Assembly (NCBI GenBank): GCA_040388625.1
Contig: JAZKBK010000006.1
Coordinates: forward strand, 1 to 64,000
DNA from: Gemmatimonadota bacterium
Lineage (GTDB): Bacteria > Gemmatimonadota > Gemmatimonadetes > Gemmatimonadales > Gemmatimonadaceae
DNA length: 64,000 nucleotides
Reading direction: 5' to 3'
Part shown: piece by piece, positions 1-64,000 of the stretch
How positions within the stretch are numbered: position 1 is the stretch's first letter
Layout of the letters: every line of letters begins with the position of its first letter
Program-made: the position numbers and the translations under genes
Notes under the pieces: model-generated
Told to the model about the DNA's origin: nothing
The model's database searches: none
Seen by the model: the letters and a program-made list of their open reading frames with translations, nothing else

Positions 1-34
1 CAGCTCCCCGGAGCTGCGCACGGATCCTGGCATC

Positions 35-65
35 AGGGCACGCGGGCACGGGGACCTACCCCTAC
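35..65 (-). repeat. Degenerate copy of dispersed GTAGGGG palindromic repeat
   Basis: Read on the minus strand this stretch begins GTAGGGGTAGGTCCCCGTGC. It is a diverged version of the GTAGGGGCAGGC...GCCTGCCCC palindrome found twice between clpX and lon. No gene is seen in the first 177 bases of the window; a small hairpin (CAGCTC/GAGCTG) occupies bases 1-16. Confidence 0.5.
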
Positions 66-124
66 AGCGTTCACGTGGCACGCTATGTTCGATACGAACC
101 GAACGCCGTCTCCGGTGTTTTAAA

Positions 125-153
125 TGGAACGATGGGCAAGCCCCATCGTTCCA
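125..153. other. Perfect 12-bp stem-loop before the protease gene
   Basis: TGGAACGATGGG (125-136) pairs exactly with CCCATCGTTCCA (142-153) around a 5-base loop. It lies between the preferred protease start (178) and whatever precedes it. There is no clear T-run on either side, so it may be an upstream transcript end or a 5'-leader structure. The upstream ATG at 124 would have to be read through this hairpin, which argues against it as the start. Confidence 0.5.
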
Positions 154-177
154 GATTACTCTTTACCTTTCACCTTC

Positions 178-1737
178 ATGCCTCCCATATCATCACGTGT
201 CCGCTGGGGAACCGCGGTCGCGGTAGCATTCATCGGCGGCGTTCTTCTGGCGTCCGGCAAGGGATGGACGCGACTTGGCTTCGCTCAGGATGGCTCAACA
301 GTCTCCGCCATCGCCCCAGGCGGGGCGCCGGCAGCCGGTTTCTCCTCGATTGCAGACCACGCCACGCCGGCCGTTGTCTCGATTCAGGTAGACACCAAGA
401 ACCGCGCACCCACGCGCGTCCGGCAACAGATTCCGCGCGGCATGCTTCCGCCCGGGATGGAACAGTTCTTCGACTTCGGTCAGCCGCAGGCCCGTCCATC
501 GGTGGAGGAAGCCAGCGGCTCTGGCTTCATCGTTACCAAGGACGGCTACATCCTTACTAACAATCACGTAATCACCGGCGCCGATCACACGACCGTCGCC
601 GATCAGATTCACGTGAAGCTCATGGATGGCCGCGTCTTCGCCGCAAAGGTCATCGGACACGATCCATCGACGGACGTTGCTGTCCTCAAGATCGACGGCA
701 ACAACTTCCCGACGATCCCGCTCGGTGATGATACCAAGGCCAAGGTTGGCGAGTGGGTAGTCGCAATTGGAAATCCGCTCGGCGTTCTCGACTTCACCGT
801 CACCGCCGGCATCGTGAGTGCGAAAAATCGCTCACTGCCTGGACTGCTCGGCAGCGATCGCTACGCGATTTCGGATCTCATCCAGACCGACGCCGCAATC
901 AATCCCGGCAACTCCGGCGGCCCGCTCATAAACACGCGCGGCGAAGTAATCGGAATCAACAACGCCATCGCGAGTGAAACCGGCTACTACGCGGGATACG
1001 GATTCGCCGTCCCGATCACGCTCGCGAAGAAGGTCATGGACGACCTCATCGCACACGGTCACGTCAGGTTCGGAATTCTCGGCGTTCAGATAAGCGAGGT
1101 GGATGCAGATGCAGCCGCCGTCGCGAAACTGGATCACGTGTACGGTGTCCTCGTTCAGGGATTCAATCCTGACACACCGGACAATCCTGCACGCAAGGCA
1201 GGATTGCAGGAAGGCGACGTGATCATCAGCGCCGACGGCCAGCCTGCGGATCGCGTGAGCTCGCTGCAGCGTGTAATACGCAACCACGCGCCAGGCGAGA
1301 CCGTGCATCTCGAGTATGTCCGCTACGGCAAGAAGATGGCTGTAGACGTCAAGCTCGCACCGCGGCCCTCCGACTCGACGACTGCGACGCAGGCGAGCGC
1401 CAACCCAACTTCCACCAAGGGTGTCGCGGGCGCCAAGCTCGGCGCCACGATCGCACCACTCCCGCCGCCGGATCAGCGTCCCGCCGGTTTCCCGAACCAC
1501 GGTGTGCTGGTCACCGACGTTGTCAGTCTGGGCACGTCATACGGCAAACTGCAGCCGGGAATGGTGATCACCGAGGTGCTGTACCCGACACCGCGCAAAC
1601 AGGTCAACTCGGTCGCTGATCTTCAGGGCGTTCTCAACTCGATGAAGGCTGGCGACTACATCAGCCTCAACGTCGCGCTTCCTGACGGCCGCGGCGGCGT
1701 GCAAAACGCTGTGGTGAACATTCGCCTGGGCCAGTAG
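178..1737 (+). CDS. htrA: HtrA/DegP-type serine protease with two PDZ domains
   Basis: Periplasmic trypsin-like protease/chaperone that degrades or holds misfolded envelope proteins. Counting from ATG 178 (519 aa), a hydrophobic N-terminal segment (about residues 11-25) is a signal or anchor. The protease domain carries the triad His130 (NNHVITG), Asp166 (TDVAVLKI) and Ser246 (GNSGGPL). A clear PDZ domain follows (about 300-400), and a second, more divergent PDZ-like domain ends the protein. An ATG at 124 is in frame but adds 18 residues ahead of the signal and spans a perfect hairpin, so 178 is preferred. No Shine-Dalgarno is visible. A strong terminator follows at 1757. DegP, DegQ and DegS subtypes cannot be separated from sequence alone. 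Confidence 0.93.
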   Translation: MPPISSRVRWGTAVAVAFIGGVLLASGKGWTRLGFAQDGSTVSAIAPGGAPAAGFSSIADHATPAVVSIQVDTKNRAPTRVRQQIPRGMLPPGMEQFFDFGQPQARPSVEEASGSGFIVTKDGYILTNNHVITGADHTTVADQIHVKLMDGRVFAAKVIGHDPSTDVAVLKIDGNNFPTIPLGDDTKAKVGEWVVAIGNPLGVLDFTVTAGIVSAKNRSLPGLLGSDRYAISDLIQTDAAINPGNSGGPLINTRGEVIGINNAIASETGYYAGYGFAVPITLAKKVMDDLIAHGHVRFGILGVQISEVDADAAAVAKLDHVYGVLVQGFNPDTPDNPARKAGLQEGDVIISADGQPADRVSSLQRVIRNHAPGETVHLEYVRYGKKMAVDVKLAPRPSDSTTATQASANPTSTKGVAGAKLGATIAPLPPPDQRPAGFPNHGVLVTDVVSLGTSYGKLQPGMVITEVLYPTPRKQVNSVADLQGVLNSMKAGDYISLNVALPDGRGGVQNAVVNIRLGQ

Positions 1738-1756
1738 CCAGGCCATTACCATTGGA

Positions 1757-1800
1757 AAGCGGCCGGGATGCGTAATCGTATCCCGGCCGCTTATTTTTCG
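1757..1800 (+). terminator. Rho-independent terminator of the HtrA gene
   Basis: AAGCGGCCGGGAT (1757-1769) and its complement (1780-1792) form a 13-bp GC-rich stem, followed by TATTTTTCG. It lies 19 bases after the HtrA stop codon and just before the tRNA. Confidence 0.9.
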
Positions 1801-1811
1801 TTTTGCATCAC

Positions 1812-1893
1812 GCGAGGATGGCGAAATTGGTAGACGCACCAGCCTTAGGAGCTGGCGGTTAACACCATGGGGGTTCGAGTCCCCCTCCTCGCA
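1812..1893 (+). tRNA. tRNA-Leu (anticodon UAG)
   Basis: A complete cloverleaf is visible. The acceptor arms are GCGAGGA and TCCTCGC with discriminator A. The D-loop contains TTGGTAGACGC. The anticodon stem CCAGC/GCTGG encloses loop CTTAGGA, giving anticodon TAG. A long class II variable arm is present, and the T-arm has GGTTCGAGTCC. The 3' CCA is not encoded, as the next bases are CTG, so it must be added after transcription. Confidence 0.95.
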
Positions 1894-2041
1894 CTGATCG
1901 GTCCTGCGTGGACTTCGCGTCAACTTTAGTTGCACCCGCCAGACGCGACTCGTACTGTTCGCCTGTGTGCCAGTTCCCGATCGATCAGACCAGAAGACGC
2001 ACAGCTGCATGCCAGCGTCATCTCCAACACTCCGACGCGGC

Positions 2042-2929
2042 ATGAAACTGCGGGAACGTGTCCTCGTTGCGATGAGCGTGCTTGCGCTCCCTCTCGCCTC
2101 CATAAAAGCACAATCGGCAGCCAGCGACAGCATCGCCGCGGCTTCATCGAATTCGTCCGTACCCACCACCGGCGCGCAGGCTGATTCGACCCCGCCCTGG
2201 ATCACGAAGCGTGAGTTGCTTGGCGGCGGAATATCGGTACTGGCCACCGTTGCGGTCGCCCCTCTGGACAAGCCGGTCTCTGCAGAGTTCCAGGAAGCGG
2301 GCTGGCAGAAGGACGAGCCTTTGCACAGCGCCAGTCAGGCGCTCGCGTTCGCCGGCGGCCCGGGACCGTTCCTGCTTGGGGCGGGATTCATCGCGGCCGG
2401 TCGCCTGTCAGGGAGTCCGCGACTCTATGGCGCGGGGATGCACCTCACCGCGGCTGTGCTGCTTGCGGCTGGCGTGACAGCCCTGGGAAAGGGGATTGCC
2501 GGACGCGCCCTTCCAGGAGTGAAGACATCGGAAAGTTTCGCATGGGCTCGTGGGTTTCACAGAGGGAACGGTCCATTCGTGTCGTTCCCGTCCGGCCACA
2601 CCGCCGCAGCATTCGCAATGGCCTCGGCGTTGACCGGAGAGACCGCAGCCTGGCGTCCGGGGCTCGCGCGCTACGTCGGCCCGTTTGCCTACGCGACGGC
2701 GTCGGCAATTGGATTCGCTCGCCTCTATCAACACGTGCATTGGGTGAGCGATCTGCCGCTGGCAGCTGCCATCGGCACATGGAGCGGGATCTCGGTCGAA
2801 AGCCACGTGCATCACAGCGGCCGACGCGGCGTGATAGCCGCCGTCGCGCGCTGCGCAACGCTCCAGCCGAGTCCGGAGGGAGGCGTGTTGGTGGGCGTAT
2901 CGCTGCCGTTCGTCGCAACCGGCAGATGA
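2042..2929 (+). CDS. Secreted PAP2-superfamily phosphatase
   Basis: Type 2 phosphatidic acid phosphatase fold protein, likely acting on lipid phosphates or undecaprenyl pyrophosphate at the cell envelope. From ATG 2042 (295 aa) it starts with a signal peptide (MKLRERVLVAMSVLALPLAS). The mid-protein has the PAP2 motifs PSGHTAAAFAMAS and RLYQHVHWVSD (the R-x5-H-x3-D catalytic box). The first motif is degenerate (KGIAGRALP in place of K-x6-RP). Several hydrophobic segments alternate with these motifs. An in-frame ATG at 1967 would bury the signal peptide, so 2042 is chosen. The substrate cannot be told. It precedes tig by 62 bp and is probably a separate unit. Confidence 0.85.
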   Translation: MKLRERVLVAMSVLALPLASIKAQSAASDSIAAASSNSSVPTTGAQADSTPPWITKRELLGGGISVLATVAVAPLDKPVSAEFQEAGWQKDEPLHSASQALAFAGGPGPFLLGAGFIAAGRLSGSPRLYGAGMHLTAAVLLAAGVTALGKGIAGRALPGVKTSESFAWARGFHRGNGPFVSFPSGHTAAAFAMASALTGETAAWRPGLARYVGPFAYATASAIGFARLYQHVHWVSDLPLAAAIGTWSGISVESHVHHSGRRGVIAAVARCATLQPSPEGGVLVGVSLPFVATGR

Positions 2930-2979
2930 CGGCTGGGGTGGCACCGGACTGACGCGACGGGATATGCCCCCGCGACCGT

Positions 2980-2985
2980 TATATT
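2980..2985 (+). promoter_or_regulatory. Probable -10 box immediately before tig
   Basis: TATATT lies only 6 bases before the tig ATG (2992) and no Shine-Dalgarno is present. Initiation at the usual distance from a -10 box would begin the mRNA at or next to the start codon. No convincing -35 hexamer is seen. Confidence 0.4.
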
Positions 2986-2991
2986 CCAGCG

Positions 2992-4239
2992 ATGGAGATA
3001 CAGCTCAACCCCAAGACCACCACCGGCGTCGAGCGCGCCGTTGAAGTGACAGTTCCAGCCTCGGAAGTGGCCGCGGCTGAAGAGCGCACCACCAAACGCT
3101 ATGCCTCCCAGGCACGGCTGCCCGGCTTCCGGCCCGGCAAGGCCCCGGCGGCCGTTGTGCGCAAGAAGTTCGCTGAAGCGATCCGCAACGAGACGATCGA
3201 ATCGGTCGTGCGCGAGGCCTACAAGGAGATCGTCGAAAAGGACAACATCCAGGTAGCGTCGCAGCCGCACATCCACGATCTCAAGTTCGAGGAGGGCTCG
3301 CCGCTCACCTTCGAGTTCCATTACGAGGTCCGGCCAACGGTCGAGCTCGGGCGAACCAGCGGATTCAAGGTGCGCCGCGAACCCGTGACCGTCACCGACG
3401 AACAGCTTCAGGAGCAGATCGACCGCCTCCGCGACGAGCACGCCGCATGGGCCCCCGTAGAAGGCAAGCCAGTCGAAGGCGACATGGTGAGCGTCGGTCT
3501 CTCCGTCGCTGATGACGAAGGCAAGCTCGCCGAGCCGCGCGACGTATCGCTCGTGCTTGGCGACGGCAAGGCGATCGCCGGAATCGAGGAGCTGATCATG
3601 GAAGCGGGTCCGGGCGAGACGGTCGAGCGACCGGTTCGGTGGCCGGAGGATTTCCCTGAAGAAGCGCAGCGCGCGCAGACCAAGACGGTTCGCGCAACCG
3701 TGCACGAAGTGAAGCGCAAGTCTCTCCCGACTCTGGACGATGCATTTGCACGCGAGATCGGTGACTTCGATTCCGCCGATGCACTCCGCTCAGCGGTTCG
3801 CCAGGACATGGAGAAGTTCGCGCAACGTGAATCGGAAGCGCACGTGCGACAGGGTCTCATCGACCAGGTGATCGCTGCAAATCCATTCGACGTTCCGCGC
3901 AGCTGGGTGGGGCAGCTGGTGGATAACTACGCCGAGACGTATCAGGTTCCCGCGGACCAGCGTGCGCAGTTCGACACCGAATTCGCGCAGGTCGCGGAGC
4001 GACAGATCAAACGCGACCTGATCGTCGACGCAATTGCAGAACAGGAAAAGCTCACCGCTTCCGAGCGCGATCTCGACGACAGGATCGCGGAGCAGGCGAC
4101 GGAGCGTGGAGTCGAGCCCGGGCAGCTTTACGCAGCGCTGGAAAAGGGCGGCAGATTGAAGGATCTGGAGCGGACCATTACGGAAGACAAGGTGTTCAAG
4201 TGGTTGGTTGAACGAAACGACATTGTGACAGAGGCCTAG
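2992..4239 (+). CDS. tig: Trigger factor
   Basis: Ribosome-associated chaperone and peptidyl-prolyl isomerase that binds nascent chains at the exit tunnel. The 415-aa length is slightly short of the usual 430 or so. The N-terminal domain carries the ribosome-binding signature GFRPGKAP (about residues 44-51). The FKBP-like PPIase domain follows (about 150-235, including [12 protein letters not shown]), then the helical chaperone arms to the C-terminus. It begins the conserved tig-clpP-clpX-lon order and is followed by clpP after 2 bp, so the two are almost certainly co-transcribed. There is no Shine-Dalgarno; a TATATT box sits six bases before the ATG. Confidence 0.97.
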
Positions 4240-4241
4240 TC

Positions 4242-4871
4242 ATGGCGATTTACGCACCATATGTAATCGAGCGATCTTCTCGCGGAGAGCGCACCTACGA
4301 CGTTTTCTCACGTCTGCTCATGGACCGCATTGTGTTCCTCGGAACGCCGGTCACCGACGACGTAGCGAACGTCATCATCGCGCAGCTGTTGTTCCTGGAA
4401 TCGGACAATCAGGAGCGCGACATCCACATGTACATCAACTCGCCGGGCGGCTCTGTTTCCGCCGGAATGGCGATCTACGATACGATGCAGTACCTCAAGA
4501 GTCCCGTGAACACGACGTGCATGGGAATGGCGGCGAGCATGGGCGCGTTCCTGCTCATGGCAGGCCGGAAGGGCAAGCGGTTTGCGCTTCCCCACTCGCG
4601 CATCATGATCCACCAGCCGTCGCAGAACGGTGGCGGCGGATCGGCATCTGACATCGAGATTCAGGCGAAGGAGATTCTATTCCTGCGCGAAAAGCTGAAC
4701 TCGTTGATGGCCAAGCACACGGGTCAACCGTTGGAGCGCATCGAGCGTGACACGGACCGCGATCGTTTCCTTTCGGCGGAAGAGGCGAAGGAGTACGGCC
4801 TGATCGACGCTGTGATAACGCACCGCGGCGAGATGATCGAGACGTCCAGCCAGCCGCAGGTTACAGTCTAG
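4242..4871 (+). CDS. clpP: ATP-dependent Clp protease proteolytic subunit
   Basis: Serine peptidase forming the tetradecameric chamber that ClpX (or ClpA/ClpC) feeds with unfolded substrates. At 209 aa it has normal family length. Catalytic Ser99 lies in GMAASMGAF, His124 in MIHQPSQ, and the Asp in the ERDTDRDRF segment near residue 172. The handle sequence [17 protein letters not shown] is intact. It starts 2 bp after tig, with GAGG in the tail of tig serving as its ribosome site, so it is probably coupled to tig. It is separated from its partner clpX by about 200 bp of repeats and a palindrome. Confidence 0.98.
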
Positions 4872-4889
4872 CGGGGATGCATGTAGCCC

Positions 4890-4984
4890 GTCGTTCCCGC
4901 GAAAGCGGACCCGGAGTCGCCATTCCTGCGAAAGCGGGAATGACGACCGATGGACCGGTCCCCGCTTTGGCGCGGGATGACAAC
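4890..4984. repeat. Three dRS3-like palindromic repeats (GTTCCCGCGAAAGCGG family)
   Basis: Three related inverted-repeat units sit in the clpP-clpX gap: 4890-4910 (TCGTTCCCGCGAAAGCGGAC), 4921-4947 (ATTCCTGCGAAAGCGGGAAT plus GACGAC) and 4958-4984 (TCCCCGCTTTGGCGCGGGAT plus GACAAC). The middle unit fits the ATTCCC-N8-GGGAAT form of Neisserial dRS3 repeats except for one base. The third is in the opposite orientation. Confidence 0.75.
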
Positions 4985-4990
4985 CCTTGC

Positions 4991-5008
4991 TTGTGAATTA
5001 ATTCACAA
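4991..5008. promoter_or_regulatory. Perfect 18-bp palindrome matching the CRP/FNR-family site
   Basis: TTGTGAATTAATTCACAA is its own reverse complement and contains TGTGA-N6-TCACA, the consensus half-site pair of CRP-type regulators. It lies 62 bases upstream of the clpX start codon, in an AT-rich island within GC-rich DNA. That position suits control of clpX transcription. The regulator is not encoded in this window. Confidence 0.6.
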
Positions 5009-5069
5009 GACCGATACCCGTTAAGAATGGTTGACCGCGCCATGCCCGGGTATTTGCTTTCAGACAGAT

Positions 5070-6308
<1,239 letters not shown>

Positions 6309-6321
6309 TTACGTGGATTAT

Positions 6322-6349
6322 GTAGGGGCAGGCCCCCGTGCCTGCCCCG
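6322..6349 (+). repeat. Palindromic repeat, left copy (clpX-lon gap)
   Basis: GTAGGGGCAGGC...GCCTGCCCCG contains a perfect 9-bp stem (GGGGCAGGC 6325-6333, GCCTGCCCC 6340-6348) around a 6-base loop. It begins 13 bases after the clpX stop, is inverted relative to the copy at 6574, and may also end the clpX transcript. Confidence 0.75.
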
Positions 6350-6384
6350 CCGTACGACGACGATTTCACCCGAAACGATCTGGC

Positions 6385-6520
6385 GCGCGATTCGATCCCC
6401 GGCCCGGTTCAACGCCGCGCGATTCGATCGCCCACGATTCGATCCCCGGCCCGGTTTGACCATGCGCGATACGTTCCCCGGCGCGATTCGACCCCACCCG
6501 ATACGACCCCCGCCGATGAT
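6385..6520. repeat. Array of GATTCGATCCCCGGCCCGGTT direct repeats
   Basis: This lies in the only gene-free stretch above 300 bases (6309-6698). Near-identical units CGATTCGATCCCCGGCCCGG occur at 6388 and 6435. Shorter degenerate copies (GCGCGATACGTTCCCCG, GCGCGATTCGACCCC, CCGATACGACCCCCG) follow to about 6512. I see no coding potential with normal composition. The array is enclosed by the inverted palindromes at 6322 and 6574. Confidence 0.7.
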
Positions 6521-6573
6521 CCCGATGTGATTTTTGGTGCATGGTGCGCGTGAGACGTCCGCGGCATCAGCGC

Positions 6574-6599
6574 GGGCAGGCGCGGGGGCCTGCCCCTAC
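6574..6599 (-). repeat. Palindromic repeat, right copy (clpX-lon gap)
   Basis: GGGCAGGC-GCGGGG-GCCTGCCCCTAC is the same palindrome as at 6322 in inverted orientation. Together the two bound a segment of about 278 bp with a GTAGGGGCAGGC motif at each outer end, the arrangement of a BIME-like repeat pair or a small non-autonomous element. Confidence 0.7.
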
Positions 6600-6685
6600 G
6601 GTGTCGTCATCCATGGGGGGAACGGTGCAGGGCTATACGATGGCGCCCGTGGCGTACCGTCATCACCGGCGCCCCATCCGGCTGC

Positions 6686-6691
6686 TAGCTT
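6686..6691 (+). promoter_or_regulatory. Probable -10 box immediately before lon
   Basis: TAGCTT ends 7 bases before the preferred lon ATG (6699), and no Shine-Dalgarno intervenes. The same hexamer occurs shortly upstream of the acyltransferase (10465), gspE-like (11943), cupredoxin (34844) and cystathionine-enzyme (48877) genes. Confidence 0.4.
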
Positions 6692-6698
6692 TCCTGTA

Positions 6699-9182
6699 AT
6701 GCCACCCACCAAAAGCCGCGCACGCGGCGCCTCCCGCACCACTGCCGAAGCGCCGGCGCCCAGCGAGCCGGCTACGGAGACCTCGCCCGACGCGCGCACC
6801 CTTCCCGTGCTCGCGCTCCGCGACGTGGTCTTCTTTCCGAATGTGATCATGCCGCTCCTCATCGGACGGAAGTCATCACTCGGCGCGCTGGACGAGGCGG
6901 GGCTCGGCTCGGGCGACGTCCTGCTTGTCGCACAACGCGACGCGTCGGACGAGGAGCCGGGCGGGCCGGATCTGTTCCGCACCGGCGTGATCGCTCGCGT
7001 GATTCAGCTGAGCAGACTGCCAAACGGGAGCAGCAAGGTCCTTCTCGAGGGACGCGAGCGCGCCCGCGTGACGAGATTCGTACGCAGACGGCGCGGGATT
7101 CTCCACGCAGACGTGCGCTTGGACCCTCTCGTCGCCTCCGGCCACGAAGATGCACGACTCACCGACGCCACCGCGCGGCGCGCAGTCGCCCTGTTCGAGG
7201 AATACGTCGAGCTGCAGCGCCGGATTCCGTCCGAGGTAATCGCTCTGGTGCAGAGCGCCATCACACCGGAACGCCAGGCGTACGGCATTGCCGCGCACGT
7301 TCCGGCCGCACTGGAAGTGCGCCAGCGGATTCTGGAATCCGCCACACTCGAAGATGCGTTCAGCGCAATCACCGTACTGCTCGCCGGCGAGATCGAAGTG
7401 CTGCGCATCGAGCGCAAGCTGGACGACGATACGCGCGGCGCGATGTATCAGACGCAGCGCGAGTTCTATCTGCAGGAACAGCTCAAGCTCATCCACCGCG
7501 AGCTTGGCCAGGATGACGCCGATGACGTGAGCGAGCTGGAATCTTCGCTGCAGGCGAAGGCGCTTCCGGAACCGGTGCGAATGCGCGTGCAGCGCGAATT
7601 GCGTAAGCTGCGCCGCATGGCCCCCACATCGCCCGAATACACGGTGTCGCGCAACTTCCTTGACTGGATCGGTGCCCTGCCCTGGGATGAGCGCACAACC
7701 GAAACCCTGGAGGTGGCGCACGCGCGACGTGTGCTGGATGAGGACCATTACGGCCTGCAGGACGTCAAGGACCGCATTCTCGACTTCATCGCAGTGCTGT
7801 CGCTCGTCGGCCGCATCGACGGCCCCATACTCTGCCTCGTCGGGCCGCCCGGCGTCGGCAAGACGTCGCTCGGGCGATCCATCGCGCGTGCGCTTGGCCG
7901 CAAGTTCGTCCGCATGTCGCTCGGCGGCGTGCGTGACGAGGCGGAGATTCGTGGACATCGGCGCACCTACATAGGTTCGATGCCGGGCCGGGTGATTCAG
8001 GCGATGCGGAAGGCCGAGGTAGTGAATCCTGTGATACTGCTGGACGAGATCGACAAGCTCGGGCTGGATTACAGAGGCGACCCCGCGGCTGCTCTTCTCG
8101 AGGTTCTGGATCCGGAGCAGAACTCGGCATTCAACGATCACTATCTCGAAGTCGATTACGATCTATCGCAGGCCCTGTTTGTAACAACGGCGAATTCGCT
8201 CGCCACGATCCCCGACGCGCTGCGCGACAGAATGGAGATCATTCGCGTGCCTGGTTATCTCGATCAGGAAAAGCTCGCAATCGCACGCAAGTATCTCGTT
8301 CCGCGCCAGTTGGAAGCGAATGGTCTCGACGTGAGTGAGGTGAAGCTCGACGCCGACGTGTTACCGGCGATTCTCCGCTCCTACACACGCGAGGCCGGAG
8401 TGCGCGAGCTGGACAGGCAGATCGCGAAGCTTGCGCGCAAGCTGGCGCGTCGTCAGGCGGAAGCGGGCAACCAGTCGATTGCATCGCAGCACGTCGCTGC
8501 GTCCGATCTCCATGGCATGCTCGGCGTGGAGCGCTACGACGCGGATCTCGCGAGCCTCGAAGACAAGATCGGCGTCGCTCGCGGGCTGGCATACACAACG
8601 GCCGGTGGTGAGACGCTCGAGATCGAGGTGAGCGTCGTGCGCGGTCGTGGCAAGATCTCGCTCACGGGCACGCTGGGCGACGTGATGAAGGAATCAGCAT
8701 CGGCAGCGATGAGTTATGTGCGCGGCCGCGCCGATGAGCTTGGTGTGGCGGCGGATTTCTATCGCACGCGAGACATCCACATTCACATCCCGGACGGCGC
8801 AACGCCGAAGGATGGGCCGAGCGCTGGTATCGCGATCGCGACCGCGGTTGCGAGCGCGCTGACAGGGATTCCGGTGCGCGGCGATCTTGCCATGACGGGT
8901 GAGATAACGCTGCGCGGGCGCGTGCTTCCGATCGGGGGTCTCAAGGAGAAGTCGGTCGCAGCACATCGGAATCACGTAGTGGACGTGATAATCCCGCATG
9001 CCAATGCGCGTGATCTCGAAGAGCTGCCACAGGAAGTACGCGACGCGATTCGCTTCCATCCAGTGAAGACGATGGACGAGGTACTCAAGCTCGCACTTCG
9101 CGGCGCGTCGCCTGACGTTACTGCGCAACGCACACGGAAGCGTCCACGCAGTCAGGCGGTCGCGGCCGTGAGCGCGCATTAG
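6699..9182 (+). CDS. lon: ATP-dependent protease Lon
   Basis: Cytosolic AAA+ serine protease for damaged and regulatory proteins. From ATG 6699 it is 827 aa. A Ser/Thr/Ala-rich N-terminal tail of about 30 residues precedes the LON substrate-binding domain (from [15 protein letters not shown]). A coiled region follows, then the AAA+ module with Walker [10 protein letters not shown] (about 382-390) and Walker [12 protein letters not shown]. The C-terminal peptidase has catalytic Ser708 (DGPSAGIA) and Lys751 ([12 protein letters not shown]), the usual 43 residues apart. The open frame runs upstream to 6534 through the repeat region, but that extension is low-complexity and unlike Lon. It ends immediately before engB. 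Confidence 0.97.
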
Positions 9183-9190
9183 TGTCTGCG

Positions 9191-9808
9191 ATGGCATCCA
9201 CTGATCCGCTGGTGATTCGCTCGCTCGAGTTCGTGGGAGGACTGGCGAGCGTCGGCGGATGGAGACCGGACCTCGATCTCCCGGAGATTGCGTTTGCGGG
9301 CCGATCCAACGTCGGCAAATCATCGCTGTTGAACAAGCTGCTCAAGCGGCGCAGCTTCGTGCGCGTGAGCAAGACGCCGGGCCGCACTCGCGAGATCAAT
9401 TTCTTCAAGGTGAATGGCACGTTTCTGCTCGCCGATCTTCCCGGTTACGGGTATGCCAAGGTATCGAAGACGAGATCGGCTGAATGGGGTCCGTTGATCG
9501 AGTCGTATCTGCGCAGCACCAGACAGCTCCGCGGTGTGGTGCAGTTGCTCGACGTGCGCCACGACCCGACCGAAGACGACCGTCAGATGCTTGATTTTCT
9601 TGCCGAGGTCAGCGTCCCCGTCATGTTCGTCGCAACCAAGACCGACAAGTTGTCGCAGGCCGCGGCGACGCGGCGCGTGCAGGAACTCGCAATCATGCTG
9701 CAGGTGGACGAGGATCACATCATCCCGTTCAGTGCACAGACAGGCACGGGACGTGATGAGCTCGCGGAGGCGATTTCCGGCTTGCTTGCTCCGGAGCCGG
9801 CTGCTTGA
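9191..9808 (+). CDS. engB: Ribosome biogenesis GTPase YsxC/EngB
   Basis: TRAFAC-class GTPase needed for 50S subunit assembly. The protein is about 205 aa, normal for the family. G1 is GRSNVGKSSLLNKLL, followed by the YsxC-typical TPGRTREINFF switch. G3 is DLPGYGYAK and G4 is ATKTDKLS. The start is either ATG 9191 or an in-frame GTG at 9182 that overlaps the lon stop by one base (taGTG); both give a normal protein. The stop overlaps the next gene's TTG start, so lon, engB and the lipoprotein gene look like one transcript. Confidence 0.95.
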   Translation: MASTDPLVIRSLEFVGGLASVGGWRPDLDLPEIAFAGRSNVGKSSLLNKLLKRRSFVRVSKTPGRTREINFFKVNGTFLLADLPGYGYAKVSKTRSAEWGPLIESYLRSTRQLRGVVQLLDVRHDPTEDDRQMLDFLAEVSVPVMFVATKTDKLSQAAATRRVQELAIMLQVDEDHIIPFSAQTGTGRDELAEAISGLLAPEPAA

Positions 9809-10467
9809 CGGTCAGCCGGCGGCTCGTCTCCGGGCTGATGGTGCTTGGCGCGGTTCCGTTCACTGCCTGCACCACCGTTCCCAGCTCGGGTCCTCAAGCT
9901 TCGGTACCAGTGTCGGGAGTACCGCAGGCCGACACCGCAGGCATCACTCTGCTTCCGCCGGGCTACGGATCGTTGCGGCAGGACGACCTGTCGTTGCACA
10001 TCGACGCCGGAACGGTTCTCGTGCGCGCGCTGCCACTGGACGAGGCGCTGATTCGGTTGCTGACGCCGGACTCCTATCGTGCGCTGCACGATCTCAAGGA
10101 AGGAAGTCGCGCCGAGATCGAAGCGATCGCCCGTCGCTATGGGGGCCGGCCGGTGTCCGTGTGGCTGATATCGTTCTACGGCGTCGAGCCGAATGCGCGA
10201 TTCACTCCTGGCGACCTCATCGTAACGAGCGGCGGCCGCGACTTCCGTCCGTACGACATTCTCGCACTGACAGTCGGCTTCGGCGAGAACCGCCTGAGGC
10301 AGCGCGAAACGCAGAGCGCGTTGTACGTGTACGACGGTGATGTGCAGGTGAACCAGCCCGTGTCCATCGCATATCAGGGTTCAGTCGACAACAGTTGGGA
10401 TCAGACGCTCCAGGTGATAGAGCGCGAGCGCGCGATGGTGCGTGCGCGGTCCGGAAAACCGAATTAG
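9805..10467 (+). CDS. Predicted lipoprotein of unknown function
   Basis: A 220-aa protein not recognised as a member of any family. It starts with a positively charged, hydrophobic leader ending in a lipobox (PFTAC, Cys22), so it should be lipidated and exported. A Pro/Ser/Thr-rich linker follows, then a domain of about 170 residues with the segments LRQDDLSLHIDAGTVLVRALPLDEALIRLLTPDSY and VWLISFYGVEPNARFTPGDL. The TTG start overlaps the engB stop by 4 bp; an in-frame ATG at 9838 is possible but leaves a short leader without its charged end. Its position after engB suggests co-transcription, not a shared function. Confidence 0.8.
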   Translation: MTVSRRLVSGLMVLGAVPFTACTTVPSSGPQASVPVSGVPQADTAGITLLPPGYGSLRQDDLSLHIDAGTVLVRALPLDEALIRLLTPDSYRALHDLKEGSRAEIEAIARRYGGRPVSVWLISFYGVEPNARFTPGDLIVTSGGRDFRPYDILALTVGFGENRLRQRETQSALYVYDGDVQVNQPVSIAYQGSVDNSWDQTLQVIERERAMVRARSGKPN

Positions 10468-10481
10468 CTTACCATCCTACC

Positions 10482-11315
10482 ATGGCGATTCTTCCATTAC
10501 GAAAGCTTGCCGACTCTCCCACTGAACCGCTGAAGCGCGCGTTTCTGGAGGAGATCGAAGATGCACTCGATGCAGCCGTTGATCGCAACGAGCTGTGCAG
10601 AAAGGTGCTTTGCTCGTTGAGCTATCCGGAGTACGCAGACGGATGGGAAACGGCGGTTGAAGACGAGTCGCTTCTATCAGCGACCCGGCTGGCTCTGCTG
10701 GCGCTGGATCCGCGCAACATCACACTCGAGCCGGAATATTACGCCGAGTGTGACGGAGCAGCATTCGCGCTGACCAAACCGCTACTGTGGTTGTGGTATT
10801 CGTTCGATCGCACTCCCCTCGGTGGTCAGAACGTCGATCTCGGTATCAGGTTACGACGGATTCTGGCCCAGCGTATTTTCCGGAAGTGTGGCGAGAACTT
10901 CAAGGCGTTTCAGAACGTCGAAGTGTCGTTCGGCTACAATCTCGAAGTCGGCGACAACGTAGTGGTTCATCGCAATGTGCTGCTGGACGACCGCGGCGGC
11001 ATCGTGCTGGGGGACCGCGTATCGATCAGCGATTTCGCGAACATCTACAGCCACACTCACAGCATCGTCGACCAGCGCGACGTCACCGACGCCGTGACGC
11101 GAATCGATAACGACGTGCGCATCACCTACCATGCGACGGTTCTTGCCGGGGTTCATGTGGGAGAGAACGGGATGGTCGGTGCGGGCGCGATCGCCACGAA
11201 GGACGTTCGGCCGTACCACGTGCACGTCGGAATTCCCGCCAAGAGCATTCGCGTCAAGCCCAATGCTCCGGCCGACGTATTCCACCTGACGACTATCAAG
11301 CCACCAAAGCCATGA
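10482..11315 (+). CDS. Left-handed beta-helix (hexapeptide-repeat) acyltransferase
   Basis: Acetyl/acyltransferase of the maltose/galactoside O-acetyltransferase type, 277 aa, acceptor unknown. The first 130 or so residues are helical and unlike the standard family (LEEIEDALDAAVDRNELC). The C-terminal half has hexapeptide repeats (VEVSFGYNLEVGDNVVVHRNVLLDDRGGIVLGDRVSISDFANIYSH). The catalytic-type His is in HTHSIVDQ. The end is typical: GAIATKDVRPYHVHVGIPAKSIRVK. ATG 10482 is preferred over an in-frame start at 10395 that lies inside the preceding gene. A TAGCTT box sits 11 bases before the ATG. It overlaps the next gene by 4 bp. Confidence 0.88.
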   Translation: MAILPLRKLADSPTEPLKRAFLEEIEDALDAAVDRNELCRKVLCSLSYPEYADGWETAVEDESLLSATRLALLALDPRNITLEPEYYAECDGAAFALTKPLLWLWYSFDRTPLGGQNVDLGIRLRRILAQRIFRKCGENFKAFQNVEVSFGYNLEVGDNVVVHRNVLLDDRGGIVLGDRVSISDFANIYSHTHSIVDQRDVTDAVTRIDNDVRITYHATVLAGVHVGENGMVGAGAIATKDVRPYHVHVGIPAKSIRVKPNAPADVFHLTTIKPPKP

Positions 11316-11860
11316 TGATGGACGCTGACCGGTTCCTGCAAGGTCAGACTCTTGAAGAGTTTGTGACGACAGCGATGAAGTACCAGGAGCTATGGACACT
11401 CGGCGCGAAGCGCGCAACCGTCCCCGCCGACGTCATCGAGCAATTCGATACACTGCGGACGCCCGTGCGTCTCATCGCGCTCAACGAAGACTGGTGTCTC
11501 GATGCGGTTGGAGTCGTGCCGTACGTCTCGAAGCTCGCCGAGGAGCATCCGCTCGTGGAGTTTCGGAGCTTCGGGCGAGACGCCAACCCGGATCTGATGG
11601 ATGCGCATCTCACTGGCGAATCTCGATCCATCCCGGTCGTAATCGCGTATGATGCTGACTGGAACGAGCTGGGCTGGTGGGGTCCGCGCCCTGCCGAGCT
11701 TCAGGAATGGGTCAGGACCGAGGGCGACCTGTTGCCCAAACCAGAGCGGTATCACTACATGCGACAGTGGTACGCGCGCGACCGCGGCGCGACGTCGCTG
11801 CGCGAGATCGCCGACATGGTGATGAACTCGCTGGACGCGCGCACTGCGGCAACGGGATGA
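11312..11860 (+). CDS. Thioredoxin-fold protein lacking CxxC
   Basis: A 182-aa cytosolic protein (no signal) of the small thioredoxin-like family in which the active site normally reads WCGDA or WCxxC. Here the motif is NEDWCLDAVGVVPYVSKLAEEHP, followed by the cis-Pro loop GESRSIPVVIAYDADW. A single Cys therefore remains, giving WC-LD. That makes a classical dithiol mechanism unlikely; monothiol redox or a binding role is more likely. Three successive ATG codons (11312, 11315, 11318) could serve as the start. The first overlaps the acyltransferase stop (ATGA), implying coupled translation. Confidence 0.82.
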   Translation: MMMDADRFLQGQTLEEFVTTAMKYQELWTLGAKRATVPADVIEQFDTLRTPVRLIALNEDWCLDAVGVVPYVSKLAEEHPLVEFRSFGRDANPDLMDAHLTGESRSIPVVIAYDADWNELGWWGPRPAELQEWVRTEGDLLPKPERYHYMRQWYARDRGATSLREIADMVMNSLDARTAATG

Positions 11861-11863
11861 CGT

Positions 11864-11903
11864 GAAAGGACGACGTAGAAAGGCGATGTAGAAGGATGAT
11901 GTA
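11864..11903. repeat. Three short direct repeats (GAAAGGACGACGTA type)
   Basis: Units GAAAGGACGACGTA (11864-11877), GAAAGGCGATGTA (11878-11890) and GAAGGATGATGTA (11891-11903) follow each other directly in the 106-bp gap before the GspE-Nudix gene. They look like a slippage-prone tandem repeat; no function is evident. Confidence 0.6.
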
Positions 11904-11966
11904 CGGCGCGTCCCGCTTGCGCTGTGACCAGTCCGTTCGGCGTAGCTTGTCGGTCGGAGGCTCTCG

Positions 11967-14258
11967 ATGGAACGCGCAGCACAATCGACCGACGAATGGA
12001 TTCTACCAGTATTGCGCGAGCTGCTGACGTCGGCCCAGCTCGCAGCGATCGCAAAGGACACGACGGCGAGCAAATGGTGCGTCGCTGTCTCCAGCGGATT
12101 CACGACTGACGACGCGATTCTGCGCGCCATAGCGCGACGAACTCGGATGCGCGTAGCCGGCGCGCTCACGTCGTCGCCACAAGCCGTTGCGCGTGTTCCG
12201 GAGCGACTTGCGCGGCGATACTCGATTCTGCCGCTGTCGGTCTCTGCAAGTACGATAGACGTGGCCACCGCCAATCCCTACGATCTCCACTGCGAGCAGG
12301 CGATCGCGTTTGCAGCCGGTCGACGAGTACGAATGTCGCTCGCGCTTCCGGCACGGATAACCGAGCGCCTGGAAGAAGTGTATCGGCCCGCATCGGTGGT
12401 CGAGCGGCTGCTGGCGTCGGTTGGGCCTGTCGCCGTGCATCAGGTCGAGCCCGAGACAGATCCAGCAACAGCAACCCAGCTCGCCGACGGTGCGAGGGAG
12501 AGACCGATCATCAAGCTGGTCGATCATATCGTCGCGGAGGGAATTGCGGCGAGAGCGAGCGACATTCATCTCGAGTCCGAGGAAGACGCAATCTCGGTTC
12601 GCTATCGAGTGGATGGCGTGTTGCGAACGGCGATGACTCTTCCGCGCGCAATCGGACTGCCACTCGTGTCGCGCGTCAAGATAATGTCGCGACTCGACAT
12701 TGCCGATCGGCTGCGCCCGCAGGGCGGACGGGCGTTGGTGATGGTGGAGGGTGAGCGAATCGATCTCCGCGTGTCCACGCTTCCGGCGGCGCACGGTGAG
12801 AAAGTGGTGATCCGCATTCTCGATGCGCGTGGCGGCGTTCGCTCGCTCGACGCGCTCGGCTTCGACGACACCGATGCAGCGCGGCTGACGCGGCTGCTCG
12901 AAACGCGTGAAGGATTGATTCTCGTGACGGGCCCGACCGGCTCCGGCAAGACCACCACGCTGTACTCTGCCCTGCACTCACTCGTATCACGCGGATTGAA
13001 CGTCATCACGGTCGAAGATCCGGTCGAATACCGGATTCCGGGGATAGTGCAATCTCAGGTGAACGAGAAGGCCGGTCTGACGTTCGCCGCGGCGCTGCGA
13101 TCGATCCTGCGACAGGACCCAGACGTAATTCTGGTCGGGGAGATCCGCGACGCGGAAACGGCGGCGATAGCAATTCAGGCTGCACTTACGGGACACCTCG
13201 TCTTCGCGACCCTTCACACCATCGACGCCGCGAGCTCCATCACCAGGCTAGGCGACCTCGGCGTCGATCCGGCGAAAACCGGAACGGCGCTCAAGGGAGT
13301 GGTAGCGCAGCGGCTGTTGCGCCGTATGTGTTCCGCCTGCGCGCGCGACAGCGATGAGCCGATTCCACCTTCGCTCTGGGATTGCATCCCGAACGGTGCG
13401 CGGCTCAAGGCGGGCGCCGGCTGCGACGTCTGCGCTGGAACGGGCTTCAGAGGCCGCATGGCGGCAGTCGAGTTGCTGACGATGACTCCGACGCTCACAC
13501 GTCTCATAGTGACGAGCGCTCCAGCGCCCCTCATCACCGCCGCCGCGCGCGCCGATGGAATGCGCTCGCTCTGGACCAGTGGCGTCGCGCGAATAATGAG
13601 TGGCGAGACGACCGCTGCCGAAGTGTCACGGGTGCTGGACGCCGAGACGAACAGGGCCGGTGACGGCGATCAGGCCAGTGCAGAGCAAACAGACGATTGG
13701 CCTTCACGGGACGCCAAATTGCCTGCGATGTCGCCATATTCCGAGCATGGTACACAACCCGGAATGCCCGAGCGGCGCGTGGGGACAGATTCGATGACGC
13801 GAATCGAAGTTGGCGTGGTGGATGTCTACGTGATCGACCCCCAGACCGAGACGTGGAGAGTGCTGGCGCTACGGCGAGGAACCGGAACTCGCTGTCCCGG
13901 CGCCTGGGAGGCAGTCCACGGCCGGATCGAGTCCGAAGAGACCCCGGAGGACGCGGCGGTGCGCGAAGTGCTTGAGGAGACCGGACTCACGATCCGTCGA
14001 CTGTACAACATCACCGTGCACTCTTTCTATCTGCATCAGACGGCGCGCGTGGAAGTTGCGATCGTGTTCTGCGCGTTCGTCGACAGCGGAGCGATCGTTA
14101 CGCTCGGACAGGAACATGTCGAGTACACGTGGCTGAGCATGGAGGACGCAGCGTCGCGATTCCTATGGCCGCGCGCGACGCAGGCGCTGGGTGAGATACG
14201 ACAGTTGTTGGGGAGTGGCGATGCGGGACCGGCTGAGGATGTGCTGAGAGTGTTGTGA
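11967..14258 (+). CDS. GspE/PilB-type secretion ATPase fused to a C-terminal Nudix hydrolase
   Basis: A 763-aa open frame with no internal stop. Residues 1-555 or so are a complete type II secretion/type IV pilus assembly ATPase. It has an N-terminal GspE domain, Walker A GPTGSGKTTTLY (322-333), Asp box and Walker B (DPDVILVGEIRDAETA), a His box (ATLHTIDA) and the zinc-type cysteines C455/C458 and C486/C489. A hydrophilic linker (about 556-609) leads to a Nudix domain with a perfect Nudix box (652-674: G-x5-E-x7-REVLEETGL). ATG 11967 has GGAGG upstream. Internal in-frame ATGs at 13728, 13764 and 13794 exist, and the last is preceded by GGGGA, so a separate Nudix protein may also be made. No other gsp or pil gene is nearby. 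Confidence 0.88.
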   Translation: MERAAQSTDEWILPVLRELLTSAQLAAIAKDTTASKWCVAVSSGFTTDDAILRAIARRTRMRVAGALTSSPQAVARVPERLARRYSILPLSVSASTIDVATANPYDLHCEQAIAFAAGRRVRMSLALPARITERLEEVYRPASVVERLLASVGPVAVHQVEPETDPATATQLADGARERPIIKLVDHIVAEGIAARASDIHLESEEDAISVRYRVDGVLRTAMTLPRAIGLPLVSRVKIMSRLDIADRLRPQGGRALVMVEGERIDLRVSTLPAAHGEKVVIRILDARGGVRSLDALGFDDTDAARLTRLLETREGLILVTGPTGSGKTTTLYSALHSLVSRGLNVITVEDPVEYRIPGIVQSQVNEKAGLTFAAALRSILRQDPDVILVGEIRDAETAAIAIQAALTGHLVFATLHTIDAASSITRLGDLGVDPAKTGTALKGVVAQRLLRRMCSACARDSDEPIPPSLWDCIPNGARLKAGAGCDVCAGTGFRGRMAAVELLTMTPTLTRLIVTSAPAPLITAAARADGMRSLWTSGVARIMSGETTAAEVSRVLDAETNRAGDGDQASAEQTDDWPSRDAKLPAMSPYSEHGTQPGMPERRVGTDSMTRIEVGVVDVYVIDPQTETWRVLALRRGTGTRCPGAWEAVHGRIESEETPEDAAVREVLEETGLTIRRLYNITVHSFYLHQTARVEVAIVFCAFVDSGAIVTLGQEHVEYTWLSMEDAASRFLWPRATQALGEIRQLLGSGDAGPAEDVLRVL

Positions 14259-14293
14259 GGAGAGGAGTGTCACTTTCACTCTGATTGCGAGAC

Positions 14294-16153
14294 ATGAACG
14301 AGGAAAGTCGAACGAATCGTGCCCGTTTGCACGCAGGACGATGCCTGTTGCTCGAGTTCGTCGCACTTGTCGCGTTGTCCGTTATTTGGTGTGGCGTGGC
14401 TTCTTCCCAACAGATCAGCGGAGCCGTACGTGTCAGCGCTCCAGCGGTTGCGTTGGACGAAACGAGCGTCGTGCTTGTCGACTCCTCCGGCGTCGTTGCC
14501 GCTGTTAGTACCACGGGCAGCAAGGGTAACTTTACGCTGCATGCTCCGAGGGCTGGTAGATACCGGATCCGCGCCCGTCGAATCGGTTTTCTTCCCGATT
14601 CCTCGGCTTACATCACGTTGAGCGCCGATCAACCGTCGCCACGCATCACTCTTTCGTTAAGCCCATTCCCTTTCCAGCTCGCGCGTGTGGGCGTTGAGGA
14701 AGCCCGTCGCTGTGTAATCGCGCCACAAGCAGGTGTAACCGTGTTCAGGCTATGGCAGGAAGCTCAGAGCGCCCTCACGGCAACGATGGCTACCTCACAA
14801 GACGTCCACACGGGCTTTGTGTTGCGTCGATTCGAACGGAGGCTGGACCCCCGCACCGGTCTAATCGAGGAGTCGCGTTCGTGGGACTCCCGCACGACCA
14901 CATCGGAGCCATATGCGAGTATCCCCGCGGAGTCTCTGGCGACACACGGGTTCGTCGTTCCGGACGGCAAAATGCTGGTATACTACGCGCCGGACGCCCG
15001 CACCTTGATCTCCGATGCATTTGCAAGGACGCACTGCTTTCACCCGAGGGAAGACGGAGCACACCCCGATCTCATAGGGCTTGCGTTCGAGCCGACGAAG
15101 CAACGCGAGCGGGATCGATCCGTCCGCGACGTATCTGGCACATTGTGGCTCGATCGCATCACGCTGGCTCTCAGAACGCTCGACTTCGAATACCGCGGCA
15201 ACTCCGGAAGTGCGATGGATACCGACGCTACACCAACCGGACATCTCCAATACGCACAATTGCCGACCGGCGCGTGGATTGTAAATAGCTGGCTGATCCA
15301 CATGCCGGTCGTCACTGTCGTGTCCACTATAATGGCCCCGAACGGCCTCTCGTCGGAGACGGGAGCGATTACGCTTGTCCGCACTAACGCGAGACGCGTC
15401 GAAAGTGTCTGGGAAGCTGGTGGTGATGTGGAACACACCCTGGCGGTCGCGTGGCCCCGCGATTCGTCGAACGCGATATCCCCGTATGGCGCCATTCACG
15501 GTAGCGTTGTTGACACGACGTCGTCCGGGGCACGCCAAGGCATCCAGGATGTCCGCGTCACGTTGCGCTCCACGCGCCTCGCTTCGGATTCCACGACACT
15601 CTACTCCGTATTTACCAATGCTGCTGGTAGCTTCGCGATCGAGCATATCACACCGGGTGCGTATTCCATTCGAATGACATCGGCGCGCCTCGACACATTG
15701 GGAATCGACATCGCCGCGCGGCAACTAGATGTGGGGCCAGCGACACTGCAATCTTCGGCGACAATCATCCCAGCGGTTGCGGAGGTGGTGCACAACATGT
15801 GTCAGAACAGCCTGCCGCCCCGCGAAGCGCTGCTTCACGGAATCATCCATAATTCAACTGACGATCCCGTACCCGGTGCGCGCATCGATGCGTCCTGGTT
15901 TGCGATCGCAGATTCGCGCCGAAGCCATTTCGCGGCGACGACGCATACCGTTGCGACATTTTCCGATGCTCGAGGTGCGTACGTGATCTGCGGAATACCG
16001 ACGGATCAAGCGTTGAAGATCGTCGTGACGGACCGCGCCGGAGGAAGTACCACGTCGACAACCCTCACCCAGAAGGCGCGCGTCGGCATGGCAAATTTCT
16101 CGCTGCCTGGTGGTCATGTGCTTCCATCGGAGCAGCCCCTCTCCGGCCGCTAA
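14294..16153 (+). CDS. Secreted protein with carboxypeptidase regulatory-like domains
   Basis: A 619-aa exported protein of unknown role. A signal peptide ends near SSQQ (about residue 35). A CarboxypepD_reg-like beta-sandwich follows (about 36-110, with GKGNFTLHAPRAGRYRIRARRIGF-type features). A long middle region ends in a second regulatory-like repeat (AIHGSVVDTTSSGARQGIQDVRVTL) and a third (LHGIIHNSTDDPVPGARID). These domains usually occur in surface proteins and TonB receptors. ATG 14294 is used instead of an in-frame TTG at 14285. The gene looks visibly less GC-rich than its neighbours and ends 4 bp from a TonB remnant on the other strand, hinting at acquisition or rearrangement. Confidence 0.8.
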   Translation: MNEESRTNRARLHAGRCLLLEFVALVALSVIWCGVASSQQISGAVRVSAPAVALDETSVVLVDSSGVVAAVSTTGSKGNFTLHAPRAGRYRIRARRIGFLPDSSAYITLSADQPSPRITLSLSPFPFQLARVGVEEARRCVIAPQAGVTVFRLWQEAQSALTATMATSQDVHTGFVLRRFERRLDPRTGLIEESRSWDSRTTTSEPYASIPAESLATHGFVVPDGKMLVYYAPDARTLISDAFARTHCFHPREDGAHPDLIGLAFEPTKQRERDRSVRDVSGTLWLDRITLALRTLDFEYRGNSGSAMDTDATPTGHLQYAQLPTGAWIVNSWLIHMPVVTVVSTIMAPNGLSSETGAITLVRTNARRVESVWEAGGDVEHTLAVAWPRDSSNAISPYGAIHGSVVDTTSSGARQGIQDVRVTLRSTRLASDSTTLYSVFTNAAGSFAIEHITPGAYSIRMTSARLDTLGIDIAARQLDVGPATLQSSATIIPAVAEVVHNMCQNSLPPREALLHGIIHNSTDDPVPGARIDASWFAIADSRRSHFAATTHTVATFSDARGAYVICGIPTDQALKIVVTDRAGGSTTSTTLTQKARVGMANFSLPGGHVLPSEQPLSGR

Positions 16154-16157
16154 ATCG

Positions 16158-16277
16158 TCACTCCACGCTGAACGCGAACGGCTGAATTACCAACTGCCTC
16201 ACCGGACATCCACCCGTCCTCGTCGGCTCGTACGCTGCCGTGGAAGGCCGCTCGCGTAACGACTTGGTGAACCCGTT
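16158..16277 (-). pseudogene. Remnant of a TonB C-terminal domain
   Basis: The minus strand encodes about 39 codons ending TGGCPVRQLVIQPFAFSVE and a stop. This matches the closing motif of energy-transducer TonB C-terminal domains (Y-x-P-x(n)-G-x-PV-x-x-x-V-x-QPF-x-F). A stop codon (16278-16280) interrupts the frame upstream, and no export signal or Pro-rich region precedes it. It lies just downstream of the TonB-dependent receptor on the same strand, so a tonB-like gene there was probably truncated. Confidence 0.55.
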
Positions 16278-16347
16278 CTACGTCGCATGGTTCTGAGCCT
16301 GCCGAGCACGGTGAGAGGTCGGGGCGGCGTTCGCGTCCCGCTTACGA

Positions 16348-18420
16348 TTACATCACTCTGTATCGTACCGCGACGTAGCCGGTCCGCGGCTCTCCTGGTG
16401 CAACGATATGACCCGCAACGAGCTCAGGATACGCACGGTCGAACACGTTGCGAGCGCCGATGTCCAAAGTGGTTGCATGGTTGAGACGTACGCTGGCCGT
16501 GGCGTGTAGCAAACCGTATGCTCCCAGAACGACACCTGGCTCGTCGAAGGGCGAGTACGGACCAACCCAATTCCCGCTCACTCGGATGGTCCATGGAGCG
16601 TCTGCACTCGCACTCGGCGAGACGTCAAGTGCGGCCGATCCGACGTACCGCGCTGTATTGTATACTCGAAGCCCATTCAGCACTACAGCGGGTCCGTTTG
16701 GATCGTCTCCTGGAACGACCTGATTCGTGTATCGCGCGTCGTTGAACGTCCAGTCGCCGCTCAGCGTAGCGAACGAATTTACGGGTGCATGTAAGCCGAG
16801 CTCAATGCCTTGGCGCTTGCTTGCACCGCCACTTATAGAGCCAGCAGTAAGTGGATTGAAAGTCTGTTCGTTGCTGACATTCATCCGAAATAGAGCGGCG
16901 GATGCAGTGATGTGATCGACATCGAGCTTTACGCCGCTCTCGTACGCCCATACCGTGATTGGCGCTAACATCGGATCTGCGAGCACACCGTCCGTGGACC
17001 GGAAGCCGCGTGATGCGTTGGCATACAGGGCGACCTCACGCGTGAGACGCACGAGCGCCCCCATTTTGGGCGAGAACACACCGTGCGCGCCCGAGGCCGT
17101 CTCACCGCCAGCGACATCGGGAGTCGAGCGCGTGTCGAGAATATCGTAGCGACCTCCCAAGTCGAGCCGGAGGCGTCCGATCGTAGTGCTTGACGCAACG
17201 AACAACGCGCCAGAGAGTTGTCGCCCGGTAAATAACGCGTTGACAGAATCGCGCGCCCGCGCCGTGGTGAAGTAGTTCTGATAACGAGCATCGTCGAGTC
17301 TACCTTCGGTACCGACGGTGATATCCGTGTTCGCCGTGGTATATGTCACGGCACTCGTAAGACCAAAGCCGGTTCTCGAATCTTCTTCTTCGGTCTGGCT
17401 ACCCGTACCCTCGAACTGCCCGCCCGCGGGTGGAATAGTGAGAAACAACTGCCAGCGGCCCTGCGTGGCGTACGCTGTCGTTCGCCAGATCAGATCGCCG
17501 CCAGTGACGCGTAGACTCACCCGCTCCTGGGCACGCCGCTTGAATCCGCCGTCAGTCGGATTCGACACGATGTCATACTGATGAGCCCGGAACTCGCTCT
17601 CACTCAGGTAGCCTGGTGAGCGCCAGCGCGCCCCATAGAGCTCGATCCCGCCGTCCAGGGTGACGTTCGGTGCGAGACTGCGCACGATGCGCGCGTGCCC
17701 CTGAGTGAGATCGCTGGCGCTGTTGGGGCGGAAACCATCTTCGTGGCGCGCGCGCAAGCCGAACACGCCGCCGCTGGATCCGTGATCGAATCCAGATAGT
17801 ACTGTTGCGTCCGCGAGGCCATTCGAGCCGCCACTCGCAACGAGTTGCGTTCCGGTCATGCGCTCGACGGTGCGAACGTTGACAACTCCAGAGATGGCGA
17901 AGTTGCCGAAGAGTGGGCTCACTGGGCCTTTGATGATGTCGATGTCCTGGATTGCCAGCGGGAAGAGCAGACTCCAATCATTGTAACCCTCTGCGTGGCC
18001 GTTAACGGGCTCGTTGATCGGCACGCCGTCAACCCAGAGCGCGAGATCGGTCGAATGATCCGAGCTGAAACCGCGGAGTGATGCGTCTGACGCGAAACCA
18101 GGTCCCTGGCCTTGCTGATGAACCTCGACGCCTGCGGTTTGGCGCAGCAGCTCCCATGGAGTCGCGGCGGGCGTTAACTCGATGACGCGCTGCGAAACGT
18201 GCGTCGAGGTTGAAGGCGATCCCTGATCGGCTGGTGCAGCCGTGATCGTGACTGCGTGCAGTTGCGCTGCACGCGCGGTGGAGTCCTTCCGCGTTGAATC
18301 AGTCACCTGCGCCTGCACGGCGCTTGTGACCGAACTGATGGCGATACAGAGCGTCGCAGCAGCGATGCCCGCGCGCCCGAACAGAATATTCGGGATCGAA
18401 TGGATGAATCGATGAATCAT
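16348..18420 (-). CDS. TonB-dependent receptor
   Basis: Outer-membrane gated channel for a bound substrate, powered by TonB. From ATG 18420 (about 690 aa) a signal peptide ends near VQAQ. The plug domain follows (ELLRQTAGVEVHQQGQGPGF, SLRGFSSDHSTDLALWVDGVPINEP, IDIIKGPVSPLFGNFAISGVVNV), then a beta-barrel to the C-terminus (YVAVRYRVM). A start at 18465 (GTG) is possible but lies ahead of the signal. The upstream gene on this strand is a Cys/His/Met-rich small exported protein, which suggests a transition-metal substrate, perhaps copper; this is inference. A TonB-like remnant lies downstream. Confidence 0.92.
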   Translation of the reverse strand: MIHRFIHSIPNILFGRAGIAAATLCIAISSVTSAVQAQVTDSTRKDSTARAAQLHAVTITAAPADQGSPSTSTHVSQRVIELTPAATPWELLRQTAGVEVHQQGQGPGFASDASLRGFSSDHSTDLALWVDGVPINEPVNGHAEGYNDWSLLFPLAIQDIDIIKGPVSPLFGNFAISGVVNVRTVERMTGTQLVASGGSNGLADATVLSGFDHGSSGGVFGLRARHEDGFRPNSASDLTQGHARIVRSLAPNVTLDGGIELYGARWRSPGYLSESEFRAHQYDIVSNPTDGGFKRRAQERVSLRVTGGDLIWRTTAYATQGRWQLFLTIPPAGGQFEGTGSQTEEEDSRTGFGLTSAVTYTTANTDITVGTEGRLDDARYQNYFTTARARDSVNALFTGRQLSGALFVASSTTIGRLRLDLGGRYDILDTRSTPDVAGGETASGAHGVFSPKMGALVRLTREVALYANASRGFRSTDGVLADPMLAPITVWAYESGVKLDVDHITASAALFRMNVSNEQTFNPLTAGSISGGASKRQGIELGLHAPVNSFATLSGDWTFNDARYTNQVVPGDDPNGPAVVLNGLRVYNTARYVGSAALDVSPSASADAPWTIRVSGNWVGPYSPFDEPGVVLGAYGLLHATASVRLNHATTLDIGARNVFDRAYPELVAGHIVAPGEPRTGYVAVRYRVM

Positions 18421-18497
18421 TGTGTCGCGATGAAATCCGAGAGCTGGGCACGGCGGGCGCCGCACGAGGCGATCTCGGCGATAGCTGGTGAGAACGA

Positions 18498-18923
18498 CTA
18501 CGCTATCGGATCGGGAGGGCCGTTCGCGAAGGGAAGACGATGAGCTGGCCGCGCCGGTGCAAAAAACGTCGCACGATCCGGCGCGAGGGTCGAAGCATCC
18601 GCGCTGATGACGGATGGAAACGCAGCCGCAAATGCAGGTCCGTCACAGGTGGGCGCTGAAGGACAGCTGCAGGCAGAGCCGCAGCAGTCGGGCGACGAAC
18701 CATCGGGATGGTGCTGGCCGCCCCCGCGCTTGGTCCGATCGTGGCTCGCAGTCGAAGCATGTCCGCAGTCGCTGCCCACATCGGCGGCCATATCGCGCAT
18801 CTGCGGCATTCCGGACATTGCGACCATTGCAGCCGCGTGCATTCCCGTTTGAATCGGGAACACGACCGCGAACACGATGGCGCAGAGCGCCCACCCGAGA
18901 CGAACCGACCATGACCGGTGCAC
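18498..18923 (-). CDS. Small exported Cys/His/Met-rich protein (DUF2946-like)
   Basis: A 141-aa protein with an N-terminal hydrophobic segment (LGWALCAIVFAVVFPIQTG). It then has Met-, His- and Cys-rich stretches (MSGMPQMRDM, CGHASTASHD, GGGQHHPDG, PDCCGSACSCPSAPTC) and a tail HRLPFANGPP. Proteins of this look (DUF2946 and relatives) are often found beside outer-membrane metal receptors, and metal binding is plausible from composition alone. It lies 77 bp upstream of the TonB receptor start on the same strand, so the two are probably one operon. The family assignment is by resemblance and tentative. Confidence 0.7.
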   Translation of the reverse strand: MHRSWSVRLGWALCAIVFAVVFPIQTGMHAAAMVAMSGMPQMRDMAADVGSDCGHASTASHDRTKRGGGQHHPDGSSPDCCGSACSCPSAPTCDGPAFAAAFPSVISADASTLAPDRATFFAPARPAHRLPFANGPPDPIA

Positions 18924-19045
18924 GTGGTTGAATATAGCAACCGCGGATCCGCGGTGCTCGGACGCATGGCTGGCGCTTCCATTGAGAGCATGACCGAGAA
19001 CACCGAAACGACAATACCCGAGTCGGCGCGGAGTTCAGCTCACTC

Positions 19046-21106
19046 CTACAGAATCGGCCAGAAGTCGCGACTCACATCGAAATAGAAGCTCCATCGCCCA
19101 TCACGCGTCCCGCGCGCAACATCGAAGCGCAGCAGATCGAACACGCTGAGCAAGCCCACGCCCGCGCTCGGATACCATCCCTTGCCATCGACCCACGCGG
19201 TATGAACGAACGGCGCCAGCGTCGCGGTCGCCGGTGCGCGTCCCCACTCGCCGAGCGGCACGGGGATGAATGGAACCTTCGCTCGCCACTCGACGTGCAC
19301 CGCACCAGCGCGCTCGCCAACGAGTGAGTGAAAGTCATACCCAGGCGCCGTTACCGGTCCGCCGAGTGCGATGAGAGACTGCGGCGGAGTCCGGGTTCCG
19401 CTCGTGAGACCCGCCGCCAGCATCGATATCGCCAACTGTCCGGTAGAGAACGTACGAGTCGCCGCAACGGTGCCGACGCCCTTCCCCGACTCGGTCACGA
19501 AATGCGCTAGCGCATCCTCTCGATCATGCAGCGCCGAAAGCGAGAGCGCCGCTGATGCGTCCATTCCGAATAGATCGAAGCGCGGTGCGTCGAGTCTGAG
19601 CGTCGCTCGCGCTTCTATCAGCGATGTCGCAGGCTGCGGTGGAGCGAAGTGCCCCGACGCCGGTTCTCCATGATCGGTGGCCATCGCCTGTCTCTCCACC
19701 GCAAACTCGAATGTCGGACGCAACGACATTGCGGTCGGCGCAAAGAACGAGAGCGACCCGCCGCGTGCGCTGAAGAGACCGGTGTAGTCGCTGCCGTACT
19801 CCTGCGTCGCAAAGCTGTTGATGAGACCCGAGCGCTCGGGAACCACAGACACGTCGTGCAACGCACGATAGGCCGCGACGCTGACCCCTGCTCCGCTATT
19901 CGACGAATAGGTCAGCGCAGCGTGCGGCTTCCAGTCGCGATCCGAAAAGCCATAGCCGGCGCCGGCGTTGAGAGCCAGACGCGGTGCAGCATACACGGTG
20001 GCAGCCGCCCCAAGCGCGATTCCCTCGACGCGATTGACATGAACGAACTGCGACACTGAAGAGCCAGCCAGCGCCAGCGTGCGCGCACGCTCCACCGTCC
20101 GTGCACGCACGAGATCACTCACCTCGCTATGAAGCTTCGCAACGTCCGAGCTGGCAAACGACTGCACATCGGGTGGAATCGAATCGAGCACCGTCCCGGG
20201 GAACTTGAATCCAGGGGTCGTAACCTCGCCGCTCCGCGTAACTACCGCGCCCGGCGCAATCTCTATCTCGGGACCCCGATCGAACACCGCATCGACCGGC
20301 ACGTTCACGTCATAATCCGAAATCTCCCAGCGTCCCCGAATTATCCCGCGCGCTGGGTAGTCCAGCCACGTTCCCGTCCTCCGGATCTCCACTTCCTGCC
20401 GCCTCGGCAACCAGAACCGCCCCTCGATCAATCCGCTCTCGAGCACGACAGAGATATCCTCCAGGTCCTTGTCCCTGTACGCTGCGCGCGTGAACCCGAT
20501 CGCCATGCGCACAACAGATCCGCTCTGCCGGTCCACGTACACGGATCCGATCGCACGCGCAGCATTCTGGTCCTTCGGCCGAAACCGCAGCTGTACCACG
20601 TCCAGCGTCCGGTCGCCCAGCCGTATCTCCAGCGAGTCGCCAACGGCAAAGTCGTAATCGTTGAGTCCGGATGGCGATAGCGGATGGGGGACGTCCTGTA
20701 CCTCGTCGCCGTCGCCAATCCTGATGAAGCTCGGGAAGTTGTTCTGCACTATCCCGAGATGGTCCCGGTGATAATTGATGTCGGTCGGCAGGACCAGTGT
20801 ATCGCGGCGTCCCTTGATCAACTGTTTGCTGAGCGACGGCGCCTTCCAGTAGATATCCGACGCGATCTGGTCGGCGCGGACTATCTTCGGAGGATCGGGA
20901 AAGCCCTTGCCCAACTGGGCAAGAAAGGTCAAGTAACCCCTGGCCTCCGCCTTGTAGCTTTTTAGCCCGCTATCGGCGAGCTGAGCGGCACGAACCGCAG
21001 TCGCGTGAGTCGCCAGGCTCTCGGCGCGCGCGGAGTTCCAGTCCTGGGCGGCGATGGCGACGGGAGCGAGAAGAATTACCAGCCCCGTTGTCATGGTGCG
21101 CTTCAT
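19046..21106 (-). CDS. Predicted outer-membrane beta-barrel protein of unknown function
   Basis: A 686-aa exported protein with signal peptide MKRTMTTGLVILLAPVAIAAQ. The N-terminal half (about 25-310) has a soluble beta-rich look (GSVYVDRQSGSVVRMAIGF, LPRRQEVEIRRTG), reminiscent of the lipid-binding fold preceding barrels in surface proteins. The C-terminal half alternates amphipathic strands and ends in FYFDVSRDFWPIL, consistent with a barrel. I do not recognise a named family. Its start codon is only 15 bp from the divergent trpE start, so its promoter must lie largely inside trpE or its message must be nearly leaderless. Confidence 0.72.
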   Translation of the reverse strand: MKRTMTTGLVILLAPVAIAAQDWNSARAESLATHATAVRAAQLADSGLKSYKAEARGYLTFLAQLGKGFPDPPKIVRADQIASDIYWKAPSLSKQLIKGRRDTLVLPTDINYHRDHLGIVQNNFPSFIRIGDGDEVQDVPHPLSPSGLNDYDFAVGDSLEIRLGDRTLDVVQLRFRPKDQNAARAIGSVYVDRQSGSVVRMAIGFTRAAYRDKDLEDISVVLESGLIEGRFWLPRRQEVEIRRTGTWLDYPARGIIRGRWEISDYDVNVPVDAVFDRGPEIEIAPGAVVTRSGEVTTPGFKFPGTVLDSIPPDVQSFASSDVAKLHSEVSDLVRARTVERARTLALAGSSVSQFVHVNRVEGIALGAAATVYAAPRLALNAGAGYGFSDRDWKPHAALTYSSNSGAGVSVAAYRALHDVSVVPERSGLINSFATQEYGSDYTGLFSARGGSLSFFAPTAMSLRPTFEFAVERQAMATDHGEPASGHFAPPQPATSLIEARATLRLDAPRFDLFGMDASAALSLSALHDREDALAHFVTESGKGVGTVAATRTFSTGQLAISMLAAGLTSGTRTPPQSLIALGGPVTAPGYDFHSLVGERAGAVHVEWRAKVPFIPVPLGEWGRAPATATLAPFVHTAWVDGKGWYPSAGVGLLSVFDLLRFDVARGTRDGRWSFYFDVSRDFWPIL

Positions 21107-21121
21107 CCCTCAACTTAACGC

Positions 21122-22645
21122 ATGGATTTCGACCGTTTCCGCGCGCATGCAGCGACAGCCGGGCTCGTCCCCGTCTGGCGCGACATGCTGCTGGACATAG
21201 ATACGCCCGTTTCCGCCTTCGCAAAGCTCAGGCGGGGAGGCTTCGCCTTCCTTCTGGAGTCAGCTCCGGCGGGCAGCGAAACGTGGTCCCGCTACACCTT
21301 CATGGGCACGGAGCCGCGCTCGGCGTGGTCGCTGTCGGATGGAGTCGTCTCGGACTGGTCGCCCTCCCGCGGCTGGCACACGGAACGCCAGGTCGTTGAC
21401 CCCCTGGCTGATCTGGAACGGCTGGTAAAGGAGCACGTGCCGGCACACGTGCCGGAGCTCGGCGTGTTCTGGGGCGGCGCAGTCGGCTACCTCGGGTATG
21501 ATGTTGTACGCGCGATAGAATCGCTCCCGAATCCGCCGCGTAAAAAGCTCGACATACCCGACGCGTTGTTCGTCTTCACGCGTGGCCTCGTGGTGATCGA
21601 CAACCTGCGCTCGCAGGGACGACTCATCGTGTCCGTGCCCGTTCCCCGCGATGCGAGTGAATACGAGCTGCGAGAGTTGTACGACGATGCGCAGGCGGAG
21701 CTCGACGCGATCGCCGCGCGTCTGCTCGATCCTTCTCCGCTCGAGCCTCTCTCACTCGGTGCGCCAACCAAGGCGCTGATTGGCAAATCGAACTACGAGC
21801 ACGACAGATTCATCGCTGACGTCGAGCGCATCAAGGAATACATTCGCGCCGGCGATTGCTTCCAGTGCCTGCTCGCGCGTCGCATCGACGTCGAGCACGA
21901 CTTCGACAGCTCGGATCTCTACCGTGCATTGCGCGCCCTGAACCCATCGCCGTACATGTACCATCTCGACCTCGACGGTACGGAACTCGTCGGCAGCTCT
22001 CCCGAGCTGCTCGTACGGCTTGCGAATCGCCAGGTAACCGTACGCCCGATTGCAGGGACGCGTCCACGTGGAAGCACGGCGGAAGAGGACGAGCGGATGA
22101 CGACAGATCTTCTCGCCGACGAGAAGGAGCGCGCCGAGCATGTGATGCTTGTCGATCTGGGGCGCAACGACGTCGGGCGCGTCGCGGAGTACGGCACCGT
22201 GGCGGTGAGTGACTTCATGTGCGTCGAGAAGTACTCGCACGTCCTTCATATTGTGAGTCAGGTCGATGGAACCGCGCGTCCGGAGATCGGCGTCGCGGAT
22301 GTACTGCGTGCGACCTTCCCTGCCGGCACGATGACAGGCGCGCCGAAGGTGCGTGCGATGGAGATCATCGATGAGCTGGAGCCGGAGCGCCGCGGCGCTT
22401 ACGCGGGTGCGGTCGGATACATCGGCTGGGGCGGCGAGCGCATAGATCTCGCGATCACGATTCGCACGTGCGTGATTGCGAACGGAGTCGCTTCCGCACA
22501 GGCAGGCGCCGGAATCGTCGCTGATTCCGTTCCGGAATCCGAATGGATCGAGACCGAGAACAAGGCACGCGCAGTATTGACGGCGATCGCGCAGGTCCGC
22601 GCCGGTATTGCACCGCGGCAGGTAGTCGCGCAGGATGGCGGATGA
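21122..22645 (+). CDS. trpE: Anthranilate synthase component I
   Basis: Converts chorismate to anthranilate with the glutaminase TrpG, the first step of tryptophan synthesis. At 507 aa it has normal length. The N-terminal domain has LLES in GFAFLLESAPAG, part of the tryptophan feedback site in TrpE. The chorismate-binding domain has PIAGTRPRG (Ala here favours TrpE; PabB usually has PIKGTRPRG), the DLGRNDVGRV block and FPAGTMTGAPKVRAMEII. No trpG or other trp gene is adjacent; instead an LPS-type kinase and a glycosyltransferase follow with overlapping start codons. There is no Shine-Dalgarno. An AACTTA sequence just before the ATG may act as a -10 box. Confidence 0.95.
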   Translation: MDFDRFRAHAATAGLVPVWRDMLLDIDTPVSAFAKLRRGGFAFLLESAPAGSETWSRYTFMGTEPRSAWSLSDGVVSDWSPSRGWHTERQVVDPLADLERLVKEHVPAHVPELGVFWGGAVGYLGYDVVRAIESLPNPPRKKLDIPDALFVFTRGLVVIDNLRSQGRLIVSVPVPRDASEYELRELYDDAQAELDAIAARLLDPSPLEPLSLGAPTKALIGKSNYEHDRFIADVERIKEYIRAGDCFQCLLARRIDVEHDFDSSDLYRALRALNPSPYMYHLDLDGTELVGSSPELLVRLANRQVTVRPIAGTRPRGSTAEEDERMTTDLLADEKERAEHVMLVDLGRNDVGRVAEYGTVAVSDFMCVEKYSHVLHIVSQVDGTARPEIGVADVLRATFPAGTMTGAPKVRAMEIIDELEPERRGAYAGAVGYIGWGGERIDLAITIRTCVIANGVASAQAGAGIVADSVPESEWIETENKARAVLTAIAQVRAGIAPRQVVAQDGG

Positions 22646-23418
22646 GCTCGGATCTGATCCCGATCACCGGCTATGAGCACATAACCGTCGCAGGCGCGAA
22701 CATTCTGGTGGCGCGCGCGATGGCGGAGACCACGCGCGCGATTCTGGAACACGACACGCTGTACACGTACGCGTCAAAGGTGCCGGACGCGCTGGTGTTT
22801 CAGGGACGCGCGCCAGTGTACGCGATAAACTTCCCGCCGCTGTCGGGCCGCGTCGCAGTGCGTCATGTGATGCGCGGCGGCTTCGTCGGCCGGTTGTTGC
22901 ACGACCGGTTCCTTCCGCCTACACGTGTGGCCCGCGAGCTGACCGCCGCATTCCGTCTGCGGCTCGGCGGCGTTCCCACGCCGGAGGTACTCGCGGTCGG
23001 CACGTATCCGGCTGGCGGATTCTTTCGGCGCGCCGATGTGGTTACGCGGTTCGTCGAGGGCAGCGCAGATCTTTCGGCGGTGTTTGGCGATGTGCGCAAC
23101 GACGCACAACGACGCCCGATCCTCGATGCGGTCGCGCGGCTCCTGTCGCGGCTGACCGCAACTGGCGCGCAGCATCCCGATCTCAATCTCAAGAACGTGC
23201 TCATCACATCCGGCGATGACGGATACATCGCGCACGTACTGGATGTCGATCGCGTGCACTTCCACGTTCCGGGAGATCCGCTGGTCGCTCGCGCCAACAT
23301 CGAACGCCTCATGCGCTCTCTGCGCCAGTGGCGTACGCGCCTGGCGCCACGCACCAACGCATTGTCCGACGAGGACATGTCGTACCTGGCTCTGACAGCG
23401 GCGGCGCAACCAGCGTGA
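22642..23418 (+). CDS. LPS core / Kdo kinase-like protein
   Basis: A 258-aa protein kinase-fold enzyme of the KdkA/WaaP/InaA type, which phosphorylates sugars of the lipid A-inner core. Visible kinase elements are an N-lobe strand with VAVRHVMRGGF, the catalytic-loop equivalent HPDLNLKNVLI (H-x-DL-x3-N) and DVDRVHF in the DFG position. The start ATG overlaps the trpE stop (ATGA), and a GTGA overlap links it to the heptosyltransferase-like gene. An LPS-core role is supported by that neighbour. The exact sugar cannot be told; other small-molecule kinases of this fold are a less likely alternative. Confidence 0.85.
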   Translation: MSSDLIPITGYEHITVAGANILVARAMAETTRAILEHDTLYTYASKVPDALVFQGRAPVYAINFPPLSGRVAVRHVMRGGFVGRLLHDRFLPPTRVARELTAAFRLRLGGVPTPEVLAVGTYPAGGFFRRADVVTRFVEGSADLSAVFGDVRNDAQRRPILDAVARLLSRLTATGAQHPDLNLKNVLITSGDDGYIAHVLDVDRVHFHVPGDPLVARANIERLMRSLRQWRTRLAPRTNALSDEDMSYLALTAAAQPA

Positions 23419-24455
23419 GTCGAGCCGACGTTCGGTTGGACAGAATATGTATCATGCTCATGTCCGCCGCGGGAGACGTGGTGCACGCCCTCCCCCTGGT
23501 GACCGCGCTCAAGCGATACCGGCCGGCGTGCACCGTTTCATGGATCCTCCAGGCAGTACCGGCCACCATGGTACGCGGCCACCCATCAGTCGACGAGATA
23601 ATCGAGTTCGACAGATCGCTCGGTATCCGCTCCTTCACCGATCTGCGTCCACGGCTCCGAACGCACGAGTTCGATCTTCTGATCGACCTCCAGGTCTACT
23701 TCAAGGCCGGTATCGTTACCGCACTCGCTGACGCGACCGTGAAACTCGGCTTCGATCGCGCTCGTGCACGCGATCTCAACTGGCTCTTCACGAACAGAAA
23801 GATTCCACCGCGTCCCATACGGCACGTCCAGGACCAGTACCTCGAATTTCTCGAGTATCTGGAAGTGCCATATGCACCGCTCGAATGGAACATCGGGCCA
23901 TGGGCCGGAGAGCGCGCGTGGCAGGCGGAGTGGATTTCACAGTTCGAGCGTCCCGTTGCCGCCGTCGTAATCGCCACGAGCAAGCCTGAGAAGGACTGGC
24001 TTCCCGAACGCTGGGCCACTGTGTGCGACGCACTGTATTCCGATTACGGATTGCAGCCCGTACTCGTGGGCGGCCGCTCCGCACGAGAGCTCGATGCGGA
24101 ACGGATTATCAGAGAGCGCGCTTCGACTCCCATTCGCTCCGAGCTTGGTAGCGGCCTGCGGAAGCTCATCAGCATTCTCGATGCATCCGCGCTGGTGCTG
24201 GCGCCGGACACCGGTCCGCTTCACATGGCCGTGGCCATGAACCGACCCGTAATCTCGTTACTCGGCTACACCAACCCGAAACGAACAGGCCCTTACCGGC
24301 GCTTCCACGATCTCATGATCGATGCATACGCGAATGACGGAGAGAATTACCTCCCGACTATGGAGAACCGGCCCGGCCGCATGCCGCGCATAACCGTCGA
24401 CGACGTCCTGGCACGCGTCGAAGTCTGGCGGCAGCAGTACTCGGCGTTGCGTTGA
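23415..24455 (+). CDS. Glycosyltransferase family 9 (heptosyltransferase-like)
   Basis: GT-B fold enzyme of the WaaC/WaaF/WaaQ type that adds heptose to the LPS inner core. From GTG 23415 it is 346 aa. The N-terminus is ICIMLMSAAGDVVHALPLVTALKR, typical of GT9 (xxxGDxxxxxPxxxxL). The C-terminal half has the nucleotide-sugar site (IATSKPEKDWLPERWATVCDAL, then ALVLAPDTGPLHMAVAMNRPVISLLG). The GTGA overlap with the upstream kinase decides the start; an ATG at 23328 lies inside the kinase gene. It closes the trpE-kinase-GT9 operon. Confidence 0.92.
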   Translation: MSRADVRLDRICIMLMSAAGDVVHALPLVTALKRYRPACTVSWILQAVPATMVRGHPSVDEIIEFDRSLGIRSFTDLRPRLRTHEFDLLIDLQVYFKAGIVTALADATVKLGFDRARARDLNWLFTNRKIPPRPIRHVQDQYLEFLEYLEVPYAPLEWNIGPWAGERAWQAEWISQFERPVAAVVIATSKPEKDWLPERWATVCDALYSDYGLQPVLVGGRSARELDAERIIRERASTPIRSELGSGLRKLISILDASALVLAPDTGPLHMAVAMNRPVISLLGYTNPKRTGPYRRFHDLMIDAYANDGENYLPTMENRPGRMPRITVDDVLARVEVWRQQYSALR

Positions 24456-24474
24456 CCGCATTAGGTTCGAACGC

Positions 24475-24612
24475 CTATTCCTCCCAGGCCCTCACACCCG
24501 CGACGATCCGATTCAACACCGCCACATCGCCGGCATAAACGATGGCACGCGTAGGTGGGGAACGGATGCATCCGTGCCTGTCACTCGGAAATAATTCCGC
24601 AATCTCGGTTAC
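24475..24612 (-). pseudogene. Possible gene remnant (about 45 codons)
   Basis: In the gap between the convergent GT9 and receptor genes, the minus strand has an open stretch ending AGDVAVLNRIVAGVRAWEE and a stop, bounded upstream by TGA. It reads like the C-terminal end of a real protein, but there is no start codon in a sensible place and I do not recognise it. It could be chance. Confidence 0.25.
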
Positions 24613-27600
24613 TCACCCGGCCCGCGCCCACCGCGGCCGCCACGACCCGCACCACCGCCGAACGCCGGCGGATTCTTGATGTTCTCAGGCACCTTCTTCC
24701 ACTGGTCCGGCGTCAGAATCTTCTGAACCTGAGCCATTGCCGCGGTCAGATTCTGTCGGCCTGCGACAATCTGCGGACGGATCTTCGACATGATCGCCTG
24801 CGGATTCCCCGAGCCCTGCTTCGCAACTTCCGCTCGGATCTGCGCGCCAAGTGCAAGCGCCTGCGCAGCAAGCGTATCGGAGACAGTCGTTAGTTGCGTC
24901 ACCTGTGCATCGCTGAGGTTGAGCGAGTCGCGCATCTGTATGATCTGCGCAACCGGGTTCTGCATCGCCGACGACGCGATCGACGAGCTGTCCGTCCGCG
25001 CAGCGAATATCTGCCTGAAGCGATCGCGGGGATCGGGGCCCAGTGCCAGCCTGGCCTGCAACGCAAGCACGAATGGCTGACGATACACCGCACGTGCTGA
25101 GTTGTTGGAGCCGAAGCGACCGTTCACATCGTAGATGAACTGCTGCTTGACCGGATCGAACCCGCGTACGTAGAGCAGCGTCGGGTCGGCGCGATTGAAC
25201 TGACCCCAGCCACGCAGGTTGCTGCCGTGGAGCAGCTGGTCCAGACCGGCGAGCACGTTGGATCCGACGAGTGAGAACGTCATCTTGCGATGCAGGTTGA
25301 AGCCATCGGGCCGGAAGTTCATCTGCATGTCGAGCGACGGTGTCCACGGACCGCGGCAGCTGTTGCGTCCCGCCACAGTCCCCAGCTGCGACGTAAGACA
25401 GTCGCGAATATTGGACGGCGAGCCCGCAATCAACTGCTTCATTGCGGAGGCAAGCGCGGGATCGGCAGTCGTTGCGGGATTGAATATGAACGCGCGGTCG
25501 TTGTGCGAGCCGTCGCCGTTGATGTCGCCCGATACCATCGGGGTGAACGGCGCGCCGGAGCTGAGACGCGCGTTCGCTGTAATATCGAGCCAGTCCTTGA
25601 CCGGCTTCGTGAAGTAGGTCTGAATGGTATTGCGAATGTCCTGATCGCCCGGCGCCCATTCACTGATGTTGGGATTTCCACCAGTGGTCGGTGATGCGAA
25701 TCCCTGGGCCGCCGAGCAGCAGGTGAACGACGATTGGTCACGGGTACGCTGCAGCGTGTACGCAAATGTAAAGAACGTTCCGCCCGACGTCGCGCCGTTC
25801 AGAGACAGCGTCAGTTGGCGCGTATCGCTCTGCAGTCCGGAAGTGAGCTCGAGCACCTGACCATATTCCGGATAGATGCGCGATCCGCCCGACGTTACCT
25901 GACCGGTGCCGGTTACTATCGCAGCCGCCGGTGCATAGACCGGCCGATTCCCTTCGTCGGCGAGACTGAACGCCGGCGAAGTCTTGAGGTTCAGATCCTG
26001 CACGCCATAGAGTGCCACACCGCGCGCGTAGCTCGCGTCGGCCGACAGGGTGATGTTGCCAATCAGCCTGTGCTGAAGTCCGAGCGAAGCGCGCCACGAG
26101 CGGGGTGCCTCGAAATCCGGAGCGAACAGTGTGACAGAAGGACTGACCGACGAGAAATTCTGCGGTATCGAGGTATTACCTACGCATGCCGTTGGAGCGG
26201 TTGTCGGATCGCCGAGATAGCTCTGCCAGTCCGGCATCGGCACGGCCGGCCCGATGCACGACACCTGCTGCTCGGTGTCGATCAACCCAGTGGCGCCTGC
26301 CGCAGATGTGAACAATCCTGTTGGAGTCTTTGCGCGAAACTCGCCGATTCCGCCGCGAAGCAGAAATGCCGGCTGGAATTGCGCGAACGGATCGTTGGGA
26401 TTCGGCTTGGTGAGATTGATCGAAAATCCGGCACGCGGACTGAAGTGGACCTCCGTTGGAAAATCGTTCGTGCGAAGACCGAATTTGGATTCGACATCGG
26501 AGTTGAGCGGCGGTGCGTCATCCACCTTCGTCCCCTCCGCGCGGACGCCATACACAAGCTGCACCTGGCGGTTCGGGCGCCACGTGTCGCCCAGGTACAC
26601 CGCGCCTGCAACCGTCTTGCCTGCGCGCTCCTGAGACAGGAGGGTTCTGCTGTAGCTGTCCGGTGTATCGGATAGCAACGCGCCAAGCGAGTTGTAGGTG
26701 AACGTCCCAAGCCTGTTGTTGGTCACGTTCTGGCGGAACGTATTGAGATCGAACAGCGTTCCGAGGCGAACGCGATGCGTGCGATCCTTGCTGAGATACG
26801 AAACTTCGTCAGCCGCCTCGATCAGTGCAGAGCTGCCAGCTTGCGGGAAACCTGGATTGCCGCCGAAGCTGATCACGCTGAGTGCCTGAGTTCCATCCGC
26901 GAGCGGCGAACTGATCCGGACGCGTCCAGATGGGAGCGTCAGATATCCTTCAGAGTGATTGTTGTCGCGTGAATAGTACGTCCGCAGCTCGTTGATTATA
27001 CCACTCTCGAAGTTGGACGTAAGCGTCGCCGCGATACCGGCTCCGGTTGTGGTGCTGGCGCCCGCGCTGGATGGAAGTGCGTAGGGATTGGAGCGCGTTG
27101 GATCCTGCGTGCTGCCCCGGTAGTCACCGCGAATCGTGAGACTGTTGGCATCGTTCACGAAATAGTCGAGACGGAGGAGGCCGACCGTGTTGTCGCCGAT
27201 GCGCCGGTCCGGTACCGCTGCGGGAGAGGGAATTCCGAGCGCCCTCACCTGCGATTCGAAAGCCTGCACCGAAGCCGGATCGAGTCCGAGCGTGGACAAC
27301 GTTGCCGGTGACGACGCCAGGAGTGATTGCACCGGATCGCTGCGCCTCCGCAGTTGCGCAGATCCGAAGATGAACATCTTGTCCTTGATGATCGGGCCGC
27401 CGAGTCCCGCGCTTATCTGATCCTGCAGATACGTCGGTGAAACTGCAGCGCTGTCCGCTCCTTCGAATTCGAGCACCGGATCGCGCCGGGAGTAAGTGAA
27501 GCCGCCAGTGAGCTCGTTTGTTCCACCACGCGTCGTGGATGCGATCTCGCCGCCACTGAACTGGCCCTTGGATGGATCGTACGTGTTCGTCACCACGCGC

Positions 27601-28253
27601 GTGCTGCGCAGTCCTTCCGCAGGGACGGAGAAGCTCCCGAACGAGAGACCGTCGAGTGTCGTGTTGTTGAGCGTCGATCGCTGACCCGCAACGGAAAACG
27701 CAGCGGCCGTAGTGTCATTACCGGCGATTCCAACCACACCTGGCGCCATTGCCGCGATCGCCGAGATGTCGCTCATGTCGACCGGTAGTCGCTCGAGCTG
27801 CTCGGATGAGAGCGTGCGCCCGCTTTCGCCAGGTGTGGGCGGCGCCCCACGGTCGCGCCCACCGTTGCGCGCCGTTACGGTGACTGTCGACAGCTTCGCT
27901 GCGACCTGCGTGCCGATCTGCACGTCGGTCACGAGCCGATCCTCGTCGCCCTGCCGCGCGACGTTGCGCGAGATTGGCGCGAATCCTATCGCGCGAAACT
28001 CGATACGGTACTGACCGCCGCCATCGGGAAAGAGAATCGTGTATCGCCCTTCGGCGTCGGTGCGCTTGGTGCGCGTGATCCCACTCTCTGCGGACTTCAC
28101 AGCCACGGTCACGTTCTCGAGTGGCTTTCCGTCAGGGCCGAGCACGCGACCCGTCACGATGTCGGTGGTGCTACCTATCTGCGCCTGCGCCGGACGGGAA
28201 TTGATCCCGATACCAAGCAGTACCGCGGCGAACAGGACGAACGACTTGCGCAT
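24609..28253 (-). CDS. Oar-like TonB-dependent receptor with a C-terminal Spy/CpxP-like tail
   Basis: A 1214-aa outer-membrane protein. A signal peptide (to AQAQ) is followed by a CarboxypepD_reg domain (VTGRVLGPDGKPLENVTVAVKSAESGITRTKRTDAEGRYTI), then a plug-like domain and a large barrel, the Oar/TonB_dep_Rec architecture. The barrel seems to end at FVLALQARLALGP. About 119 residues follow (from AMQNPVAQ, near residue 1096). They are helical and contain LNLSDAQVTQL and ILTPDQWKKVP, the LTxxQ-type motifs of Spy/CpxP periplasmic chaperones, and end in a Gly/Arg-rich GRGGRGGRGPGE. An in-frame fusion is clear; the function of the tail is unknown. It follows maf after a 33-bp gap that holds a stem-loop. 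Confidence 0.9.
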   Translation of the reverse strand: MRKSFVLFAAVLLGIGINSRPAQAQIGSTTDIVTGRVLGPDGKPLENVTVAVKSAESGITRTKRTDAEGRYTILFPDGGGQYRIEFRAIGFAPISRNVARQGDEDRLVTDVQIGTQVAAKLSTVTVTARNGGRDRGAPPTPGESGRTLSSEQLERLPVDMSDISAIAAMAPGVVGIAGNDTTAAAFSVAGQRSTLNNTTLDGLSFGSFSVPAEGLRSTRVVTNTYDPSKGQFSGGEIASTTRGGTNELTGGFTYSRRDPVLEFEGADSAAVSPTYLQDQISAGLGGPIIKDKMFIFGSAQLRRRSDPVQSLLASSPATLSTLGLDPASVQAFESQVRALGIPSPAAVPDRRIGDNTVGLLRLDYFVNDANSLTIRGDYRGSTQDPTRSNPYALPSSAGASTTTGAGIAATLTSNFESGIINELRTYYSRDNNHSEGYLTLPSGRVRISSPLADGTQALSVISFGGNPGFPQAGSSALIEAADEVSYLSKDRTHRVRLGTLFDLNTFRQNVTNNRLGTFTYNSLGALLSDTPDSYSRTLLSQERAGKTVAGAVYLGDTWRPNRQVQLVYGVRAEGTKVDDAPPLNSDVESKFGLRTNDFPTEVHFSPRAGFSINLTKPNPNDPFAQFQPAFLLRGGIGEFRAKTPTGLFTSAAGATGLIDTEQQVSCIGPAVPMPDWQSYLGDPTTAPTACVGNTSIPQNFSSVSPSVTLFAPDFEAPRSWRASLGLQHRLIGNITLSADASYARGVALYGVQDLNLKTSPAFSLADEGNRPVYAPAAAIVTGTGQVTSGGSRIYPEYGQVLELTSGLQSDTRQLTLSLNGATSGGTFFTFAYTLQRTRDQSSFTCCSAAQGFASPTTGGNPNISEWAPGDQDIRNTIQTYFTKPVKDWLDITANARLSSGAPFTPMVSGDINGDGSHNDRAFIFNPATTADPALASAMKQLIAGSPSNIRDCLTSQLGTVAGRNSCRGPWTPSLDMQMNFRPDGFNLHRKMTFSLVGSNVLAGLDQLLHGSNLRGWGQFNRADPTLLYVRGFDPVKQQFIYDVNGRFGSNNSARAVYRQPFVLALQARLALGPDPRDRFRQIFAARTDSSSIASSAMQNPVAQIIQMRDSLNLSDAQVTQLTTVSDTLAAQALALGAQIRAEVAKQGSGNPQAIMSKIRPQIVAGRQNLTAAMAQVQKILTPDQWKKVPENIKNPPAFGGGAGRGGRGGRGPGE

Positions 28254-28263
28254 GACCGCATTT

Positions 28264-28281
28264 CCCGCCCCGCAGGGCGGG
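28264..28281 (-). other. GC-rich intercistronic stem-loop between maf and the receptor gene
   Basis: CCCGCCC (28264-28270) and GGGCGGG (28275-28281) form a 7-bp all-GC stem with a 4-base loop, between the maf stop and the receptor ATG. There is no T-run, so it is more likely an mRNA-processing or attenuation structure than a terminator. Confidence 0.45.
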
Positions 28282-28286
28282 GCAAT

Positions 28287-28886
28287 CTAGGTGTGTCGCG
28301 TCGCTCCGCCGAAGTGATAGCGAACGCGAAATTTTTGCATCAGCTCTACCAGTCGGACCAGCGACAGACCCATCACTGCGAAATAGTCGCCGTCGATGCG
28401 TCGTACTATCGTTGCACCGTAACCCTGAATACCGTACGACCCCGCTTTGTCCATCGGCTCGCCGGTCGCGATGTATTCGCGAATTTCATCGCTCGACAAG
28501 CTTCGGAACGTCACTGACACATCATCTACGGAAGACTCCAATTCACCGTTGAACGCGCAGGCCATTCCTGTCAGTACAGTGTGAGTTGCACCGCTCAGAT
28601 CCGAAAGCATCCTGCACGCGTCGTCTTCTGTACGCGGCTTACCCATCACCCTTCCATCCAGAACCACAATCGTATCCGCGGCTATGACCAACGCGCCGGG
28701 ATGCCGCGCCGCTATCTTGGACGCCTTCTCCCGCGCAAGCCGCTCGACGTGCGCCGCAGGCCGTTCTCCGCCGTGCATCGATTCATCGATGTCTGCAGGA
28801 TCGACCGTATGCTGAATGCCAATCAGTTCCAACAGCTCGCGCCGGCGCGGTGACGCAGACGCGAGAACGAAGCGGGGCTCATTCAT
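28287..28886 (-). CDS. maf: Maf-family nucleotide pyrophosphatase
   Basis: House-cleaning nucleoside triphosphate pyrophosphatase hydrolysing non-canonical or modified NTPs (dTTP/UTP or m7GTP subtype not determined). It is 199 aa. The signature LASASPRRRELLELIG opens the protein (residues 8-23), ADTIVVLDGRVMGKP carries the catalytic Asp, and GATHTVLTG and GSYGIQGYGATIVRRIDGDYFAVMGL complete the fold. Its ATG directly abuts the amidohydrolase stop (TAG|ATG), so translation is coupled to that gene. Confidence 0.95.
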   Translation of the reverse strand: MNEPRFVLASASPRRRELLELIGIQHTVDPADIDESMHGGERPAAHVERLAREKASKIAARHPGALVIAADTIVVLDGRVMGKPRTEDDACRMLSDLSGATHTVLTGMACAFNGELESSVDDVSVTFRSLSSDEIREYIATGEPMDKAGSYGIQGYGATIVRRIDGDYFAVMGLSLVRLVELMQKFRVRYHFGGATRHT

Positions 28887-30341
28887 CTAGAAAAGCCCCA
28901 CTTGTCCTTTTACCGACGCGATCAATTTTGCCGGGTCGTATCCGACGCCCTGCCTGAAAACCAATTCGACCTTTCTGATGTCAGAGACGTTCGTGGCCGG
29001 GTCGCCGTTAATGACGACCAGATCCGCCTGCTTGCCGGTGGCGATCGAACCGATCTCGCTCGCTCGCCCCAGATACGTCGCGCCGTTCAGTGTGCAGATC
29101 CTTATCGCTTCGAGAGGCGTGAACCCGCTCCCCACGAGCAGCTCGACCTCACGCTGGTCCGAGTAGCCGGGAATGACCCCGCCCGCTCCGGTCGGATCGG
29201 TTCCCGCTATCAACAGACCGCCAGCGCGCGCGAACTGAAGCTCCATCGCACGATCCTTCGCGAACAGTGTCGAATAGATGGAATGGTCGTTCCCCTGGAC
29301 CGTCGCGTAGAACTTCTCGAATCGTTGCTTGAGTATTGGGTCCAATACATCCAGACCTGGCGGCATCGGCTGGCCGGGAGTGAACGTCTCGAATACCGTG
29401 AGGGTGGACGTTATCGCAACGTGATGCGCGATCAGATCGGCGATCAGCGATTTGAACTGCGCGCTGTTGGGATCGACAGCGGCCATCGACGCCATACCGG
29501 CGGCCTGTCCGGGGCAGACGTCGGGCTTCTTCGACGTATCAAAATCCGTTGATACAAAGAAGCCGTGCTCCAGATCGTCGATCCCTGCCGCAATCGCTTC
29601 GCGGTAAGTCACCGAGCAGAGGTGTCCCGTGATCTTGAACCCGCGCTTGTGCACTTCGTCTACCGCAGCCGCAAGCTCTGCGCGAGTGATGTTCATGTAC
29701 GCCTTGAACGACGTCGCCCCCGCGTCGGCCCAGAAATCCACCATCCGACGCGCGTCGCTCGCATCCTTGAGCTCGTGCATCTGGCCGATGCCGAGCCCTG
29801 GCCCCTGCAGATACGGCGCGCTCGCATCGATCCACGGACCAGGTTTGTCCCCATTCCTTATCGCGCGCGCAATGTTGATCTCGCCATAGCCGTTCATGTT
29901 GCCGCCCGTGCGCATGGACGTCACACCGCCGGCGAGATACAGACGCGTGAAGCTCTCCGCCACATTGCCGTACACTCCCGGACCCGTCGGATAAAACAGA
30001 TGCTCGTGCATCATCACGAGCCCGGGAATCACCGACTTTCCTGTAAGATCCATCACCTGCGCGTTCGCCGGCGGCTTGATCGCCGCGCTGTTCCCCATCT
30101 CGGCGATTTTCCCGTCACGCAGAATCAGCGTCTGGTCGACACGCGGTTGTGCGCCAGTTCCGTCGATCACGCGCACGTGAGTCAGCGCAACTACTGATGT
30201 GTCGACGGTAACGTACTGCCGCACGTTGCGTGACAGTACCGGCCGCTGCGCAGCCATCACGTTCGGCGCAGTGATCATCGGCGCCGCGAGCGCCAGCACC
30301 AGCGCGCGCGCCGCCATCGGAGGATGTTTCGAAGTCTTCAT
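28887..30341 (-). CDS. Exported amidohydrolase (imidazolonepropionase/prolidase-like)
   Basis: A 484-aa metal-dependent hydrolase with an N-terminal signal peptide (ending near NVMAAQ), so periplasmic or secreted. The amidohydrolase signature VIPGLVMMHEHLFY supplies metal ligands. TSFKAYMNI fits the bridging-Lys region, ITGHLCSVTYREAIAAGIDDLEHGFF gives two further His, and GTDPTGAGG holds the catalytic Asp. The composite beta-sandwich edges (LTHVRVIDGTGAQPRVDQTLILRDGKI and KQADLVVINGDPATNVSDI) are typical. The substrate is not deducible; Xaa-Pro dipeptides or cyclic amides are typical for relatives. It is followed without a gap by maf. Confidence 0.9.
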   Translation of the reverse strand: MKTSKHPPMAARALVLALAAPMITAPNVMAAQRPVLSRNVRQYVTVDTSVVALTHVRVIDGTGAQPRVDQTLILRDGKIAEMGNSAAIKPPANAQVMDLTGKSVIPGLVMMHEHLFYPTGPGVYGNVAESFTRLYLAGGVTSMRTGGNMNGYGEINIARAIRNGDKPGPWIDASAPYLQGPGLGIGQMHELKDASDARRMVDFWADAGATSFKAYMNITRAELAAAVDEVHKRGFKITGHLCSVTYREAIAAGIDDLEHGFFVSTDFDTSKKPDVCPGQAAGMASMAAVDPNSAQFKSLIADLIAHHVAITSTLTVFETFTPGQPMPPGLDVLDPILKQRFEKFYATVQGNDHSIYSTLFAKDRAMELQFARAGGLLIAGTDPTGAGGVIPGYSDQREVELLVGSGFTPLEAIRICTLNGATYLGRASEIGSIATGKQADLVVINGDPATNVSDIRKVELVFRQGVGYDPAKLIASVKGQVGLF

Positions 30342-30390
30342 GCAGGGACATTACGCTGTCACATGACCGCCGTCCACCGGCGCGCCGTTC

Positions 30391-30432
30391 CGCAACGGCT
30401 CTGCAACGGCCCTGCGACGGCCCTGCGACGGG
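30391..30432. repeat. Four-unit 11-bp tandem repeat (CTGCGACGGCC)
   Basis: CGCAACGGCTCT, GCAACGGCCCT, GCGACGGCCCT and GCGACGGG follow head to tail in the gap between dtd and the amidohydrolase gene. It is a likely slippage repeat with no visible coding role. Confidence 0.6.
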
Positions 30433-30454
30433 TCGAGCGCCTCCGTGTGCCTCG

Positions 30455-30910
30455 CTACCCGGCGACAACCGCAGAGCGTTCCAGCAGCAACGTCACTGGG
30501 CCGTCGTTCACCAGCTCGACCTGCATGTCGGCACCGAACTCGCCCGCGGCTACGGGGAGGCCGCTGTTCGCCAGCGTGACGAGGAATTCCTGATACAACG
30601 GAATCGCGACCTCGGGCCGCGCCGCGTCCACGAATGATGGGCGGCGGCCCTTTCGAGCATCGCCGTACAGCGTGAACTGCGACACGACCAGAATCGACCC
30701 GCCAACGTCCGCGACCGACCGGTTCATCTTCCCCTCACCGTCTCCGAAGATGCGGAGGCCGAGCAGCTTCTCGGCCATCCAGTCGACCTCGCGGCTCGCA
30801 TCGTCGTGCGTGAAGCCGACGAGGAGCATGAGTCCGGTGCCGATCTCTCCCACCACCCTACCGCCCACGCGCACCGAGGCGCGCGACACCCTCTGAACGA
30901 CCACTCGCAT
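30455..30910 (-). CDS. dtd: D-aminoacyl-tRNA deacylase
   Basis: Hydrolyses D-aminoacyl-tRNAs (and Gly-tRNA-Ala) to protect translation. It is 151 aa, normal length. The family motifs are intact: MRVVVQRVSRASVRV at the start, the catalytic SQFTLYGDARKGRRPSF (SQxTL), and the cross-subunit region NSGLPVAAGEFGADMQVELVNDGPVT, in which GLPVAAG stands for the usual NGPVT-type Gly-cisPro pocket. It stands alone, divergent from acr3. Confidence 0.96.
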   Translation of the reverse strand: MRVVVQRVSRASVRVGGRVVGEIGTGLMLLVGFTHDDASREVDWMAEKLLGLRIFGDGEGKMNRSVADVGGSILVVSQFTLYGDARKGRRPSFVDAARPEVAIPLYQEFLVTLANSGLPVAAGEFGADMQVELVNDGPVTLLLERSAVVAG

Positions 30911-30991
30911 TGGTCAAATCTGGCCCGTCGCGTGCAGCGGCAGCAATGGGCCTTCCGTCCGCGCCTCTTGCCGCCCATTCTCCGCCCGTTC

Positions 30992-31021
30992 TTGACATAT
31001 CAATATTTCTTGATGTATCAT
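30992..31021 (+). promoter_or_regulatory. acr3 promoter overlapped by an ArsR-like operator
   Basis: A consensus -35 TTGACA (30992-30997) is followed after 18 bases by TATCAT (31016-31021). Between them lies the inverted repeat ATCAA-N6-TTGAT (30999-31003, 31010-31014), embedded in ATATCAA...TTGATGTAT. This resembles the operators of ArsR/SmtB repressors and would block RNA polymerase if bound. Confidence 0.6.
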
Positions 31022-31062
31022 TGAGCGAGCGCCTCGCATCGCTGATCTCTTTTGTTGCATAT

Positions 31063-31078
31063 ATCAACCAAACTTGAT
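31063..31078 (+). promoter_or_regulatory. Second ArsR-like operator at the acr3 start codon
   Basis: ATCAA (31063-31067) and TTGAT (31074-31078) repeat the same half-sites with the same 6-base spacing, 64 bp downstream of the first site. The right half-site overlaps the acr3 ATG at 31077. Confidence 0.55.
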
Positions 31079-32177
31079 GGAAGCAAATACTTTAGGCTGG
31101 TCGCCGACGTCCGCCATGGACGCGCCTGTCCTCCGGCGCCTGTCCCGGCTGGATCGCTTCCTCCCGCTCTGGATATTCGCCGCGATGGTGAGCGGCATCG
31201 CGCTGGGACGGGCGTTCCCGGGACTGGGCGCGCTGCTCGACCGGGTGCAGGTGGCCGGCGTGTCGGTGCCAATCGGCATCGGACTGCTCTGGATGATGTA
31301 CCCCGTGCTCGCCAAGGTGCGCTACGAGAGCATCGGTGCGCACGTGGCCGATCGGAAACTGCTGGGCACGTCGCTGGTGCTGAACTGGGTGATCGGCCCC
31401 GTCGTCATGTTCGCGCTGGCGTGGTTGTTACTTCCGGATCTGCCGCATTATCGCGACGGACTTGTTCTGATCGGGCTCGCACGGTGCATCGCGATGGTAC
31501 TGATCTGGAACTCGCTTGCATGCGGCTCGGCAGAGCTTGCCGCTGTCCTCGTCGCACTCAACTCCGTCTTCCAGATTCTCACCTACTCGGTTCTGGGGTG
31601 GCTCTTTCTCACGGTCGTCCCGCACTGGCTTGGAGCTGACACGACTGCGCTTCACGTGTCGATGTGGCAGATCGCAAAGAGCGTTCTGATCTTCCTCGGC
31701 ATTCCACTCCTCGCCGGCTATCTCACACGACGGACGATGGTGGCGAAACGCGGCGAGACATGGTACAACGAGAGCTTCATCCCGCGCATCGGTCCGACTG
31801 CACTGCTGGGATTGCTGTACACCATCGTGCTGATGTTCGCGATGCAGGGAACGCGCATCCTTCAGCTTCCGGTGGACGTCCTGCGAATCGCGATCCCACT
31901 GGTAGTGTACTTCTTCATAATGTTCGGGCTTGCCTTCGTGCTCTCGATGAAGCTTGGCTTCAGCTACGCCGAAACGGCGTCTCTCTCCTTCACGGCCGCT
32001 GGCAACAACTTCGAGCTTGCGATAGCCGTGGCCATCGCGACATTCGGCATTGCCTCCGGTGAAGCGCTCGCCGCAGTGGTGGGTCCGCTGATCGAAGTGC
32101 CTGCACTGGTCGGTCTGGTTTACGTGTCGCTCTGGGCGGGAAGGCGCTATTTCCAGACGTCGCCCGCAACGACATAG
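31077..32177 (+). CDS. acr3: ACR3-family arsenite efflux permease
   Basis: Inner-membrane carrier that extrudes arsenite, of the BASS/BART fold with about ten hydrophobic helices along 366 aa. The ACR3 signature GLARCIAMVLIWNSLACG carries the conserved Cys of the transport site; the usual WNDLA reads WNSLA here. ALNSVFQILTYS and a late AETASLSFTAAGNNFELAIAVAIA block are also typical. ATG 31077 is chosen over the TTG at 31074. Two ArsR-like operators cover the promoter and the start codon, but no arsR, arsC or arsM lies beside it. It is followed 12 bp later by a metallophosphoesterase gene. Confidence 0.93.
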   Translation: MEANTLGWSPTSAMDAPVLRRLSRLDRFLPLWIFAAMVSGIALGRAFPGLGALLDRVQVAGVSVPIGIGLLWMMYPVLAKVRYESIGAHVADRKLLGTSLVLNWVIGPVVMFALAWLLLPDLPHYRDGLVLIGLARCIAMVLIWNSLACGSAELAAVLVALNSVFQILTYSVLGWLFLTVVPHWLGADTTALHVSMWQIAKSVLIFLGIPLLAGYLTRRTMVAKRGETWYNESFIPRIGPTALLGLLYTIVLMFAMQGTRILQLPVDVLRIAIPLVVYFFIMFGLAFVLSMKLGFSYAETASLSFTAAGNNFELAIAVAIATFGIASGEALAAVVGPLIEVPALVGLVYVSLWAGRRYFQTSPATT

Positions 32178-32189
32178 AGGCGACGAATC

Positions 32190-32969
32190 ATGCGTTACGC
32201 GCTCATTTCAGACATCCATGGGAACCGGCCGGCGCTCGAATCCGTGCTCGCCAGCATTCGCACGCGCGATGTCGACAGCATCTACCATCTTGGCGACCTC
32301 GTTGGATACGCCCCCTGGCCAAACGAAGTCTGCGAGATCATCGCCCGCGAAGGAATTGCCGGTGTCGCCGGCAATTACGACTCGACAGTCGCAAATGACT
32401 ACACGCACTGCGGCTGCCGGGCCGAGGACCCGCATCAGGAAGAGCTTGCGCACCAGAGTTACGAATGGACACGGGAGCACGTCAACGCAACCACCAAGGC
32501 ATTTCTTCGCGCACTTCCCTTCCGCATCGACATTCGTCCAGCGGGAGGACATGTCGCCGGGCCGACGGTGACGCTGGTGCACGCAACACCACTCAACAAC
32601 CTCATCTACGTCGATGAGAGTCGGCCAGACGCGTTCCTGACGAAGATGGCGGACGTGGCCAAACTCAAAAGGGGCGATGTGCTTGCATTCGGGCATACAC
32701 ACAAGCCGTGGCGCCGGACGGTGGGAGGAGTGCATTTCATCAATACGGGAAGCGTCGGACGGCCAAAGGATGGTGACTGGCGAGCCGGCTACATTCTGCT
32801 CGACGTCGCCGCGACAACGGCGCGAGCCGAGGTAGTGCGCGTCGAATACGACCTCGACGAAGCGATGAGCGGCATCCGTGACAGCATGCTTCCTTCGGAG
32901 TTCGCAGAATTCCTGGAAACGGGCGGTAAACCGCTCGCGGCCAAGGTTCCCCGCACCGACGACTCATGA
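32190..32969 (+). CDS. Metallophosphoesterase (YfcE/MJ0936-like)
   Basis: Cytosolic calcineurin-type phosphoesterase of 259 aa, substrate unknown. All five metal-binding blocks are visible: SDIHGN (D-x-H), HLGDLVGYAPWPNE (GD), GNYDSTV (GN[H/Y]D), a His in TLVHATP and FGHTHKPW (GHTH). A CGCRAEDP insert sits between blocks three and four. A C-terminal tail beyond the fold (about 215-259) is not typical. It sits between acr3 and an ABC exporter, overlapping the latter by 4 bp (ATGA), so the three genes form one likely operon. Confidence 0.9.
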   Translation: MRYALISDIHGNRPALESVLASIRTRDVDSIYHLGDLVGYAPWPNEVCEIIAREGIAGVAGNYDSTVANDYTHCGCRAEDPHQEELAHQSYEWTREHVNATTKAFLRALPFRIDIRPAGGHVAGPTVTLVHATPLNNLIYVDESRPDAFLTKMADVAKLKRGDVLAFGHTHKPWRRTVGGVHFINTGSVGRPKDGDWRAGYILLDVAATTARAEVVRVEYDLDEAMSGIRDSMLPSEFAEFLETGGKPLAAKVPRTDDS

Positions 32970-34756
32970 AACTTCTCGCCAAGTACCTCAAGCGCTACTG
33001 GCGCCTGGTCCTGCTGGCGCTGCTTCTCGCGGCCATCAACCAGGTGTTCTCGCTGCTCGACCCGTTGATCTTCCGGTATGTAATCGACAACTACGCAACG
33101 AAATTCCGCCAGTACACCACCATGCAATTCGTGCGCGGTGTGTCGGTCCTGCTGGCAGCGGCGGTCGGTGTGGCTTTCGTGTCACGTGTAGCCAAGGCAT
33201 TCCAGGATTATTTCGTCAACGTAGTCACGCAGCGCGTCGGTGTCGATCTTTATTCCGACGGAATTCGATACTCGCTCGAGCTGCCATACTCGCTATTCGA
33301 AGACCAACGCAGCGGTGAGACGCTCGGAAAGATCCAGCAGGCGCGGCTCGACGCCCAGCGGTTCATAACGGCAGCCGTGAACGTTCTCTTCACTACGATC
33401 GTGGGTGTCGTCTTCGTGATGGTGTACGCGTACAAGGTTCACTGGTCCATCGCACCGGCTTTTCTGCTCACGGTTCCACTGCTTGGCGTTCTCAGCTCGG
33501 TGCTGAGCCGTAGAATCAAGCGCGTGCAGGAAGTGATCGTCGCCGAGACGACCGCGCTCGCCGGCGCAACGACGGAATCGCTCCGGAACATCGAGCTGGT
33601 CAAGAGCCTCGGTCTCACGGAGCAGGAGGTTACGCGCCTCAATTCGACGACCGAGAAGATCCTCAAGCTCGAGCTGAAGAAGGTGCGCTATCTCCGCAGT
33701 CTCAGCTTCATTCAGGGAACGTGCGTGAATCTGCTGCGAACGTCGATCCTGTTCCTGATGTTGTACCTCATCTTTGCACAACAGATATCCGTCGGCCAGT
33801 TCTTCGCATTGCTCATCTACTCGTTCTTCATATTCGGCCCCTTGCAGGAGCTGGGGAACGTCATCAATACCTACCGCGAGACCGAAGCGTCCATGGCGAA
33901 TCTCGAAACGGTATTTGCGATACCGCCGGATCCGCGTCCGGAGCATCCAGTGGAGATCGGCCCGCTCACCAGTCTTGCATTCGATCACGTAACCTTCCAG
34001 CATCGTTCGGCGAATGCGCCAGCGCTTGTCGACGTCTCGTTCCAGACGGAGCGCGGCCAGACGATTGCCTTCGTCGGTCCGTCCGGCGCGGGGAAGTCCA
34101 CGCTCGTGAAGCTTCTCCTCGGCCTGTATCATCCGCTGGAGGGCCGGATTCTATATAACGGCACATCCGGTACTGAGGTCGAGCTGGATGCACTGCGTAC
34201 GCGCATCGGACTCGTAGCGCAGGACGCGCAGCTGTTTTCCGGAACGATCGCCGAGAATCTGCGATTCGTGCGACCCGACGCTACCGACGCCGACTGCATG
34301 CGCGTGCTGCACGAGGCCGCTGCGGACAGTCTGCTCACACGTGCAGATAAGGGCCTCGACACGATGATCGGCGAAGGGGGCGTGAAGGTGTCGGGTGGTG
34401 AGCGCCAGCGGCTCGCCATTGCGCGCGCGCTACTGCGACGCCCATCGCTGCTCATCTTCGATGAAGCGACGTCGGCGCTCGACTCGATTACCGAAGAAGA
34501 GGTGAGCCGCACGATCCGCGACGTCGCGACGCGGCGCGAGACGATCGCGATACTCATCGCGCACCGGCTGTCCACGATCATGCACGCAGATACGATCTAT
34601 GTGCTCGAGCGCGGACGCATCGTCGAGTCGGGACGGCATGCCGATCTGCTGGAGCAGAAGGGATTGTACCACGCGATGTGGCGTCAGCAAGTCGGAGAGC
34701 GGCGATGGCCTTCGGGTACGCCCGCGCCACATCTCCAGCCGGCGCTGACCACCTAG
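32966..34756 (+). CDS. ABC exporter, fused permease-ATPase (MsbA/McjD-like)
   Basis: A 596-aa half-transporter that would act as a dimer. The N-terminal ABC transmembrane domain (about 1-320) has six hydrophobic helices. The nucleotide-binding domain has Walker A GPSGAGKSTLVK, Q-loop VAQDAQL, signature VSGGERQRLAIARAL, Walker B LLIFDEATSALD and H-loop IAHRLST. The substrate (lipid, peptide or drug) is not deducible. Its ATG overlaps the metallophosphoesterase stop. A promoter for the next gene begins about 65 bp after its stop. Confidence 0.92.
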   Translation: MKLLAKYLKRYWRLVLLALLLAAINQVFSLLDPLIFRYVIDNYATKFRQYTTMQFVRGVSVLLAAAVGVAFVSRVAKAFQDYFVNVVTQRVGVDLYSDGIRYSLELPYSLFEDQRSGETLGKIQQARLDAQRFITAAVNVLFTTIVGVVFVMVYAYKVHWSIAPAFLLTVPLLGVLSSVLSRRIKRVQEVIVAETTALAGATTESLRNIELVKSLGLTEQEVTRLNSTTEKILKLELKKVRYLRSLSFIQGTCVNLLRTSILFLMLYLIFAQQISVGQFFALLIYSFFIFGPLQELGNVINTYRETEASMANLETVFAIPPDPRPEHPVEIGPLTSLAFDHVTFQHRSANAPALVDVSFQTERGQTIAFVGPSGAGKSTLVKLLLGLYHPLEGRILYNGTSGTEVELDALRTRIGLVAQDAQLFSGTIAENLRFVRPDATDADCMRVLHEAAADSLLTRADKGLDTMIGEGGVKVSGGERQRLAIARALLRRPSLLIFDEATSALDSITEEEVSRTIRDVATRRETIAILIAHRLSTIMHADTIYVLERGRIVESGRHADLLEQKGLYHAMWRQQVGERRWPSGTPAPHLQPALTT

Positions 34757-34821
34757 CGGCGTGCAGCCAGGCCCTCCGCGCGGGCTGATTCTAGCGGCGT
34801 ACCATGCGGTTTTTTCCGCGC

Positions 34822-34849
34822 TTGACATGCCCGTGCGCGGCCCTAGCTT
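34822..34849 (+). promoter_or_regulatory. Promoter of the cupredoxin lipoprotein gene
   Basis: TTGACA (34822-34827) and TAGCTT (34844-34849) are 16 bases apart, 30 bases before the start codon. A GAGAGGAA ribosome site follows. This is the clearest instance of TAGCTT acting as a -10 hexamer in the window. Confidence 0.6.
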
Positions 34850-34879
34850 CTCCACCAAGTCCACAATTGAGAGGAAATC

Positions 34880-35761
34880 ATGCGCACCCGGCTAGCCTTG
34901 GCTGGAACGTTTGTGTTCGTTATTGCTGGCTGTACACCAAAGGAAAAGGCGTCGGTCGCGAAGACCGACTCGACGACAGCGGCTACAGTTGCAACAGCCG
35001 CGCCCGCGACTGCGACCGCGCCCAACGTGGTCACGGTTCAGGCCAAGGATTTCTCGTACGATGGACCGTCCGAGATTCCCGCAGGCATGACGACATTCAA
35101 GCTCGTCAACGACGGCAAGGACCTGCACCATCTCACCATCATCCGACTGGACAGCGGGAAGACGTTGAAGGATCTCGAGGCTGCGCTTGCTCTTCCGGCC
35201 GCCCCGCCGACGTGGGCAGTGCCGATGGGCGGTCCTAACGCCCCGGACCCGACCAAGCAATCCAACGCGACGCTCGACCTCACTCCCGGCAACTACGCGA
35301 TGGTCTGCTTCGTGGACGTTCCGGGCGGCGTACCGCATTTCGCGAAGGGAATGATCAAGGCCTTTACCGTCGGAGCCGCGCCCGCTGGCGCAGCCGCGAC
35401 TGCGCCGGTCGCGGATGTGGACATCAAGCTCGTCGACTACGGATTCGATCTCTCAAAGCCGCTGACAGCTGGCACGCACACCTTCGCGGTGACCAACGGC
35501 GCGTCGCAGCCACACGAGGTGGAGCTGGTCAAGCTCGCACCCGGCAAGACTGTGGAGCAGCTGCTCGGATGGATGCAGAAGCCGGCCGGTCCGCCACCGG
35601 CGTCCGCTATTGGCGGCGTCGCCGGCTTCATCGGAGACACCAACTACTTCACGGCCGATATCACGCCCGGACAGTATGCGCTGATCTGTTTCCTCCCGGA
35701 CGCAAAGGACGGAAAACCGCACTTCACGCACGGCATGACCAAGACGATCACGGTCATGTGA
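34880..35761 (+). CDS. Lipoprotein with two tandem cupredoxin-like domains
   Basis: A 293-aa exported lipoprotein (lipobox VIAGC, Cys18) followed by an Ala/Thr-rich linker. Two homologous cupredoxin-like domains follow (about 50-165 and 178-292). Each starts with a strand like DFSYDGP or DYGFDLS, keeps an early His (DLHHLTI; QPHEVELV) and ends with Cys-His-Met (VCFVDVPGGVPHFAKGM; ICFLPDAKDGKPHFTHGM). The His/Cys/His/Met set of type-1 copper sites is thus present in both. It is likely an electron-transfer or copper-binding protein. It has its own promoter and terminator. Copper binding is inferred from the ligands. Confidence 0.82.
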   Translation: MRTRLALAGTFVFVIAGCTPKEKASVAKTDSTTAATVATAAPATATAPNVVTVQAKDFSYDGPSEIPAGMTTFKLVNDGKDLHHLTIIRLDSGKTLKDLEAALALPAAPPTWAVPMGGPNAPDPTKQSNATLDLTPGNYAMVCFVDVPGGVPHFAKGMIKAFTVGAAPAGAAATAPVADVDIKLVDYGFDLSKPLTAGTHTFAVTNGASQPHEVELVKLAPGKTVEQLLGWMQKPAGPPPASAIGGVAGFIGDTNYFTADITPGQYALICFLPDAKDGKPHFTHGMTKTITVM

Positions 35762-35815
35762 TATCCGGCCAGGATGCGAGCGGTCAGTCGTTCGACTGAC
35801 TGCCGAATCGGCACC

Positions 35816-35858
35816 GATACGCGCTGGCGGACACTCCGTCGGCGCGTATCTTCTTTTT
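35816..35858 (+). terminator. Rho-independent terminator of the cupredoxin gene
   Basis: GATACGCGC (35816-35824) pairs with GCGCGTATC (35842-35850) and is followed by TTCTTTTT. A second perfect hairpin (GTCAGTCG-TT-CGACTGAC, 35783-35800) precedes it. Confidence 0.8.
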
Positions 35859-35892
35859 CAGTCCTGTTCACCCTCTTGCGGGAGATCTGCCG

Positions 35893-36342
35893 ATGTGGAG
35901 TGACTTCAAGGCATTCATCATGCGCGGCAACGTACTTGACCTGGCCGTTGCGGTAGTGATCGGAGCGGCGTTCGGCGTTGTGGTAAAGTCTCTCGTCGAC
36001 GACGTGATCATGCCACCCATCGGCCTCCTGCTGGGCCACGTTGATTTCTCCAACCTGTACGTGCTCCTGAAGGATGGCGTAAAGTCAGCTCCGCCTTACG
36101 CCTCGCTCGCTGATGCGAAAGCAGCTGGCGCCGTGACGCTGAACTACGGAATATTCGTCAATAACATCATCACGTTCCTCATCGTCGCACTCGCAATCTT
36201 CCTGGTCGTGCGCTCGGCAAACAAGGTTTACAAGAAGCCCGCAGCGGCTGTCACCACCAAGCCGTGCCCGTTCTGCGCGATGGACATCCCGATCGCGGCA
36301 ACCCGGTGCCCGCACTGCACGTCGGAGCTGAAAGCAGCGTAG
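35893..36342 (+). CDS. mscL: Large-conductance mechanosensitive channel with zinc-ribbon tail
   Basis: Homopentameric inner-membrane channel that opens under hypo-osmotic shock. The MscL core is standard: N-terminal amphipathic helix WSDFKAFIMRGN, TM1 VLDLAVAVVIGAAFGVVVKSLVDDVIMPPIG, periplasmic loop, and TM2 NYGIFVNNIITFLIVALAIFLVV. Instead of the usual charged helical bundle, the C-terminus (about 123-149) carries a two-CxxC zinc ribbon, CPFCAMDIPIAATRCPHC. The 149-aa length reflects this. It is monocistronic, between two terminators. Confidence 0.95.
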   Translation: MWSDFKAFIMRGNVLDLAVAVVIGAAFGVVVKSLVDDVIMPPIGLLLGHVDFSNLYVLLKDGVKSAPPYASLADAKAAGAVTLNYGIFVNNIITFLIVALAIFLVVRSANKVYKKPAAAVTTKPCPFCAMDIPIAATRCPHCTSELKAA

Positions 36343-36379
36343 ATCGCTGCGACCGTCGTCGTCGTCGTCGCAAACGAGA

Positions 36380-36418
36380 AAGTGCCGCGTTCCCACTCGG
36401 AACGCGGCACTTGTTTTG
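36380..36418 (+). terminator. Rho-independent terminator of mscL
   Basis: AAGTGCCGCGTTCC (36380-36393) pairs with GGAACGCGGCACTT (36399-36412) around a 5-base loop, followed by GTTTTG. The 14-bp stem starts 37 bases after the stop. Confidence 0.88.
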
Positions 36419-36557
36419 TATCCCTCACGTATCGGACCGCAAGAATTTATAAAGATTCTCGTACGCAATAACGCCCACGAACTGCGTCCCTGTCGCGTAT
36501 CCATAACGTAAAGTATGCTTACACGCCACAATTCCTCACCCTTGCCAGGACCGCTGC

Positions 36558-39500
36558 ATGAAACGGGGTCGTCTGACCATTGCATTGATTTCGGGAGCTT
36601 CGCTGCTCCTTACCGGACTCATCACCATCGCCGCGGTTCCTCCGCGTCACGTGACGCCCGCGCCGATAAAATCCGATCTGTTCGCCGGTCTCGTCTGGCG
36701 TAACCTCGGCCCCTTCCGCGGCGGACGCGTCTCCGCAGTCTCCGGCGCGATCGGTGAACCCGGTGTGTTCTACGCCGGCTATCCACTTGGCGGAGTCTGG
36801 AAGACAACCAACGACGGCCACACCTGGTTTCCGATCTTCGACGCCGTCAAGGAAGCGTCGTCGGTCGGCGCAATCGAAGTCGCTCCATCTGACACGAACG
36901 TGATCTACGTCGGAATGGGCGACATGATTACCGGCGGCGGAATCAATGAGGGTAACGGCGTCTACAAGTCGACGGATGCCGGCAAGACCTGGACTCACCT
37001 GGGGCTCGACGCGACCAAACAGATTCCATCGATCATCGTCGATCCGCACGACCCCAATACCGTGATGATCGCGGCGCAGGGTAACGTCCACGCCCATTCC
37101 GACATGCGCGGCGTATTCCGCAGCACCGACGGCGGCAGGACGTGGACAAAGACTCTGTACGTCGACGACTCCACCGGTATTCAGAAGCTGGCGCGCGCGT
37201 ACGATCAGCCCAACGTCATACTCGCAACCACAGTGCGGCACTACATCGCTCCCGGAATACCGAGCGCTAGCACGCCGCGCCCCGCTGGCGGCACCGCGCT
37301 GTACAAGTCGACCGACGACGGACTGACGTGGAAGGAGATCAAGGGCGGCGGGCTTCCCGCGCTGTCGGGCCGCACCTCGGTTGCGATCGCGATGCACACC
37401 AACGCGCAGCGCATGTACCTGGTCGAGAACTCCGGACTCTATCGCTCCGACGATGGCGGCACGAACTGGCGCCAGATGGACTCGACCGACAAGCGCATCG
37501 CCAATGGACAGGGCGGCTACAACTGCGGTGTGTACGTCAACTCGCAGAACCCCGACATCGTCTACGTGGTCAGCACGTCGAGTTACATCTCCACGGATGG
37601 CGGAAACACATTCACCGGTTTCAAGGGCGCACCTGGCGGCGACGATCCGCAGCAGATGTGGATCGATCCCACCAACGGCCAGCGTCTCTTCTTCGGCGAA
37701 GACCAGGGCGCAACGGTGTCACTCGACGGCGGACGCACGTGGAGCCCGTGGTACAATCAGTCGACCGAGCAGGTGTACCACATATCGACGGACAATTCAT
37801 TTCCGTACTGGGTATACGCGACGCAGCAGGACGCAGGCGCCGTTCGCACGCTGTCGCGCGGCAACCTGGGTGAGATCACCAGTCTCGACTGGAGCCCGGT
37901 ACCCGGATGGGAATGGGGCACCATTGTCCCGGATCCACTCAACCCGAAGATCGTCTACGCAAGCGGATCCGGCATCGTCAAGATCAGCTACCCCAGCGAG
38001 CAGTGGATCAACGTCAGCCCCGCTGCCGACCCGAATACGGAATCACGCACAACGTCGTCGCAACCGGTCATGTTCTCGCCGCTGAATCAGCACGAGCTCT
38101 TTGCCGCGTTCCAGTACGTCGCGTCGACTACCGATGGAGGCGTCACGTGGAAGAAGCTGAGCCCCGACCTGACTTACGCCAAGGGAGAATCGCCGCCAGC
38201 AGCGGGCGCAGGCCCGCGCGGCGAAGGCGCCGCAGCGCCCAATCGCAGCGCGATCGAATCCATGTCGGTTTCAGGCGCGGCCGCCGGAATGATCTGGGTC
38301 GGCACCAATAACGGACTCATCAAGCTGACCCGCAATCATGGTGCGACGTGGGAAGACGTCAGCATCGCGAATCTCCCGAATCGCGCTCGTGCCGACATCT
38401 CCGGAATCGATGCGTCGCATCAGGATCCGGCAACCGCGTACGTCGCAATCGATTATCACACGATCGGCGATTACAAGCCGTACTTCTACCGCACGCACGA
38501 TTACGGCAAAACGTGGACGCAGATCGTGAATGGAATGGCGACGGATCAGTCCAACGGCAGCTTTGCACGCGTCATTCGCAGCGATCCGAAGAAGCCCGGC
38601 CTGCTCTTCGCAGGTACCGAGAGCTCCATCTACGTCTCATTCGATGACGGCGACAACTGGCAGTCGCTGATGCTGAACCTGCCCAACACGTCGTACCGCG
38701 ACATCACGTTCCACGGCAACGATCTCATCGCCGGCACTTACGGCCGCGGAATCTGGGTGCTCGATGACTACACGGTGCTTCGTCAGATAACGCCCGCGAT
38801 TGCCGCCGAGCCCGTGCACTTCTTCAAGCCGGATGAGACGATTCGCGTTCGCCGCAATGTGAACGCCGATACTCCGTTCCCGCCGGAAGTCCCGCACGCG
38901 CTGAATCCACCCGATGGAGTAGTCTTCTACTACTCGCTCGCGTCCACTCCGTCGTCACCGGTGACACTCGAAGTGCTCGACGCATCCGGAAAGGTGGTTC
39001 GGCACATGTCGAGTGTTCCGGACAAGCCGGTGAAGGAAGCCGCCGTGCCGCCAGAGCCCAATTTCTGGATCGCGCCGCCCCAGGCGCTCTCCGCGAATGC
39101 GGGCACCAATCGCGGCAACTGGGACCTGCGTCACGATGCCCCGCCAGCCTTCACGCACAGCTTCGAGATCAACGCAAACCCGGGCCTCACACCCGCATCT
39201 CCCGAGGGCCCAATGGCTCCCCCGGGAACCTACACCCTCAGACTGAACGTGGACGGCAAGACTTACACGCAGACTGTGACCGTGAAGAACGATCCGCGCT
39301 CACCCGCGACCGTAGCAGCTGTAGTTGCTCAGCATGACCTGCTGATGAAGCTCGACGCCGGCGCGAAGGCGTCGTGGGACGGATACAATCAGGTCGAAGC
39401 GATGCGTACGGCCGTCGCGGCCCTGGCAAGCGCCAATCCGTCCGGGGAAGCAGCGTCGGCACTCAAGGCGTTCGACGCAAAGCTCGAGACGGTTGCGGGC

Positions 39501-39908
39501 TCGACGACCGGCGGACGCGGTTTCTCGCGTGGCGGCCCACCGCCACCGCCGAATTTCGTCCGTGTAAACGGAGTAATGGGACGCGAGCTTGGCGCGCTCG
39601 ACAACGGCGACATGGCCCCCACGGCTGCCACGCTTCGTGGATACGCCGCGGACTGCGCACAGTTGGCGACAGTGCTCAGGAACTGGCAGGCAGTTAACAG
39701 CAAGGATCTGCCTGCGCTCAATGCCACTCTGGCGAAGAGCAACATCGCGCCGGTGCACGCGGCTTCTTCACCGCCGTCGATCCCGGCCTGTGGTGCCGGT
39801 CTCTCCGCACACGATAAACGAACGGTGGAAACCCACACCGGCACTACGGTGTCTCACTCCAAGGCCGACGAAGATGGGGACGGCGATGAGGGACCAGATC
39901 CGGCATAG
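36558..39908 (+). CDS. Large exported BNR/sortilin-like beta-propeller protein
   Basis: A 1116-aa secreted or periplasmic protein with an N-terminal hydrophobic signal (LTIALISGASLLLTGLITIAA). The first 750 or so residues hold many BNR/Asp-box repeats (GGVWKTTNDGHTW, GVYKSTDAGKTW, GVFRSTDGGRTW, ALYKSTDDGLTW, LYRSDDGGTNW, YISTDGGNTF, VASTDGGVTW), the signature of VPS10/sortilin-type propellers often labelled glycosyl hydrolase in databases. A beta-rich C-terminal region (about 760-950) and a helical, Asp/Glu-rich tail follow. No glycosidase catalytic residues are evident. The substrate is unknown; proteolysis or peptide binding has been suggested for relatives. Confidence 0.88.
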   Translation: MKRGRLTIALISGASLLLTGLITIAAVPPRHVTPAPIKSDLFAGLVWRNLGPFRGGRVSAVSGAIGEPGVFYAGYPLGGVWKTTNDGHTWFPIFDAVKEASSVGAIEVAPSDTNVIYVGMGDMITGGGINEGNGVYKSTDAGKTWTHLGLDATKQIPSIIVDPHDPNTVMIAAQGNVHAHSDMRGVFRSTDGGRTWTKTLYVDDSTGIQKLARAYDQPNVILATTVRHYIAPGIPSASTPRPAGGTALYKSTDDGLTWKEIKGGGLPALSGRTSVAIAMHTNAQRMYLVENSGLYRSDDGGTNWRQMDSTDKRIANGQGGYNCGVYVNSQNPDIVYVVSTSSYISTDGGNTFTGFKGAPGGDDPQQMWIDPTNGQRLFFGEDQGATVSLDGGRTWSPWYNQSTEQVYHISTDNSFPYWVYATQQDAGAVRTLSRGNLGEITSLDWSPVPGWEWGTIVPDPLNPKIVYASGSGIVKISYPSEQWINVSPAADPNTESRTTSSQPVMFSPLNQHELFAAFQYVASTTDGGVTWKKLSPDLTYAKGESPPAAGAGPRGEGAAAPNRSAIESMSVSGAAAGMIWVGTNNGLIKLTRNHGATWEDVSIANLPNRARADISGIDASHQDPATAYVAIDYHTIGDYKPYFYRTHDYGKTWTQIVNGMATDQSNGSFARVIRSDPKKPGLLFAGTESSIYVSFDDGDNWQSLMLNLPNTSYRDITFHGNDLIAGTYGRGIWVLDDYTVLRQITPAIAAEPVHFFKPDETIRVRRNVNADTPFPPEVPHALNPPDGVVFYYSLASTPSSPVTLEVLDASGKVVRHMSSVPDKPVKEAAVPPEPNFWIAPPQALSANAGTNRGNWDLRHDAPPAFTHSFEINANPGLTPASPEGPMAPPGTYTLRLNVDGKTYTQTVTVKNDPRSPATVAAVVAQHDLLMKLDAGAKASWDGYNQVEAMRTAVAALASANPSGEAASALKAFDAKLETVAGSTTGGRGFSRGGPPPPPNFVRVNGVMGRELGALDNGDMAPTAATLRGYAADCAQLATVLRNWQAVNSKDLPALNATLAKSNIAPVHAASSPPSIPACGAGLSAHDKRTVETHTGTTVSHSKADEDGDGDEGPDPA

Positions 39909-39966
39909 GACACGCTCAGGATCCACACGTATTATTCGGCAGTGATGCCGTCAACGGAGGGAATCC

Positions 39967-40245
39967 ATGGATCCTGATGCAATAACCTTTGCGTTCGTGA
40001 TGGTCGTGTGCGTGCTGTCGCTCGGCTGCCTTGCGGTCATCGGGACGTGGACGTTCCGCGCGTTCCGTGGCCACAAGGATCCCGAGCGTCTTCCGCAGCA
40101 GAATTACGACGAGCGATTCGCTCAGCTTCAACAGTCGGTCGATGCGATCGCCGTTGAAGTTGAGCGAATCGCGGAAGGGCAACGCTTCAGCACGAGGCTG
40201 CTCAGCGAGGGTGCACGCGTACCCGTCGACATGGAGGATAGATGA
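39967..40245 (+). CDS. Small single-span membrane protein
   Basis: A 92-aa protein with GGAGGG six bases before its ATG. One N-terminal membrane helix (ITFAFVMVVCVLSLGCLAVIGTWTF) is followed by a charged stretch. A predicted coiled coil (DERFAQLQQSVDAIAVEVERIAEGQRF) and a short tail complete it. The layout resembles small phage-shock/PspB-like proteins, but I cannot assign a family. The stop overlaps the next small gene (ATGA), indicating a two-gene unit. Confidence 0.75.
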   Translation: MDPDAITFAFVMVVCVLSLGCLAVIGTWTFRAFRGHKDPERLPQQNYDERFAQLQQSVDAIAVEVERIAEGQRFSTRLLSEGARVPVDMEDR

Positions 40246-40448
40246 GCTATAGCGGAGACGTTTACGACAACGAGCCGCGCCGCCGCGGACCGGTCAACCG
40301 AACGATGCAGGCAGCCAAGGCGGGAGCCAGCTTCGGCTCCGCCCTGGCGATCGTCATTTCATGGAGCGAGCACCACTCCATCATCTGGGCCATCATCCAG
40401 GGCTTCTTCTCCTGGTTCTATGTCGTCTATTACGCACTGACGCGATAG
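40242..40448 (+). CDS. Small membrane protein, partner of the preceding gene
   Basis: A 68-aa protein with a charged N-terminus (DNEPRRRGPVN) and one or two hydrophobic segments (AGASFGSALAIVISW; SIIWAIIQGFFSWFYVVYYAL). It looks like the small integral proteins found in many phyla with a WxxxxGxxxWxYxxYY end. Its ATG overlaps the previous stop. The last 90 bases are also read on the opposite strand as the C-terminal end of the PEP-mutase-like gene. Confidence 0.7.
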   Translation: MSYSGDVYDNEPRRRGPVNRTMQAAKAGASFGSALAIVISWSEHHSIIWAIIQGFFSWFYVVYYALTR

Positions 40449-41288
40449 CGCCTCCGTGAAGAGCGAGTCCATCTCGGCGTAATCGACTGCATCGGCCAGG
40501 AATCCGGCGAAGCTTCCACACGATAATGCCCGAGCGGCGCGCTGCACCGCAGCAGCAGCCGCTCGCGCTATCCCGGATCCGACACTCACGCGCGCGACAC
40601 CCAACTTCTCGAGGGCCCGAACGTCGGGCCCGCTGGCGCTCGCAAGCACATTGACTGGCAAACCCGCGTGTTTCACGATGTCACGTATGACGTCCGGACT
40701 CCGCACGCGTGGCACGAACACGCAATCCGCGCCGGCAGCGCGAAACACATCCAACCGCTCGAGACAACGCTCCAGCCGCGTCTCTTCATGACCGACGGAG
40801 AGCCAGAACACGTCGGTTCGTGCGTTCACGACCGCGCCGTCACGGAGACCTGCGCCGCTGTCCGCTGCCTCCCGCGCAGCAGCTATCCGCTCGCGTTGGA
40901 GTGATATCTCGAACAACGGTGAATCGCCGCCATCGCCAGTTGCATCCTCGATGTTCACGCCAACAGCACCGGCGTCGATCGCCAGCCGCACCGTTTCTGC
41001 GACAGATGCCGGCGAAGCGCCGTACCCCGCTTCGATGTCGGCCGTTACAGGCAGGCTCGTAGCAGACGCGATTCGCTCGACCGCCGCAAGCATCTCATCG
41101 CGCGGAATCCTCTGTCCGTCGGGATATCCGAGCGACCATGCGATCCCCGCGCTCGTCGTCCCGACACAGTCGAATCCAGCCATCTCAAAGAGACGCGCGC
41201 TGACCGCGTCCCATGCGTTAGGAACTACGAGAATGATTGGAGCGTGATGTAGAGCGCGGAAAGCCGCGGCGCGGGAGTGAGATGTCAT
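40359..41288 (-). CDS. Isocitrate lyase / PEP mutase family protein
   Basis: A 309-aa TIM-barrel enzyme of the phosphoenolpyruvate mutase/2-methylisocitrate lyase superfamily. It has substrate-loop residues GTTSAGIAWSLGYPDG, metal-binding DIEAGYGASP, GVNIEDATGDG and VVNARTDVFW, so it is probably a C-C or P-C lyase or mutase. The substrate is unknown. The last 30 or so residues (after ALSRQCVIDD) extend past the fold and overlap a convergent small gene by 90 bp. It is divergent from an ArsR-type regulator 53 bp away, its most plausible regulator. Confidence 0.85.
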   Translation of the reverse strand: MTSHSRAAAFRALHHAPIILVVPNAWDAVSARLFEMAGFDCVGTTSAGIAWSLGYPDGQRIPRDEMLAAVERIASATSLPVTADIEAGYGASPASVAETVRLAIDAGAVGVNIEDATGDGGDSPLFEISLQRERIAAAREAADSGAGLRDGAVVNARTDVFWLSVGHEETRLERCLERLDVFRAAGADCVFVPRVRSPDVIRDIVKHAGLPVNVLASASGPDVRALEKLGVARVSVGSGIARAAAAAVQRAARALSCGSFAGFLADAVDYAEMDSLFTEALSRQCVIDDIEPGEEALDDGPDDGVVLAP

Positions 41289-41341
41289 CGTCCGGGAAGA
41301 TTAGCCTTCCCCTGCGGCCATGCTTCGGTTACCATCGAAGT

Positions 41342-42046
41342 ATGCCCGACACGCCCGACATGGCCTTCGTGGCCGGTGCAATTGCCGACCCTACCCGGGG
41401 CCGCATGCTTATGTCCCTCATGCGCGGCCACGCTCTCACAGCCACGGAACTGGCCCTGGATGGCGGCGTGACAGCATCGACAGCGAGCAGCCACCTTGGG
41501 CGCCTGATGGACGCCGGGCTCGTCTCAGTGACACGCCAGGGCCGCCACCGCTACTTCCGAATTGCGCGTCCCGAAGTCGCCGAAATGCTCGAAGGGATGG
41601 CCAATCTGGCTACTTCCGGTGGCTCCACGATCACGACCGGCCCACGGGATCCCGCCCTCCGCCACGCCCGCGTCTGTTACGACCATCTTGCCGGCGAGAC
41701 CGCCGTCCGGCTTCTCGTGCGCATGAGGGAGCAGGAGCTGCTGATCGGCGACGATGAGTCGTTAGTGCTCAGCCCGCGCGGGGAGACATGGGCGGCCGCA
41801 CTTGGAATCGATCTCCCCGCTCTGCGCACCAGACGACGGATGCTGTGTCGTCCTTGCCTCGACTGGAGCGAGCGACGCACCCACCTCGCGGGCTCACTGG
41901 GCGCCGCGATCCTCGAGCGCATGGTGGCGCTACGTTACGTGCGCCGAACGTCCGGTCGTGCAATTACGCTTTCCGAGAATGGTGCGCGGCTCATCGACCG
42001 CCCCGATACGTTCATTCGCGACAAACTCCTGTGTCGCGCGGTGTGA
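41342..42046 (+). CDS. ArsR-family winged-helix regulator
   Basis: A 234-aa protein. The N-terminal 95 or so residues are an ArsR-type winged helix (MAFVAGAIADPTRGRMLMSLM, recognition helix TASTASSHLGRLMDAGLVSVTRQGRHRYFRI). The extension (about 100-234) resembles larger ArsR relatives with an effector region. It contains CRPCLDWSERRTHLAGSLGAAIL, and CxxC could bind metal. ATG 41342 is preferred over an in-frame upstream start at 41237 inside the divergent gene. The shared 53-bp intergenic region suggests control of the PEP-mutase-like gene. It could also be the unlinked regulator of acr3, but nothing in the sequence shows this. Confidence 0.85.
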   Translation: MPDTPDMAFVAGAIADPTRGRMLMSLMRGHALTATELALDGGVTASTASSHLGRLMDAGLVSVTRQGRHRYFRIARPEVAEMLEGMANLATSGGSTITTGPRDPALRHARVCYDHLAGETAVRLLVRMREQELLIGDDESLVLSPRGETWAAALGIDLPALRTRRRMLCRPCLDWSERRTHLAGSLGAAILERMVALRYVRRTSGRAITLSENGARLIDRPDTFIRDKLLCRAV

Positions 42047-42052
42047 TGTCCG

Positions 42053-43879
<1,827 letters not shown>

Positions 43880-43984
43880 GAATATTTATGTCTTGTTTGG
43901 GGAACGCCACTCGAATTCGGGCGGCTGCGACATCCTGCCCAATTTAGGGGCCGCGCACTTGGGTTGCTACGCCAGGATGCTGAA

Positions 43985-44020
43985 CGGGCGGATGATCGAC
44001 TGGGACCGATCGTCCGCCCG
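43985..44020. other. Stem-loop between glmS and the secreted-protein gene
   Basis: CGGGCGGA (43985-43992) and TCCGCCCG (44013-44020) pair, with inner GATCG/CGATC extending the stem. It lies just after the stop of the upstream minus-strand gene and may mark its transcript end; there is no T-run. The rest of this 163-bp gap shows nothing else recognisable. Confidence 0.5.
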
Positions 44021-44042
44021 CTGAGGCTCAATTACACCGTTC

Positions 44043-45341
44043 CTAGTGATCCTGTTTCGCTGGCATGCTGCTTCCCTTGCTTGGTGCCGGCAGCTGGCCG
44101 ACCGCGGGGGCGCTTCGCATCGGCGGCGGACTCGAGCCCATCGGTCGAGGCGCCTCGAATCTAGGCGCCGCCCGCTGATGCTCGCCCATGCCAGGGTTGG
44201 GGGAGAACCCGGGGTTCGGCGGAAGTCCGGGATTGGGCGAAAGTCCGGGATTGGGCGAAAGCCGCGGGTTGGGCGCCAGCGTCGGCGATCCGCCAATACG
44301 GGCGTCCGGGTGCTGATGCCGCCACTCCTGTCTCTGGTCCGGCGAATATGGCGTGCGCAGACCGTTGTCTTGGCGCCGCGCACGATCGTGCGCTCGTCCG
44401 GACCCCTCGAACAGCTGCACCTGAGAGCCCTCCGCCGCGGCCGACGTAGCGGCCTGCGCCACAGCCGCATCACCATTGGCTGCGGTGATGATCATCGGTC
44501 CCTGCCCCTCACCTGTCCGCGCCCGTGCAGCACGTTGCTGGGCGGCAGCTGCGCGATCACCGACGATAGTTGGAAGAACCGTTGGCGCATTGGCGAAGGA
44601 AGGCGACGCGGACTGCGCATCCGCCGCAGCCGTGCGCTGCGGCGGACGCAGTACCTGCGCGACCGGAAGAACGTGCTGCTGGCCCGGACACCCGGAGAAC
44701 GGGTAGTCGATCGGAACCTCGCGAGCCGTGCCATCCGCGCACAGAACGCGGGCGAGTTGCGTCCGTCCACGCGCACTGCCATCGACGCTCGGCCACAGGA
44801 TGTACACGTCGGAATCCCACGAGTCGTCGTCGCCCAGAGAGACCGCATTGTTGAGCAGAGCGTCGAATGCGACGTCGGAATAGAATGACCGCGATTCCTT
44901 TTCGCCGACTGCGGATGCGAGAGTCATCGGCTTGTGTACGTAACGCGCTACATCGAGCGGGTGCCTCGATGCGACCATGTAGAGATACACCGGTCCGTTA
45001 CCGTGAGCGAGTGGCCCGAGAACAACGTTGTAGACGTCGTTGTCGAACGACGCGCCGATCAGCTCGTCGCTGTTGTATCCGGACCTGTGCAGTTTTTCAC
45101 GTTGATCGACCAGCGGATACAGCAGCCGCACACCTGCGCCCGGATAAACGAGGAACGCAGCAACGTATGCAGGTTCGCTCAGCACGTAACGGATCGGCTG
45201 ATGTGTCTCCGGTGACGGGGGCAGCAGCATCAGCGTGAGACCCTGCCCTCCCTGACCCGGCAACCGGTCGCTGGTGCTGGCCTGCGCACCAAGCGCGCCG
45301 GCCAGCAGTGGGACGCAGGCAATAAGTGCTGTCATCCTCAT
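44043..45341 (-). CDS. Exported protein with DUF4384-like domain and Pro/Asn repeats
   Basis: A protein of about 432 aa with a signal peptide (MRMTALIACVPLLAGALGAQA). The N-terminal part (about 40-180) has features like the DUF4384 beta-fold (YVLSEPAYVAAFLVYPGAGVRLLYPL, then DELIGASFDND), a domain found in surface or effector proteins. The C-terminal 180 residues are low-complexity and lack fold-like sequence. They contain PNPRLSPNPGLSPNPG-type repeats (44199-44276) and Arg/His-rich segments. An in-frame start at 45398 exists; 45341 fits the signal peptide. The DUF4384 assignment is tentative. It lies between glmS and glmM but shows no peptidoglycan motif. Confidence 0.72.
   Translation of the reverse strand: MRMTALIACVPLLAGALGAQASTSDRLPGQGGQGLTLMLLPPSPETHQPIRYVLSEPAYVAAFLVYPGAGVRLLYPLVDQREKLHRSGYNSDELIGASFDNDVYNVVLGPLAHGNGPVYLYMVASRHPLDVARYVHKPMTLASAVGEKESRSFYSDVAFDALLNNAVSLGDDDSWDSDVYILWPSVDGSARGRTQLARVLCADGTAREVPIDYPFSGCPGQQHVLPVAQVLRPPQRTAAADAQSASPSFANAPTVLPTIVGDRAAAAQQRAARARTGEGQGPMIITAANGDAAVAQAATSAAAEGSQVQLFEGSGRAHDRARRQDNGLRTPYSPDQRQEWRHQHPDARIGGSPTLAPNPRLSPNPGLSPNPGLPPNPGFSPNPGMGEHQRAAPRFEAPRPMGSSPPPMRSAPAVGQLPAPSKGSSMPAKQDH
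44199..44276. repeat. 18-bp in-frame tandem repeats encoding (P/S)PNPG(L/F)
   Basis: Near-identical units such as GTCCGGGATTGGGCGAAA recur three to four times, encoding a Ser/Pro-Pro-Asn-Pro-Gly-Leu motif on the minus strand. It is a candidate length-variable tract. Confidence 0.75.
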
Positions 45342-45470
45342 AACCGCCTCGTGGGTAGATCCATCTGTCCCCAACTCAGGGCAATCTGCGTGCCCCACGG
45401 CATCATCCTTCTCTTGAATAGTACGCGCGAATTGTGAAAATGCTACACGAAATTCTGCTCGGATTTCAAC

Positions 45471-46850
45471 TCACGAATTTGACAGCTTCTCGACAGCTTC
45501 TCTACCCGCACGAATGAGCGCTTGCGCCTCGGCGTGCGTCGGCGCTTCAGCTATGACGCGCACGATCGGCTCGGTGCCCGATGGCCTTACGTGAACCCAT
45601 CGATCACGCCACGATAGTCGCATTCCGTCCTGCGTATCGATGTTCGCATCGGGAAATGCGGCGCGAAGACTCCTGTATACAGAATCCAGAGGTGCCGACG
45701 GAAGTTCGAGCTTGTCCTTCACGATCGAGTAACGCGGATACTCGCTCACGATCGCTGAGAGCGGACGGTTTTCCTGATGCAGCAACTGCAGGATCAATGC
45801 GACCCCGACCGGTGCGTCGCGTCCGAGATGCATCTCGGTGAGAATGACTCCGCCGTTTCCTTCACCGCCGATGGCCGCCTTCTCACTCCGCATGCGTGTC
45901 GCGACGTTCACTTCTCCGACGGGAGCGCGCACAACAGTGCGTCCCGCACGCTCGGCTACATCATCAACAATTCTGCTGGTCGAGAGATTCGTTACAACGG
46001 GACCTTCGCGATGTCCGAGCACCACGCTCGCCGCGAGTGCGAGCGTGTAGTCCTCGCCGATCGCCTTGCCATCGTTTGACACGAGCGCGAGACGGTCGAC
46101 GTCCGGATCGACTGCGAATCCCACCACTGCGCCGCTGCTACGCACAAGCGCCTCGAGCTCGCCGAGATTCTCGGCGACCGGTTCCGGTGGACGTGGGAAG
46201 CGGCCATCGACTTCCATGTTGATCGACGATACCTGGCAGCCGAGTCTGTCGAGCAGATTCGGCATGAAACGACCACCTGCACCACGCACACAATCGAGCG
46301 CGACGTGAAAATTGCGTCCACGAATGCCTTCGACGTCTATGAATGGCAGAGCGAGGATCGCGCTGATGTGTCGCTCGATCGCAGCGTCATCACGCTCGAT
46401 GCTGCCGAGTCTGTCCCATGTTGCACGTGGGAAACTGCTCTCGACCACTGCGCGCATCTCGCGCGCTTCATCACCGTCGAGAAACAGCCCGGAAGATCCG
46501 ATGAACTTGAGCGCATTCCACTCTATCGGGTTGTGGCTCGCCGTAATGCCGAGTCCGCCGGCTGCGTGGTGATGCTCGACCGCGAGCTGAATCGTAGGGG
46601 TCGGCACGATGCCGATGTCGATGATCCGGGCGCCCACACTTTCCAGGGCAGCGATCACCGCATGATGAAACATCGGTCCGCTCACCCGGCTGTCGCGGCC
46701 GAGTACGATCGTTTTTTTCGATGGGTCGCGCGAAAGCGCCCAACTGCCGAATCCGGCGGCGAATCTGGATATGATCTCCGGCGTCAACGCCTCGCCGACG
46801 CGCCCGCGCACACCGGACACGCTTACCATCAAGCCTGGATAGGATGTCAT
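45471..46850 (-). CDS. glmM: Phosphoglucosamine mutase
   Basis: Interconverts GlcN-6-P and GlcN-1-P for UDP-GlcNAc synthesis. From ATG 46850 it is 459 aa. The alpha-D-phosphohexomutase signatures are VSGVRGRVGE near the start, active-site Ser in TASHNPIEWNALK, the metal loop DPDVDRLAL, the sugar loop GEGNGGVILTEMHLGRDA and the phosphate-binding RPSGTEPIVRV. An in-frame start at 46898 adds 16 non-conserved residues. The SASHNP-type sequence alone does not exclude a phosphomannomutase, but the nearby glmS favours GlmM. Confidence 0.88.
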   Translation of the reverse strand: MTSYPGLMVSVSGVRGRVGEALTPEIISRFAAGFGSWALSRDPSKKTIVLGRDSRVSGPMFHHAVIAALESVGARIIDIGIVPTPTIQLAVEHHHAAGGLGITASHNPIEWNALKFIGSSGLFLDGDEAREMRAVVESSFPRATWDRLGSIERDDAAIERHISAILALPFIDVEGIRGRNFHVALDCVRGAGGRFMPNLLDRLGCQVSSINMEVDGRFPRPPEPVAENLGELEALVRSSGAVVGFAVDPDVDRLALVSNDGKAIGEDYTLALAASVVLGHREGPVVTNLSTSRIVDDVAERAGRTVVRAPVGEVNVATRMRSEKAAIGGEGNGGVILTEMHLGRDAPVGVALILQLLHQENRPLSAIVSEYPRYSIVKDKLELPSAPLDSVYRSLRAAFPDANIDTQDGMRLSWRDRWVHVRPSGTEPIVRVIAEAPTHAEAQALIRAGREAVEKLSNS

Positions 46851-46954
46851 GTCTGTGAAAAAGCTGATGCCCGCGCGAAAGGCACGGGCATCAGTCAAAT
46901 CTACGTAGTATGGCGAAGAACCGAACCCATACGCTTATGGGTCACGCGATCGAT

Positions 46955-47551
46955 CTACTTGCGACGACGCACCATCGGCACGAGGCCGATGAGGCCGGTC
47001 GCGAGGAGAGCCATGGAGCCTGGCTCGGGCGTGGACGTGATGGATCCCGCCGTGTAGAGCAGTGTTCCCTGCACCTGCGCCGAGCCTTCGCTCGGGAACA
47101 CGTGATCGGCGACCGAGAGCTGCAACGTGCCACCATCACCGTACGTGAACACGTTCTGCAGTCCGTTGTTGGTGAAGTCGAGCGTCACGTTGTTGGCGCC
47201 CTGAAGCTTGCCCGAAACAGTCGCGGCATCGTTCTGCGTCACGCCGGGCGGATTGGTGAACGCCAGCCACAGGTTGAAGTTGTCGTTGACACCCGATCCC
47301 GTGTTTGGTCCGGTTACGCCGAACAGACCGAGGTTCACAGTCTGGGCAACTCCACTGGTGAGACTGTAGGAGCTGCTTCCCGCGCCGGTGAAGCTGAAGA
47401 AGCCGTCAGCGGACGAGTGCGTGCAGCCGCTGGTCGGAGTGCCGGCAAAACAGCCGGTGGTGCTGAACGTTACCGACTGCTGGGCGCTGGCGGACGCAGC
47501 GGTCATCACAGCAAAGGCTGCAGCGGTGGCGATCTTGGTGGCAAATCCCAT
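46955..47551 (-). CDS. PEP-CTERM sorting-signal protein
   Basis: A 198-aa exported protein. From ATG 47551 the signal peptide is MGFATKIATAAAFAVMTAASASAQ. The middle is Gly/Ser/Thr/Asn-rich, as in exopolysaccharide-associated PEP-CTERM proteins. The C-terminus is a textbook PEP-CTERM tail: TPEPGSMALLATGLIGLVPMVRRRK, i.e. Pro-Glu-Pro, a hydrophobic helix and a basic end, recognised by exosortase. No exosortase or EPS cluster is present here. Extending the start to 47650 would place 33 non-signal residues ahead of the leader. Confidence 0.9.
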   Translation of the reverse strand: MGFATKIATAAAFAVMTAASASAQQSVTFSTTGCFAGTPTSGCTHSSADGFFSFTGAGSSSYSLTSGVAQTVNLGLFGVTGPNTGSGVNDNFNLWLAFTNPPGVTQNDAATVSGKLQGANNVTLDFTNNGLQNVFTYGDGGTLQLSVADHVFPSEGSAQVQGTLLYTAGSITSTPEPGSMALLATGLIGLVPMVRRRK

Positions 47552-47652
47552 CTGGTCGCTCCATGTAGTTTGAATTTCGTGTCGCCTGCAGATCCAGGTG
47601 ACACACACATGCTGTAGCGCTGCTGCAACGGAAGTGTCGCGCACGAACAACA

Positions 47653-47671
47653 GATTGTGTCCTGCACAATC
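47653..47671. promoter_or_regulatory. Inverted repeat upstream of the PEP-CTERM gene
   Basis: GATTGTG-N5-CACAATC is a perfect 7-bp inverted repeat 100 bp upstream of the PEP-CTERM start. It may be an operator for that gene. The rest of the 262-bp gap to the HD-GYP gene shows nothing recognisable. Confidence 0.45.
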
Positions 47672-47813
47672 ACCGGGACTTTCGCGTTTTCCCTATGAGA
47701 AACGCCGATATCGGCTTGTGTAGTGTTGTACGCTATCGCACTAACGATGCCAGGCCGACGATGGCCATCATTGGTGTGGAGACGGCAATATTTGCCGTGG
47801 GGGGGAAACCGCT

Positions 47814-48842
47814 CTAGCTCGCCAGCTTTTCGCGCCGAATTACTCTGATAAACGCCGGCGCAAGCTCGGGATCGAACTGCGTCCCGGAACAGCGCGTAAT
47901 CTCGGCAACAGCATCCTCAGCGGACATGTAGCGGCCGCGGCGATATGCGCGTCCGCTCGTCATCGCATCGAAGGCGTCGGCAATGCCGGCGATTCGCGCT
48001 TCCATCGGAATGTCCATTCCGGCAAGTTTGTCCGGAATGCCGCGTCCGTCGAACCGCTCATGATGCGAGCGCACGATGCTGAGCGCGACGGGTTCCTCGC
48101 CAAGCAACGGTGAGAGAATCTGCCAGCCGAGCATCGGATGCGTCATGATGTGCTGGTATTCCTCGTCCGTGAGCGGGCCTTCCTTGTTCAGCACGGCCTC
48201 GCGCACTCCAATCTTGCCGATGTCGTGCACCTGGCCGCCGAGCTCGATCTGCCGGACCATCGACTCCGAAAGCCCGATCTCACGCGCCAGAAGCGACGAA
48301 TACTGGCTCACGCGAATCGAGTGTCCCCGGGTGTACTGGTCCTTCACCTCCAGCGCCTGCACCAGCGCCTGAACGCCACCCAGGAACAATTCCTCCAGGC
48401 GGCGGGCCTGGGTCGCAACCAGCCGCTCCAGCCCGTTCTGATAATCGCGGTTCTCCAGAATGAGCCGGCGCTTCTCCATCGCCTGCCCCACCCTGGCCAG
48501 CACTTCTTCGAGGTGGAACGGCTTGGTGAGATAATCCATTGCCCCGCTGGCAAGGCAGCTCAGGGCAAGTTCCACATCGGCGACAGCGGTGATGAGAATC
48601 ACGGCCAGATCGGGGTATTTCGCCCGAGCCTGGCGCAGCAGTTCGATGCCGTCCATCCTCGGCATCCGAAGATCGCTGAGCAGGAGGGCCGCCGGCACGG
48701 AGTCCAGGCGCTCCAGCGCCTCGACGCCATCCGCGGCTTCGAGGCACGTGAAGCCGTCGCTCGTCATCAGACGGACGAGCACCTGCCGGAGGCGAGGCTC
48801 ATCGTCCGCGATGACACAAAACATCGGCTCAGGCGCCGTCAC
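47814..48842 (-). CDS. HD-GYP response regulator (probable c-di-GMP phosphodiesterase)
   Basis: A 342-aa two-component output protein. The receiver domain (about 5-125) has phosphoacceptor Asp57 (LLLSDLRMP) and switch residues ITA and TKPFH. The C-terminal HD-GYP domain has VHDIGKIGVREAVLNK and RSHHERFDGRGIPDKLAG. The GYP motif reads GRGIP, a common variant whose phosphodiesterase activity is not guaranteed. The start is GTG 48842, supported by AAGGAGGTGATGAC immediately upstream. It is divergent from the trans-sulfuration gene. Confidence 0.92.
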   Translation of the reverse strand: MTAPEPMFCVIADDEPRLRQVLVRLMTSDGFTCLEAADGVEALERLDSVPAALLLSDLRMPRMDGIELLRQARAKYPDLAVILITAVADVELALSCLASGAMDYLTKPFHLEEVLARVGQAMEKRRLILENRDYQNGLERLVATQARRLEELFLGGVQALVQALEVKDQYTRGHSIRVSQYSSLLAREIGLSESMVRQIELGGQVHDIGKIGVREAVLNKEGPLTDEEYQHIMTHPMLGWQILSPLLGEEPVALSIVRSHHERFDGRGIPDKLAGMDIPMEARIAGIADAFDAMTSGRAYRRGRYMSAEDAVAEITRCSGTQFDPELAPAFIRVIRREKLAS

Positions 48843-48900
48843 GTCATCACCTCCTTCATATTTCTAAGAGGTATTCTAGCTTCCGATCCAACCCCCTGCC

Positions 48901-50064
48901 ATGACGAAGATCTTCGACGAGGACATGTCCGCCGCCTTTGGGACCCGAGCGATCCACGCCGGCCAGCGCCCTGATCCGCTTTCCGGCGCGATCATGACGC
49001 CCATCTACCAGACCTCCACCTATGTCCAGGAGGGACTCGGCGTCAACAAGGGCTACGAGTACGCACGTGGTCGCAATCCCACGCGCGAAGCACTGGAGCG
49101 CAACGTCGCCGCACTCGAAGGCGCGAAATACGGCTTCGCCTTCTCGAGCGGTATGGGCTGCCTCGATTCCATCATGAAGCTGTTCAAGTCCGGTGATCAT
49201 TTCGTCGTGGGCGAGAATGTCTACGGCGGTACATACAGACTGTTCGACAAGATCCTGCGCAACTACGGCATGACGTTCTCGTACGTGGACACGCGCGATA
49301 CGCAATTGATCGCGGATGCGTGTACCAGCACTACCGCTGCAATAATCATCGAGACGCCGACCAACCCGCTCATGCGTCTCACCGACATCCAGGCCGCCGC
49401 CGACGTCGCGCACTCGCACAAGGCGCTGCTCATCGTCGACAACACGTTCGCGTCGCCATACCTGCAGCAACCGTTCACGCTCGGCGCGGATATCGTCTGG
49501 CACTCATCGACCAAGTATCTCAACGGTCACAGCGACATGATCGGCGGAATCGCGCTCGTCGATAACGACGATCTCGCGGCGCGCCTGCAGTTTGTTCTCA
49601 ACGCCGCTGGCGCCGTACCCGGACCGATGGATGCGTGGCTCGTTCTGCGCGGGACAAAGACGCTGCACCTGCGCATGGAGCGGCACGACAGCAACGGTCG
49701 CGCGATCGCTGCATGGCTCGCAAAACGCATGGGTGAGGACAGAGTCTTCTACCCGGGGCTCGACTCCCATCCGCAGCACGCGCTGGCGGTGAAGCAGATG
49801 AAGGGATTCGGCGGGATGATCTCCATCGAAACGGGGAGCCGCGACGCGGCTGCACGCATGCTCGGCCGAGTCCACGTGTTCTCACTCGCCGAATCGCTCG
49901 GTGGCGTGGAGAGCCTCATCAATCACCCTGCCGAGATGACTCACGCGTCGGTCGAACCGGCACGCCGCGCCCAGCTTGGAATTACAGAAGGACTGGTGCG
50001 ACTGTCGTGCGGAGTCGAAGATGTCGGCGATCTCATCGCCGACCTGGACCAGGCGCTCAGATGA
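48901..50064 (+). CDS. Cystathionine gamma-synthase/lyase family PLP enzyme
   Basis: A 387-aa PLP enzyme of the Cys/Met metabolism family. The family start is TRAIHAGQRPDPLSGAIMTPIYQTSTY. YARGRNPTREALE contains the phosphate-binding region, SSGMGCLDSIMKLF follows, and the cofactor Lys is in WHSSTKYLNGHSD. The C-terminal domain is complete. MetB (synthase) cannot be told from MetC or CGL (lyase) by sequence alone. It heads an operon with four genes of unrelated function. A TAGCTT box lies 18 bp before the ATG; there is no Shine-Dalgarno. Confidence 0.93.
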   Translation: MTKIFDEDMSAAFGTRAIHAGQRPDPLSGAIMTPIYQTSTYVQEGLGVNKGYEYARGRNPTREALERNVAALEGAKYGFAFSSGMGCLDSIMKLFKSGDHFVVGENVYGGTYRLFDKILRNYGMTFSYVDTRDTQLIADACTSTTAAIIIETPTNPLMRLTDIQAAADVAHSHKALLIVDNTFASPYLQQPFTLGADIVWHSSTKYLNGHSDMIGGIALVDNDDLAARLQFVLNAAGAVPGPMDAWLVLRGTKTLHLRMERHDSNGRAIAAWLAKRMGEDRVFYPGLDSHPQHALAVKQMKGFGGMISIETGSRDAAARMLGRVHVFSLAESLGGVESLINHPAEMTHASVEPARRAQLGITEGLVRLSCGVEDVGDLIADLDQALR

Positions 50065-51062
50065 CAGGTGGCCTGCCAGTTCCCGCTCCGTCGCCACGAC
50101 GCACGCTAACGGGCATCGCGCCGGTAGCGTGGGAGCACCCGGCTGACCGGGCAGCGCTGCAGACGTTGCGCGCAATCCCCGGACTCGACGAGCTCGTGCG
50201 CAGGGTGATGAGCTTCCTGGGTGAGCGCGGGGTGCGGCAGTTGTTCACGGCGGATTCCGTGCGCGTCAACGAGCGCCAGCGGCCCAGGCTCCATGCGTTG
50301 TACATGGAAGTCCTGGAAACACTCGACTGGCCCGAACGTCCGGATCTGTTCGTTACGCAGACTCCGTTCGTCAACGCGATGGCGGTCGGCTTTGAAAAAC
50401 CGTTCATAGTTGTACACACCGGCGCGCTCGGAATTTTGGACGAGCCGCAGCAGCGCGTGTTGCTCGGCCACGAAGTCGGTCACGTCATGAGCGGACATTC
50501 AACGTACTCGACGCTCGCACTGCTCTTTCTGTCGTTCGGCTTCAACGCGATTCCCGGACTCGGCCTCATTGCTCTTCCAATTCAGCTTGCGTTGCTGGAG
50601 TGGTATCGCAAGGCCGAGTTCTCGGCGGATCGCGCAGGGCTGCTCGCATCGCAGGATCCGATTCAGGCCATGCGCATGTTCCTCCTGTTCGCCGGTGGCA
50701 AGGGCGACGCGACCGAGACCAATCTCGACGAGTTTCTCGCGCAGGCTCAGGAATACGAAAGCGATAGCGGTGCGATTGATCTACTGTTCAAGCTTCTCAA
50801 CGTTTCCGGCCGCACCCACCCGTTCAACACCGTGCGGGCCGCCGAGCTCCAGCGCTGGATTCAGGCGGGCGGCTACGATGCGATTATCAATGGCGAATAC
50901 GCGAGGCGAGGCGCACCGAACGAACGCCCGCTGACCGACGATTACGCCGATGCTGCCGGATATTACGGCGAGAAGATGAAGGGAATGATGAATCAGGTGG
51001 CCGATGCGGCGCGACGTGCGACCGATACGATGAACAACGTGTTCCGCAACGAGGACGAGTGA
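50061..51062 (+). CDS. M48-family zinc metalloprotease
   Basis: A 333-aa membrane-associated peptidase. The gluzincin HExxH is present as LLGHEVGHVMSGH, with the third ligand region EFSADRAGLLASQDP. Hydrophobic segments (LALLFLSFGFNAIPGLGLIALPIQLALL) between them anchor the protein, as in HtpX-like proteases. The ATG overlaps the previous stop (ATGA) and the stop overlaps purD (GTGA). It lacks the four-helix layout of classical HtpX, so it is left as M48. Confidence 0.92.
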   Translation: MTGGLPVPAPSPRRTLTGIAPVAWEHPADRAALQTLRAIPGLDELVRRVMSFLGERGVRQLFTADSVRVNERQRPRLHALYMEVLETLDWPERPDLFVTQTPFVNAMAVGFEKPFIVVHTGALGILDEPQQRVLLGHEVGHVMSGHSTYSTLALLFLSFGFNAIPGLGLIALPIQLALLEWYRKAEFSADRAGLLASQDPIQAMRMFLLFAGGKGDATETNLDEFLAQAQEYESDSGAIDLLFKLLNVSGRTHPFNTVRAAELQRWIQAGGYDAIINGEYARRGAPNERPLTDDYADAAGYYGEKMKGMMNQVADAARRATDTMNNVFRNEDE

Positions 51063-52387
51063 AGGTTCTGATAGTTGGCGGTGGCGCGCGCGAGCACGCG
51101 ATCGCATGGAAGCTGTTGCAGGATGATCCGACGCTCGACCTGATTGCCGCACCTGGAAATCCCGGGATCGCCACCCTTGCGCGATGCGTCGCGATTCCCG
51201 CGGACGACATCGTTGCGTTGTTGGCGCTCGCGCGCGCCGAGCGACCCGATCTCACCGTCGTCGGCCCCGAAGCTCCGCTGGATGCGGGAATCGCTGACGC
51301 ATTCCACGCCGAAGGCCTGCCTCTCTTCGGGCCGACGCGCGCCGCGGCGCGTATCGAGACGTCCAAGCGATTCGCGAAGGAGCTGATGCTGCGCGCCGGT
51401 GTTCCCACTGCGCGTGCGAGTCATCATACGTCGGTCGACACAGCACTGCGCGCCGCTCACGCGATCGGCGCGCCCGTAGTGATCAAGGCGTCGGGACTTG
51501 CTGCAGGAAAGGGTGTCATCATCGCCGAGACAATGGCGGAAGCCGAACGCGCGATCACGGAGATGCTCCAGACTGGAGCGTTTGGCGATGCCGGCAAGGA
51601 GATTCTGGTCGAGGAGTTCATGTCTGGCGAGGAGATGTCCGTCTTCGCCGTCTGTGATGGCCAGCATTCGCGGCTGATGATCGGCGCGCAGGATCACAAG
51701 CGTCTCGAAGATGGGGACATGGGGCCCAACACCGGCGGGATGGGCGCGTATGCGCCGGTATCGCTCGATACGACATCTCTGCAGGCGCTCGTCAAGGTGA
51801 CGATCATCGACCGCGTACTCGCTGCGATGCGAGACGACCACTCGCCATTTTCGGGCCTGTTGTACGCCGGACTGATGCTCACGGCAACTGGGGTGAAGGT
51901 CGTCGAATTCAACTGTCGCTTCGGCGATCCGGAAACGCAGGCATTGTTGCCGCTCATGTCGAGCTCGCTGTTGCAACCATTGCTCACGGTCGCTCGCGGC
52001 GAATCACTGGTCGATACACCGGAGTTCGAGTGGCACGCCGGCTCCAGCGTGACTACTGTTCTCGCGGCCGCGGGCTATCCGGGAAAGGTTCGGAAGGGTG
52101 ACCCGATCTCCTTCCCCGAGCCGGAGGACGGTGTTTACGTATTTCACGCAGGTACGAGAGTGGCGGACGGGATGAAAGCACAGCGTTCCGACGAGCCGCC
52201 AGTGGTCACGGACGGCGGACGCGTGCTGTCTGTGACCGCTGTCGCGCCTACACTCCACGCAGCGAGCAATCACAGCCGGCGCTACGCGGAGCGCATCCGG
52301 TTCGCGGGCAAGCAGATCCGACGCGACATCGCATGGAGGGAGCTCGCGAGAGAGATGCAGCTGTCCGACCACAGGACGAATGCCTGA
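51059..52387 (+). CDS. purD: Phosphoribosylamine-glycine ligase
   Basis: Step two of de novo purine synthesis (PRA + Gly + ATP to GAR). It is 442 aa from GTG 51059, which overlaps the M48 stop. It has an ATP-grasp fold with typical blocks: VLIVGGGAREHAIAWKL at the start, VVIKASGLAAGKGV, GPNTGGMGAYAP, LYAGLMLTATG and VVEFNCRFGDPETQ. Its end overlaps mutM by 8 bp. No other pur gene is nearby. Confidence 0.97.
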   Translation: MKVLIVGGGAREHAIAWKLLQDDPTLDLIAAPGNPGIATLARCVAIPADDIVALLALARAERPDLTVVGPEAPLDAGIADAFHAEGLPLFGPTRAAARIETSKRFAKELMLRAGVPTARASHHTSVDTALRAAHAIGAPVVIKASGLAAGKGVIIAETMAEAERAITEMLQTGAFGDAGKEILVEEFMSGEEMSVFAVCDGQHSRLMIGAQDHKRLEDGDMGPNTGGMGAYAPVSLDTTSLQALVKVTIIDRVLAAMRDDHSPFSGLLYAGLMLTATGVKVVEFNCRFGDPETQALLPLMSSSLLQPLLTVARGESLVDTPEFEWHAGSSVTTVLAAAGYPGKVRKGDPISFPEPEDGVYVFHAGTRVADGMKAQRSDEPPVVTDGGRVLSVTAVAPTLHAASNHSRRYAERIRFAGKQIRRDIAWRELAREMQLSDHRTNA

Positions 52388-53210
52388 GCTGCCCGAAGTC
52401 GACACGATCGCGCGAGGTGTGAACGAAGCGGTCGCCGGCCGCACCATCGAAGCGGTGGGGCTGCCGCGCCCCGACGTATTGCGCGAGGTGACGGCGCGCA
52501 CCTTCGCCAAACGTGTACGCGGCACGCGGATTACCGGCGCGAACCGACGAGCCAAACACATCGTCATTTCCCTCGACACGGGAGACTCGCTGGTAGTGCA
52601 GCCGCGGTTCACCGGCGCTCTGCTCGCCACGCGAGGCAGCGAGCTCACCGATTACGACCGCACCTACATCGCCGTGATGCTGGGTCTCGACTCCGGCTTC
52701 GTTCTGGCTTATCGCGATGTCCGGCGGCTGGGAACTGTCGCGTTGATGGATCCGACGCGACTTGTTGACTATTTCGGCGAGCTGGGGGAGGAGCCGCTGG
52801 AGGAGGGATTTACGGCGGAGCGTCTTTCCGCTATTCTTCGCGCGTCGCGGCAGCCCGTCAAGAAGGTGATCATGGATCAGTACAAGGTCGTTGGCGTCGG
52901 CAACATCTACGCAAACGAAGCGCTCTGGCGCGCCGGAATCGATCCGTCACGAATGGCGAAGGACGTCACGCCGGCGGAAGCTGCCGACCTGCGCAACGCG
53001 ATAGTGTCCGTGCTGCGAGAGGCAATCGTGGCGGGAGGGTCCAGCATCCGCGATTACCGAAACGCGAGTGGTGAGGCTGGCGAGTTCGTGCAATTCCTGT
53101 CGGCGTACGGCCGCGCCGGAGAGCCGTGCCACCGTTGTGGCGCGAAACTGATCGGAACACACGCGATCGATGGCCGCCAGACAGTGCTCTGCGCGCACTG
53201 CCAGCACTGA
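52380..53210 (+). CDS. mutM: Formamidopyrimidine-DNA glycosylase
   Basis: Bifunctional glycosylase/AP lyase removing 8-oxoguanine and Fapy lesions. It is 276 aa. The catalytic N-terminus is MPELPEVDT (Pro1 nucleophile after Met removal). It has helix-two-turn-helix GVGNIYANEALWRAGIDP and the C-terminal zinc finger CHRCGAKLIGTHAIDGRQTVLCAHC. It starts inside the purD end. It is followed 14 bp later by a UvrC-like nuclease gene, making a small DNA-repair pair. Confidence 0.97.
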   Translation: MPELPEVDTIARGVNEAVAGRTIEAVGLPRPDVLREVTARTFAKRVRGTRITGANRRAKHIVISLDTGDSLVVQPRFTGALLATRGSELTDYDRTYIAVMLGLDSGFVLAYRDVRRLGTVALMDPTRLVDYFGELGEEPLEEGFTAERLSAILRASRQPVKKVIMDQYKVVGVGNIYANEALWRAGIDPSRMAKDVTPAEAADLRNAIVSVLREAIVAGGSSIRDYRNASGEAGEFVQFLSAYGRAGEPCHRCGAKLIGTHAIDGRQTVLCAHCQH

Positions 53211-53224
53211 CGACGCGCATCCCG

Positions 53225-54328
53225 ATGGCAAGGAAGTCACGCGCGTACACGTTCAAGGAGCCGACAAGCGACGAGCAGCTCGCCGCGATGCGCGCTGTGG
53301 TTCGCGAATCTGCCCGCAACGAACCAGGAGTCTATCGTATGATCGCCGAGAACGGCGAGATCGTGTACGTCGGCAAGTCGAAGCAGATTCGCTCCCGTCT
53401 GATGAGCTACTTTCGCGCAGCGTATCCAGAAGACAAGGGCGCGCGCATCCTGCGTGACGCGACCCGCATCGAATGGGACTACGAGCCGAGTGAATTCGCC
53501 GCACTGTTGCGCGAGCTGAGACTGATCAAGCAATACCGCCCAAGATTCAATGTGGCGATGAAGCGCGACGCCAGGCACTACTCGTTCATCAAGATCTCGC
53601 GCGGCGCGGCTCCAAAGCTCAACGTCGTTCGCGGCGCTGGTCCCGATGACGCAGCGGTGTATTACGGCCCATTCGTCGGCGCACAGCGCGTGAGCGAGGC
53701 GGTGCGCGAGCTGAATGACGTGCTGGGACTTCGCGATTGCCGGAGCGACATGCCGATCTACTTCGCCGATCAGCGCGAGCTCTTCCAGCTGGGGCGCACG
53801 CCCGGATGCATTCGGCACGAGATCCGAAAGTGCCTCGGACCCTGTGTCGGTGGATGCACCGTCGCGGAGTACGATCACCAGCTTGCGCTTGCACGTGCAT
53901 TTCTCGAGGGCTCCGATGCCGGACCGGCTGACACACTCCGTCGTCAGATGGAGGCGGCGAGCAACGCACTGGAATTCGAGCGCGCCGCGATCTTCCGCGA
54001 CAAGCTGTCGCGCCTCGAAGCTCTGCGCGAGCAGTTCGACCGGCTACGCTTCGCCGTGGAGTCGCTCTCTTTCGTTTACAACGTGGAAGGCTTTGACGGC
54101 CGCGATCGGACGTACGTCATTCGCCGCGGCATCGTACGAGCGGAGCTGGACAGCCCAAAAACTCGCCGCGACAAGGCCGCAATGCGCCGGCTGGTGGACG
54201 ACATATTCGGCGAAAAGCCGACAAGCTGCTCGTCCATCCCGACTCATGAGATAGACGAGCTGCTGCTACTGTCGAGTTGGTTCAGGAGATTTCCTCAGGA
54301 GATGCAACGCGCCAGCCGCGTTGCCTGA
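53225..54328 (+). CDS. UvrC N-terminal-half nuclease (GIY-YIG, no RNase H domain)
   Basis: A 367-aa protein equal to the first part of UvrC. The GIY-YIG nuclease domain has NEPGVYRMIAENGEIVYVGKSKQIRSRL. ELRLIKQYRPRFNVAMKRD is the usual UvrC follow-on. The Cys motif is CIRHEIRKCLGPCVGGC, then comes a UvrB-interacting-like helical stretch (NALEFERAAIFRDKLSRLEALRE). The RNase H-like and HhH domains needed for the second incision are absent, and the end (residues 330-367) is not a fragment of them. It resembles Cho (UvrC homologue) more than a truncated UvrC. The start is ATG 53225; it pairs with mutM upstream. Confidence 0.87.
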   Translation: MARKSRAYTFKEPTSDEQLAAMRAVVRESARNEPGVYRMIAENGEIVYVGKSKQIRSRLMSYFRAAYPEDKGARILRDATRIEWDYEPSEFAALLRELRLIKQYRPRFNVAMKRDARHYSFIKISRGAAPKLNVVRGAGPDDAAVYYGPFVGAQRVSEAVRELNDVLGLRDCRSDMPIYFADQRELFQLGRTPGCIRHEIRKCLGPCVGGCTVAEYDHQLALARAFLEGSDAGPADTLRRQMEAASNALEFERAAIFRDKLSRLEALREQFDRLRFAVESLSFVYNVEGFDGRDRTYVIRRGIVRAELDSPKTRRDKAAMRRLVDDIFGEKPTSCSSIPTHEIDELLLLSSWFRRFPQEMQRASRVA

Positions 54329-54340
54329 GAGAGGGAGAGA

Positions 54341-54550
54341 CTACTTCTTTTCGGAGTGCTCGTCGCTGGCCCTCTTCTCCGTCGCCCGGGGATCAGGCTC
54401 GCCGGTGCTCGCATCCAGCACCGCTTCTGTAGAGTCGGGCGAGTCCATGCCACGGCCTACCGTACGACTGCCAAACTTCTCCGCTCGTTTTTCCGCGGAC
54501 GACTCGTCGTGAGCGCCGGCGTGAGATTTGCTTTTGTCCCTGTCGTTCAT
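54341..54550 (-). CDS. Small acidic/basic, probably disordered protein
   Basis: A 69-aa hydrophilic protein rich in Asp, Glu, Lys, Ser and Arg, with no hydrophobic segment. It is preceded by ACGGAGGTTCGA, a strong Shine-Dalgarno at the right distance from ATG 54550. That supports a real small gene despite its low complexity. It overlaps no other gene and points away from the DUF4403 gene. Proteins like this are often stress-related; function unknown. A longer frame reaching 54760 has no support. Confidence 0.6.
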   Translation of the reverse strand: MNDRDKSKSHAGAHDESSAEKRAEKFGSRTVGRGMDSPDSTEAVLDASTGEPDPRATEKRASDEHSEKK

Positions 54551-54665
54551 TCGAACCTCCGTAAAATTTCCGTCTAACCAGAAAACCGTGGATGTGCATT
54601 CATCATGCCCGGATGGATCGCCCGCTGAGCACCTCGTGCATCGCGGCTCGCAAGCCTGAACGCTG

Positions 54666-56090
54666 ATGACGCCGAGTCGGAGGCGCGCTGAGCTGTTCCT
54701 GCTCTTCTGCCTACCCCTCGCCCAGGCGTGCCGGCGCGAGAAGCCTGCGACCATAACCACTGCTCAGCTCGATTCGCTCCCCGCCCCGCCGCCGCTCCCC
54801 TTGTCCCACTTCAATATTCCGCTGGTGTACGACTATACACCGGTACTGGCGGTCGTCGAGCGAGCAGTTCCCAGGAAATTCGGATCGATCGATAGCGTCC
54901 GCATGGTCGGGAACGATCCTAACAGGCATTACGCGTACGAGGCGGTACGCGGTCCGTTCACGACCTTCGGAAGCGATAACGAAGTACACCTGCGCGCGAC
55001 TCTTTCGTACGCAGCGCGCGGGTATTTCAAGCCGCGTTTCGGCCCCACGATCAGTGCAGGCTGCGGTGGCGATTCGGCGGCCGACCGCCCGCGCGTAACC
55101 GTCGAGCTCATCACGCCATTGACACTGACATCGGACTGGCACCTGTCCTCGCGTGCGCGCATCGGTCGACTTGGCCCGGCATCCAGCGCCGACAGAGACC
55201 GGTGTACGGTGAGCATAATCCGCTACGACGTCACGCAACGTGTGATAGATGCCGCACACGATGCACTCAACTCGCACCTGCCGGACATCGACCGAAAGAT
55301 CTCACGCGTCGATCTTGGCAGTCATTTCGAGGAGTGGTGGGGTCTTCTCAACAAACCGATTCGCCTCACCGATAACGTCTGGTTGCTGCTCGGACCGGAA
55401 CGGCTCCGCATGGGTGAGGTGAGCGGCTCGGGCGACGACCTGATAGTCGACGCCGGCCTCGATGCACGCCCACGAATCGTTACCGGTGCCGAGCCGCATA
55501 TGAACGTTCCGCCTCTCCCGCCCCTCGCGCGCGACACCGCGGCAACAGGATTCCACATCGTGCTCGGCGGCCTCATGAGTTACGCCGACGCGTCCAAGAC
55601 GATCACGGATGCGCTGAGGGGAAAACCAATCACGGAAGGAGGCCGAACGGTGACGGTGCAGAGTGCACGCGTGTCGCCGCTGCCTCAGGGTCGTCTCGCG
55701 CTTGCAGTCACCTTCACGGGTGATGCCAATGGCACACTGGTCTTCGCCGGCAAGCCCGCTTACGATCGGAGTGCGGGCGAGTTGCGCGTGCCGGATCTCG
55801 ATTACGACCTGAACACCGACAGCGAGATCATCAGCGCGTACAGCTGGCTCCGGTCCGACGCGCTGCGCGAGCTGTTCAGAGAGAAGGCTCGGATCCCAGC
55901 CGATCTTCTCATCGCCAAGGGACGATCGCTTCTCAGTGACGGACTCAACCGCAAACTGGGCGATGCCGTAACGCTATCGGCGCAGGTGGACTCGGTGGAC
56001 GTCGCGGGGATATATGTAACCGCGCCTGGCATCGCTGTTCGCGCGGTCGCAAGCGGCAACGCCGGGATGAAGGTGAAGCAGAAGAAATAA
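54666..56090 (+). CDS. DUF4403-family lipoprotein
   Basis: A 474-aa lipoprotein (LAQAC lipobox, Cys22) with the DUF4403 layout: FNIPLVYDYTPVLAVVERAVP near the N-terminus, TLTSDWHLSSRARI, and an end region with repeated VTLSAQVDSVDVAGIYVTAPGIAVRAVASG. DUF4403 proteins resemble the bridge-like lipid-binding TULIP folds, but no function is established. It is convergent with ubiX; a perfect hairpin overlaps both stop codons. Confidence 0.85.
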   Translation: MTPSRRRAELFLLFCLPLAQACRREKPATITTAQLDSLPAPPPLPLSHFNIPLVYDYTPVLAVVERAVPRKFGSIDSVRMVGNDPNRHYAYEAVRGPFTTFGSDNEVHLRATLSYAARGYFKPRFGPTISAGCGGDSAADRPRVTVELITPLTLTSDWHLSSRARIGRLGPASSADRDRCTVSIIRYDVTQRVIDAAHDALNSHLPDIDRKISRVDLGSHFEEWWGLLNKPIRLTDNVWLLLGPERLRMGEVSGSGDDLIVDAGLDARPRIVTGAEPHMNVPPLPPLARDTAATGFHIVLGGLMSYADASKTITDALRGKPITEGGRTVTVQSARVSPLPQGRLALAVTFTGDANGTLVFAGKPAYDRSAGELRVPDLDYDLNTDSEIISAYSWLRSDALRELFREKARIPADLLIAKGRSLLSDGLNRKLGDAVTLSAQVDSVDVAGIYVTAPGIAVRAVASGNAGMKVKQKK

Positions 56091-56109
56091 CGTAACCATG
56101 TGGTTACGT
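56090..56109. terminator. Hairpin shared by convergent DUF4403 and ubiX stops
   Basis: ACGTAACCA-TG-TGGTTACGT is a perfect 9-bp inverted repeat. It takes in the last base of the DUF4403 stop and contains the ubiX stop codon; only 13 bp separate the genes. It may serve both transcripts, though there is no T-run. Confidence 0.5.
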
Positions 56110-56718
56110 ATCCTGTTCGACTCCCCAGCGGCGGCAGAGTGAATGCTCGACACCCATCTGGTCCAACACACGGGCGACGACGAAGTCCACCAACTCCGGT
56201 ATCGACTTGGGTTGATGATAGAATCCCGGGGCGGCAGGAAGGATCACAACGCCTTCCCTGCTCAGTTTCAACATGTTCTCGAGATGAATGCTCGAAAGCG
56301 GCGTCTCACGCGGCACCAGAATGAGTTTGCGTCGTTCCTTGAGCGCCACATCCGCGGCGCGCTCGACGAGTGACCGTGACGAGCCGGCAGCGATCGCGCT
56401 CAGCGTTCCCATCGAGCACGGACAGATAACCATCCCAGCACTTCGTGCAGATCCGGATGCCGGAGCCGCACCACGATCCGCGTCGTCGTAAACGGTGATG
56501 AGGTCATCCCAGGCGCGGCCACCGACGGCATCGCGAAGTGCGCCGACAGATTCGATTCCGGTTTCCGTCGACAGCAGCCGGAATCCGTGGCTCGAGACTA
56601 TCAGCGATACGCGTTGACCGGCAACGCATAGCTGCTCCAGCAACCGCACCGCGTACGGCGCTCCGGATGCACCCGTGATCGCAACCGTGAAAGGAATGCG
56701 CGGCCCGACGCCACTCAT
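56104..56718 (-). CDS. ubiX: UbiX-type flavin prenyltransferase
   Basis: Makes prenylated FMN, the cofactor of UbiD-type decarboxylases. It is 204 aa. TGASGAPYAVRLLEQL opens the protein, PCSMGTLSAIAAGSSRSL gives the FMN/phosphate site, and VPRETPLSSIHLENMLKLSREGVVILPAAPGFYHQP is a family block. The ATG overlaps the ubiA stop (ATGA). It is the last gene of the quinone cluster, and the partner UbiD is encoded two genes upstream. Confidence 0.95.
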   Translation of the reverse strand: MSGVGPRIPFTVAITGASGAPYAVRLLEQLCVAGQRVSLIVSSHGFRLLSTETGIESVGALRDAVGGRAWDDLITVYDDADRGAAPASGSARSAGMVICPCSMGTLSAIAAGSSRSLVERAADVALKERRKLILVPRETPLSSIHLENMLKLSREGVVILPAAPGFYHQPKSIPELVDFVVARVLDQMGVEHSLCRRWGVEQDT

Positions 56719-57611
56719 GATGCAACCCGCTCGGCGAATACGAACCCGAAGTACACGATGCTGATGATGCCGTTCATCGTGAAGAACGCCGCATCGAGTC
56801 GACTGATGTCACCAGGCTTCACGAGCGTGTGCTCGTACAGGAGGAGGCCGGCTGCGACGACGACACCGGCCGTGTAGATCGCGCCGCCGCCCACCGCGAA
56901 CCCCACCGACGCAAGCGCGATGATCGTGATCGCGTGCAGAACACGCGCTGTCAGCAGCGAGCCGCGCTCACCCCATCGGACAGGAATCGAGTGCAATGCG
57001 TTGCCGCGATCGAATTCGACGTCCTGAAGCGCGTAGAGAATGTCAAAACCCGCGACCCACGTCGCGACCGCGATCGCGAGCACACACAACATCCACCACG
57101 GACTGGCCCACGTCCCCGTTACCGCCAGATAACCGCCGACTGGCGCGATCGAGAGTCCCACGCCGAGCACAACGTGCGACCAGCGAGTGAATCGTTTGGT
57201 GAAGCTGTAGAAGAAGACCCAGCCCAGTGCGATCGGTGCCAGAAGAAAGCAGACGTGATTGAGCTCGAATGCGGCGAACAGGAACACGCCGCAGGCGACC
57301 GCGACCGCGATCATCGCCTCGGTAACGCCAAGCGCGCCGCTTGGCAGCTCACGCATCCGCGTTCGCGGATTCAGCGCATCGATTTCCCGATCCGCTATGC
57401 GGTTGAATCCCATCGCCGCGAACCGTGCCGCGGTGAACGCGATCACGACCCAGCCGACCTCCCGCAGCGTTACAGGCGTGTGATAACTCGCGAGCACGAC
57501 GCCGACGAGCGCGAAAGGCAACGCGAAAAGCGTGTGTGGAAGTTTCACGAAGTTCACGTACCTGACCACCCGCGATACACCATGAAATGTCTGCCCTTCG
57601 CGTGCTGTCAT
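56715..57611 (-). CDS. ubiA: UbiA-family prenyltransferase
   Basis: Inner-membrane aromatic prenyltransferase, 298 aa from ATG 57611 (overlapping the ubiD stop), with about eight hydrophobic helices. Two Asp motifs bind Mg-prenyl diphosphate: Asn70/Asp74/Asp78 in NRIADREID and D-x3-D in DILYALQDVEFD. In this cluster it would attach the isoprenoid tail of the quinone. 4-Hydroxybenzoate (UbiA) versus the futalosine-route aromatic (MqnP) cannot be decided from sequence alone. Confidence 0.92.
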   Translation of the reverse strand: MTAREGQTFHGVSRVVRYVNFVKLPHTLFALPFALVGVVLASYHTPVTLREVGWVVIAFTAARFAAMGFNRIADREIDALNPRTRMRELPSGALGVTEAMIAVAVACGVFLFAAFELNHVCFLLAPIALGWVFFYSFTKRFTRWSHVVLGVGLSIAPVGGYLAVTGTWASPWWMLCVLAIAVATWVAGFDILYALQDVEFDRGNALHSIPVRWGERGSLLTARVLHAITIIALASVGFAVGGGAIYTAGVVVAAGLLLYEHTLVKPGDISRLDAAFFTMNGIISIVYFGFVFAERVAS

Positions 57612-59080
57612 AGCCCGAGCTCGCTCCACATCGCGTCGACCCGTGCTTTCGTGGCGTCGTCCATCGCGATTCGGGCCGGCCAGTTGCGCGTGAATCCTTC
57701 CTCGGGAAACTTGCGCGTCGCGTCTATCCCCATCTTGGATCCATATGTGAATGCTCTGCTCGAATGATCCAGAACGTCCATCGGCCCCATTGTAAAGCGA
57801 GTATCGCGCTCGGGATCGATGTTATTCAGCGCAACCCACCATGCCTCGAACGGGTTGCGAACGTCCACGTCTTTGTCCACGATCACGAGCACCTTCGCGA
57901 GTGACATGAGTCCCTGCCCCCACATGGCGTTCATCACCTTGTACGCCTGCCCCGGGTACTGCTTGTCGATCGAAACGAAGACGAGATTGTGGAATATCCC
58001 TTCCGCGGGCATGTGGTAGTCCACGATTTCCGGGATCGTCAGCTTGAGCAGCGGCAGGAAGATCCGCTCGGTGGCATGGCCGAGGTAATAATCCTCCATC
58101 GGCGGCACGCCGACGATGGTCGTTGAATAGACCGCATCTCTGCGCATCGTCACAGCCGTGACGTGAACGCGCGGATAGTAATCGGCCTCACTGTAGAATC
58201 CAGTATGATCTCCGAACGGACCCTCGACTACGAGATCTTCCGAAGGATCGATGTATCCCTCGAACACAAAATCCGCCTCGGCCGGCACTTCCAGGTCGCA
58301 TGTAACAGCTTTTACCAGCGACACTGGCTCCTTGCGAAGGAATCCTGCAAAGATGAACTCGTCCACCGTGGGTGGCAGCGGAGCGGACGCCGAGTAGATC
58401 GACGCCGGATCGGCGCCAACCGCGATGCACACGGGCATTCTCTCCCCGCGCGCGGCCATCTCGCGCCAGTGCGCGGCTCCCACCTTGTGGCGCTGCCAGT
58501 GCATCTTGAGCGTGTTGGGCGAGTCATACTGAACGCGATACATGCCGACGTTGCGTATTCCGCGCTTGGGATCCCGGGAAATCACCATCGGCAGCGTGAC
58601 GTACGGGCCGCCATCTTCGGGCCAGCAGGTAATGATTGGAATGTTGCGCAGATCTATCCTGTCGCCCTCGAGCACGATTTCCTGACAGTGCGCCGCACCG
58701 GAGCGAATGCGGGGAGGAAACTTGGCCACCTCCATCAACCGCGGAAGCAGAGACAGCTTGCCGATGATCCCTTCGGGAACTTTGAGGTCCATCAATGCGG
58801 TGATGCGCGCACCGATATCGTCCAGGTCCGTGACACCCAGCGCCATCGCCATCCGGCGCATGGATCCGAAGAGATTGATGGCAACCGGATATGTCGATCG
58901 GCGGCCGTCGTCCAGGATGACATTCTCGAACAGGAGTGCCTTTCCGCCGCCGGCCTGTTTCATCACTCTGTCGCTGATCTCGCACAGCTCGAGCTTCGCC
59001 TTCACCGCATGACGGATTCGCACAAGCTCACCCGCTCGTTCCAGCTCAGCAATGAAGTCACCAACCGAGTCGAGCGTCAT
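57608..59080 (-). CDS. ubiD: UbiD-family decarboxylase
   Basis: A 490-aa prenylated-FMN-dependent decarboxylase. The N-terminal domain has RRMAMALGVTDLDDIGARI. The prFMN site region has NVGMYRVQYDSPNTLKMHWQRHKVGAAH, VEGPFGDHTGFYSEADYYPRVHVTAVTMRRDAVY follows, and EEDYYLG-type residues come next. It lies in one strand-consistent run with ubiE (3 bp gap), ubiA (4-bp overlap) and ubiX. With UbiX it would decarboxylate the prenylated aromatic in ubiquinone or menaquinone (MqnL-type) synthesis. Confidence 0.93.
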   Translation of the reverse strand: MTLDSVGDFIAELERAGELVRIRHAVKAKLELCEISDRVMKQAGGGKALLFENVILDDGRRSTYPVAINLFGSMRRMAMALGVTDLDDIGARITALMDLKVPEGIIGKLSLLPRLMEVAKFPPRIRSGAAHCQEIVLEGDRIDLRNIPIITCWPEDGGPYVTLPMVISRDPKRGIRNVGMYRVQYDSPNTLKMHWQRHKVGAAHWREMAARGERMPVCIAVGADPASIYSASAPLPPTVDEFIFAGFLRKEPVSLVKAVTCDLEVPAEADFVFEGYIDPSEDLVVEGPFGDHTGFYSEADYYPRVHVTAVTMRRDAVYSTTIVGVPPMEDYYLGHATERIFLPLLKLTIPEIVDYHMPAEGIFHNLVFVSIDKQYPGQAYKVMNAMWGQGLMSLAKVLVIVDKDVDVRNPFEAWWVALNNIDPERDTRFTMGPMDVLDHSSRAFTYGSKMGIDATRKFPEEGFTRNWPARIAMDDATKARVDAMWSELGL

Positions 59081-59083
59081 CGG

Positions 59084-59833
59084 TTAGTGCTTCTCACCGA
59101 TGTGGATTGCGACCACGCCGAAAGTGTACGAGCGCCAGCGCACGGATTCAAAGCCTGCGTCGCGCATGCGCTGCGCAAGATCGATTTCCGACGGGAAGTG
59201 TGCAACGGATTTTGGAAGGTAGTTGTACGCACTGTGATGCCGCGCCACGGCGTTGCCGATGAGCGGGCAGAGATGATTGAAGTAAAGCCGATAGATCCAA
59301 CCGACCAATGGGTTCTGTGTAACACCGAATTCGAGAATGACAAAACATGCGCCGGGCCGCAGCACGCGATAGACCTCACGCAGCGCCGCGTTGAGATCCA
59401 CCACGTTCCGGATTCCAAAGACGACGATTGCACCGGCCGCGAACTCGTCGGTGAACGGAAGGTCCAGTGCGTCGGCAGTAACAGGCCGTACGACGTCGCG
59501 CGACACCTTTCCCAGTCCCGCGCGCAGCATCGGCTCGGCGAAATCAGCTGCGACGACGGAGCCATGGAAGTTCGCGAGCGACGCGATCTGCGACGAGATA
59601 TCGAGCGTTCCGGCGCACAGATCCAGATATGTCGCACCAGGATCGCGCGCGATATTGAGATCGCGTATCGCCTTCCGACGCCACCACTGATCCAGCCTGA
59701 AGCTGATGATCCGATTCACGCGATCGTAATGCGGGGCTATGTCGGAAAACATCTGCTTGACATAGCCCCTCTTCACCGCGGCACCGGTCGCAGCGGCGTC
59801 CGCGGTCGCGCGTTCGGTTTCCAGTGCCGTCAT
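59084..59833 (-). CDS. ubiE: Quinone methyltransferase UbiE/MenG
   Basis: SAM-dependent C-methyltransferase for demethylmenaquinone or the ubiquinone precursor. From ATG 59833 it is 249 aa. It has the UbiE signatures KQMFSDIAPHYDRVNRIISFRLDQWWRRKAI, SAM motif TYLDLCAGTLDIS (Asp-Leu-Cys-Ala-Gly-Thr-Gly form) and RVLRPGACFVILEFGVTQNP. It begins the ubiE-ubiD-ubiA-ubiX run; the upstream mrp gene is 48 bp away. Because ubiquinone-specific genes are absent, menaquinone is as likely. Confidence 0.93.
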   Translation of the reverse strand: MTALETERATADAAATGAAVKRGYVKQMFSDIAPHYDRVNRIISFRLDQWWRRKAIRDLNIARDPGATYLDLCAGTLDISSQIASLANFHGSVVAADFAEPMLRAGLGKVSRDVVRPVTADALDLPFTDEFAAGAIVVFGIRNVVDLNAALREVYRVLRPGACFVILEFGVTQNPLVGWIYRLYFNHLCPLIGNAVARHHSAYNYLPKSVAHFPSEIDLAQRMRDAGFESVRWRSYTFGVVAIHIGEKH

Positions 59834-59881
59834 GTCACCAAAGTTGCCCGCCGCGCCAGATACAGGCAAGCGGAGGATGTC

Positions 59882-60730
59882 TCAACTCGCGAATGACTGC
59901 CGCACGAGTCCTGCGAGCTGCGCGAGCGCCTTCGCCGCACCCGAGTCCGGCTCTGCGACGACGATCGGGCGTCCCGAATCGCCGCCCTCCAGCACGCGCG
60001 GATACAGCGGAATCTGAGCCAGCAGTGGCAGTCCGAGCGAGTCCGCCAACTTCTGTCCTCCCCCCGATCCGAACAACGCACTTGGTTTTCCACAGTGCGG
60101 GCACTCGAAATAGGACATGTTTTCGACGATGCCGATTATTGGAACGCCCACACGCTCGAACATCTTCGCGCCACGCAGCGCGTCGCCGGCCGCCACATCC
60201 TGCGGAGTGGTAACGACCAGCGATCCATGCACGTGAGTCGCCTGCACGAGCGATAGCTGTGCGTCACCGGTGCCCGGAGGCATATCGACGATGAGATAGT
60301 CGAGCTTGCCCCACGCGACGTCGCGGAGGAATTGATTGATCACCTTCATGATGATGGGTCCACGCCAGATCGCCGGCTGGTCCGGAGGAACGAGAAACCC
60401 AAGCGATACGACGCGGACGCCGAAGGCTTCGTGCGGCACCATCCTGTCGTGGTTGTCGAGGCGCGGCGGGCCGTCCAGTCCCAGCATGCGCGGCACGTTT
60501 GGACCGTAGATGTCTGCGTCCATTATTCCCACGCGAGCGCCGTCCCTTGCCAGCGCGACCGCGAGATTGACTGCGACGGTGGACTTGCCCACACCGCCCT
60601 TTCCGCTCGAAACGGCAATGATGTTGCCGAGGTCAGGGAAGGCAACCGGAGTCGGCGGTGCGACCGTTTTCGGGGTGGGAGCCTGATCCATTACCGGAAG
60701 CGCGCGGCCCCGGGGAGTGTCTTCTGTCAT
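59882..60730 (-). CDS. mrp: Mrp/ApbC-family Fe-S carrier ATPase
   Basis: P-loop ATPase that binds and transfers Fe-S clusters. From ATG 60730 it is 282 aa. The deviant Walker A is [45 protein letters not shown] and [12 protein letters not shown] (CxxC for cluster ligation) are also present. It lacks the N-terminal MIP18/DUF59 domain of many Mrp proteins. Its promoter is divergent from padR. Confidence 0.95.
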
Positions 60731-60929
60731 ACCCAAATGTAAATGCTGCCGTCGCCATCCCGCGGCACGACGCCTCTGCGTCGGCGCCTGGGAGCCCACC
60801 GGAATGCTCATCTGCGCGAACGAGGGAATCCCTGCGCTCGATCTCCGGGTCCAACGAGTGACCGGAACGCCTCGACGACGGGTCGGTTCCAGTCTTCGCG
60901 GGAAGGGCGAGGGGCCGATCCCTACCCCC

Positions 60930-60996
60930 TTGACCCGATATAACACCGATATATCTTAGACCTAACGATATATCGTACGATATATCAAACTATATC
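60930..60996 (+). promoter_or_regulatory. PadR promoter with an array of GATATATC operators
   Basis: A -35-like TTGACC (60930-60935) and TATCTT (60952-60957) are 16 bases apart. Three exact GATATATC boxes lie at 60948, 60967 and 60979, plus degenerate GATATAAC (60937) and TATATC (60991). The second and third boxes flank GTAC to make a perfect 20-bp palindrome (60967-60986). The array lies in front of padR, the usual place for autoregulatory PadR sites. Confidence 0.65.
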
Positions 60997-61014
60997 TTCG
61001 AGAGGAAGTCAATC

Positions 61015-61593
61015 ATGCCAGGATTTGATTGCGGCGCCGGCTGGATGCGCAGAGGGATGTGGAAGGGAAACTGGGGCTTCGATGGCTCCCAGTTCTGGGG
61101 AGCCGGCCCGTGGCGTCCACGCGGCGGACCGCGTAGCGCTCGCGTGTTCGACCAGGGCGACCTCAAGTACGTGATCCTGCAATTGCTGGTCGAGAAGCCG
61201 CGCCACGGCTACGAGATCATCAAGGCAATCGAGGAGCGCTTTGGCGGGGCGTACTCGCCAAGCCCGGGGACCGTATACCCCACGCTCACGATGCTGGAAG
61301 ACATGGGGTACGCCCGCGTGACGCCTGAAGAGAGCGGCAAGAAGGTGTACGAGATAACTGACGAAGGTCGCAAGTATCTCGAAGAGAATCGCTCGGCAGT
61401 CGATGATATCTTCTCACGGATCACCGAGTTCGCGCAGAGCATATTTGGTGAGCCGATGATGCAGGTACATCGCGCCATGAAGGATGTGGGACGCGCCGTG
61501 TACGTTCAGAACGCGAAGCGGACTCCGGAGCAGCTCAAGCGCATCTCGGATATCCTCGAGCGTGCTGCCGCGGAAATCTCGACGGTCGTCTAG
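61015..61593 (+). CDS. PadR-family transcriptional regulator with Gly/Trp-rich N-terminal tail
   Basis: A 192-aa regulator. Residues 1-45 are unusual: MPGFDCGAGWMRRGMWKGNW..., Gly-, Trp- and Arg-rich. A typical PadR winged helix follows (DLKYVILQLLVEKPRHGYEIIKAIEERF...PSPGTVYPTLTMLEDMGYARVTPEESGKKVYEITDEGRKYL) and then a helical dimerisation tail. Gly/Trp-rich tails precede the HTH in some multidrug or metal-linked PadR proteins. GAGAGGAAG lies just before the ATG. An operator array precedes it, a strong terminator follows, and it is probably autoregulated. The target genes are unknown. Confidence 0.92.
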   Translation: MPGFDCGAGWMRRGMWKGNWGFDGSQFWGAGPWRPRGGPRSARVFDQGDLKYVILQLLVEKPRHGYEIIKAIEERFGGAYSPSPGTVYPTLTMLEDMGYARVTPEESGKKVYEITDEGRKYLEENRSAVDDIFSRITEFAQSIFGEPMMQVHRAMKDVGRAVYVQNAKRTPEQLKRISDILERAAAEISTVV

Positions 61594-61622
61594 CTGCACA
61601 ACCGGTCGCCGTCAGCAGACGG

Positions 61623-61655
61623 AAAAGCCCGTGCAATCGATGCACGGGCTTTTTC
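61623..61655 (+). terminator. Rho-independent terminator of padR
   Basis: AAAAGCCCGTGCA (61623-61635) pairs with TGCACGGGCTTTT (61641-61653) and runs into TTTTT. It lies 30 bases after the padR stop. Confidence 0.92.
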
Positions 61656-61729
61656 CTTTCGCCTGGCTCACTCGGGAAGACGCGGCTCTGCAAACGCCGG
61701 CCACGGGCGAACGCCCGCGACCGCAACAA

Positions 61730-63262
61730 TTAGCGACGTGCAGTCGCGTCGCTGGTCAAGAGCCGATCCGTTATCATGTCCGCCATGCGTGCGGCGTCCG
61801 CCGTCGGGTCGTTCGTCAGCACGATCACTACGGCGTGCCTGTCCGGAATCCGTACGAACGCGTCGCGCTTGCCATCGGCTGCACCGAACGCGGAAAGCCG
61901 CGCCACGCCATGGTACGTGTCTGGTTGCCAACCCTTCGCGTGGTCTGCGCCGGCGTAGCTCCGTGGGTCTTCGAGTCCCAGCGCGAGTCGATAAAGTTCG
62001 TCCACATCGGATTCCACTCTACCGTCCGCTGTCGCTACCGTTCGATGCAGGCCGATCGGCACACCCAGCTGACGCGTGACGCAAGCCTGAAGTGGCGTTG
62101 ACGGTGCGGCCACTCGCGCACCCGCACCGGTTTCACCAGCCTGCGCACGATCGGCATTGGCCGCCGGCAGTTGCGCGCACAGCGCCGAAAATACCGCCGA
62201 CATCGCGCCAAGTTGAAACTGAGGAAGCGTTGTAGTCGGCATGTACTTCGTCTGCGGCGGCACGCCGTAGGACCGGTCGACGAACACCTCGCCGTTCTGC
62301 GCGACGAGCACCGTTGCGCCGCCCGCGGTCGGATCATCGTATTTGCGGAAGAGCGAGTCGACGAATGCAGCACTTACGCGTGGATCGTCGGCAGCACGGT
62401 GCAGTACGTGGCGAGCGCCAAGGTCATACCTGTCACCTGGATGCAACGTGAGAAACGGCTTGCCGGAATCCGTCGCATCCCTGCCGCCATACACGAATGC
62501 CTTGTCGCGGCCGATGACAGTCGCCGTATCACCGCGCACTACCCACGCCGTTCCTTCGTCCTCGGACATCCCGAGCAGATTCGGGTGCGACGTCATGATC
62601 GAGTCGGCGAGATCGGCCAGGCGCTCCCGGGCGACGACATGCTGGTCGATTCCAACGTTGCGCAGATACGCGAATCCCTTCTCATAGCCTGGATAGGCCA
62701 TGATCCGGTTGTCGTTCGATGGCGCACCCCGAATGAGGAAGTCGCCGAGTATCGACGCACCAGCCGACGATCCGCCGACGACGCCACCGCGGGCGAGTAC
62801 GTCTCTGAATGCCTGCTCCGTCTTCGTACCAGCGTATGCGTCGACGAGATGAAACTGTCTTCCACCCTCGAACCAGACGCCGCCAGCGTGCTCGAGCACC
62901 GCTGCGAACGAATCCGCGTCCGCAAGCTTCCGGTCTGTCGTGAAGAGAACGTGTACGTTCCTGGCGCCAGCGTTCTTCCACATGCGCGCTCCCGGCGCGT
63001 CCTGTCCGTACGATGCCGCGCCGCCAGCGTTCGGCACGTCGACGATCAGCGCGTCCGGTCCGCCTGCGGCCTTGATGAACGCGTCAGTTATCTCCGGGCC
63101 GAGCGCGCCGCCGCCAACCACGATCACTGTTCCGTGCGGGGGGCCGACTCTCGTTGCAGTTGATGTCTGAGCCTGCATGACGCCCGAGACGACAATCGCC
63201 GCGGCGATTATGCGATGAACGATGAACACACGCCCTCTCATCAAGGAAGTATTGCGGAACAT
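61730..63262 (-). CDS. Exported cyanophycinase-like S51 peptidase fused to an inactive beta-lactamase-like domain
   Basis: A 510-aa exported protein with a signal peptide (to MQAQ). The N-terminal domain (about 40-300) is a class I glutamine amidotransferase-like S51/cyanophycinase fold. It has VIVVGGGALGPEITD, a Gly-rich nucleophile elbow GGSSAGAS (Ser166) and WFEGGRQFHLVDAYAG. The C-terminal domain (about 310-500) matches the serine beta-lactamase/PBP fold in its ends (VLVAQNGEVFVDRSYG; VRIPDRHAVVIVLTN). The active site is lost, however: the SxxK position reads GAMSA and the HTG position AFG. A start at 63241 (ATG) is equally possible. It follows nrnA by 15 bp. Confidence 0.82.
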   Translation of the reverse strand: MFRNTSLMRGRVFIVHRIIAAAIVVSGVMQAQTSTATRVGPPHGTVIVVGGGALGPEITDAFIKAAGGPDALIVDVPNAGGAASYGQDAPGARMWKNAGARNVHVLFTTDRKLADADSFAAVLEHAGGVWFEGGRQFHLVDAYAGTKTEQAFRDVLARGGVVGGSSAGASILGDFLIRGAPSNDNRIMAYPGYEKGFAYLRNVGIDQHVVARERLADLADSIMTSHPNLLGMSEDEGTAWVVRGDTATVIGRDKAFVYGGRDATDSGKPFLTLHPGDRYDLGARHVLHRAADDPRVSAAFVDSLFRKYDDPTAGGATVLVAQNGEVFVDRSYGVPPQTKYMPTTTLPQFQLGAMSAVFSALCAQLPAANADRAQAGETGAGARVAAPSTPLQACVTRQLGVPIGLHRTVATADGRVESDVDELYRLALGLEDPRSYAGADHAKGWQPDTYHGVARLSAFGAADGKRDAFVRIPDRHAVVIVLTNDPTADAARMADMITDRLLTSDATARR

Positions 63263-63277
63263 TGCCGGTGGGCGCCG

Positions 63278-64000
63278 CTATTCCGCCGTAGCTGGCCCCA
63301 GATACAGTCGCGCCGCGGCGATCACGCGCTTCTGCACCTCGTCGAGACTGCCCTCCACCATTGCACCCGACGCCTTCACGTGCCCGCCGCCGCCGAATTG
63401 ATGCGCAAACTCGTTCGCGTCCACACCACGCGTGGTGCGAAATGAAATCTTCACGCGATTGTGGCCGAGGTCGCGAAAGAAGATCGCCATGCGCGTTCCG
63501 GCGACAGACCGCGCATGCTCCGCGATCCCTTCGAGATCCTCCGGCCGTACGTTGTGCTTCTCCGTCGCGCCAGCTGGAACCGATATCCACGTCAGACCGT
63601 AGGTCGAATCGACCTCGAGCGTTGCAAGCGCTTCGCGGAGCAACGTGAGACGGCCAACCGGCATCGACGCGTAAATGCGCTGGTACATCTCTTCGGGCTC
63701 GACACCTTCTGCCAGCAGCTGCGCCGCTACCGCGTGGCACCGCGGCGACGTGTTGCTGAAACGGAAGCCACCGGTATCGGTAACGAGCGCCACGTACAGT
63801 GAATTCGCAATCGCGGCCGTGATGTCGAACCCCAGCACGAGTCCAACGTCGTACACGAGCTCGCCAGTCGCGCACGCGGTCGTATCCGACAGTATCTCCT
63901 CACTCGGCGGGTCATCGCTCGGGACATGGTGATCGATCACCAGCTTCGGCACCTGGAGCCCGCGAACGACATCAGCGAGTTTTCCAAGTCTGCGAAGGTC
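63278..64000 (-). CDS. nrnA: DHH/DHHA1-family phosphoesterase, N-terminus beyond the window
   Basis: C-terminal part of an NrnA-type bifunctional oligoribonuclease/pAp phosphatase (3'-5' nanoRNase or cyclic-dinucleotide hydrolase). The frame is open to base 64000 (the reading DLRRLGKLADVVRGLQVPK precedes the visible motif). VIDHHVPSD contains the DHH metal site, followed by NSLYVALVTDTGGFRFSNTSP. The DHHA1 nucleotide-binding loop is QFGGGGHVKASGA. The N-terminal DHH blocks are outside the window. It precedes the cyanophycinase-like gene with a 15-bp gap. Confidence 0.9.
   Translation of the reverse strand, partial: DLRRLGKLADVVRGLQVPKLVIDHHVPSDDPPSEEILSDTTACATGELVYDVGLVLGFDITAAIANSLYVALVTDTGGFRFSNTSPRCHAVAAQLLAEGVEPEEMYQRIYASMPVGRLTLLREALATLEVDSTYGLTWISVPAGATEKHNVRPEDLEGIAEHARSVAGTRMAIFFRDLGHNRVKISFRTTRGVDANEFAHQFGGGGHVKASGAMVEGSLDEVQKRVIAAARLYLGPATAE

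Follow-up and report, generated by a model that had tools for sequence, protein, structure and literature searches.

How does a single gene come to encode both a secretion-type motor ATPase and a Nudix hydrolase, and which products does it make? The gene that raises this question lies in a window of 64,000 nucleotides (the whole stretch of DNA analysed here) from a Gemmatimonadota genome of 22 contigs and 3.84 Mb (G000). It occupies a single open frame on the forward strand, 11967-14258, with an ATG start, 763 codons for amino acids and no internal stop. Pfam recognized in its product an MshEN domain (residues 67-142, E 7e-16), a T2SSE domain (178-555, E 3e-121) and a NUDIX domain (617-732, E 9e-18), in agreement with a first-pass annotation that had described an uninterrupted frame joining a GspE/PilB-type ATPase to a Nudix hydrolase. 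The perfect Nudix box claimed at residues 652-674 was also found, as GRIESEETPEDAAVREVLEETGL fits the consensus GX5EX7REUXEEXGU exactly, which places the C-terminal part among the Nudix hydrolases. In a structural model of the full-length protein, the MshEN and Nudix parts were folded with confidence and the linker was disordered (pLDDT about 30), while the motor part was poor because of a shallow alignment. The features of the gene are collected in the table below.

Features of the ATPase-Nudix gene, in positions of the window
Feature	Position	Strand	Basis
MshEN-T2SSE-Nudix fusion gene, 763 aa	11967..14258	+	frame, Pfam, homologues
TAGCTT, candidate -10 element of the fusion gene	11943..11948	+	sequence; TAG[CG]TT before starts recurs in the order
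GGAGG, putative Shine-Dalgarno of the fusion gene, 6 nt before ATG 11967	11956..11960	+	sequence
MshEN domain, residues 67-142, without c-di-GMP binding motif	12165..12392	+	Pfam, motif check
T2SSE motor ATPase domain, residues 178-555, catalytic motifs intact	12498..13631	+	Pfam, motifs
Linker, residues 559-609, predicted disordered; orthologues have a REC domain there	13641..13793	+	alignment, model
CATATT, weak candidate internal -10 element in the linker; TCGCCATATTC kept in 4/4 genomes of the genus	13735..13740	+	comparison
ATG of residue 610, ancestral free-Nudix start and likely internal start	13794..13796	+	homologue comparison
Nudix hydrolase domain, order-specific NudB-like subfamily, C-terminal end GDAGPxEDVLRV	13794..14255	+	Pfam, comparison
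Nudix box, residues 652-674	13920..13988	+	consensus match

A search for full-length homologues revealed both domains in one open frame in 38 genomes (35 tabulated genomes plus G003, G141 and G148) from nine genera of one Gemmatimonadota family (g1, g2, g5, g7, g10, g11, g14, g15 and g21). The search of relatives returned full-length matches in the gene's own genus g1 (all four genomes available) and in g5, g10, g11 and g21, the match in G003 (g1) being cut by a contig end; querying the family with the Nudix end and reading the loci added fusions in g2, g7, g15 and, for a single genome among those read, g14. As first proposed, the fusion is real, and it is conserved; the outcome that was to have refuted it, homologues always split into two genes, did not occur, since fused genes in 38 genomes stand beside unfused ones in many others. 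These 38 genomes also reject an assembly or sequencing error joining two genes, an explanation suggested by the two separate genes of related genera; with a linker dN/dS below 1 and no break of the frame, we regard such an error as exceedingly improbable. The literature searched, mostly freely readable papers, contained no report of a GspE/PilB-Nudix protein.

Several other candidates did not withstand inspection. Long open frames had suggested fusions in G114, G122, G138, G006 and G032, but what they encode upstream of the Nudix resembled no known protein by eye, and they were taken for high-GC shadow frames in front of a normal Nudix start. The apparent fusion in G170 (L114) was excluded as its ATPase-REC is split over two frames. 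At another locus (L096, G017), an ATPase-Nudix fusion is surrounded by broken and repeated ATPase pieces, which may reflect a duplication followed by decay.

The motor half carries an intact Asp box, Walker A, catalytic Glu, Walker B, His box and CxxC pairs, which place it in the T2SSE superfamily. Walker A is identical in 23/23 fused rows of the alignment, and wherever a row covers one of the remaining motifs, it is conserved. The domains, catalytic motifs and CxxC pairs are those of PilB and GspE ATPases (PDB 5zfr, 5tsg, 4ksr), and the best PDB match was PilB 5zfr (E 9e-102). Neither NCBIfam cut-off was reached by this ATPase, for GspE (513.7 vs 630.25) or for PilB (473.5 vs 675.65). It further differs from PilB and GspE by its C-terminal Nudix domain, by the lack of adjoining system genes and by the lack of a c-di-GMP motif. 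MshEN receptors of c-di-GMP bear two RLGxx...LxxxLxxQ motifs (PMC5013675), and none of the 72 members of the ATPase-REC/Nudix family has them; a recent review of PilB (PMC11656802) mentions neither receiver nor Nudix domains. By eye, the genome's own PilB (L151, G000:C6 about 175.4-176.6 kb) has a perfect double c-di-GMP motif. The T2SSF genes of the genome lie at three places with T2SSE genes adjoining, and these and all secretin genes are outside the window. The scanned neighbours of the fusion gene encode Lon, EngB, an acyltransferase, a thioredoxin-like protein, a TonB receptor, a DUF5686-like protein and TrpE, consistent with the first-pass remark that no other secretion genes are nearby. 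From its sequence and surroundings, the ATPase looks like an orphan motor.

We observed that other genera of the family, as well as the other two families of the order, have the same ATPase at the same syntenic place, ending in a receiver (REC) domain whose acidic pocket, phosphoacceptor Asp, Thr and Lys are invariant in 31/31 aligned receivers. In these REC-bearing relatives the Nudix hydrolase is a separate gene, and in 17 of the 18 REC loci of the family that have it on the same stretch, its start lies no more than 31 nt ahead of the ATPase stop or 118 nt past it. A block of TrpE, DUF5686-like, ATPase, Nudix, acyltransferase, lipoprotein-like, EngB, Lon and ClpX genes is common to the order and shared by the window, except that in this genus the ATPase-Nudix gene is inverted relative to the DUF5686-like gene. 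By synteny and sequence, the window gene is therefore an orthologue of the order's ATPase-REC group, with which it shares ATPase lineage and locus, although no receiver domain is present in its linker; the receiver is gone and the next gene has been joined on. As REC-bearing pairs occur elsewhere in the order, the fusion arose by loss of the receiver and of the stop codon in an old gene pair. Loci without receiver and without fusion were found in g16, g17, g31, g48, most of g14 and G090, and they are intermediates.

Additional observations were made around this gene pair. The orthologues and a paralogue in the same genome (L150, G000:C1:65896-67533, 44% identity) retain a phosphorylatable C-terminal receiver where the window gene has its Nudix domain. 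The unfused g14 ATPases (L067, L069, L072, L073) have tails of about 110 aa that may, on weak evidence, be decayed receivers: the hhalign match to a receiver (P 0.01) is suggestive only, and one such tail modelled with AlphaFold had a pLDDT of 40, too low to be informative. The DUF5686-like gene of the window (19046-21106, minus strand; a weak match) has its counterpart directly upstream of the ATPase throughout the order. Finally, histidine biosynthesis-like genes, HisB-like by eye, are inserted between or after ATPase-REC and Nudix at L131, L134, L137, L138 and L148 in other families of the order.

In the ATPase tree, one branch splits REC-bearing from REC-less rows (SH-aLRT 97). Placement of the receiver-less G090 with its own genus g20 fits as well or better (AU 0.83), so a second loss of the receiver is likely. 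A single clade of fused ATPase rows was rejected (AU p 1e-45), which implies either several fusions or one fusion followed by later fissions; fusion is thus a recurrent or reversible step in a gene pair found across the order. Several long-branch rows leave details of the receiver-less part of the tree unsure. Median root-to-tip distance was 0.46 for rows with REC, 1.13 for fused rows and 1.5 for REC-less unfused rows; the faster rate accompanies loss of the receiver rather than fusion. Furthermore, dN/dS between g1 pairs was about 0.05 for the ATPase, 0.06-0.14 for Nudix and, in diverged pairs, 0.3-0.7 for the linker, with several dS values near saturation. Judged by sequence, the motor and Nudix halves are both under purifying selection, and their motifs are intact.

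The closest NCBIfam model of the Nudix part was NudB, dihydroneopterin triphosphate diphosphatase (PRK09438, E 3e-14; PDB 2o1c), yet its score was below the curated cut-off (52.8 vs 103 bits). The best PDB sequence matches were MutT/MTH1 Nudix hydrolases (E 1e-9 to 1e-6), a likeness that amounts to local similarity only. The genome has four Nudix genes, among which only that of the fusion matches NudB at E 0.001, and it also encodes FolE, making this domain the genome's best candidate for the NudB step of folate synthesis; the assignment is weak because the same level of match below the cut-off occurs in most control genomes. The subfamily is encoded by 99 of the family's 105 good genomes and is widespread in the order, and no member turned up in genomes sampled elsewhere in the phylum. 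It is also retained in g4, g18, g22, g23 and g25, where no adjoining ATPase was found, which suggests that its main role is independent of the motor. Rather than a part of secretion, the Nudix domain is probably a housekeeping enzyme that became tethered to an orphan motor.

The first-pass annotation had pointed to in-frame ATGs in the linker, one of them behind a GGGGA element, and to a possible production of both a fusion and a free Nudix protein. The ATGs are there, and so is GGGGA (13781-13785, 8 nt before ATG 13794, M610). However, Shine-Dalgarno-like 4-mers were not enriched at this position (5/35 fused homologues vs 17% background), so the element carries no weight and was rejected as a ribosome site. 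The ATG itself fared better, as the Nudix start of unfused relatives (MTxI...GVVDV) is still contained in the fused frame. ATG or GTG occurs at linker position -7 in 27 of 35 fused genes, rows that are phylogenetically non-independent, vs 3.9% at other linker positions. Within g5, ATG and GTG exchange at the old start, and where the codon is for Val it is GTG in 8/9 cases vs 42% background. Some fused genes no longer have the old start (ACG in G186 and G194, GTA in G190), although another ATG or GTG is then present within 15 codons of the Nudix core.

Promoter-like DNA was also found in some linkers. The four tabulated g15 linkers have TAG[CG]TT exactly 7 nt before the old Nudix ATG, despite differing peptides. 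The same element is enriched 5-8 nt before start codons in the order, also with g15 left out, and precedes the free Nudix genes of G019 and G027; it appears to be a leaderless-type start signature in the order. Instances 5-8 nt before starts were noted at L061, L065, L073, L112, L118, L145, L236, L238, L240 and L243. In g5 and g7 linkers, a TAT[AGC]AT element is kept with otherwise minority codons (TAT in 14/15 vs 31%, xAT in 15/15 vs about a third). A consensus sigma-70 promoter was considered for the window's own linker and rejected, none being found there.

The retention of the old start in 27/35 genes and the promoter-like elements of some linkers suggest that free Nudix is probably still made from the old start codon; the gene fusion is real, and the proposed free enzyme is backed by start-codon conservation. 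We consider it unlikely that the fusion is the only product, with Nudix a tethered enzyme and the start codons inherited leftovers or the result of peptide constraint. The missing Shine-Dalgarno signal at the internal start and the loss of the old start in some genes would fit such a case, but the ATG/GTG exchange in g5, the preference for GTG among Val codons and the promoter-like DNA kept where the peptide differs argue against it. Genes with an in-frame internal start that gives a second, shorter protein include infB and clpB of Escherichia coli, and the window gene would work likewise. Unlike in these genes, the short product would here come from what was once a gene of its own, later swallowed by the fusion.

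Another possibility is that Nudix replaced the receiver as the regulatory module of the motor, tuning the ATPase at the pilus base by sensing or destroying a nucleotide (alarmone, ADP-ribose or cofactor). Both domains sit at the same C-terminal position, all four g1 genomes available and those g5 and g7 loci that were read keep the fusion, and an ATPase family without c-di-GMP motif would need some other input. Conversely, the Nudix gene stood next to the ATPase gene before any fusion took place and is still present in genera where no adjoining ATPase was found, the receiver has gone without fusion in the six intermediate groups named above (g16 to G090), the linker varies in sequence and is predicted to be disordered, and the Nudix start codon is preserved. 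Such functional coupling is, in our judgement, quite unlikely. Still more doubtful is a combination in which the linker is dual-use DNA, encoding the tether and also holding the promoter and start codon of Nudix, and the motor-bound Nudix couples the motor to nucleotide or folate status after receiver loss.

We favor, with reasonable though limited confidence, a true fusion of an old operon pair in which Nudix is made free and fused, the motor is accessory and the tether has little specific function. Comparison among relatives shows that the order's ancestor had an orphan PilB/GspE-type ATPase ending in a phosphorylatable receiver, followed a few bases downstream by the gene of a NudB-like Nudix pyrophosphatase. 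By the same comparison, one lineage of the family lost the receiver and its ATPase evolved at about twice the rate; several genera also lost the stop between the two genes, which left the motor bearing Nudix on a flexible linker. From their motifs, both enzymes are catalytically complete. Nudix most likely keeps its old housekeeping job of cleaving a nucleotide or pterin triphosphate, made both as a fusion and, from the old in-frame start, as a free protein, which in some genera may be expressed from the old promoter within the linker. The motor, no longer under REC control, most likely still serves one of the type IV filament machines of the cell as an accessory ATPase of the extension type, and the tether probably has little or no specific function. 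The stability of the fusion across the deep splits of g1, g5 and g7 counts against this preferred explanation, as the tether could be under selection.

If the dual-use reading is true, one gene would give rise to both a motor-bound and a free enzyme. The step from operon to fusion is frozen in living relatives as a receiver-bearing pair, a receiver-less pair and a fused gene, with the start of the swallowed gene kept inside the new frame. The locus offers a case in which to ask if fusions of this kind act as neutral tethers or bring new regulation. Its Nudix hydrolase, as yet unassigned, may fill the missing folate step in Gemmatimonadota.
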